DNA from: Candidatus Kaiserbacteria bacterium
GTDB lineage: Bacteria > Patescibacteriota > Minisyncoccia > Phycocordibacterales > UBA2100
NCBI GenBank assembly: GCA_016186765.1
Contig: JACPLD010000002.1
Location: 1-35,271, forward strand
Length of the DNA stretch: 35,271 bases
Direction: 5' to 3'
The notes under the pieces were generated by a model. It was not told the DNA's origin. It saw nothing but the letters and a program-made list of their open reading frames with translations, and searched no databases. This document shows, one piece after another, positions 1-35,271 of this stretch. The position numbers were made by a program, and so were the translations under genes. How positions within the stretch are numbered: the stretch's first letter is position 1; each line of letters starts with the position of its first letter.

Positions 1-876
1 GCAGGTTCCGAAGTTTCCGACCAACATGACCCCGCCAAAGCCGGTTCCCTGTCCGGTCGTCGTCGCGACGAAGTAGACTGGCGTTGCAGAACTCGTTGCC
101 GCAGCCTGGATACAAAAGCCTTGCGTTGCCCCCGTTGCCGAGAGGGTCAGCGTAGAGGTTCCTGTCGAGCTGTTCGTAAGACCGCCATAGATCCTGGTCG
201 CCCCCGTTACCTGCAGCGTGCTTGAGCCTACGACGGCTCCGACGACGGTAAATTGGCCTGTAGAAACTGTCGAAGAAGCTTGGGAAATGAAGCCTGCTGC
301 CTGCGTCTCGAGACCCGTAAGACGGAATGCGGCAGATACCGAAGAAGACGCCGTCGATTGGAAGCCGGCAAGGGACGAGAGGCCTGATACGCCGAGTGTG
401 CTTTGCGTGGAGATGGCGCCTGCGGACGTTGTCGTTGCGTTGCCATTCACCCAGAGGTTGCCCGAGAGCGTTTGGTTGGTAGACGAGGCCTGTTGGAGCG
501 AAGTGTTGCCGCTCACTGTCAGCGTACTGTAGAGCGTCGTAGCATCTGTCACTTGCAGCGTACTAGATCCTACAATGGCTCCAACGACGGTAAATTGGCC
601 TGAAGAAATCGTCGAGGATGCCTGAGAGATAAAGCCCGCAACATTTGTCTCAAGACCTGTGAGACGGAAAGCGGCAGATACCGAAGAAGACGCCGTCGAT
701 TGGAAGCCGGCAAGGGACGAGAGACCTGATACATCAAGTGTCCCGCCTGTCGATATGTTCGCCGAGATGGTCGTAGCGGCTTGCACCGCTACTACACCGA
801 ATAATAGTATGCTCGCAACGACGATGCCGAGCGTAAACCAGCTTGCGTTGTAAGCCCAATCCGTAAAACCTTTCAT
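1..876 (-). CDS. Surface/secreted repeat protein, N-terminal membrane anchor, C-terminus truncated by window edge
   Basis: Read from ATG at 876 on the minus strand: MKGFTDWAYNASWFTLGIVVASILLFGVVAVQAATTISANISTGGTLDVSGLSSLAGFQ... Open to the window edge, hydrophobic N-terminus, S/T/G-rich repeats. Confidence 0.75.
   Translation of the reverse strand, partial: MKGFTDWAYNASWFTLGIVVASILLFGVVAVQAATTISANISTGGTLDVSGLSSLAGFQSTASSSVSAAFRLTGLETNVAGFISQASSTISSGQFTVVGAIVGSSTLQVTDATTLYSTLTVSGNTSLQQASSTNQTLSGNLWVNGNATTTSAGAISTQSTLGVSGLSSLAGFQSTASSSVSAAFRLTGLETQAAGFISQASSTVSTGQFTVVGAVVGSSTLQVTGATRIYGGLTNSSTGTSTLTLSATGATQGFCIQAAATSSATPVYFVATTTGQGTGFGGVMLVGNFGTC
226..740 (-). repeat. In-frame internal tandem repeat, 342 bp (114 codon) period
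   Basis: gcggcagataccgaagaagacgccgtcgattggaagccggcaagggacgaga occurs at 329 and again at 671 (offset 342). Confidence 0.85.
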
Positions 877-937
877 ACAATAAATTTAGGAATAAAATTG
901 ATAATTAATAATTGCGACCTTGATTTCTAAGAAAGCA

Positions 938-955
938 CAGGGAGTGAACTCCCTG
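938..955. repeat. Short intergenic palindrome (hairpin)
   Basis: CAGGGAGT-GA-ACTCCCTG, perfect 8-bp arms. Confidence 0.6.
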
Positions 956-1033
956 CACGCCTCTGGATTGTACACCCCGCTCATTAAGCGCTTGGTGGCG
1001 CAATATCGATACTGTGGATAAGTTTGCAAGATT

Positions 1034-1955
1034 TTACTGCGCTTCCCCGAGAGCCTGCAGGAAGTTTGCATCGGTTTCGACGAGACTAGGTGCTTTCTCA
1101 CGAAGCTCCTTGACAATCTCACGAGAGTGCTCCGGGTTCCCTGCGAGAAACTCGGCTTTCGCAAGGTCATAAAGGACAGGATAGTTTCCAGACTCTGCCG
1201 CAACGACGTCCTTTAGAAAGCGGACTGCATTCTCCCAATCTTCAGCTGTAATGTAGTAGCGTGAGGCGCGACGTGCCGTGTTGGTGTCTTGCTTCGTATA
1301 GGCTGCAAGACCTTTTTCAGCCCACTCTTTCGCCAAAGCCGGCTCCCCGAGTACTTGGTAGAGTGTTGCGATGATGTAGTGAGGCTCTGCAAAGTTTGGT
1401 ACGAGCTCCGAGTAGGTTTTCAACTCACCTACAGCTTCCTCATAGTACTGCCGCTTGCCGGCACTTCCGTGTGGCAAGGCATCCCCTTTCTTAATGGACA
1501 CATTGGCAAGTAAGTAGCGCGGCTGTATGCGCTTCGGTGATAGCTCGATGGCGCGGGCGAGCACATCACGGACATACTCCTCCTCCGGTTCCTCTCCATT
1601 TGGTGCAAGGTCGAGCACGTGCGCATAGTATGTGACAGTGCGCGCATCATACGGATACTTCTCGTAGTTACTCTCAAGGACATCGCGCGCCGCACGATAC
1701 GCGATCAATCGCTCCTCACCAGCAAGCTGCACCACTTGACGCTCCGAGTACCACTCATAGACTTGGTAGCCGTACTCCATGTCGGCAAAGGTGCCGAGCT
1801 TCAACCCCTTCTCTATCGCGCCTACCGAGCGACGAGCATCGACAAGCTGATAAAGGTACCCCTGCGCGAGCGCAATATTCGCGCGAAGTGGTTGGATTGA
1901 TACGGGATAGATGAGGAGATTCCGGCACACCGCGCAAACGCCACACGAGCATGCT
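1034..1955 (-). pseudogene. TPR-containing C-terminal part of an O-antigen ligase/TPR protein, out of frame with its N-terminal part
   Basis: RNLLIYPVSIQPLRANIALAQGYLYQLVDARRSVGAIEKGLKLGTFADMEYGYQVYEWY... is the typical post-membrane TPR region; it overlaps ORF 1755-3272 in another frame and lacks a convincing start of its own. Confidence 0.65.
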
Positions 1956-3272
1956 CGCAAAAAGTATGAGGAAGATCCACAGCGTGAGCGCCGTGTCGAA
2001 GACAAAGAAATTCTGCACGGCGTAGACGATAGCGATAAGCGAAAAGAGCAAGCCGCGGTATCGCTCCCCTGTGTCAGCCGATTTGAGAAGTCGCCACGAT
2101 TCGTACATGAATGCGCCGATCAATACGAGGTACAAGAGAAGGCCGGGAATTCCATGCTGCACGAGGTAGTCGAGAAACGCGTTGTGCGTTCGATCGAACC
2201 ATTGCTCGACGATTTTCGTCGGATCATAAAACCTGTTGAATGCGACCGCGATATGTTCGGAGCCGAGGCCGAGCAAGAGTTCTTTGGGATTCTGGAGCGC
2301 CTCTGCAACCACGTTTTGCCAAATGAAGAGCCGGCTTTCAACGGTCGTCTCTGAAAGTGATATCGCTGCGAGACGCTGTATCGGCGCGAACGGCGCCGAT
2401 GCGAGCTGCGAGTGAAACGTAATGAACAGCGCAGCAACCACCAAGACGCCGAGAAGGCCAAAGCGTGCATACGTTCGGTACCCGCCTACGCCAAGGCTTC
2501 GGCGGGCAGGTCGCTCACTGCCCCCTGCTTCGCTAAAGCTTCGCAGGGCAGGCCTCCATGCGTAGTAGGCGAGCGCGACAAACCCCGCAGCCACCATCGC
2601 GAGCAACGTACCGCGCGTAGCCGCAGCGAGAATTCCCAAGAGCTGAAGTGCCGCAGCAGCGTATGCCCACTTCTGCCATGTGCCCCTCAAATCCCGCGCG
2701 AGCAAGAGGGTGACAAAAAACGAGAGCGCTATGTAGCTCGCAAAGAACGTGGGATTGCCGAAGGTGCTTGAAACGCGCTCCGCTTCACCCGGAAGAAGTG
2801 GAATATCGATGCCGCTTGCCCATTGGAGCCATTGCAAAACACCAAAGAGCGCCGAGAGCGATGCCGTCCACACGATCACAGCAAAGAGACGTTTGATAAA
2901 TGCCTCATCTGCATAGATGAGCGTGAGATAGAAGAATCCCGCAAGCGCGGTCAAGGTGAGAAGTCCGTCTCCGCGATCGAAGATCGACCAGAAGCTGTGA
3001 TAGAAATCGACTCCTACGAGCGAGCTGACATACGTCCATACGAGAAGCGTCGCAGGAATCCACGTGAGCGGATTCCGGAGCCGCGCGAAATAGAACTGCC
3101 TTCCCGATAGAGCGAGAGCTGCAAATGCAGCAAGCGCGAGAAGAAAGAAGCCTTGAATGAGGAGCGTCTTTGGCGTGAGGTAGGGGTACAGGAGTCCACC
3201 AATGTAGACGAGCGTGAAAACGGCGGGGGCGAGGAGAAGATATGGGAAAGCGCGCTCAAGAGTTTCTCTCAT
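1755..3272 (-). CDS. O-antigen ligase/polymerase (Wzy/WaaL-like) membrane protein; meaningful part ends near 1930
   Basis: 505 aa, many TM segments, TRGTLLAMVAAGFVAL and FDRTHNAFLDYLVQHGIPGLLLYLVLIG typical of the family. The last ~60 aa look like an out-of-frame tail. Confidence 0.75.
   Translation of the reverse strand: MRETLERAFPYLLLAPAVFTLVYIGGLLYPYLTPKTLLIQGFFLLALAAFAALALSGRQFYFARLRNPLTWIPATLLVWTYVSSLVGVDFYHSFWSIFDRGDGLLTLTALAGFFYLTLIYADEAFIKRLFAVIVWTASLSALFGVLQWLQWASGIDIPLLPGEAERVSSTFGNPTFFASYIALSFFVTLLLARDLRGTWQKWAYAAAALQLLGILAAATRGTLLAMVAAGFVALAYYAWRPALRSFSEAGGSERPARRSLGVGGYRTYARFGLLGVLVVAALFITFHSQLASAPFAPIQRLAAISLSETTVESRLFIWQNVVAEALQNPKELLLGLGSEHIAVAFNRFYDPTKIVEQWFDRTHNAFLDYLVQHGIPGLLLYLVLIGAFMYESWRLLKSADTGERYRGLLFSLIAIVYAVQNFFVFDTALTLWIFLILFASMLVWRLRGVPESPHLSRINPTTSREYCARAGVPLSACRCSSLGRRDREGVEARHLCRHGVRLPSL
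2482..2548. repeat. Two adjacent palindromic elements inside the O-antigen-ligase-like CDS
   Basis: cccgcctacgccaaggcttcggcggg (2482-2507) and ccctgcttcgctaaagcttcgcaggg (2523-2548), each an imperfect palindrome. Confidence 0.8.
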
Positions 3273-3985
3273 GAAGCGCGGAGACGGGCGATTTCGCCCC
3301 TAATCGTCGGCACGTTGCCGCCCATGAGACGCTCCATTTCTCGCAGCGCTTCGATTGCCTCTTGCGTCATGCCGATGCTTTCATACCACTGTGCCTTGAT
3401 CTGCTGAATCTCGGGAGCTGTACCTTCGAGCCCCACTTCCGCCTCGCCAAATGCTGCCTCGATCGCTGCGGTGTCTTCTGCAAAGTGTGCGATAAGAAAT
3501 TGGATGCGCGCGGTGTGGTACTCAGCAATCTGCGACTGGGCTTCGACGGCACGAGCGTACGCGATGCGCGCCGTATTGAGAGCGCCGAGCCGCTCCATGA
3601 GAGCGCCGAGATTCCGCCATGCGAGACCGGTCTTCGTCGAATCGATTCTAAGGGCGCGCCCGAGATATTCATACGCTGCCTTGCCATCTCCGAGAAGCTC
3701 GTACTGATTGGCAATACTCACGTAAAGAATGTAGTCGGTTGGGTCGTCATTCGCGCCGCTCTGGTCGCCTCCCAAGAGACCCTCGGAGCGAGCGATCTCA
3801 TCGCGCGCGCGCTTCTCGAGTTCACTATTGCCCTCGTACGAACCCTGGAAATCCCACGAGGAGATCGCATCGCCCTCCGCAACAGGAAGCGGATGCGCTT
3901 GATTGCCGAATAGAAACCACGCGCCTCCGGCAATGAGTGCGGCGGCAACGATGCCGATAAGGATGTTCTTGTTTGTATTTTGCAT
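3269..3985 (-). CDS. Membrane-anchored TPR protein
   Basis: 238 aa; N-terminal TM (ILIGIVAAALIAGGAWFLF) and TPR-like repeats; stop overlaps the start of the downstream ligase ORF. Confidence 0.75.
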   Translation of the reverse strand: MQNTNKNILIGIVAAALIAGGAWFLFGNQAHPLPVAEGDAISSWDFQGSYEGNSELEKRARDEIARSEGLLGGDQSGANDDPTDYILYVSIANQYELLGDGKAAYEYLGRALRIDSTKTGLAWRNLGALMERLGALNTARIAYARAVEAQSQIAEYHTARIQFLIAHFAEDTAAIEAAFGEAEVGLEGTAPEIQQIKAQWYESIGMTQEAIEALREMERLMGGNVPTIRGEIARLRAS

Positions 3986-4029
3986 GGGGAGAGTATATCA
4001 GAAACAGGTTTTAGGTGTCAGATGTCAGC

Positions 4030-4086
4030 TGAATATCAAGGACGGTCCTTGATACGCGGATTCCTAAGGACCGTCCTTGATATTCA
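4030..4086. repeat. Perfect 21-bp inverted repeat, 15-nt loop
   Basis: TGAATATCAAGGACGGTCCTT (4030-4050) and AAGGACCGTCCTTGATATTCA (4066-4086). Confidence 0.9.
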
Positions 4087-4098
4087 ATGGCGCAACGC

Positions 4099-4133
4099 AA
4101 AACCCCTCGCCGATTGACGAGGGGTTTTGGTTT
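4099..4133 (-). terminator. Putative intrinsic terminator downstream of the S-layer-like gene
   Basis: AAAACCCCTCG-N8-CGAGGGGTTTT stem at 4099-4128 just after the minus-strand CDS ending at 4179; may act bidirectionally. Confidence 0.7.
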
Positions 4134-4178
4134 TGTTGGGCCGAATCCCAACCGGAGTTCTCCGAGGAGAACTTAGGA

Positions 4179-7100
4179 CTAGTTACACGACGTACCACTT
4201 GTACTTGCCGTACAGGTGCGGAAGTCGTTGTCAACGTCCTTCACGAGGTAGCCGTTCGTCCAGTCGGTCGTAGTGAGTCCGTGGGACGAGGCCGACTTGT
4301 CAGACCACACGAGGTCGTAGCCTTCAGCCTGCACGTTCGCGGTATTGTTCGTGACCGCAGCGCTGTCTTCCTCGATGTCAATCGTGATCGAGTCGTTCGT
4401 GTCCCAACCCGTGACCGTCGTCGCGCGAAGCTCATAGGTCTTTGTCGAACCTGCACCTATCTCCTGGGCTGCACCCGCGAAGGTCGTGCTCGCGATTGTA
4501 GTCCCTACGTTGAGCGAGGTAACGCCGAGCGCCGTACCGAGATTGGCAACGTCGTGGAGCTCGAAGCCCGAGAACGACGTGCCGGTCGTGGCGATGTTGA
4601 ACGTGACCTTGTAGAGTTCGATCGAGCCGGCTTGGTCAGCCGTTACCGTGAATCGGTAGAGGCCAGAGCCTGCTACAACAGCGTTGGATAGACCACTGGT
4701 GGTCTTCGCAAAGACCGGAACAGACTTCCTCACGTACTTCGTACCGTAACCCGAATTGGCCGCGGAGTTGACGTCGGCGCTTGCCGCCGAAGGATCCGTG
4801 TTGCCTGCCGAATCAATAGCCTTGAAGCCACTCTCGTGGGAGATCAAGACCGAGATCGCAGCAGCCGAGTGGGAGCCGGAACTGATGAGAGGAATGTCGA
4901 CGTAGACGTCTAGATCTCTCGATTCGTTCTGTGGTACGTACATCGTGAGACCGGTGAAGGTCGCCGTCGCGTACTGCTGCGCGCCTGTTGTGAGCGCCTG
5001 CGAAGCAGTCTGCTCTACGCCATTCACGTCCTTGTACTTCAGGGTCACGTTCGAGACGGACGTTGCCGCGTCGTTCGGGACCTTGATGCGGAGCTCTTGG
5101 ATGGTGAAGCTCGCGTTCTGGCCGTCGAAGTCGAACTTACCGACGTGGACCATGGAGCTGCCCGCGATCACGTTGGAGTTGACCGGCGTGCCTGCGTCAC
5201 GAGTGACCGTCAAGGTGCCGGAGCCGACCGTGATGGTTTGGAGTGCTTGATCAGAGCCGATCGTTACCGACTGACCCGTGACTGCACCCGTACCACCCGT
5301 TGACGTGTCGAGTGTTGCAACGATGGTTCCCGCAGGAATACCACTCTTGAGGTTCGCGACGACATTGATGGTCTTCGTCTGCGAAGCTCCCATCGCAACG
5401 TTCACGGAGTACGTGTTCGAGCTTGCGGCGGAAGACTTCGTCGTACCGATCTGCGCACCCGTCGCATTGTCGACAAGACGCATGTCGGTGAGAGACGCCG
5501 AGTTGTTGCCGGCGAGCTCAATGACGATCGTGTTCACGTTGACTCCCTCGGTAGAACCGGTGGAGAGCGTGAAGCTTCCGATCTTCGCGTTGTTCGTGCC
5601 TGCAACCATCGTCTGGTTGCCGTAGCCGGAAGCTTTCGTACCCGAGAGGCTCGAAGAGGTGATCGTCCTCGAGTTGCCCTCAACTTCCGCGATGAAGGCA
5701 CCGATCCGATTACCGGATTTCATGCCTTCGGTGTCTGCAACCGCGACCGCTACGCCAACGTCGACTGTTTCGGTGTTGGTATAGTCCGTGGCATTGGACT
5801 GCTTGGCATCACCGTAGATCTCCACAACGTGGGTCTTACCCGCAGTGAGGATCATGGATGAGCCGAGTGTCGTTGTCGCACCCGTAGCCACTGTGATGTC
5901 AGCTGTAGAGCCAACCTGCACGCCGTCGAACATGATGCGCACGTTGTCCATCGTGCCGTTAGAGGAGCTGGTGTCGACGTCGACGCCGAGTGCCTCAACC
6001 TTTAGGTTGTCACCCGCTGCGCGGAATTCGAAGCGGCTCCAGAGAACTCCAGTGGAAGCTACTGCCACGTTCTCCGTAGGAGAGGTGTTGGACTTCACGA
6101 TCGAGAGACTTACGCCTTCGACTGTGTTAGCCGATACCGCTGTCGGCGCTGTTGGCGCGAGAGGCTGTCCGAGTTCCGAGTCAACCAAGAGGATGTCTGT
6201 TCCCCTGCGGACCTGGAAGTCGAACGTCTCGCCCGAGGTGCCCAAGATATCGCCAACGAGACGGATCTCGTTGCCACCCGTCTCAAGTTTTATCGGGTTT
6301 GCCGAGAAGTCGAAGACGAGCTTGTCCTTCGTCGTCGACTGGATAACCGAGCCGACTTGCACGCCCTTGATGTAGAGCTTGAAGTTCGCGAAGTCGGTGT
6401 CTTTGGTCGAGCCGCGGTTCTCGAACTGAATCGAGTGCAGGTACGACGCGCGGTTGTTCACCGTGAGCGTTGCCTGGAAGACCGTCACTTCGTTCGCGGG
6501 AGCAAACGTGCCGCCCGTGGGCGTTACTGCACCCCACGTCGCCGTCGCGATAGTCGCGTTGGAGATGAGGTGCAGGTTGCCCGAGATCGGGAGCACAACG
6601 GACGGGTCAAGCGGCGCGGAGGCCGTGACGCCCGTCAGCTGCACGCCGACCTGGTTGCCGTTCGTCGAGCCGATGTCGGCGCGAACGCCAACTGTCACCG
6701 AGCCGTTCGCGGGAACCGTGAAGACTCCCGCCGTGTCGTTGAAGCTGAAGTTACCGCTCGAGATGCCTGCCGGATCGGTGATACGGCGAGCACCATCGTA
6801 GAGGTAGATGTTGCCCAAGTCGGAGTCTGTCGAGACGCCGATGCGCTTGAACGCAATGTTCGTGACTGTGACAGGCACGCCCGAGCCGTTCGTGAAGGTG
6901 AACTTCGCGAGGAGGGCGATACCCTGACTCTTGACGATCGTGCTAGCCGCCGGATTATCAGCAGCGAGCATGACGCGGAGTCCTGCGCCTACCGGAACCG
7001 GAGGTGGTGCGCCCGGAGTTACCGGAGGAGTCACCGGTCCTGCGCAGAGAGCGTTTGCCTTCGCGCGCGTGATCGGGCCCCAGAAGCCGGCCGTCGGCGT

Positions 7101-7484
7101 GATGCCGTTTGCCGCCTGGAATGCCGAGACCGCCGCCTTGGTGCGAGCACCGAAGTAGCTGGTCTCATTGCCCGGAGAGCCAGCGCCTGTCGAGGCGATA
7201 ACTGCACCGTGAGCGTTGAGGAATTGCTGAATCCACATCACTTCACCGCCCGAGTTTCCCATCGAGTGGTTCCTTGTGAATGTGTAGCAGCCAGCGCCTG
7301 CGGGAGCGGTTGTCGTGCCGCCCTGCAGCGCTGCGATTTGTGCGAGCAATGCCTGGATCTGTACCTGAAGGTCGGCAATCGTCTGCGCTTTCGCCGGAGT
7401 GGCGAACGCAAACGAGAGCGTGACGATCAAGCCAAGACCAAGAGCAACTGCCGCAACATTTTTTGTTGCTAATGCTTTACTCAT
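4179..7484 (-). CDS. Large secreted S-layer-like protein with signal peptide and peptidoglycan-binding-like domain
   Basis: From ATG 7484: MSKALATKNVAAVALGLGLIVTLSFAFATPAKAQTIADLQVQIQALLAQIAALQ, then a PG-binding-like segment (FGARTKAAVSAFQAANGITPTAGFWGPITRAKANAL), then long Thr/Ser/Gly-rich beta repeats. The ORF-track start at 7622 is probably too far upstream. Confidence 0.8.
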   Translation of the reverse strand: MSKALATKNVAAVALGLGLIVTLSFAFATPAKAQTIADLQVQIQALLAQIAALQGGTTTAPAGAGCYTFTRNHSMGNSGGEVMWIQQFLNAHGAVIASTGAGSPGNETSYFGARTKAAVSAFQAANGITPTAGFWGPITRAKANALCAGPVTPPVTPGAPPPVPVGAGLRVMLAADNPAASTIVKSQGIALLAKFTFTNGSGVPVTVTNIAFKRIGVSTDSDLGNIYLYDGARRITDPAGISSGNFSFNDTAGVFTVPANGSVTVGVRADIGSTNGNQVGVQLTGVTASAPLDPSVVLPISGNLHLISNATIATATWGAVTPTGGTFAPANEVTVFQATLTVNNRASYLHSIQFENRGSTKDTDFANFKLYIKGVQVGSVIQSTTKDKLVFDFSANPIKLETGGNEIRLVGDILGTSGETFDFQVRRGTDILLVDSELGQPLAPTAPTAVSANTVEGVSLSIVKSNTSPTENVAVASTGVLWSRFEFRAAGDNLKVEALGVDVDTSSSNGTMDNVRIMFDGVQVGSTADITVATGATTTLGSSMILTAGKTHVVEIYGDAKQSNATDYTNTETVDVGVAVAVADTEGMKSGNRIGAFIAEVEGNSRTITSSSLSGTKASGYGNQTMVAGTNNAKIGSFTLSTGSTEGVNVNTIVIELAGNNSASLTDMRLVDNATGAQIGTTKSSAASSNTYSVNVAMGASQTKTINVVANLKSGIPAGTIVATLDTSTGGTGAVTGQSVTIGSDQALQTITVGSGTLTVTRDAGTPVNSNVIAGSSMVHVGKFDFDGQNASFTIQELRIKVPNDAATSVSNVTLKYKDVNGVEQTASQALTTGAQQYATATFTGLTMYVPQNESRDLDVYVDIPLISSGSHSAAAISVLISHESGFKAIDSAGNTDPSAASADVNSAANSGYGTKYVRKSVPVFAKTTSGLSNAVVAGSGLYRFTVTADQAGSIELYKVTFNIATTGTSFSGFELHDVANLGTALGVTSLNVGTTIASTTFAGAAQEIGAGSTKTYELRATTVTGWDTNDSITIDIEEDSAAVTNNTANVQAEGYDLVWSDKSASSHGLTTTDWTNGYLVKDVDNDFRTCTASTSGTSCN

Positions 7485-7504
7485 AGTTAATGTTTGACCT
7501 TTCT

Positions 7505-7594
7505 CCAGCTGTGTAAGCAGCTGGAAGCACACACACTCTTTCGACGAGAGTGCGCATGCATTTGTGTGTCTTCTAATGACTAATAACTGAAGAC
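7505..7594 (-). promoter_or_regulatory. Structured 5' leader of the S-layer-like gene
   Basis: CCAGCTG-TGTAAG-CAGCTGG (7505-7524), CACTCT-N7-AGAGTG (7534-7552), GTCTTC/GAAGAC (7568-7573/7589-7594). Confidence 0.5.
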
Positions 7595-8229
7595 AACTTA
7601 ATAATCGGGCTTTCGCCCTCATATCGTTTTCGCTCGCTCGGAAATGAAAATTCGACTTCCATTTCGGGAGAGAGGCGGAACGATAATTTTGCTAGCCCCT
7701 GTTTTGAAGTTGGAAGTGAGAAATTGGAAATTTGAAAATGCGCTTTGCATCACCTAACTTCTAACCTCTAACTTCCAACCTCTACTCCGGGGATTAGCAG
7801 CAAGAATGTTAGACCGTCATTCATCCGTGCAATCGTATCCGGACATATCCAGAAATTCTGGAGTACTTCTTCTGAGTGGCTGACCGCCACCCGTTCGTTA
7901 CCCACTATGCGAATGTCAGAGAACAAAGCGTTAGAGCAAAACTGCTTCCCGCTTTCATCGGAAACTAATGCGACCCCCTGAGAGGCGCATCCCGACAATT
8001 ATATATCAGCGGGTCTGCCGCACTGTTTCGCCCCAAACCTCTTTTTGTGGATAACTTGTGGCCAAAGAAAGGCCCATTTGGGCGCCATTTCGGCTCACGA
8101 GTTACCGCGGCACAATACGCTCCCGACGCTCGGGAGTCAACAGGACTGACGAGGATTTGGGCCTTATCTTTCATTCGTTCACGCTACATGTATAGAAATC
8201 GTGAACAGAAACATACTGCAAAACAAGAA

Positions 8230-8994
8230 TCAAGGTCGCGCAAGAGTATAGGTGCTCCAGCGCTTCGCGCCGACCTTCTTGACACGTCCTCCTGCAACGA
8301 GCTGCTTCAGCTCCCTTTGAATCATTTTCTCGCTATACGCCGGAAGGTTCGCCGCAATGTCCTTTATGCCGAGCTGGCCTCGACTTCCTAGAACTCCAAT
8401 GATTTCCTCTGCTCGCGCGCGCATGTGAATGGAACTATCAGACACCTTCCGTCTCTCTTCAGATTTGTCTTTTACACGTTGCATCTTGCGCCTCCCTAGT
8501 GTGTCCGATACAGCCTCGGCTGGGTACCCCGCTCCTATTGCGAAATCTTCCTTCGAGAGCAAGACGCTCTCCGAAAGCCCCGACCTCTGTGAGGTTGTGA
8601 GCGCTACACCAAGCTCATCGAGCGCCGCAACGAGCGCATCTGCATTCTGGATAGATACGCGCCCCGAAACCGCGAGAAGCCGGACGAGAGATATGAGCTT
8701 CCGGACCTGCCCCTCAGCATCTATCAAGAGCTTCGACTCGGCGCTCCGAAGCTCACTGCGCAGAGAGAGGATCGAGGAGAGCAGTTCTATCGCTGCTCGT
8801 CTAGAGGCGACTCGCGCGGGCTCTCCTTCGGGGATGTGGTTCGTGATGAGGTGAACGGCTGCTGCGATCCTCTCGGCGCGCCGATATACACGATCGCCGG
8901 AAATATTGTGCCCAAACGCATCTGTCCGTATTAATGTACTATCAAGAAACCGAGTGAGGTATTCCTTCTTCGAGACGTCCTTTATATCGTCCAT
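8230..8994 (-). CDS. Uncharacterised protein with C-terminal winged-helix-like region
   Basis: 254 aa; C-terminal EEIIGVLGSRGQLGIKDIAANLPAYSEKMIQRELKQLVAGGRVKKVGAKRWSTYTL resembles a wHTH DNA-binding domain. Confidence 0.65.
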   Translation of the reverse strand: MDDIKDVSKKEYLTRFLDSTLIRTDAFGHNISGDRVYRRAERIAAAVHLITNHIPEGEPARVASRRAAIELLSSILSLRSELRSAESKLLIDAEGQVRKLISLVRLLAVSGRVSIQNADALVAALDELGVALTTSQRSGLSESVLLSKEDFAIGAGYPAEAVSDTLGRRKMQRVKDKSEERRKVSDSSIHMRARAEEIIGVLGSRGQLGIKDIAANLPAYSEKMIQRELKQLVAGGRVKKVGAKRWSTYTLARP

Positions 8995-9148
8995 TGTGCG
9001 CCGGGGCGTGTCCGTGTTGTCCTATACGCGAGGCATGCCCGATTATATAGAGCACAAAGGACAATGCAATGACTTCGAACATGTAAGAATCGCTATCCTC
9101 AAAAACGCTGCGGGAAATCGAGCAAAAGTAGAGTGCTATGATATTGCC

Positions 9149-11374
9149 ATGAAAGAAAAACGCTCGCGTGGCAAGAACAGGCGGAAAGAAGACAATGCTA
9201 ACGAGCACATCCGGCGCGTGAGTCCTGAGGTTCTCCGCGGGGTCTTTGCCACCTTCCTCGCCGCCATCGCCGGCTTCCTCGTGCTCGCAGGAGCCGAGAA
9301 AGCAGGAGCTTTTGGGGGAGTTCTGTACGGATCTCTCTCCTACCTCCTCGGGATAGGCTACCTTCTTCTTCCGGCCTCGCTCATTCTCCTTGCGGTCGCC
9401 ATTTTGCGATCGTTCGAACGGCACTTCGGTGTCGTGCAGCTCGGGAGCATTGTCATTTTTCTCCTCGCCGCGCTCGGGCTCGTCCAGATCGCGCTGCCGG
9501 GTCGCGGGGGTGTTATCGGCTCTGCCGTCGTTAGGCCCTTGACTTCCGCAATCGATATCCCCGCTACTGTCATCTTTCTTTCAACATTCATCATCGCCTC
9601 GCTCATCATCGCCTTCGACATCAACGTAGGAACACTACTTGCGACGATACGCGAGCGCCTACGCGCAAAGCCACAAGAAGGAGAGCTTCGCGAAGAAGTT
9701 TCTGTCATTGGATTACCCGCGGAGGAGAGCGAACCCGACGTCGAAAAAGAATCCGAATCGTACGGAACATCCGACCTGAAGGGAAACACCCCCCAGGTTT
9801 TGGAAGAAAAGAGAGCAAGCATCGCGCACTTTCTCACAGAGAAGCAGGGAGCAACAGAGGGTTTCCCCATCATTGCCGCAACGGCGCGAGAGTATACGCC
9901 GCCGCCGATTTCGATTCTCGCGAAAAACCGTGGAAGGCCTGAGGTGGGCGATGTGAGAGCAAACATGAACATCATTAAACGCACGCTTCAGAATTTTGGC
10001 ATCATGGTTGAAATGGACGAGGCTTCGATCGGCCCCACGGTGACACGCTACGCGATGAAACCCGCCGAGGGCGTGCGCCTCTCGAAGATCGTTGCCTTGC
10101 AGAGTAATCTCGAGCTCGCGCTCGCTGCCTCCCCTGTGCGCATTGAAGCACCGATTCCCGGAAAATCGCTTGTTGGGATCGAAGTGCCGAACATCGCACG
10201 AACAACCTTGGGACTTGCACCCTTACTTTCAGATGAAGCATTCGCAAGCTCTGACAAGCCGCTCCTCCTCTCGCTTGGACGCTCGATAACCGGCACTGCG
10301 CACTTTGCCGATCTCGCGCGCATGCCGCACCTACTCGTTGCGGGCACGACAGGTGCAGGGAAATCAATCATGATTCACGACTTCATCGTCTCCCTCCTCT
10401 ATCGTTGCGGTCCGGAGCGGCTTCGATTCATCATGGTAGATCCAAAACGCGTCGAACTAACAGTCTACAACTCGATCCCCCACCTCCTCACTCCTGTTAT
10501 TACGGAGGCGAAGAAAGCAATCCTCGCCATGAAATGGCTCGCGAAAGAAATGGAGCGCCGGTACAACATTCTCGAGACGGAATCTGTCCGCGACATCTCC
10601 TCCTACCACGAAAACATTGTTGCCCCTGCAGTCGCAAAAGGCTCCGCAGAAGAGGAGAAAATGCCAGAAGCGATGCCATACATTGTCGTCGTTATTGATG
10701 AACTTGCCGACATCATGGCCACGTACCCTCGCGAACTTGAAGCTGGCATCGTGCGGCTTGCGCAAATGAGCCGCGCGGTAGGCATTCACCTTGTCCTTAG
10801 TACGCAGCGGCCGAGCGTGAAAGTGATCACCGGTCTCATCAAGGCCAACATACCTGCACGCGTCGCCTTCCAGGTGGCCTCTCAGATCGATTCCCGCACG
10901 ATCCTCGACATGGGAGGTGCAGAGAAGCTCCTTGGCGCAGGCGACATGCTCTTTCTCTCCGGTGAGATGAGCAAGCCTCGGCGCATTCAGGCTCCCTTGA
11001 TTTCAGAAAGCGAGGTGAAGAATGTTGTCGCGCATGTGGCTCGAGAGGGCGGTGGAGAGATCTTGGGCGAGATCGACTTCAGCGAAAAGACAGGGAGCGG
11101 TACTGATGCACTCTTCTCCATGATTGAAGAGGAGGATGATGACGAACTCTATCCTGAGGCAAAGCGGACCGTCATCGAAGCGGGCAAGGCCTCCACCTCC
11201 TACCTCCAGCGCAAACTTGGGCTAGGCTACGCTCGCGCTGCTCGTTTGATGGACCTTTTGGAAGAGCGCGGCGTTATCGGCCCAGCCGACGGCGCAAAGC
11301 CCCGCGACGTGATCGGCAAGGGGAACGCCGACGAACTCGCGCGAGAACCAGAGGGAGAAGAGGAACGCGTATGA
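9149..11374 (+). CDS. ftsK: DNA translocase FtsK/SpoIIIE
   Basis: N-terminal TM segments; Walker A in HLLVAGTTGAGKSIMIHDF; VVVIDELADIM; C-terminal gamma-like wHTH (TSYLQRKLGLGYARAARLMDLLEERGVIG). Start at 9149 preferred to 8906. Confidence 0.93.
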   Translation: MKEKRSRGKNRRKEDNANEHIRRVSPEVLRGVFATFLAAIAGFLVLAGAEKAGAFGGVLYGSLSYLLGIGYLLLPASLILLAVAILRSFERHFGVVQLGSIVIFLLAALGLVQIALPGRGGVIGSAVVRPLTSAIDIPATVIFLSTFIIASLIIAFDINVGTLLATIRERLRAKPQEGELREEVSVIGLPAEESEPDVEKESESYGTSDLKGNTPQVLEEKRASIAHFLTEKQGATEGFPIIAATAREYTPPPISILAKNRGRPEVGDVRANMNIIKRTLQNFGIMVEMDEASIGPTVTRYAMKPAEGVRLSKIVALQSNLELALAASPVRIEAPIPGKSLVGIEVPNIARTTLGLAPLLSDEAFASSDKPLLLSLGRSITGTAHFADLARMPHLLVAGTTGAGKSIMIHDFIVSLLYRCGPERLRFIMVDPKRVELTVYNSIPHLLTPVITEAKKAILAMKWLAKEMERRYNILETESVRDISSYHENIVAPAVAKGSAEEEKMPEAMPYIVVVIDELADIMATYPRELEAGIVRLAQMSRAVGIHLVLSTQRPSVKVITGLIKANIPARVAFQVASQIDSRTILDMGGAEKLLGAGDMLFLSGEMSKPRRIQAPLISESEVKNVVAHVAREGGGEILGEIDFSEKTGSGTDALFSMIEEEDDDELYPEAKRTVIEAGKASTSYLQRKLGLGYARAARLMDLLEERGVIGPADGAKPRDVIGKGNADELAREPEGEEERV

Positions 11375-11398
11375 CATTCCTTTTCCCCTCCCCAGCTT

Positions 11399-11516
11399 GG
11401 AATTTTTTTCGCGGCGTGCGCTTTTGGAGTGTCGCGCAGGCCGACGGGCCGAGCAGCAGGGATTTTTCAGCAGAAAAATACCCGACTCCAAAAGTGTATG
11501 GCGAGAAAAAAATTCC
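11399..11516. repeat. 118-bp imperfect inverted repeat (32-nt arms) between ftsK and the next gene
   Basis: GGAATTTTTTTC-N10-CTTTTGGAGT (11399-11430) is the reverse complement of ACTCCAAAAG-N10-GAAAAAAATTCC (11485-11516) except for the N10. Confidence 0.85.
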
Positions 11517-11522
11517 ATAAGT

Positions 11523-11918
11523 ATGCTCCCCTACCACGACAGCCGGCTCACGCGCATCGTCCTTATAGCTTTTTTTCTCACGCTCGCAGCCTATGCTGCA
11601 TACGAGATCCGCGGACTCATGTCGGGTCCGGTGATTGAGATCGAGAACAGAGTCATGGAGGTATCGGAGCCTTTCATCACCATCGAAGGACACGCCGGTC
11701 GCATTGCAACGCTTTCCATGAATGGTCAAACGATACCGGTTACCGAAGAGGGGGACTTTGCCGAAGGCTATGTGCTCGCTCCGGGGTACAACCATATTGT
11801 GCTCGAAGCGCGCGACCGCTACGGCAATTCGGCAACGCGTGAAATTGAAATTATCTATACCCCTTCGACAAGCTCAGGGCAAGCGCCGACCTCGTCTCCA
11901 TCAGCGAGCGTACAGTAG
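11523..11918 (+). CDS. Small membrane-anchored protein, Ig-like/beta-rich ectodomain
   Basis: [33 protein letters not shown] segment, then [33 protein letters not shown]...; C-terminal tail includes PSTSSGQA from a repeat element. Confidence 0.65.
11861..11880 (+). repeat. Short element CCCTTCGACAAGCTCAGGGC inside a CDS
   Basis: Near-identical to copies at 16568-16587 and 30404-30423 (minus). Confidence 0.8.
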
Positions 11919-11959
11919 GTTGCTTGATACTTCGTACCTCATACTTCATACTTCCCGCT

Positions 11960-13024
11960 ATGTCCCTCAAAAAAAAGGAGAAAGCTCCTCCCAAAACAAT
12001 CGGTAGAGATACAAAAGACATCGACCGCGCGATTTCAGAGATCAAAACCAAATTCGGCGACGACGCGATAATGAAGCTTGGCGACACGCCGAAAGTCGAC
12101 GTGAATGCAATTCCCACGGGCTCCATCGGCGTGGATTGGGCGCTTGGAATCGGCGGTCTTCCTCGCGGACGCATCATCGAAATATTCGGTCCCGAGTCTT
12201 CGGGCAAGACGACGCTATCGCTCCACGTCGTTGCTGAAGCGCAGAAAAAGGGTGGCATCTGCGCGGTCGTGGACGCCGAGCACGCGCTTGATCCGGAGTA
12301 CGCAAAAAAACTCGGCGTGAACATCGAGCAGCTCCTCGTCTCGCAGCCCGACACGGGAGAGCAGGCGCTCGAGATAGTCGAATCACTCGTGCGAAGCGGG
12401 AAGATCGACGTAATCGTGATCGATTCTGTCGCCGCGCTCACGCCCAAAGACGAGATCGAGGGCGACATGGGCGCGCAGCATGTGGGAAAGCAAGCACGCC
12501 TCATGTCGCAAGCACTGCGTAAACTGACCGCTGTTGTCGCGAAGACAAAAACGGTCGTCATTTTCATAAACCAGATCCGGATGCAGATCGGTATCATGTT
12601 CGGGAATCCCGAGACGACGCCAGGCGGCAAAGCATTGAAATTTTATACATCGGTGCGCATCGACATCCGGCGCATTGCACAGATAAAAAAGGGTGACGAG
12701 GTGATGGGCGGACGGCACCGCGTGAAAATAGTAAAAAACAAGGTTGCCGCGCCATTTCGGCAGACAGAGTTCGATATGCTCTACGGCGAGGGCATCTCAC
12801 GTGAGGGCGAAGCGCTCGCGCTCGGTGAGAAGCATGGCATTGTCGAAAAATCCTCCGGCGGCGCATACAGCTATGGTGAGCACAAACTCGGACGCGGCTA
12901 CGATGCCGCGCGCACCTTTTTGCGCGAGAACAAACCAGTTCTCAACCAACTTTTGAAAGAGATCAAAAAAGCGCTCGCCGAAGGCGGCGTCGTGAAGAGT
13001 ACTGAGGCAGCAACTGGTGAGTAA
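11960..13024 (+). CDS. recA: Recombinase RecA
   Basis: [87 protein letters not shown]. Confidence 0.97.
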
Positions 13025-13124
13025 CCCTGGATAAAGAGCGAGCGGGGTAGTGTGCTCGGAGGGTCTTCGCGCAGGCCGACGAGGCCGAGCGGGTGAGGAA
13101 GCGAATACATGGAGCTTCTGCAAG

Positions 13125-13310
13125 ACCTTTCGAGGTATTTTCGAGCCAGCGAAGAAAATATCCGAAAGGTGTACTGCTCCTGTAAGGAGCACGGCGCTTT
13201 TCCCGCGACGATGCGACCCGATGAGCACACTGCCCTCGAGCGAAAACTATTGTGCATTTTGCACATCTATGTATTATGCAACGTTAGTTGTTCGCGACTC
13301 CGACAGAGTC
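13125..13310 (+). promoter_or_regulatory. Hairpin-rich intergenic region upstream of the polyamine gene cluster
   Basis: ACCTTTCG/CGAAAGGT (13125/13170), TGCTCC-TGTAA-GGAGCA (13175-13191), GTGCA-TTT-TGCAC (13252-13264), GACTC-CGACA-GAGTC (13296-13310). Confidence 0.4.
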
Positions 13311-13338
13311 ATTGATTAACTAAACAGCTGGATCAGAG

Positions 13339-14739
13339 ATGGGCACGAAACGCCCCGCAAAGGCACCCAAACGAAAAAAGAAGAACGGTCCGAAGAAATT
13401 CTGGCTCTTGGGCCGAGAAGAGATCAACACCGCGCACTTCGACATCACGCCCGAAGGGACGCTTTTGGTGCGCGAAGGAAACTACCAGTACAATATCTAC
13501 AACATCATTAAGAAGCACGGAACGCCGACCGAGATTTTTTTTCCCACGATCGTCGAGAACCGGGTGCGCGATCTCATCGAAACATTCAACGCCTTCATCA
13601 AAGTCACGGGCTACAGGGGACGCTTTTACTACCACTATCCGATGAAGGTCAACCAAAATCGGGAGTTCGTGCTGCCGGCAGTCGCTGAAGGCGCGAACCT
13701 CGACGTAGGAAGCGCCAACGAGCTCTTCGTTGTGAAGCGGATGATAGAGCAGGATAAGTTCAACGAAAAGATCCGCGTCATCTGCAATGGCCCGAAGACC
13801 GACCGGTATATGGACCTCATTGACGAGCTGCGCGGGAAAGGTCTCATCGTGATTCCCATCATCGAGGATATGGTCGAACTCGAGCGCATGAAGAAGTTCA
13901 AGGGCGAGGTCGGCATCCGCGTGGACCTCAACCTCAAGGTCGCGAGCCACTGGGACAAACGCTATAACCGCTACGGATTCACCGAGGAAGAGCTAGTGAA
14001 TCTGGGCAAGATACGCAACCTCGCTGTGTTGCACTACCACGTCTCGAGCCAGATCGAGCGCATCGACGGCCTTATCCAGCCGCTGAAGCGCGCGATCGCA
14101 CTCTATGCGAAAATGCGCGAGAAGAATCCACAGCTCGATACTATCGACATCGGAGGCGGGGCTGGTGTGCCGTATGACAAACGAAAACGCTTCTATACCG
14201 GCAGAAGCCTCATCAGTCAGCTCGTGAAGACCGCAAAGAAACAGTGCGACCGTCTCGGCGTGCGCCACCCCAATCTCATCGCCGAATGGGGTCGCTATGT
14301 CGTCGCGCCCGCGCAAGTCACGATCTACAAGATCACTGCCGAGAAGCAAGCCTACAACAAGGGTGGCAATAGCTGGTACGTGATAGACGGTTCCTTTATG
14401 AACGACCTTTTGGATACGTGGGCAATCAAACAGAAGTGGCACGTGGTGCCCGTCAATCACCTGCTCAGCAAAAAGCTCGCACGTGTGTGGATCGGCGGGA
14501 GCTCGTGCGACAGCGACGACAAATACACCGCGGGTGGCTCATATATCCTCCTGCCACGACTTTCGGATGCCGATGAGCTCTACATTGCTTTCCTCGACAC
14601 TGGTGCCTATCAAGATTCTCTTGCCTCACATCACTGCCTGCTCTCTTCGCCCCTAAAACTCACGGCGCAAAATGGGGAGATCAAAGTCGTCCGCAAGCGC
14701 GAGACGGCGGAAGAAGTGGGCAAGCAATTCGGGTGGTAG
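13339..14739 (+). CDS. speA: Biosynthetic (PLP-dependent) arginine decarboxylase
   Basis: FYYHYPMKVNQNREFVLPAVAEGANLDVGSANELFVVKRM, ICNGPKTDRYMDL, LHYHVSSQIERIDGL, DIGGGAGVPYD: SpeA fold III-type motifs. Confidence 0.85.
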   Translation: MGTKRPAKAPKRKKKNGPKKFWLLGREEINTAHFDITPEGTLLVREGNYQYNIYNIIKKHGTPTEIFFPTIVENRVRDLIETFNAFIKVTGYRGRFYYHYPMKVNQNREFVLPAVAEGANLDVGSANELFVVKRMIEQDKFNEKIRVICNGPKTDRYMDLIDELRGKGLIVIPIIEDMVELERMKKFKGEVGIRVDLNLKVASHWDKRYNRYGFTEEELVNLGKIRNLAVLHYHVSSQIERIDGLIQPLKRAIALYAKMREKNPQLDTIDIGGGAGVPYDKRKRFYTGRSLISQLVKTAKKQCDRLGVRHPNLIAEWGRYVVAPAQVTIYKITAEKQAYNKGGNSWYVIDGSFMNDLLDTWAIKQKWHVVPVNHLLSKKLARVWIGGSSCDSDDKYTAGGSYILLPRLSDADELYIAFLDTGAYQDSLASHHCLLSSPLKLTAQNGEIKVVRKRETAEEVGKQFGW

Positions 14740-14743
14740 CGCT

Positions 14744-15589
14744 ATGAACCTAACCTTCGGGGATTTCCCGAAACAGTATCGAGATCCGAAGAAAGCAAAA
14801 ATTGCGATTCTTCCGGTCCCCTACGACGGCACGTCGACATATGGAAAAGGGGCCGACAAAGGCCCCGCAGCGCTCCTTGCCGCTTCATACCAACTCGAGA
14901 ACTACAACATCGAAACTCACACCGAGGTCTACAAACACGGCATATATGTGGAGAAGCCAGTGACAGAAAAGCGCTCTCCCGAAGCAATGATCGAGGCAGT
15001 AGCGCGAAAGGTTGCTACCGTGATTGGCAAAAAGAAATTTTGCGTCATGCTCGGTGGCGAGCATTCCATCACGCCGGGTGCTGTGCGGGCTCATGCCAAA
15101 AAGTACAAGGGCCTCAGCGTGCTGCAGCTCGATGCGCACACCGACATGCGCGAGGAGTACGAGGGTTCGAAGTGGAACCACGCATGCGCAATGGCGCGCG
15201 TCAAAGAGTTCAGACCGGTGCAGGTTGGTATCAGAAGTTTGGACGTCGGTGAAATGAGAAACATAGATATGAGCCGTGTCTTTTTTGCCGAAGATATCCA
15301 CGACAATAACCGCTGGATGGGACGGGCGATCGCGAAGCTCTCAAAAAACGTCTACGTCACGATAGACCTTGATGTCTTCGATCCTGCCTTTATGCCCTCG
15401 ACAGGCACGCCGGAGCCGGGCGGGCTCGATTGGTACCGGCCGCTCCGATTCCTTCGTGAAGTGGCAAAGAAGAGAACTATCGTCGGCTTCGACGTTGTCG
15501 AACTCTTGCCGCGCAAGGATGCTCCAGCACCGGACTTTTTGGCAGCAAAACTTGTGTATACACTGCTGAGCTATATATTCTCAAAGTGA
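14744..15589 (+). CDS. speB: Agmatinase (ureohydrolase family)
   Basis: LGGEHSITPG, LQLDAHTDMREEYEGSKWNHACAMARV, VYVTIDLDVFDPAFMPSTGTPEPGGL metal-binding motifs. Confidence 0.88.
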   Translation: MNLTFGDFPKQYRDPKKAKIAILPVPYDGTSTYGKGADKGPAALLAASYQLENYNIETHTEVYKHGIYVEKPVTEKRSPEAMIEAVARKVATVIGKKKFCVMLGGEHSITPGAVRAHAKKYKGLSVLQLDAHTDMREEYEGSKWNHACAMARVKEFRPVQVGIRSLDVGEMRNIDMSRVFFAEDIHDNNRWMGRAIAKLSKNVYVTIDLDVFDPAFMPSTGTPEPGGLDWYRPLRFLREVAKKRTIVGFDVVELLPRKDAPAPDFLAAKLVYTLLSYIFSK

Positions 15590-15590
15590 T

Positions 15591-16886
15591 ATGGCAACTG
15601 TATTGATAATTGGAGCGGGCGGCGTGGGCAGCGTGACAGCACATAAGTGCGCGATGAATTCTCGTGTCTTCACGAAAATCCACCTCGCCTCACGCACGAT
15701 AGCAAAACCCAATGCGATAAAGAAGGACATCAAAAAGCGCTGGGGAGTCGATATCACGACACATGTCGTGGATGCGGATAAAGCGAAAGAGGTCATCGCG
15801 CTTATCAGGAAGACCAAACCCGAAGCCGTCATCAACGTCGCGCTTCCCTACCAAGACCTTTCCATCATGGATGCCTGCCTCGCAACGGGCGTGCACTACA
15901 TAGATACAGCCAACTACGAGCCAAAAGATGAAGCTCATTTCGAATACAGCTGGCAGTGGGCCTACCGGAACAAATTCAAAAAAAGGGGCGTCATGGCGAT
16001 ACTCGGCGCCGGTTTCGATCCAGGAGTTACGAATGCCTACTGCGCCTACATGCTCAAGAAGTACTTCGACAAAATCCGTTTCGTCGATATTCTCGATGCA
16101 AACGCTGGCAGTCATGAGAAAGCCTTCGCCACGAACTTCAGTCCAGAGATAAACATTCGCGAGGTGACGCAGGAAGTGAAGCATTGGCGCAAAATCAAAA
16201 GAGCTGGCGGATGGATCAAGACACCGCCGGTAATGAACAAAGGCAGCGTTCACTTCAGCTTCAACTATCCGGTGGCGGGACCGCGGGAGAGCTACCTGCT
16301 CTTCCACGAAGAGATGGAATCGCTCGTGAAGAATCTCCCCGGCCTCGAGCGCATGCGCTTTTGGATGACGTTCTCGGAGAACTACCTCACGCACTTGAGA
16401 GTGATGGAGAGTATCGGTATCTCGCGCATCGATCCTGTCGATTTCAAAGGGGAGAAGATCATCCCGATGGAATTCTTGAAAGCGCTTCTGCCGGATCCCG
16501 CTTCTCTTGCAAAAAAATACACTGGGAAAACAGTCATCGGCTGCATCGTGACAGGCGTGAAAAAGGGCCCTTCGACTTCGCTCAGGGTAAAGAAAAAAGA
16601 GAGTACGAAATACATCTACAACGTGAGCGATCACGCAAAGTGCTTCAGGGAAGTCGGCTCACAGGCCATTTCCTACACCGCGGGCGTGCCGCCCGTGATC
16701 GCCGCGATGATGATCCTGCAAGGCAAGTGGAAAGGCGCGGGCGTTTTCAACGTGGAAGAGCTCGATCCCGAGCCGTTCCTGAAGGCGCTTGCTCGCAATG
16801 GGCTGCCGTTCAAGGTCGTGAACCACAGGCCACTTCCTACGTATCTCGGCCTGCCTGCCAGCAGGCAGACGCCTAAGAAAAAATGA
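15591..16886 (+). CDS. Saccharopine dehydrogenase family; probable carboxy(nor)spermidine dehydrogenase
   Basis: N-terminal Rossmann motif VLIIGAGGVGSVTAHKCA; AFATNFSPEINIREVTQEVKHWRK; genomic context with a carboxynorspermidine decarboxylase. Confidence 0.82.
   Translation: MATVLIIGAGGVGSVTAHKCAMNSRVFTKIHLASRTIAKPNAIKKDIKKRWGVDITTHVVDADKAKEVIALIRKTKPEAVINVALPYQDLSIMDACLATGVHYIDTANYEPKDEAHFEYSWQWAYRNKFKKRGVMAILGAGFDPGVTNAYCAYMLKKYFDKIRFVDILDANAGSHEKAFATNFSPEINIREVTQEVKHWRKIKRAGGWIKTPPVMNKGSVHFSFNYPVAGPRESYLLFHEEMESLVKNLPGLERMRFWMTFSENYLTHLRVMESIGISRIDPVDFKGEKIIPMEFLKALLPDPASLAKKYTGKTVIGCIVTGVKKGPSTSLRVKKKESTKYIYNVSDHAKCFREVGSQAISYTAGVPPVIAAMMILQGKWKGAGVFNVEELDPEPFLKALARNGLPFKVVNHRPLPTYLGLPASRQTPKKK
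16568..16588 (+). repeat. Short element CCCTTCGACTTCGCTCAGGGT inside the dehydrogenase CDS
   Basis: First 20 nt identical to the minus-strand copy in ileS (30404-30423); here read as GPSTSLRV. Confidence 0.85.
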
Positions 16887-16945
16887 AAGCGCGTCCCGCC
16901 TTCGCGAGGTCAAAGCCCGCTTCGGCGCGGCGGAGGCCTGCCTCC
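16851..16945. repeat. Palindromic element cluster spanning the dehydrogenase/decarboxylase junction
   Basis: CTGCCTGC-CA-GCAGGCAG (16851-16868) and GGAGG-CCTG-CCTCC (16932-16945); the cccgccttcgcgagg...cccgcttcggcg segment lies between. Confidence 0.7.
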
Positions 16946-18112
16946 ACGCTCGACGCGAGGAAGATCAAAACGCCCGCCTTCGTCATCGAGGAGAGCTTAC
17001 TTCGGCACAACCTCGGCATCCTGAAATGGGTGCAAAGAGAAACGGGTGCGACAGTGCTTCACGCGCTCAAGGCGTGGGCTACGTGGCCCCTCTTTCCTAT
17101 TGTCAAGAAATACTTGGACGGAACTGAGGTGAGTTCTCTCAACGAAGCTCGGCTCGGGCGAGAGGAATTCGGCCAGGAAGTGCATATATATGCACCCGCC
17201 TACAAGCTGGAAGAATTCGACGCGGTGCTAAAAAACTGCAGCCACATCATTTTCAATTCGTTCAGCGAGTGGAGAAAATCCAAGAATAAGGTACAGAAGT
17301 CAAAAAAGAAGATATCAGTTGGGCTTCGGATCAATCCCGAGATTACGACGAATGAAAAACATGACGTATGGAATCCGTGCGCGCCTGATTCGAGACTCGG
17401 CACTCGCGTGGGCGAATTCGAACGAGAGATAAAGAGAACTCCGAAGGCACTTGAAGGCATCGACGGCCTTCACTTCCATATTTTCTTCGAGCGCGACCTG
17501 CGCGATCTTCGAAGTGCGCTCCCGAGGATCGAAAAACACTTCGGACGATACTTCAAAAAAATGAAGTGGGTCAATTTCGGCGGAGGGCAGCGAATCACCG
17601 ACGACGGATACGATGTGGAGGGACTCATAAAAACCATTAACGACTTCAAGAAAAAATACGGTGTGGAAGTGCATCTCGAGCCAGGAGCTGCGATCGTTTG
17701 GCACGCAGGAACACTCGTCGCCTCGGTGCTCGACATTATCGAGCGCGTCAATGTTCCCTACAAAGTGGCGATTCTCGACATTTCATTCGAAGCGCACCTT
17801 GCCGACTTCATCTTGAGTCCCGAGCTTGAGTTGCGTGTTCGCGGCACGGGGTTGAAAGGACAATACAAATATGCATACAAATTTGGTGGTAGCACGTGCC
17901 TTGCGGGTGACGCGATAGATCGTGTCTACACTTTTCGAAAGCCGCTCCAAGTCGGCGACAAAATCATCTTCGAAGACGCTATCCACTACACGCTCGTCAA
18001 AACGACCATGTTCAACGGTGTGCAGCATCCGTCGATAGTCCTCTGGAAAAACAAGAGGCCGAAAATCCTACGCACCTTCACCTACGCCGATTTCAAGGCA
18101 CGTATGGGTTGA
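16883..18112 (+). CDS. nspC: Carboxynorspermidine/carboxyspermidine decarboxylase
   Basis: KIKTPAFVIEESLLRHNLGILKWVQRETGATVLHALKAWATWPLFPIVKKYLDGTEVSSLNEARLG, GLRINPE, HFHIFFE, FGGGQRITDDGYD, EPGAAIVWHAGTLVASVLDI. Confidence 0.88.
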   Translation: MKARPAFARSKPASARRRPASTLDARKIKTPAFVIEESLLRHNLGILKWVQRETGATVLHALKAWATWPLFPIVKKYLDGTEVSSLNEARLGREEFGQEVHIYAPAYKLEEFDAVLKNCSHIIFNSFSEWRKSKNKVQKSKKKISVGLRINPEITTNEKHDVWNPCAPDSRLGTRVGEFEREIKRTPKALEGIDGLHFHIFFERDLRDLRSALPRIEKHFGRYFKKMKWVNFGGGQRITDDGYDVEGLIKTINDFKKKYGVEVHLEPGAAIVWHAGTLVASVLDIIERVNVPYKVAILDISFEAHLADFILSPELELRVRGTGLKGQYKYAYKFGGSTCLAGDAIDRVYTFRKPLQVGDKIIFEDAIHYTLVKTTMFNGVQHPSIVLWKNKRPKILRTFTYADFKARMG

Positions 18113-19152
18113 GCGAGGTGCCCCTCGAAATCCACCTCTTTTGCCAAGACATACGAGAATATGAGAGGCGCAACAATTGTTGCGTCGGATTCGATGACGA
18201 ACCGCGGGGTGTCCGCGCTTATCTTTTCCCACGTGATTTTTTCATTAGGAACTGCACCGCTGTACGATCCATACGACGTCGTCGAATCCGATATCTGACA
18301 GAAGTAACTCCAGAGCTTGCACTGTATGCCGAGTTCCTGGCGAATGAGCGGCACAACACAGATGGAGAAGTCACCGGGCGTACCCCCGCCTATCTGGAAG
18401 AAACCAATCAAATGCTCCCCTTTGGAATTCTCAAGGTACCAATCAATGAGCGTTGAGAACCCCTCCAACCCCGACTTGACCACACCGATATTGCCGATGT
18501 GTTCGCCGTAATTGTTCGCAAAGCGCTCTTTGGTCAGACCGACGAAAATATTTCCCAGCGTCGAATCCTCCCAGCCGGGCGTCCAGATAGGCAAATCCTT
18601 TTCGCATGCGGCGACCAACCAGGAGTCCGCCGGATCGATTTCGTAATGTTCCTCGAGCATCTTCTCCCGGATAAGCTGATACATGAATTCATAGGGGAAA
18701 TATCGTTCACTTCTTTCTTCAGCGCGCTTCCATAGCGTAAGTATCTGTTTTCCTATACGTTCAATCGCCTCTTTTTCCGGAATGCATGTATCCGTAACGC
18801 GGTTTAGACCGCGCTTCAAGAGTTTTTCCTCGTCGCGCGCAGAAAGCTCGCGGTAATGGGGAACGCGCTCATAGTGATCGTGCGCAACGAGATTGAAGAT
18901 ATCCTCTTCGAGATTTGCGCCTGTGCAACAGATGGCGTGGATCTTCTCGCGGCGGATCATTTCTGCAAGCGTGATGCCAAGCTCTGCCGTAGACATGGCC
19001 CCCGCCATAGAGAGAAACATTTTGCCGCCTTGCTCGATATGCGCTTCAAAGGCACGGGCTGCATCGAGGAGCATCGCTGCATTGAAGTGACGAAAATTGC
19101 GTTCGACAAAATCTCTGATGTGGGAAAATTGCTGATTCGGTTTCGAAGCCAT
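18082..19152 (-). CDS. Deoxyhypusine synthase-like protein
   Basis: FLSMAGAMSTAELGITLAEMIRREKIHAICCTGANLEEDIFNLVAHDHYERVPHYR; FQIGGGTPGDFSICVVPLI; YGSYSGAVPNEKITWEKISADTPRFVIESDATIVAPLIFSY, which aligns with the DHS catalytic-Lys block (SGARPDEAVSWGKI...). Start at ATG 19152. Confidence 0.88.
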   Translation of the reverse strand: MASKPNQQFSHIRDFVERNFRHFNAAMLLDAARAFEAHIEQGGKMFLSMAGAMSTAELGITLAEMIRREKIHAICCTGANLEEDIFNLVAHDHYERVPHYRELSARDEEKLLKRGLNRVTDTCIPEKEAIERIGKQILTLWKRAEERSERYFPYEFMYQLIREKMLEEHYEIDPADSWLVAACEKDLPIWTPGWEDSTLGNIFVGLTKERFANNYGEHIGNIGVVKSGLEGFSTLIDWYLENSKGEHLIGFFQIGGGTPGDFSICVVPLIRQELGIQCKLWSYFCQISDSTTSYGSYSGAVPNEKITWEKISADTPRFVIESDATIVAPLIFSYVLAKEVDFEGHLAQPIRALKSA

Positions 19153-19233
19153 ACACACGGTAATTTCGATTATACTCCACAAACGCGCGTCAAGTGCAAA
19201 TTCAGCATGCAGCTTTGCGTATTGTGAACATGG

Positions 19234-19261
19234 TGGACAAGAATATTTTTTTAAATACAAT
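19234..19261 (+). promoter_or_regulatory. Putative sigma70-type promoter for efp
   Basis: TGGACA (19234-19239), 16-nt spacer, TACAAT (19256-19261); the predicted start site falls at or near the efp ATG (19268). Confidence 0.5.
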
Positions 19262-19267
19262 GCCGCA

Positions 19268-19834
19268 ATGCTGAATTACAACGCGGTGAAACCGGGTGTT
19301 GCAGTGATCGTCGACGGCGAGCCGTATGTGTGCACGTGGAACAACATCATGCAAAAGCAACAGCGCCGGCCGGTGAATCAGACGAAGCTGCGCCACCTCA
19401 TTCGTGGCAATGTCATCGAATATTCGTTCCAGCAGTCTGACAAGCTCCAGGAAGCAGAGATCGGGACAAAGTCCGCCGTCTTTATCTTTCACGACGCGCG
19501 CAAAAATGAGTGGGTCTTCCACGAGGCCGGCGACAAATCGAAGCGTTTCTCCGTCGAAGACGAGAAAGTTGGTGATGCGGGACGCTTCCTCAAACCGAAC
19601 ACGGAAGTCGAGACGCTCTCGTTTGACGGCAAGCTCTTCCGCGTGAAGCTCCCTATCAAAGTTGACCTCAAGGTAAAAGAAGCTCCGCCAAACGTGCGAG
19701 GCAACACCGCGCAGGGCGGCTCAAAGATCGTGACGCTCGAAACAGACACGACCATCAACACCCCTCTTTTTATCGAAGAAGGAGACGTCGTGCGGATTAA
19801 CACCGAAACCGGTGAATACGTGGAGCGTGCATAA
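19268..19834 (+). CDS. efp: Elongation factor P with non-canonical loop (IMQKQQRRPV)
   Basis: Whole-length EF-P pattern: VDGEPYVCTWNNIMQKQQRRPVNQTKLRHLIRGNVIEYSFQQSDK ... PNVRGNTAQGGSKIVTLETDTTINTPLFIEEGDVVRINTETGEYVERA. Confidence 0.95.
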   Translation: MLNYNAVKPGVAVIVDGEPYVCTWNNIMQKQQRRPVNQTKLRHLIRGNVIEYSFQQSDKLQEAEIGTKSAVFIFHDARKNEWVFHEAGDKSKRFSVEDEKVGDAGRFLKPNTEVETLSFDGKLFRVKLPIKVDLKVKEAPPNVRGNTAQGGSKIVTLETDTTINTPLFIEEGDVVRINTETGEYVERA

Positions 19835-19837
19835 CAC

Positions 19838-20041
19838 TTATTTCTGAATATAGGGGAGCAAACCCATGAAGCGCGCGCGCTTCACCGCTGCCTCGACAGC
19901 GCGCTGCTGCTTGGCGGTGAGACCGGTGCGCTTGCGACTAAGAAGCCGCCCGTGCGGATTGATGAACTGCTTCAAGAGATCAACGTCTTTGTAATCGACG
20001 TGCCGAATATCGTTTTGTGTAAGAATGTTCGTCATAGTCAA
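19838..20041 (-). CDS. rpsR: 30S ribosomal protein S18
   Basis: [49 protein letters not shown]. Confidence 0.95.
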
Positions 20042-20478
20042 AACGGAATGTCATCAGGATTAATATCGTCCTTCGGGTACTCAATGCCCGAGCTGTTGCT
20101 GCCCGCGACTTCCTCCTCCGGTTCGCTTCGCTTACCACCGCCTCCGCTACCCTTTGGTCCGAACTGCACACGATCTGCCACCACCTCGGTGCGATACTTC
20201 TTCTCGCCGCTGTTCTTGTCATCCCAGCTTCGTGTCTGCAGACGACCCTCGACGTAGGTGGAACTGCCTTTCTTAAGGTACTGGGCAACGGTATCGGCCT
20301 GCCGGCCGAACACGACGACGTTGTGAAAATCCGTCTGCTCCTGCTTCTTTCCTTCTCGATCGCGATAGACGCGATTGGTTGCGATCGAGAAATTGCACAC
20401 GTTCATCCCAGAGGGCAGCGCACGCAACTCTGGATCGCGCGTGAGGTTGCCAAACAGAATAACTTTATTGATGTACAT
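20038..20478 (-). CDS. ssb: Single-stranded DNA-binding protein
   Basis: [85 protein letters not shown] and acidic C-terminus [10 protein letters not shown]. Confidence 0.96.
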
Positions 20479-20535
20479 GAAGAGTGGGTTCTAGGGATTA
20501 GGTTCCAGGTGTCAGGAAATACAATAGCACGGGAA

Positions 20536-21048
20536 TTACTCGGCGGTGATATCTTGAATGGCCCTCTCGAGTTTTTCTTCGGAGACAGGTCCCGCCTGCT
20601 CCTCCGCGCGACGAGGGCGCACTTGGATAGTATCGGTACGCTTCACCTCTCTCAAGGTCGGCGCTTTCATCTTCGCGCGCGTGTCTTCACGGACCGTACG
20701 GAATACGATGAAGCGCATGATGCTCGCGTTCTTCTTGAGCATTTCTTCGAGCATCCGTACAGCCGCGACGTCGGCCTCGAACTTTATCCACCCGAAATAT
20801 GCGCGATCGTGCTCGAGATGCTTATCTCCCTCCTCTGCAGACATCGGATACGCGAGTCGGATAATCGATGGAGAGCCCTCCGCGATAAAGTCGCCGCCGG
20901 CTTTTCCAATCTCACTGCGAATGCCGCCGACTATCGTTTCGAGGTCCTCCCCCTTTACGGTCGGCATGATCGTGTAGCCGATCTCGTAGATACGCGCAAT
21001 ACCTGTATCGGTATCGGTTTCCATTTCTTTGACGGCCTCTTCTGCCAT
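20536..21048 (-). CDS. rpsF: 30S ribosomal protein S6
   Basis: YEIGYTIMPTVKGEDLETIVGGIRSEIGKAGGDFIAEGSPSIIRLAYPM...AYFGWIKFEADVAAVRMLEEMLKKNASIMRFIVFRT; syntenic with ssb-rpsR. Confidence 0.88.
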   Translation of the reverse strand: MAEEAVKEMETDTDTGIARIYEIGYTIMPTVKGEDLETIVGGIRSEIGKAGGDFIAEGSPSIIRLAYPMSAEEGDKHLEHDRAYFGWIKFEADVAAVRMLEEMLKKNASIMRFIVFRTVREDTRAKMKAPTLREVKRTDTIQVRPRRAEEQAGPVSEEKLERAIQDITAE

Positions 21049-21081
21049 ACGTGCCGGGCACTGTAGCACAGAAACGCAGCT

Positions 21082-21921
21082 CTAAGCAACAGAAAACACT
21101 CGCTGGGCATTTTCGATGAGCTGCGTGGCAATCTCATCGAAGTCTTGATTACGAATGCGTGCGATCGCGCGAACGACTTCCACGACGTATGCAGGCTCAT
21201 TGCGCTTACCGCGGTGTGGCACAGGAGTTACGTACGGCGCGTCTGTCTCTGAAAGCAACATATCAAGGGGTGTATTTTTGACGACCTCGTCGTAGTCGTG
21301 CGTGAAGGTGAGCACGCCCGTAAACGAAAGGGTGAATCCAAAATCGAGAAATTTCTTGGCCGTTTGCCAGTCTCCTGCGAAAAAATGCGTGTCGCCCTTC
21401 ACCTTCGCGTGCGCCTTCAGTATCTCGAGCGCATCGTCGTAGGCATCTCGTATATGGAGCATGAGAGGCTTTTTTAAGCGATTAGCGATCTCAATGTGCT
21501 CGACGAATACCTTTTTCTGCGTCTCTTTCGTGCTCTCGTCGCATCGATAGTAATCGAGCCCGCATTCTCCTATCGCGATCACACGCGGATTTTTCCCGAG
21601 CTCTTCATACGCGGATCGATCGAAGCGTTCGCCTCTCGACATGAAGCCTTCCTTGCCCTCCGAAGCTTTAGCGAAGGAGGGGCCGAGCTCTTTCTCGTCG
21701 TGATACGACTTCGAGGTGTGTATCGGATGCAGACCGATGGTCGCATAGACGTTCTCGTATTTGTTCGCGAGTTCAACCGCGGAAACAGACGTATCGCGCT
21801 GAGTACCGACGACGTTCATCACGACACCCGCTTCCTTTGCCCGCTCTATCGTCTCCTCTCGATCCTCGTCGTATGCGGCAAAATTCACGTGCGTATGCGC
21901 GTCGAAGTATTTCATGTCCAT
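21082..21921 (-). CDS. tatD: TatD family hydrolase/DNase
   Basis: YFDAHTHVNF, TIGLHPIHT, AIGECGLDYYR, PLMLHIRDAYDDALEIL, LLSETDAPYVTPVPHRGKRNEPAYVVEVV. Confidence 0.92.
   Translation of the reverse strand: MDMKYFDAHTHVNFAAYDEDREETIERAKEAGVVMNVVGTQRDTSVSAVELANKYENVYATIGLHPIHTSKSYHDEKELGPSFAKASEGKEGFMSRGERFDRSAYEELGKNPRVIAIGECGLDYYRCDESTKETQKKVFVEHIEIANRLKKPLMLHIRDAYDDALEILKAHAKVKGDTHFFAGDWQTAKKFLDFGFTLSFTGVLTFTHDYDEVVKNTPLDMLLSETDAPYVTPVPHRGKRNEPAYVVEVVRAIARIRNQDFDEIATQLIENAQRVFSVA
21657..21680 (-). repeat. Palindromic element CCTCCTTCGCTAAAGCTTCGGAGG inside tatD
   Basis: 24-nt imperfect palindrome read in frame as PSFAKASEG. Confidence 0.85.
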
Positions 21922-21922
21922 A

Positions 21923-23362
21923 TCACTCTTTCCGAGGAAAAAGATTCGCAGGTTTGGTGTTGGCGACAATGGCGTCGATGATCGCCTTGCTTGTTTTGGG
22001 TATGAAAGGCTCCAGCATCAGGTCGATGGCCGCAAGTTCGCGCACCAATTCCTCGATGAGTTTCTTCCCCCTTTCAGGGTCTGTCTTTACGACCTTGAAA
22101 GGTTCGGTCTGATTTATTTTTTGGTCGAGTGCTTGGACCCTCGCCGCGACATACTCAAGAGCCTCATTCGGTTTAAAACTATCGAGGGCTTTCGTGAACT
22201 CGCTCGGATATGGCACGAACGTAACGTCTACTGATCTTTCGAGATTCGACTGTGATAGTTGCATTACCCGGGCGACTAGGTTTCCAAGCCCGTTTGCGAG
22301 ATCTGCGTTGTACGCTTGCTTAAAGCGCTCCATCGTGAAATCCGAATCTTCAAACGGATGAATGTGCCGCGCCACAAAGTAACGGAAGGCATCAACTCCA
22401 TACTCCTTGATGACAGGGGAAGGATCGACGATGTTGCCGAGGGACTTTGACATCTTTTGTCCTCCTACAGTGACGTAGCCATGTACAAACAACGTTGTGG
22501 GGAGCTGAACTCCGGCAGAAAGTAGAAATGCAGGCCAGTAAATCGCATGAAATCTGCTTATTCCCTTACCTATCACGTGTATCCTCTCATCGCTCCCCTC
22601 CCAGTACTTCTTGAATTGTGCACCGGCATGAGCATAGTCCAGTGCGGTAATGTAGTTAGATAGTGCGTCAACCCAGACATACTGGATCTGGGTCGGGTCC
22701 CCAGGCACCGGCACTCCCCACCCGCGAGCCCGTTCAGCGCTCCGCGAAATACTGAGGTCTTCAAGACCGCGGCGAATGAATGCCAAGACCTCGTTCTTGC
22801 GCACGTCGGGAACGATACGAAGCCCTCCCGACGTGATGATGTTCTGGAGACGATCCGTGTAACTCCCGAGCTTGAAGAACCAGTTTTCTTCCTCGATCTC
22901 CTCCAATTCTGCATCTGGATGCTCGGGACATCGACCATCCGTGAGTTCTTTTTCTGTCTTAAATTCCTCACAGCCGACACAATAAAGGCCTTTGTACGAC
23001 TTCCTTTCAATATCCTCTTTCCTAAACGCCTGCCAAAGCTTTTGGGCTCCAGGAGCATGACGCTGGTCGCTTGAGGTGCGTATGAAATCGTCGTTCGACA
23101 CGTCAAGATCCGCAAGAAGTTTCTGAAATGCAGCTGCATTTTTTTCGACGAACGATGCAACATCCTGCCCCGCCTCTTCGGCTTTTAACACATTCTTTAG
23201 GGCATTGTCATCAGTCCCGGAGAGGAAGAATACGTCGTTTCCCATCGCCCGTTGATATCGCGCAACGACGTCCGCCTGCACGAATTCAATGGCGTGCCCG
23301 AGGTGCGGAGCTGCATTCACATACGGGATCGCGGTCGAGACGAAAATGGACTTTTTGTTCAT
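21923..23362 (-). CDS. metG: Methionyl-tRNA synthetase
   Basis: STAIPYVNAAPHLGHAIEFVQADVVARYQRAMGNDVFFLSGTDDNALKN; KMSKSLGNIVDP. Confidence 0.95.
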   Translation of the reverse strand: MNKKSIFVSTAIPYVNAAPHLGHAIEFVQADVVARYQRAMGNDVFFLSGTDDNALKNVLKAEEAGQDVASFVEKNAAAFQKLLADLDVSNDDFIRTSSDQRHAPGAQKLWQAFRKEDIERKSYKGLYCVGCEEFKTEKELTDGRCPEHPDAELEEIEEENWFFKLGSYTDRLQNIITSGGLRIVPDVRKNEVLAFIRRGLEDLSISRSAERARGWGVPVPGDPTQIQYVWVDALSNYITALDYAHAGAQFKKYWEGSDERIHVIGKGISRFHAIYWPAFLLSAGVQLPTTLFVHGYVTVGGQKMSKSLGNIVDPSPVIKEYGVDAFRYFVARHIHPFEDSDFTMERFKQAYNADLANGLGNLVARVMQLSQSNLERSVDVTFVPYPSEFTKALDSFKPNEALEYVAARVQALDQKINQTEPFKVVKTDPERGKKLIEELVRELAAIDLMLEPFIPKTSKAIIDAIVANTKPANLFPRKE

Positions 23363-24210
23363 AGAGCAACGCCACGAACAATAAGGTTGTTTTCGATCAC
23401 GCGCAGTGCGCGCTTCTTGTCGCCATGCCTGATATACGGTTTAAGCTCGACAATTATTTTGCCGAGCACATCTTTCCGTGCACAAGTAAGATGGCAGTAG
23501 TTGTTGTTTCGAGGGAACCCATGAGAGCCAACTACACCTTTTAGCAAATCACAAATGACGCTGGGAGATTGTATACCAAACTTATTAAGCGTATCTCGGA
23601 TGAATGTGAGAACGTTTTTGTCGTAGTTCCCCCACGCGATTCGAGCCTGATTACGAGCTAAGTAAAAGCTACCTTCCGCGTCAGTAAAGCCCGCAAGAAA
23701 AGCAAAGAAGTGCTTCTTGCGTTCGGCGCACCACCCATACTCACGGACTTCCGGAAGTAAAAAACTGAACGTTCGATTGACAAATGCCTCAACGTTCATT
23801 GCTCCGCGCTTATCAGGCTTCCCTTTCCAAACCCGGCCATATGCAGAAAAGAGTTTTGAGATAAGCTCTATTTGTGCTGACTTTGTACTGCCGCACGCTA
23901 TCGAAATAGTATCGCTCTTTTCCCCACCGTTATGCCTGCGAACCCGCAAATCCCCAATAGCAAATCCGAGGAGATACGCTTTCTCGGCCAAATCGCCGCT
24001 AAAATCCGAGCGCTTATACTGAATGTGCGATTGTGCGAGATTGCGCGGCGCTATCCCATAACGGCCAAGCGATACATATACCGTACTGCGCGGAATGCCG
24101 AACCTTTTTTCGATCGCCCACGTGGAAAGCTTCTTCTCCACATACATTTCTTCCAAGAACCTTTTCGTTAAGACTGAGGACACATAAGCATTATACCAAA
24201 CCGAGGGCAT
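23359..24210 (-). CDS. Free-standing LAGLIDADG homing endonuclease-like protein with N-terminal HTH-like region
   Basis: KAYLLGFAIGDLRVRR and FLAGFTDAEGSFYLARNQARIAWGNYDKNVLTFIRDTLNKFGI are the two LAGLIDADG helices and following region; stop overlaps the metG ATG. Confidence 0.8.
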   Translation of the reverse strand: MPSVWYNAYVSSVLTKRFLEEMYVEKKLSTWAIEKRFGIPRSTVYVSLGRYGIAPRNLAQSHIQYKRSDFSGDLAEKAYLLGFAIGDLRVRRHNGGEKSDTISIACGSTKSAQIELISKLFSAYGRVWKGKPDKRGAMNVEAFVNRTFSFLLPEVREYGWCAERKKHFFAFLAGFTDAEGSFYLARNQARIAWGNYDKNVLTFIRDTLNKFGIQSPSVICDLLKGVVGSHGFPRNNNYCHLTCARKDVLGKIIVELKPYIRHGDKKRALRVIENNLIVRGVAL

Positions 24211-24249
24211 GCTTGGGGCTGCCCTTATAATATAGAAAGGCTTGCTTAT

Positions 24250-25308
24250 CTACTCGGAACTATCCGCAAATACCCTGCGTTCACGAATATCATTCACAAA
24301 TTCCTGCACCGTCGCCGCGATAGGTACCGAGAGGAGAATCCCCAGAAAGCCCGCGAGCTGCGCTCCAACGATCAGCGCGAGTATGACCAAGAGCGGCGGC
24401 ACACCGACGACACGGGTCACCACGAGCGGATAAATGAGGTGATTCTCAAATTGCTGCAGGAGTACATACACGCCGATCACAAGAAGGCCGGTCACTACCC
24501 CACCGTCCACAAAACCTATCAGCACAGCGGGAAGGGCTGCGAGCGTCGGACCAAACACAGGAATGAGCTCAAAGACCGCAGCTACGACTGCTAGAAGAAG
24601 CGCGTGCTTAATACCGAGTATCGTGAGCACGAGGTAGACGAGCACCCCAATGATAACTGCGAGCAAAAGCTGTCCCTGCATCCACAGGCCGATTTTGTGC
24701 CGCGAGCGCCGCCAGAGATCCAAGACATAGGCCCTGTACTTCCGCGGCGCGACAATCTCGAGAAAATCTTCGACACCGGTCTCAATAACCCCAAAATAGA
24801 AAGAAAAAACGATGATGAGGATGAACGAAAGCACGCCGCCGAAGACGCTCGCAACAGCAGTAAGCGCATTCCCAAAGGCTCCGGCCGCCTCAAGACTTCC
24901 ACGAAGAGAGGCCATGAGATCGATCTGACCAAGATCGGGTGGTGCAGCGCCGAGGATCCGTGCATACTCATCGAACGCACTTATCCGGTCGAGTGTCTCG
25001 AGGTACGCAGGCAGTGAGGTGATGAATGTGATCAGTTCCGAAAGAACAGATGGAACAAAGAAATAGAATATTCCAAAAAACGCGGCGAAAATGAGAAGGT
25101 ATATAAGGAGAACCGCTCCGACGCGCGGCACCCCAAGGCGTATGAGGCGCACAACGCCGGGTTCGATCGCGGATGCGATGACGACGGCAGTTATGAGCAC
25201 AAGGATAAGATCGCGCAGCTCCCACAAGAGCCACGCGCCTACGAGCACGACAACAGCCGCTATGATCGTGCCGGTCGTAATTGCGATTGAGACAGGGCGA
25301 CCACCCAT
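24250..25308 (-). CDS. AI-2E family transporter/permease (PerM/UPF0118)
   Basis: 352 aa multi-TM; ELIPVFGPTLAALPAVLIGFVDGG, LLQQFENHLIYPLVVTRVVGVPPLLVILALIVGAQLAGFLGILLSVPIAA. Confidence 0.9.
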   Translation of the reverse strand: MGGRPVSIAITTGTIIAAVVVLVGAWLLWELRDLILVLITAVVIASAIEPGVVRLIRLGVPRVGAVLLIYLLIFAAFFGIFYFFVPSVLSELITFITSLPAYLETLDRISAFDEYARILGAAPPDLGQIDLMASLRGSLEAAGAFGNALTAVASVFGGVLSFILIIVFSFYFGVIETGVEDFLEIVAPRKYRAYVLDLWRRSRHKIGLWMQGQLLLAVIIGVLVYLVLTILGIKHALLLAVVAAVFELIPVFGPTLAALPAVLIGFVDGGVVTGLLVIGVYVLLQQFENHLIYPLVVTRVVGVPPLLVILALIVGAQLAGFLGILLSVPIAATVQEFVNDIRERRVFADSSE

Positions 25309-25327
25309 AGCGCAATCCTAGCAAACG

Positions 25328-26542
25328 CTACGGTGTGCCGCCAATGCGCGCTGTCAGCGCCTGAATCGCGACTCGTTCCTGCTGCCCCGTATCACGATCG
25401 CGCAGAGTGACCGTATCATCTTCGAGTGTCTGGAAATCGATGGTGATGCACTGCGGCGTGCCGATCTCGTCCTGTCTGCGGTAGCGTTTGCCGATGTTGC
25501 CGTTGTCGTCCCACATCGTCTGCGGGACCGCCTTTTTGACAAGGGCATATACGTCGCGCGCTTTCTCCACAAGCTGCGGCTTGTTCTTGAGAAGTGGAAA
25601 GACTGCGATCTTGATCGGCGCCACCACCTTGTTGAATCTGAGAAAGATACGAGGCTCATCTCCCATTTCGTCCTCACTGTATGCGGAGAGGAGTAGGGCA
25701 AGAATCGTGCGATCGACCCCAAAGGACGGCTCAACGACGTGCGGAATGAGCCGCTCCTTGCGCTCCTCATCAAGATACGAGAGATCGACACTGGATTGCG
25801 TCGAGTGGGCGCCAAGGTCGAAGTCGGTACGGTAGGCGAGTCCGTAGAGTTCTTTGCGCCCAAACGGCCAATCGAACTCAAAATCGATGGTGCGCTTGCT
25901 GTAGTGGGCACGCTCCTCGAGAGGCACCTCGAGCTCGTGCACCTTCTTTCGATCGATGCCGACCGCCTCGACGTAGCGATATATCGCCTGCCGCCACTCC
26001 TCGAAATGTTTCTCCCACTCGTCCGGCCTGATAAAGTACTCTATTTCCATTTGCTCCAACTCCCGCACGCGGAACAAAAAATCACGCGGCGCAATCTCGT
26101 TGCGGAATGCTTTCCCGACCTGCGCGATGCCAAATGGGAGCCTGGGATGGAACGAGTCTACGACGTTCTTGAAATTGACGAAGATCCCTCCTGCCGTTTC
26201 CGGCCGCAAATAACTTTTGACCGCGTCTTCCGCCGCCCCCACGTTCGTCTCAAACAGGAGATTGAATCGTGCATTACCTAGAGGGTCCGAAAAGCCATCC
26301 ACGTGCCCGGATGCCTCCCACACCTTTGGATTCATCAAAATTGCGGCATCAACACCATACATATCATCCCGCTCCTGTACGAACAACTTCCACCAGATGT
26401 TCTTGATGTTGTTCTTCAGCTCCACCCCAAGCGGGCCATAATCCCACGTGCCAGAAAGTCCCCCGTAGATCTCGCTGCCGGGATAAATAAACCCCCGCCG
26501 TTTACACAAGGACACGATCTTCTCCATCGTAGGCTCTGCCAT
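25328..26542 (-). CDS. glyS: Glycyl-tRNA synthetase (eukaryotic/archaeal-type single chain), compact
   Basis: KRRGFIYPGSEIYGGLSGTWDYGPLGVELKNNIKNIWWK, YLRPETAGGIFVNFKNV, FGIAQVGKAFRNEIAPRDFLFRVRELEQMEIEYF, VVEPSFGVDRTILALLLSAY. Confidence 0.93.
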   Translation of the reverse strand: MAEPTMEKIVSLCKRRGFIYPGSEIYGGLSGTWDYGPLGVELKNNIKNIWWKLFVQERDDMYGVDAAILMNPKVWEASGHVDGFSDPLGNARFNLLFETNVGAAEDAVKSYLRPETAGGIFVNFKNVVDSFHPRLPFGIAQVGKAFRNEIAPRDFLFRVRELEQMEIEYFIRPDEWEKHFEEWRQAIYRYVEAVGIDRKKVHELEVPLEERAHYSKRTIDFEFDWPFGRKELYGLAYRTDFDLGAHSTQSSVDLSYLDEERKERLIPHVVEPSFGVDRTILALLLSAYSEDEMGDEPRIFLRFNKVVAPIKIAVFPLLKNKPQLVEKARDVYALVKKAVPQTMWDDNGNIGKRYRRQDEIGTPQCITIDFQTLEDDTVTLRDRDTGQQERVAIQALTARIGGTP

Positions 26543-26548
26543 ATCGCG

Positions 26549-28528
26549 CTACCGTACCACAGTTCCCTGCGTCGAGGTAAAGCCCGGATCGGGAGCTGCT
26601 GGGATTCCTTCTTCGGATCGCGAAACACGTATAAGGTCTGTGGTCACATCATCGAGCCGCCTTGTGATCGATTGCCCCGTCGCACTATCGAGCCCGGTGA
26701 GCACAATGTCACGCAGGAGCGAGGGCTCTTGTCCGATCTGGCTCGTCGAAGGCGTAAATCCAATCGCGATCGCCGCCTGACGCGGGTTTGTGCCTTCGAC
26801 GCCGACTCTCTCTTCAATCGTACCGATGTCCCACGTCACCGTATTCGCGCTCTGGTTGAACGAGACCGATTCGCCCGCGGGGCTATAGATACCTACCCAC
26901 CGAACATACAGCGGAAGTGTCGCGGCCAATTTCGCTTCATTGATCTTGTTCGTGGTGTTGGATACGGTAAAAACGATTGCGTAGGTAGTCTCAGTGCCCG
27001 CTTTTGGAGGAAGTGGACCCACGCTTCCAAAGGGATTCGCGTAGTAGAGACCCTGAGCGGTGAGAACAAGCGCGCTCGAAACGGCGACGCGTTTTGAGAC
27101 GGCGGCCTGCAGGGTTTCGGGAACGCCCTCCTCGGAGATGCGCTTGCCCGCTGCATTCACCGTAATCGTAAGCGAGGGACTTCGCATGTTGTGCAGCGTC
27201 TCCGCAGACGGCATTTGGAAGGAAAACGACACCGAACCCCGAGCACCGGCAGCAAGATTGGTAAGAACGCCATTGGTCGTCGTTTTATCCCACAGCACGA
27301 CGCCGTCGCCCGAGCGGAAGAAGCCGTCTTGCGTAAGCACGGTAGCACCATCGATCGAAATCCCGCTGAGTCGCGCGACGATGACGGCGTCCTGAATGGC
27401 AGTCGAGAGATTGTTCTGCCAACTGATAACGACGTTCACCTGTCCACCGGGCGAAACGATGACATTCTGCTCTGCTCTGTTGACGGTTATGCCAAGCCCA
27501 AGAAATGCCTCACTTACCTCCATCTTAAAGGAGCTTTCTGCAAGAGTTGTTGTGATGCCTTCATTTGTTTGTTCCTTTCGCGTGCCCGTGCTGAAGCGAA
27601 ATATACGCTCGTCGCCGCTTTCGCCAACGAGTGTACCGCGAAGTATTACTTCCCGCTTCTCTCCCGGACGTATGTCGCCAAGCTCCCACGTGCTCCCACG
27701 CGCCAGCACAGGACTCGCCGAAGAGAAGGTGAACCCGAAGGGATAGCTTACGGTCAAGAGCACATCTTTGACGGTCGTGTTCGTATTCGAGGCAATGGTG
27801 ATGGTAAATTCGACCCGCTGCCCCGATACCGTTTCTCTGTTCCCTGCAATAGAAAGCGTGAGCGGCGAGGAGCTGATTTGCGCCTGGTAGTTCGAGCTTG
27901 CGACGAATATCGCGCTAGAGCCCGAGATGCGGTATTCGAGATCTACCTTCACGCCTGCAGCGCTGCCGCTTCCCGCGAATATTGCAGTCACTGTTCCTTG
28001 CCTGCGGCCTCCTGCTTCGATCGTCCCGAGGGAGATGCGCTGGCTCGAAAGATCGGTCGAGAGATCCGTCGGCGAGCGTGTGCCCGGCGGATAGGTAATG
28101 ACGAGATCAGCAAGCTGCAGTGGCACTTGGTTGCGATTCGTAACGACGATCTGGAACTGTGTGGGATCTCCACCGGCAATTTGGGGCGGCCCCGATATGA
28201 CGATGTCTATATTGCCCGGAGAAGCGGGAGAGGCTCCGCCTCCGATCGTGAAATAGTACGCAAAATAGAGAAGTGCAGAGATAAAGAACAACGCTGCGAT
28301 GCCGAGGAGCCACCACAAGGCCTTGCGCGCGATACCGATTGTACGCGGCGCAACAACACTTGAGGGAAGCGTCCCTTCCTCCCGCCTCCAATCATCGCCG
28401 ACGACCGGCCGAATTCCCTCAAGCTGCCGGCGAGGACGTTCTTTGAGCTTTTCGCTGAGCTCTCGCGAGTACATCGCGCGACGAAGGTGCTCTATTTTCT
28501 CCTCCTCAGGAGAGGAATCTTCTTTCAT
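26549..28528 (-). CDS. Large single-pass membrane protein with DUF11/Ig-like extracellular repeats
   Basis: 659 aa; cytoplasmic charged N-terminus, TM (ALWWLLGIAALFFISALLYFAYYF), then NRNQVPLQLADLVITYPPGT... and repeated beta-type domains. Confidence 0.75.
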   Translation of the reverse strand: MKEDSSPEEEKIEHLRRAMYSRELSEKLKERPRRQLEGIRPVVGDDWRREEGTLPSSVVAPRTIGIARKALWWLLGIAALFFISALLYFAYYFTIGGGASPASPGNIDIVISGPPQIAGGDPTQFQIVVTNRNQVPLQLADLVITYPPGTRSPTDLSTDLSSQRISLGTIEAGGRRQGTVTAIFAGSGSAAGVKVDLEYRISGSSAIFVASSNYQAQISSSPLTLSIAGNRETVSGQRVEFTITIASNTNTTVKDVLLTVSYPFGFTFSSASPVLARGSTWELGDIRPGEKREVILRGTLVGESGDERIFRFSTGTRKEQTNEGITTTLAESSFKMEVSEAFLGLGITVNRAEQNVIVSPGGQVNVVISWQNNLSTAIQDAVIVARLSGISIDGATVLTQDGFFRSGDGVVLWDKTTTNGVLTNLAAGARGSVSFSFQMPSAETLHNMRSPSLTITVNAAGKRISEEGVPETLQAAVSKRVAVSSALVLTAQGLYYANPFGSVGPLPPKAGTETTYAIVFTVSNTTNKINEAKLAATLPLYVRWVGIYSPAGESVSFNQSANTVTWDIGTIEERVGVEGTNPRQAAIAIGFTPSTSQIGQEPSLLRDIVLTGLDSATGQSITRRLDDVTTDLIRVSRSEEGIPAAPDPGFTSTQGTVVR

Positions 28529-28546
28529 TCCGCAATAATACCACTC

Positions 28547-28601
28547 CCGCCTGCGCCGAGACTCCTGCCTGCGCTGAAGCTTCGGCAGGCAGGTCGGCGG
28601 G
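28547..28601. repeat. Nested intergenic palindrome between recO and the surface-protein gene
   Basis: CCTGCCTGCGCTGAAGCTTCGGCAGGCAGG (28565-28594) enclosed by cccgcc (28547-28552) / ggcggg (28596-28601). Confidence 0.85.
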
Positions 28602-28606
28602 CTAAT

Positions 28607-29176
28607 TTAGAGATGCGTTTCGGCGATCGCGCGGTTGATCGAGGTGAGAAGTTTTTCCCGAATCGCAGCCGCTTCGGCGAGGTCTCGCAGAGAGTAGGCA
28701 GCGTGGGTAAAGAGTGTCGTCTGCAACGCTTCAGGTGAAAGGTAGCCGAGTGCAAAAAGCACGCGTGCGACGCAAACGACCTCAATCGCAGCGTACGCTT
28801 CGCGCGCGCTTCTTGTAAGCGCGCTGCGCGCCTCTGAAAGTGCGGCAAACAAGTAATCATTCTTCTCCTCGCCCGCAACGAGACGCAGCACGAGCCGTGC
28901 CGTCCGTGCGAACGTGACAGCAGCTTCCAAAGTCCCGCGCTCATCGAGGGAGATGGCACCACCAATTCTCCAGCCGTGCTTGCCGTAAACCAAGGCAACG
29001 TGCGCACGAGAGTAGTGTTGTAGCGCATAACGCATGCGTGAACGCTCGGCGCGCACCGCAGAAGCACGAGCTCGCACAAGCCCAAAATCTTTCGTATAGA
29101 GCGCAAACACGCGATCGGCTTCTCCCCACTCGCGGCTCCCCAAGACGAGTGCCTCCGTGTGGTACTTCTGGTACAT
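28607..29176 (-). CDS. recO: DNA repair protein RecO
   Basis: YHTEALVLGSREWGEADRVFALYTKDFGLVRARASAVRAERSRMRYALQHYSRAHVALVYGKHGWRIGGA. Confidence 0.88.
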   Translation of the reverse strand: MYQKYHTEALVLGSREWGEADRVFALYTKDFGLVRARASAVRAERSRMRYALQHYSRAHVALVYGKHGWRIGGAISLDERGTLEAAVTFARTARLVLRLVAGEEKNDYLFAALSEARSALTRSAREAYAAIEVVCVARVLFALGYLSPEALQTTLFTHAAYSLRDLAEAAAIREKLLTSINRAIAETHL

Positions 29177-29179
29177 AGT

Positions 29180-32005
29180 TTATTGCAACGAAATCTTCGT
29201 ATTCGTCTGGGTCTCTATCGCAGCAAGATGCTGCTCGACAATACTGCGATTTTCCTGCAGAACTTCAATAGAAACACTGCCATGTTCCCCTGCTTTCATT
29301 CTTGCTGCCTTTCGAGCGTCCTGGACGAGGCGGATAGTGTCGCGAACGATTCCTTCCTCGCGCAATTCCGGTGTCACGTTTGTGTCGAGTGATAGATTCT
29401 CACCGAACAAAACTCTTTTCACGTTGACTTCGTCTGCAATGATGTCGAGGTACTCTTGCGCGAGTTTCGAGCTTGCAGGGACAGTGAGTGATGCAAGTGG
29501 CTGGCGAACTTTTAGCTTCGCCGCGTCGCGTGCCTCGAGGGCTTCCGAGACGATTTCCCGGGCCTTCGCCATTTCATCGAGAATGACATCCTTCTCGCCA
29601 AATAAACGCGCGAGAAATCCCTTCGCTTTGGCCTCCGGCCATTCAGCAAGATGCACACTCTCTTCATCACCCTCCTCTTTTACCGCTTGGAAAAGATGCT
29701 CGGCGAAGAAGGGCGTCGAAGGCGCCATCACGCGCGAGAGTGTGTGAAGCACGTGGCGAAGCGTCACAAGCCCCTCGACCGCGCTCGCGGCAGGCGCTGC
29801 CTTAATACGATCGCGAGAGCGCCGGAGGTACCACGTTGAGAGATCATCTATAAATAGTGCGATGGGGCGCACGGCCGCATCGAGCTTGTATGTCTCGTAT
29901 CCTTCGGTCGACTCCCGCATCAACTCATCGAGTCGCGCGAGAATCCACCTGTCTAAAACATGCGCACTTTTGTCGCTGCGGGGAGTACCGCCTGCCCCGT
30001 TGGAACCTGAGGGGTTTCCTGCGGGGTCAGCATAGAGCTTGTAGAACGCTAAGACGTTGCCGAGGCGGCTGAGATTTTTCTTGACGATTTCGTCCACGAT
30101 GCGCTCGTCAAAGTTCTTCGAATCCCCTGGCGCATTCACCGTGTACATGAAGAAGCGTAACGCATCGGCACCGTACTTCTCGATCATGGCGTTCGGCTCC
30201 ACGATGTTGCCGAGCGACTTCGACATCTTCTTTCCCTTCGCATCGAGGACGTGGCCCAGCGATATGACATTCTTGAATGCTTTACCGCGATCCATGATGC
30301 CGCCCACCGCGTGCAAGGTGTAGAACCATCCGCGCGTCTGGTCTATTGCCTCGCAAATATAGTCCGCAGGATACATCAACTCTTGATTTTCGAAGGGCTT
30401 GCCCTGAGCGAAGTCGAAGGGATAGTGATCTTGCGCAAAGGGCATTGCGCCGGAGTCAAACCACACATCGAGAACTTCGGGAATGCGGCGCATCGTGCCA
30501 CCGCATGCACATGCAAACGAGAGTTCATCTACGTACGGACGGTGAATGTCATTTGGCACGCGTCCGGCTTTCTGCCTCAATTCCGCAAGTGAACCGACAA
30601 CATCAAAAGCTTTGCACTTCGCGCATTCCCAAATCGGGAGTGGCGTTCCCCAATAGCGACTTCTGCTTATCGCCCAATCCTTTATGTCGCGTAGCCATTC
30701 ACCAAAGCGCCCCTCGCGAATGTGCGCCGGCTCCCAATGGATCGTTTCGTTCTCGCGGATGAGCTCATTCTTTATGCGCGACATTGCGATGTACCACGAA
30801 TCGCGCGCAAAGTAGAGAAGCGGGCTCTTGCACCGCCAGCAAAACGGATAGGTGTGCTCTACTGTTCCCTTCTTAAAAAGCAACCTGCGCTGTTCGAGAT
30901 CTACGATGATCTCCTTGTCGGCATCTTTCACGAACTTCCCTGCGAGAGTGCCGGCCGCAGGGAGGAATCGTCCATCTTCTCCTACGAGGTGCTGTTTCGG
31001 GAGACCGACTTTCGTCCCCAGTTCAAAATCGTCCGCACCATACATGACCGCCGTGTGCACGATGCCCGTGCCATCTTCGGTCGAAACGAAATCTGCCGGG
31101 TACACTTTGTATGCATTCTGCAATTTCTCTTTTTCTGTCGACGGCAGGCTATTTGCAAGAAACGGAAAGAGCGGCTCGTATTCCTTGAGGGCGAGTTTGC
31201 TCCCGCTCGTTTCTTCCAGAACCTCTGCGGTTGGCGCAATTGCAGCGAGTCTATTCTTCGCGATCCAGACAGTGCCTTCGCGTGTCCGAACTTGTACATA
31301 CACGACGTCTGCGCCGACCGCAAGCGCTACGTTGCCGGGAAGTGTCCACGGCGTCGTCGTCCATGCGAGCAAATATTCATCAACGCCTTTGAGTTTGAAC
31401 TTCACGTACACAGAAGGATCCTTCGCTTCGTCGTAGCCAAGCGCGACTTCGTGGGAGGAGAGCGCAGTGCCGCAGCGAGGGCACCACGGGACGACCTTGT
31501 AGTCCTTGTAGAGGAGCTTGCGCGCATGCGCCGTCTTCAAGACATTCCAGACCGACTCTATGTAATTGTTATCGAAAGTGAAATAGGTATCGTCGTGATC
31601 TACCCAAAATGCGATACGGTTGGTGAACTTTTTCCACTCGTCGATATATTGAAGCACGCTCTCCTTGCACTTCTCATTGAACTTGGCGACGCCATACGAT
31701 TCTATATCTTTCTTCGACTTGAATCCGAGCTTCTTCTCGACTTCCAGCTCCACGGGAATTCCGTGCGTGTCCCATCCGGCCTTGCGGCGCACGTGGTAGC
31801 CCTGCATGGTGCGAAAGCGCGGTACTGCATCCTTGAACGCGCGGCTTTCGAGGTGGTGGATGCCCGGAAGGCCGTTTGCGGTCGGTGGCCCCTCGTAGAA
31901 TACGAACTCACCTCTTGGAGACTTCTTGGCAAGCGTCTTCTTGAAAATATCGCGCTCCTGCCAGAATCGCAGTGCCTCCTCTTCGCGCCTCACGACTTCA
32001 CTCAT
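29180..32005 (-). CDS. ileS: Isoleucyl-tRNA synthetase (eukaryotic-like, type 2)
   Basis: FYEGPPTANGLPGIHHLESRAFKDAVPRFRTMQGYHVRRKAGWDTHGIPVE; FWVDHDDTYFTFDNNYIESVWNVLK; VPWCPRCGTALSSHEVALGY; KKMSKSLGNIVEP. Confidence 0.95.
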   Translation of the reverse strand: MSEVVRREEEALRFWQERDIFKKTLAKKSPRGEFVFYEGPPTANGLPGIHHLESRAFKDAVPRFRTMQGYHVRRKAGWDTHGIPVELEVEKKLGFKSKKDIESYGVAKFNEKCKESVLQYIDEWKKFTNRIAFWVDHDDTYFTFDNNYIESVWNVLKTAHARKLLYKDYKVVPWCPRCGTALSSHEVALGYDEAKDPSVYVKFKLKGVDEYLLAWTTTPWTLPGNVALAVGADVVYVQVRTREGTVWIAKNRLAAIAPTAEVLEETSGSKLALKEYEPLFPFLANSLPSTEKEKLQNAYKVYPADFVSTEDGTGIVHTAVMYGADDFELGTKVGLPKQHLVGEDGRFLPAAGTLAGKFVKDADKEIIVDLEQRRLLFKKGTVEHTYPFCWRCKSPLLYFARDSWYIAMSRIKNELIRENETIHWEPAHIREGRFGEWLRDIKDWAISRSRYWGTPLPIWECAKCKAFDVVGSLAELRQKAGRVPNDIHRPYVDELSFACACGGTMRRIPEVLDVWFDSGAMPFAQDHYPFDFAQGKPFENQELMYPADYICEAIDQTRGWFYTLHAVGGIMDRGKAFKNVISLGHVLDAKGKKMSKSLGNIVEPNAMIEKYGADALRFFMYTVNAPGDSKNFDERIVDEIVKKNLSRLGNVLAFYKLYADPAGNPSGSNGAGGTPRSDKSAHVLDRWILARLDELMRESTEGYETYKLDAAVRPIALFIDDLSTWYLRRSRDRIKAAPAASAVEGLVTLRHVLHTLSRVMAPSTPFFAEHLFQAVKEEGDEESVHLAEWPEAKAKGFLARLFGEKDVILDEMAKAREIVSEALEARDAAKLKVRQPLASLTVPASSKLAQEYLDIIADEVNVKRVLFGENLSLDTNVTPELREEGIVRDTIRLVQDARKAARMKAGEHGSVSIEVLQENRSIVEQHLAAIETQTNTKISLQ
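29995..30026. repeat. Palindromic element inside ileS
   Basis: ccccgttggaacctgaggggtttcctgcgggg: ccccgttggaacc pairs with ggtttcctgcgggg with a small bulge; encodes AGNPSGSNGA. Confidence 0.75.
30392..30423 (-). repeat. Short element with flanking 8-bp direct repeat inside ileS
   Basis: Minus strand CCCTTCGACTTCGCTCAGGGCAAGCCCTTCGA; CCCTTCGA repeated 24 bp apart; encodes PFDFAQGKPF. Confidence 0.85.
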
Positions 32006-32026
32006 CCGCGTATCGTAGCAAAAAAA

Positions 32027-33715
32027 TCACATCTTTTCTGGGGCAGGGATGCCCAGAAGCCACAGACCGTTTTTGAGAGTGGCGCGAACTGCATCGGTGA
32101 GCGCGACTTTGTGCGCGGCGGAAGGAGTGCCATCGAGGATTTGCTCGTTGGCATACCAGTGGTTGAACGTCGATGCGAATTCCAAAAGGTAGTTCGTGAG
32201 AAGGTGAGGCTCAAGTTCACGCGCGGCGTATTCCACTGCTTCGGGAAAACGATGCAAAAGGCGAGAAAGCTCTGTCGGTTCCGCGTTCTTGTCAACCTGC
32301 GGCGAAACGTTCTGCTCACGCGCTTTCTCCACGACACCATGCGCACGAGCGTGCGCATACTGGAGGTACGGCCCGGAGTCTCCCTCAAGAGAAAGCGCAC
32401 GATCGCGATCGAAAATAATATCCTTGCCGGAAGCTTGCTTCAGTATCTGATACTTGATGGCGCCCACTGCGATATCCCGTGAAAGTTTCTCCGGATCCTC
32501 CGCCCTGCTTTCCTTCGCACGCCCCTTCGCGGCTTCTTCAAGCTCATAGAGAAGCGATTCGCCGGTGATGACATCGCCTGTTCGTGACGACATTTTGCCT
32601 GATGCGAGACGCATCATCCCGTGAGAAATGTGCTTGATCTTTGGAGCAAGTTCCGACAGCACTTTTTTCATCGCATCCAAAACAACTTCAAAGTAGCCGC
32701 TCTGCTCATGCGCCGTGACTGAAATGGAGAGATCGAACGGAAACCCTTTGGCTTTCATGAGCGCGAGGCCGAGCTCCTTCGTCTCATACGTCGGCAACCC
32801 CTTGGACGTTATAAAAACCCGCGTATGCGGCCCATGGTAGACGATGGCTCCTTCGCTTTGCACGAAGACTTTTGGATTCGCGCGAATGATTCTCATGCCC
32901 TCCGGCGCAGCCTCGCTTTCAAAGAAATAGTGGTCGAACTTCGTTCCGAGAATCTTGTATATCTCCTCAAAATGTTTTAGTGAGACGTCACGACCCTGGT
33001 CATAGAGACTATTGATTTCGGAATCACTTTTCTCATATATCTTCTCATTAATTCCGTCGATCTCTTTTTTTGCGACGCCGTCCGGTTCTTCATACCGCGC
33101 ACTCCCAAACTGATACGCAATTCCCCACTGACTTAGTTCGAAATTCTTCTCCCATGGGTTTGGCGATCTTTTTTTAACCTCGTTCGGCATGTTCCTATAT
33201 CCCCAGATTGCCTTCGCAACGTGGGGACCCACATCTCCCTGATAGTTGGCGCGCCTGACCTCGGCCCCCGTATACTCAATGAGCCGCGCGACGCTCTCGC
33301 CGATTGCATTGCTCATCAGATGTCCAATGTGAAATTCCTTGAAAGGATTTGGGTCGGTATACTCAACCATCACCTTTTTGCCTTTGTTCGTATCGTTCCT
33401 GCCCCAACTGCCCTCCGAATGCGCTTGTTCTACCGCGTTCGCGAGCACCGAAGAAGCGAGATAAAAATTGAGGAATCCTGCGTCGGCAACCTCGATTTTC
33501 TCGATACCTTCTACCTTTCCGATCTTGCCAACAATTTTCTCGGCCAATTCTTTTGGCTTTTTCCCAGCGTGTCTCGCGTATCGTAGTGCTACGCCCGAGG
33601 AATAGTCTCCGTTTTTCAAATCAGCCGGATGCTCGAGTTGTATTTCCGCAACATCAACGCCGACCGCAGCTACAGCTCTCTTGACTGCGTCTTTGATGTT
33701 TTGGGCTATCTGCAT
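32027..33715 (-). CDS. argS: Arginyl-tRNA synthetase
   Basis: MVEYTDPNPFKEFHIGHLMSNAIGESVARLIEYTGAEVRRANYQGDVGPHVAKAIWG; MMRLASGKMSSRTGDVITGESLL. Start at ATG 33715 preferred to 33850. Confidence 0.95.
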   Translation of the reverse strand: MQIAQNIKDAVKRAVAAVGVDVAEIQLEHPADLKNGDYSSGVALRYARHAGKKPKELAEKIVGKIGKVEGIEKIEVADAGFLNFYLASSVLANAVEQAHSEGSWGRNDTNKGKKVMVEYTDPNPFKEFHIGHLMSNAIGESVARLIEYTGAEVRRANYQGDVGPHVAKAIWGYRNMPNEVKKRSPNPWEKNFELSQWGIAYQFGSARYEEPDGVAKKEIDGINEKIYEKSDSEINSLYDQGRDVSLKHFEEIYKILGTKFDHYFFESEAAPEGMRIIRANPKVFVQSEGAIVYHGPHTRVFITSKGLPTYETKELGLALMKAKGFPFDLSISVTAHEQSGYFEVVLDAMKKVLSELAPKIKHISHGMMRLASGKMSSRTGDVITGESLLYELEEAAKGRAKESRAEDPEKLSRDIAVGAIKYQILKQASGKDIIFDRDRALSLEGDSGPYLQYAHARAHGVVEKAREQNVSPQVDKNAEPTELSRLLHRFPEAVEYAARELEPHLLTNYLLEFASTFNHWYANEQILDGTPSAAHKVALTDAVRATLKNGLWLLGIPAPEKM

Positions 33716-33737
33716 AGCCCGTATTGTAGCGCGAACC

Positions 33738-34160
33738 TTAGAGTTCGGAATCGATGCCCATTGACCTCGCCGTTCCTGCAATAATCTTCTTCGCCTGCTC
33801 GATGTCGGGCGCATTGAGGTCTTCCATTTTCTCCTGCGCGATCTCCTCAAGCTGCTGCTTCGAGAGCTTGCCGACTTTGTTCTGTGGCTTCTGCGAACCC
33901 TTTTCCATGTTGAGCTTTTTGAGGATGAGGCGCGAGGCAGGCGGCTTTTTGACGATGAAGCTGAAGGTGCGGTCTTTGTAGACGGTGAGCACGACCGGCA
34001 CCGTGTTGCCGACCATCGGGCGAGTCTGCTGGTTGAACTGATTCACGAACTCGCCAATGTTCACGCCCGCAGGCCCGAGCGCCGTACCCACAGGCGGTGC
34101 TGGTGTCGCCGCTCCTGCCGGGATCTGCAATTTGATTATTTTGGTGATTTCTTTTGCCAT
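33738..34160 (-). CDS. rplK: 50S ribosomal protein L11
   Basis: [39 protein letters not shown]...[13 protein letters not shown]. Confidence 0.96.
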
Positions 34161-34164
34161 GGTG

Positions 34165-34257
34165 AACAGTGATTAGCCACTAGGGTATAGGGTTTAGGGA
34201 GATTCGGAAATTCGTTTTTACTAATGGCTAGTGGCTATTGGCTAATGACTATACTCG
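34165..34257. repeat. Degenerate TAGGG/GGCTA-like periodic intergenic DNA with a 10-bp inverted repeat
   Basis: TAGCCACTAG (34174-34183) / CTAGTGGCTA (34228-34237); gattagccactagggtatagggtttaggg and actaatggctagtggctattggctaatgact. Confidence 0.6.
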
Positions 34258-34791
34258 TTGCACTTGATCTGCTTCGAGCTCGACCGGCGTTTCGCGGCCG
34301 AACATCGGAACCAATACCTTAACCTTTCCGCGCTCTTCGTCAATCTCGCCAACCTTGCCTTCAAGATCCTTGAAGGGCCCATCGATGATGATGACGGCGT
34401 CGCCCTCAGAAAGATCGATCGCATGACGCACCACATCGCCCGCGGCACGTTTGAGGATTTTTTCCACCTCCTCGGGCGAAAGCGGCACTGCTTGATTCGC
34501 AGTGCCAACGAATCCCGTAACTTGCGGGGTATTGCGCACCACGCTCCATGCGTCGTCGGTTGCTATCATGTCAACCAAGACGTAGCCGGGAAAAATCTTC
34601 TCTCGTGCCTCCGTGCGGCGACCGGCTTTTATTTTTATCTTCTTTTCCGTGGGCACGACCACATTGAAAATCTTGTCCTTCATGCCGAAGGATTCGATGC
34701 GCTGCTTCAAGTTGCGCGCGACCGCGTCCTCATAGCCCGAATACGTGTGCACTGCATACCACTGCCGCTCTTGTCCGTACGTTTGCCGCAT
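34249..34791 (-). CDS. nusG: Transcription termination/antitermination protein NusG
   Basis: QWYAVHTYSGYEDAVARNLKQRIESFGMKDKIFNVVVPTEKKIKIKAGRRTEAREKIFPGYVLVDMIATDDAWSVVRNTPQVTGFVG; KOW region GPFKDLEGKVGEIDEERGKVKVLV. Confidence 0.97.
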   Translation of the reverse strand: MRQTYGQERQWYAVHTYSGYEDAVARNLKQRIESFGMKDKIFNVVVPTEKKIKIKAGRRTEAREKIFPGYVLVDMIATDDAWSVVRNTPQVTGFVGTANQAVPLSPEEVEKILKRAAGDVVRHAIDLSEGDAVIIIDGPFKDLEGKVGEIDEERGKVKVLVPMFGRETPVELEADQVQRV

Positions 34792-34796
34792 AGCGG

Positions 34797-35093
34797 TTAT
34801 TCAGAAAGAGGTGCCGGCGTTATCTGCAGCGTGCTCGTTGAATCGACTCCTATGACGATATCCTCGGTCGAAGTCGAAATGGGCGACTCGATGGTCGAGG
34901 GATTTTGCGGGAGAAACTGCAAAGCGCGGCCGAGGCCAGTCGCAAAAATGTAATCGAATAAGCCAAGGTAGGCAGCGAAGAAGAGCGAGAGTAGGATAAC
35001 GATCGCCGTGTAGATGATGGTCTGCATGCGTGTCGGCCAGGCAACGTGCCGAAGTTCTCCACGAGTATCTTTTATGTATTGAAGGAGTGACAT
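34797..35093 (-). CDS. secE: Preprotein translocase subunit SecE with Ser/Thr-rich C-terminal extension
   Basis: LLQYIKDTRGELRHVAWPTRMQTIIYTAIVILLSLFFAAYLGLFDYIF; synteny secE-nusG-rplK. Confidence 0.9.
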   Translation of the reverse strand: MSLLQYIKDTRGELRHVAWPTRMQTIIYTAIVILLSLFFAAYLGLFDYIFATGLGRALQFLPQNPSTIESPISTSTEDIVIGVDSTSTLQITPAPLSE

Positions 35094-35147
35094 AGGGACT
35101 AGGTGTTAGGGGCTAGGTTCTAGAAGATACGAATTCAGCCATTTTAA

Positions 35148-35165
35148 AAACGCCTCGCGGCGTTT
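35148..35165 (-). terminator. GC-rich hairpin followed by T-run on minus strand, in the secE leader
   Basis: AAACGCC-TCGC-GGCGTTT, followed on the minus strand by TTAAAATGG. Confidence 0.5.
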
Positions 35166-35171
35166 AATGAC

Positions 35172-35199
35172 ATAGTATCTGACATGTGTTCAAAGTCAA
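35172..35199 (-). promoter_or_regulatory. Putative sigma70-type promoter for the secE-nusG-rplK operon
   Basis: Minus strand TTGACT (35199-35194), 16-nt spacer, TACTAT (35177-35172). Confidence 0.5.
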
Positions 35200-35271
35200 G
35201 CCGCCAGCTTTTGCTGGCCGCTCTCTACAACCTGAAACCTGATACCTAAAACCTACCTGATCTCGTAGGTC

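Follow-up and report, generated by a model that had tools for sequence, protein, structure and literature searches.

The isoleucyl-tRNA synthetase gene (ileS) of a Candidatus Kaiserbacteria genome contains a 24-bp in-frame insert, which is one copy of a dispersed imperfect palindrome composed of CCCTTCGACTTCGCTCAGGG and a 4-nt tail of the YAAR type. We consider it likely, with a probability of about 0.8, that independent insertions of this palindromic element have hit one and the same ileS codon in several lineages of Patescibacteria.

A 24-bp palindrome within ileS

The insert was found in the window, which is the whole 35,271-nt stretch of DNA that was analysed. Three features define it:

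29180..32005, minus strand: ileS, isoleucyl-tRNA synthetase (IleRS), 941 aa, complete (translation; Pfam tRNA-synt_1, E=3.7e-117; PDB IleRS matches)
30398..30421, minus strand: 24-bp element in ileS, CCCTTCGACTTCGCTCAGGG plus tail CAAG, encoding PFDFAQGK (sequence; exact dispersed 20-mer; absent from G001, G002 and G027)
30390..30397, minus strand: second CCCTTCGA, the host HYPFE codons (HYPF(E) in element-free relatives and PDB 8c8w)

On the minus strand the gene reads CAC TAT CCC TTC GAC TTC GCT CAG GGC AAG CCC TTC GAA AAT, translated as HYPFDFAQGKPFENQE, and positions 30421-30390 consist of CCCTTCGACTTCGCTCAGGGCAAG followed by CCCTTCGA. The two exact copies of CCCTTCGA, at 30421-30414 and 30397-30390, are spaced 24 bp apart. 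An initial annotation had reported this 8-bp direct repeat at 30392-30423; the repeat is indeed exact, and the coordinates were about 2 bases off. It had also proposed that a small element had inserted in frame into an essential gene. A precise insertion of a repeated element is borne out by the absence of the insert from most relatives and by the dispersal of its 20-mer in the genome. The plain HYPFEN that it expected without the insert is matched by Priestia IleRS2 (PDB 8c8w), which reads HYPFENS, and alignment shows that the eight added residues are missing from the roughly 70% identical IleRS of three relatives in the genus (G001, G002 and G027).

Taken alone, an 8-bp repeat at 24-bp spacing is not unusual for a window of this size: three such pairs occur, against a mean of 1.5 over spacings 9-59. 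The significance of the element comes from the recurring 20-mer. The window holds two exact copies of CCCTTCGACTTCGCTCAGGG, with none in shuffled sequences, and the 755-kb genome (G000) holds 10 copies with at most two mismatches, with none of a reversed control pattern.

The 24-bp copy in ileS forms a weak hairpin (RNA, -4.0 kcal/mol) and lies in a loop that varies among relatives in both length and sequence. Exposure of this loop was judged from its variable length, because an AlphaFold2 model of IleRS (8 sequences; mean pLDDT 57, below 50 across the insert loop) was too poor for use. The element probably adds nothing to IleRS except a longer variable loop. Other variation was seen in the same protein. 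A His_Phos_1 (PF00300) domain is inserted shortly before the loop in many Patescibacteria IleRS (L078, L082, L070 and relatives whose match is split around query residue 480), and Pfam finds no such domain in the window IleRS. The N-terminus of the G007 IleRS (L077:3131-6013), SSATPSRKASDEQSKASDGQGK, resembles remnants of additional palindromic inserts.

Dispersal of the 24-bp family

The 20-mer was present with at most one mismatch in 16 of 52 genomes of the genus, and exactly in 32 of 380 genomes sampled across the phylum; the control matched nothing in either survey. The ends of the copies are constant, CCC...GGG, and the four bases after them are mostly TAAA, CAAG or CAGG, so that 20 and 4 nt make up the 24 bp. 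A second copy in the window lies in another gene:

16568..16591, plus strand: 24-bp copy within a saccharopine dehydrogenase-type gene, in frame and translated as PSTSLRVK, tail TAAA (Pfam; 9-aa gap opposite in PDB 4ina)

Most copies in the genus (27/36) fall within an open frame of at least 150 aa, a share slightly below the 85% of random positions; for the phylum sample the figure is 16/29. The frames of the element yield the peptides PFDFAQGK and PSTSLRxx, or LALSEVEG and CPERSRR from the reverse strand. The host genes are presumably uvrC, htpX, guaA, ftsQ, purL, ilvE, metG, atpD, ruvC, fmt, infB, tgt, obgE, recX and tatD, names that were recognised from the translated sequence save where a Pfam or PDB comparison was run. 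In AtpD of G008, the alignment with a solved homologue (PDB 2qe7) has a gap opposite the element. Related elements also occupy three other IleRS positions in the genus (G001, G017 and G011).

Two other genomes of the phylum, G168 and G178 (L146-L161), carry 14 copies of the 20-mer each, many of them embedded in longer repeats of the forms ACAGTTCA-element-CAGACAGTTCA and AAGGAAA-element-AATATT. Outside IleRS, the core is also seen, unchanged or with one base altered, in Flavobacteriaceae, Bacteroidales, Phycisphaerae/Planctomycetota, Acidobacteriaceae and Cysteiniphilum (L069, L071, L072, L076, L079, L081 and L084); the core sequence is therefore spread across phyla. A scan of viral contigs gave 36 matches.

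Empty sites and flanks

In the three relatives without the insert, HYPF leads straight into a variable linker. When the 24 bp are taken out of five carriers (G000, G007, L073, L078 and L082), six residues are left to link HYPF to YPAD, as in G001. Removal of the 24 bp gives PFENQELMYPADY / PFSGKEILYPADY, against PFAGKKLLYPADY at the empty site. Since both the empty-site relatives and Priestia IleRS2 have HYPF(E), the right-hand CCCTTCGA corresponds to host HYPFE codons. Other ileS carriers keep their own host codons at this flank (CCTTTTGA, CCGTTTGA, CCCTTTGA and TCGTTTGC; CCT TTT GA, CCG TTT GA etc.), and their left copy of CCCTTCGA is nearly always the exact element sequence.

The initial annotation had interpreted the repeat as a target duplication. 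This does not hold, as the left CCCTTCGA is the element's own end in every dispersed copy and the right one is pre-existing host sequence. Of 79 copies outside ileS, just one has at least 6 of 8 matches at the offset of the second copy; on these flanks we reject a target-site duplication. The comparison of flanks indicates that the 8-bp repeat is a similarity between the element end and its target.

The host CCNTTYGA in ileS matches the left end of the element in register (mean 5.9 of 8), and C is enriched at the first host base in copies outside ileS (16/22 with TAAA, 9/16 with CAAG). Together with the lack of transposase genes adjoining the copies, this matching would suit copying without a transposase, by template switching or short-patch gene conversion, where a dispersed copy and a host site have a few bases in common. 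However, flank similarity outside ileS is almost confined to that first C. The two families, whose centres differ, both keep constant element ends and tails, and this constancy suggests that an enzyme recognises them. We regard such an exchange as unlikely but credible.

Recurrence at one ileS codon

We scanned 84,980 genomes for HYPF/HFPF-DFAQG, leaving third bases largely free. The insert turned up in nine IleRS genes, among them L077, which is the gene of G007; a further seven matches were non-IleRS stretches in other phyla. With the window gene, the ten insert-bearing IleRS belong to Kaiser-, Taylor-, Taga-, Zambryski-, Berkel-, Davies- and Levybacteria and to one further bacterium. Nearly identical insert DNA thus occurs at the same ileS codon (HY^PF) in ten genomes, which represent at least seven candidate lineages. 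The carriers were found by searching exactly that site, so that their counts give no degree of hotspot relative to other sites.

A phylogenetic tree of IleRS that included the ten carriers, with the insert removed before tree building, required eight state changes, at least six of them forced by strongly supported branches. A single clade of carriers was rejected (p-AU 1e-59), and within the genus G000 and G007 were separated by lineages without the insert. Both CAAG and TAAA tails were present at the ileS site. The scattered carriers, the rejected clade and the two tail types point to recurrent insertion. In one carrier, L080, the loop equals that of its close relative L019 in length, and this case could be a replacement instead of a net insertion. 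The earlier description of the window insert as a snapshot of an insertion was right about the insertion, and "snapshot" is too weak for a site hit repeatedly across lineages.

One ancient insertion, inherited vertically, lost in most lineages and held constant in DNA by selection, is very unlikely. Strong DNA conservation could reflect a selected functional site, and in metG and infB species do share copies with the same variant bases. For ileS, the tree and the two tail types reject a single ancient event, which would also require many losses. Moreover, divergence at synonymous sites around the element far exceeds that within it: between genomes, element codons 1-6 are 87% identical, versus 46% for third bases of same-residue upstream codons.

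It is more improbable again that parallel selection added the octapeptide to IleRS as an adaptation, for instance for interaction with a tRNA or an inhibitor. The same peptide at the same codon in independent lineages would fit such selection, but unrelated genes contain this peptide and also other reading frames of the element, the IleRS loop is variable among relatives, and conservation is at the DNA level, as expected for a mobile repeat. A conventional transposon or MITE that duplicated 8 bp of its target site can be set aside, for although the two exact 8-bp copies enclose 16 bp of new sequence, CCCTTCGA is in all copies whatever their target, 78 of the 79 copies outside ileS have no second one, and the host motif already exists in element-free genomes.

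A sister family of 30 bp

A second palindrome, CCCNNCTNCGCTAAAGCTNCGNNGGG, which comes to 30 bp with tails as in the 24-bp family, was present in 30 of 52 genomes of the genus, where a control pattern gave no matches. G000 has three copies, two of which lie in genes of the window:

21652..21681, minus strand: 30-bp palindrome CCCTCCTTCGCTAAAGCTTCGGAGGGCAAG within a DNase gene of the tatD type, translated as PSFAKASEGK (break in the PDB TatD alignment over this stretch; Pfam)
2523..2552, plus strand: 30-bp palindrome CCCTGCTTCGCTAAAGCTTCGCAGGGCAGG, within an O-antigen-ligase-type (Wzy_C) gene in antisense orientation (Pfam)

Among 36 distinct sequences of this family, the fourth stem pair alternates between T-A and G-C and is paired in 94%. 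The fifth pair can be C-G, G-C, A-T or T-A and is paired in only 53%.

The two families share an insertion site in metG, where TGG^CCN is occupied by the 24-bp element in G005, G011 and G015 and by the 30-bp element in G013. In G001, one 30-bp element is nested inside another. Both the metG site and the nested copy agree with the inferred element boundaries. Several such inserts were also found in the infB loop that precedes KRITFIDTPGH. In metG and infB, the site and variant bases are common to some species, which suggests that part of these copies were inherited and are not new insertions.

A possible route of dispersal

We propose that a non-autonomous, very short REP-like palindrome, with CCC...GGG ends and a 4-nt tail, 24 or 30 bp in all and thus divisible by three, disperses through the genome. 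An enzyme acting in trans would move it, most likely a RAYT-related HUH/Y1 single-strand transposase. The similarity between element and target that underlies the apparent 8-bp duplication may help to choose the site. Insertions in tolerant loops would survive, since the element keeps the frame and brings no stop in most of its frames.

HUH/Y1 enzymes leave a hairpin, a constant short tag and no duplication. Mobilisation by Y1 transposases is inferred because this combination, typical of such enzymes, is also seen here. At least three matches to Y1_Tnp (PF01797) were found in all 16 carriers of the 24-bp element versus 15 of 36 non-carriers (Fisher 2.9e-5, with kinship ignored and the cut of three copies set after the counts were seen). 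For the 30-bp element and Y1, the proportions were 23/30 carriers versus 8/22 non-carriers (p 0.004, kinship likewise ignored). Two carriers of the 30-bp element, G012 and G064, had no detected Y1 gene, and both genomes are incomplete. Three Y1 proteins compared with NF047646 scored 30.6-43.3 bits, below the cut-off of 80, and resemble REP-associated transposases. The Y1 enzymes are candidates by genome association only, and we would put their role as movers of the element at somewhat less than even odds.

That the element is part of a Y1 transposon was considered and rejected, as no copies adjoin Y1 genes: none was seen beside the 32 genes examined, except for one weak variant near one gene. 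Several Y1 genes in G000 are flanked by their own, different hairpins. A lone perfect 21-bp intergenic inverted repeat at 4030-4086 of the window is styled like these hairpins. The window also contains two 212-nt direct repeats (188-399 and 530-741), which are 82% identical and 342 bases apart.

We tentatively suggest, as a reading that we hold to be possible rather than probable, that these elements form an undescribed class of tagged coding palindromes (CCC...GGG-YARR, 24/30 bp, frame-preserving). They would re-enter the same codons of essential genes because conserved motifs, HYPFE in IleRS and WP in MetRS, are encoded by DNA that resembles the element end, so that protein conservation itself may create the hotspot.

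Relation to known elements

The closest known kinds of element are the coding palindromes of the REP and RPE type and the small dispersed repeats of cyanobacteria. REPs and REPINs associated with RAYTs fall into GTAG- and CGTC-tagged super-families; REPs inside genes are documented, and in two Xanthomonas species recB carries different REPs at nearly the same position (PMC3733652). Like REPs, the Patescibacteria elements are repeated short palindromes of 20-40 bp with a constant unpaired end tag, some of them are intragenic, and Y1 transposases are found in the same genomes. Unlike those of REPs, their tag is YYTR (TTTA, CTTG or CCTG, on the other strand) and not GTAG or CGTC. They have few copies per genome, which are mostly intragenic in the genus, whereas REPs are mostly extragenic. 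RAYT genes are flanked by cognate repeats; Y1 genes are present in all 24-bp carriers of the genus, and apart from the one weak variant no element was seen beside those examined.

The RPEs of Rickettsia, including RPE-4 and RPE-6, are in-frame palindromes within protein genes, among them genes for DNA processing and tRNA modification, and the inserts that they encode are often 20-30 aa or more (PMC3733652). The likeness lies in dispersed palindromes that are read in several frames in unrelated protein genes (here uvrC, guaA, metG, atpD, infB, purL, ruvC, fmt, tgt and others). Compared by description only, the Patescibacteria inserts differ in adding 8 or 10 aa, in the host phylum and in a tag that is not CGTC.

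The cyanobacterial small dispersed repeats, a subject of Elhai et al. in Genome Res in 2008, are reportedly very small (about 20-odd bp) and mobile. Tiny size and mobility are what they would share with our elements, a likeness of description and not of sequence, and the host phylum differs. Literature searches with the element DNA strings and the encoded peptides returned no relevant paper, although a description elsewhere is possible. The papers found on the candidate phyla radiation and palindromic repeats apparently do not concern these elements.

The best-documented coding palindromes are those of Rickettsia and of scattered REP-rich genomes. Here such palindromes occur in the reduced genomes of Patescibacteria, where they sit in core translation, replication and energy genes. 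A short shared peptide such as PFDFAQGK or PSTSLRAG in Patescibacteria alignments or phylogenies should not be taken as homology, common ancestry or a functional motif. The parallel ileS insertions amount to a natural experiment, complete with replicates, on the landing sites of very small elements and the tolerance of proteins, and these tiny genomes offer a place for studying how such elements move through essential genes.
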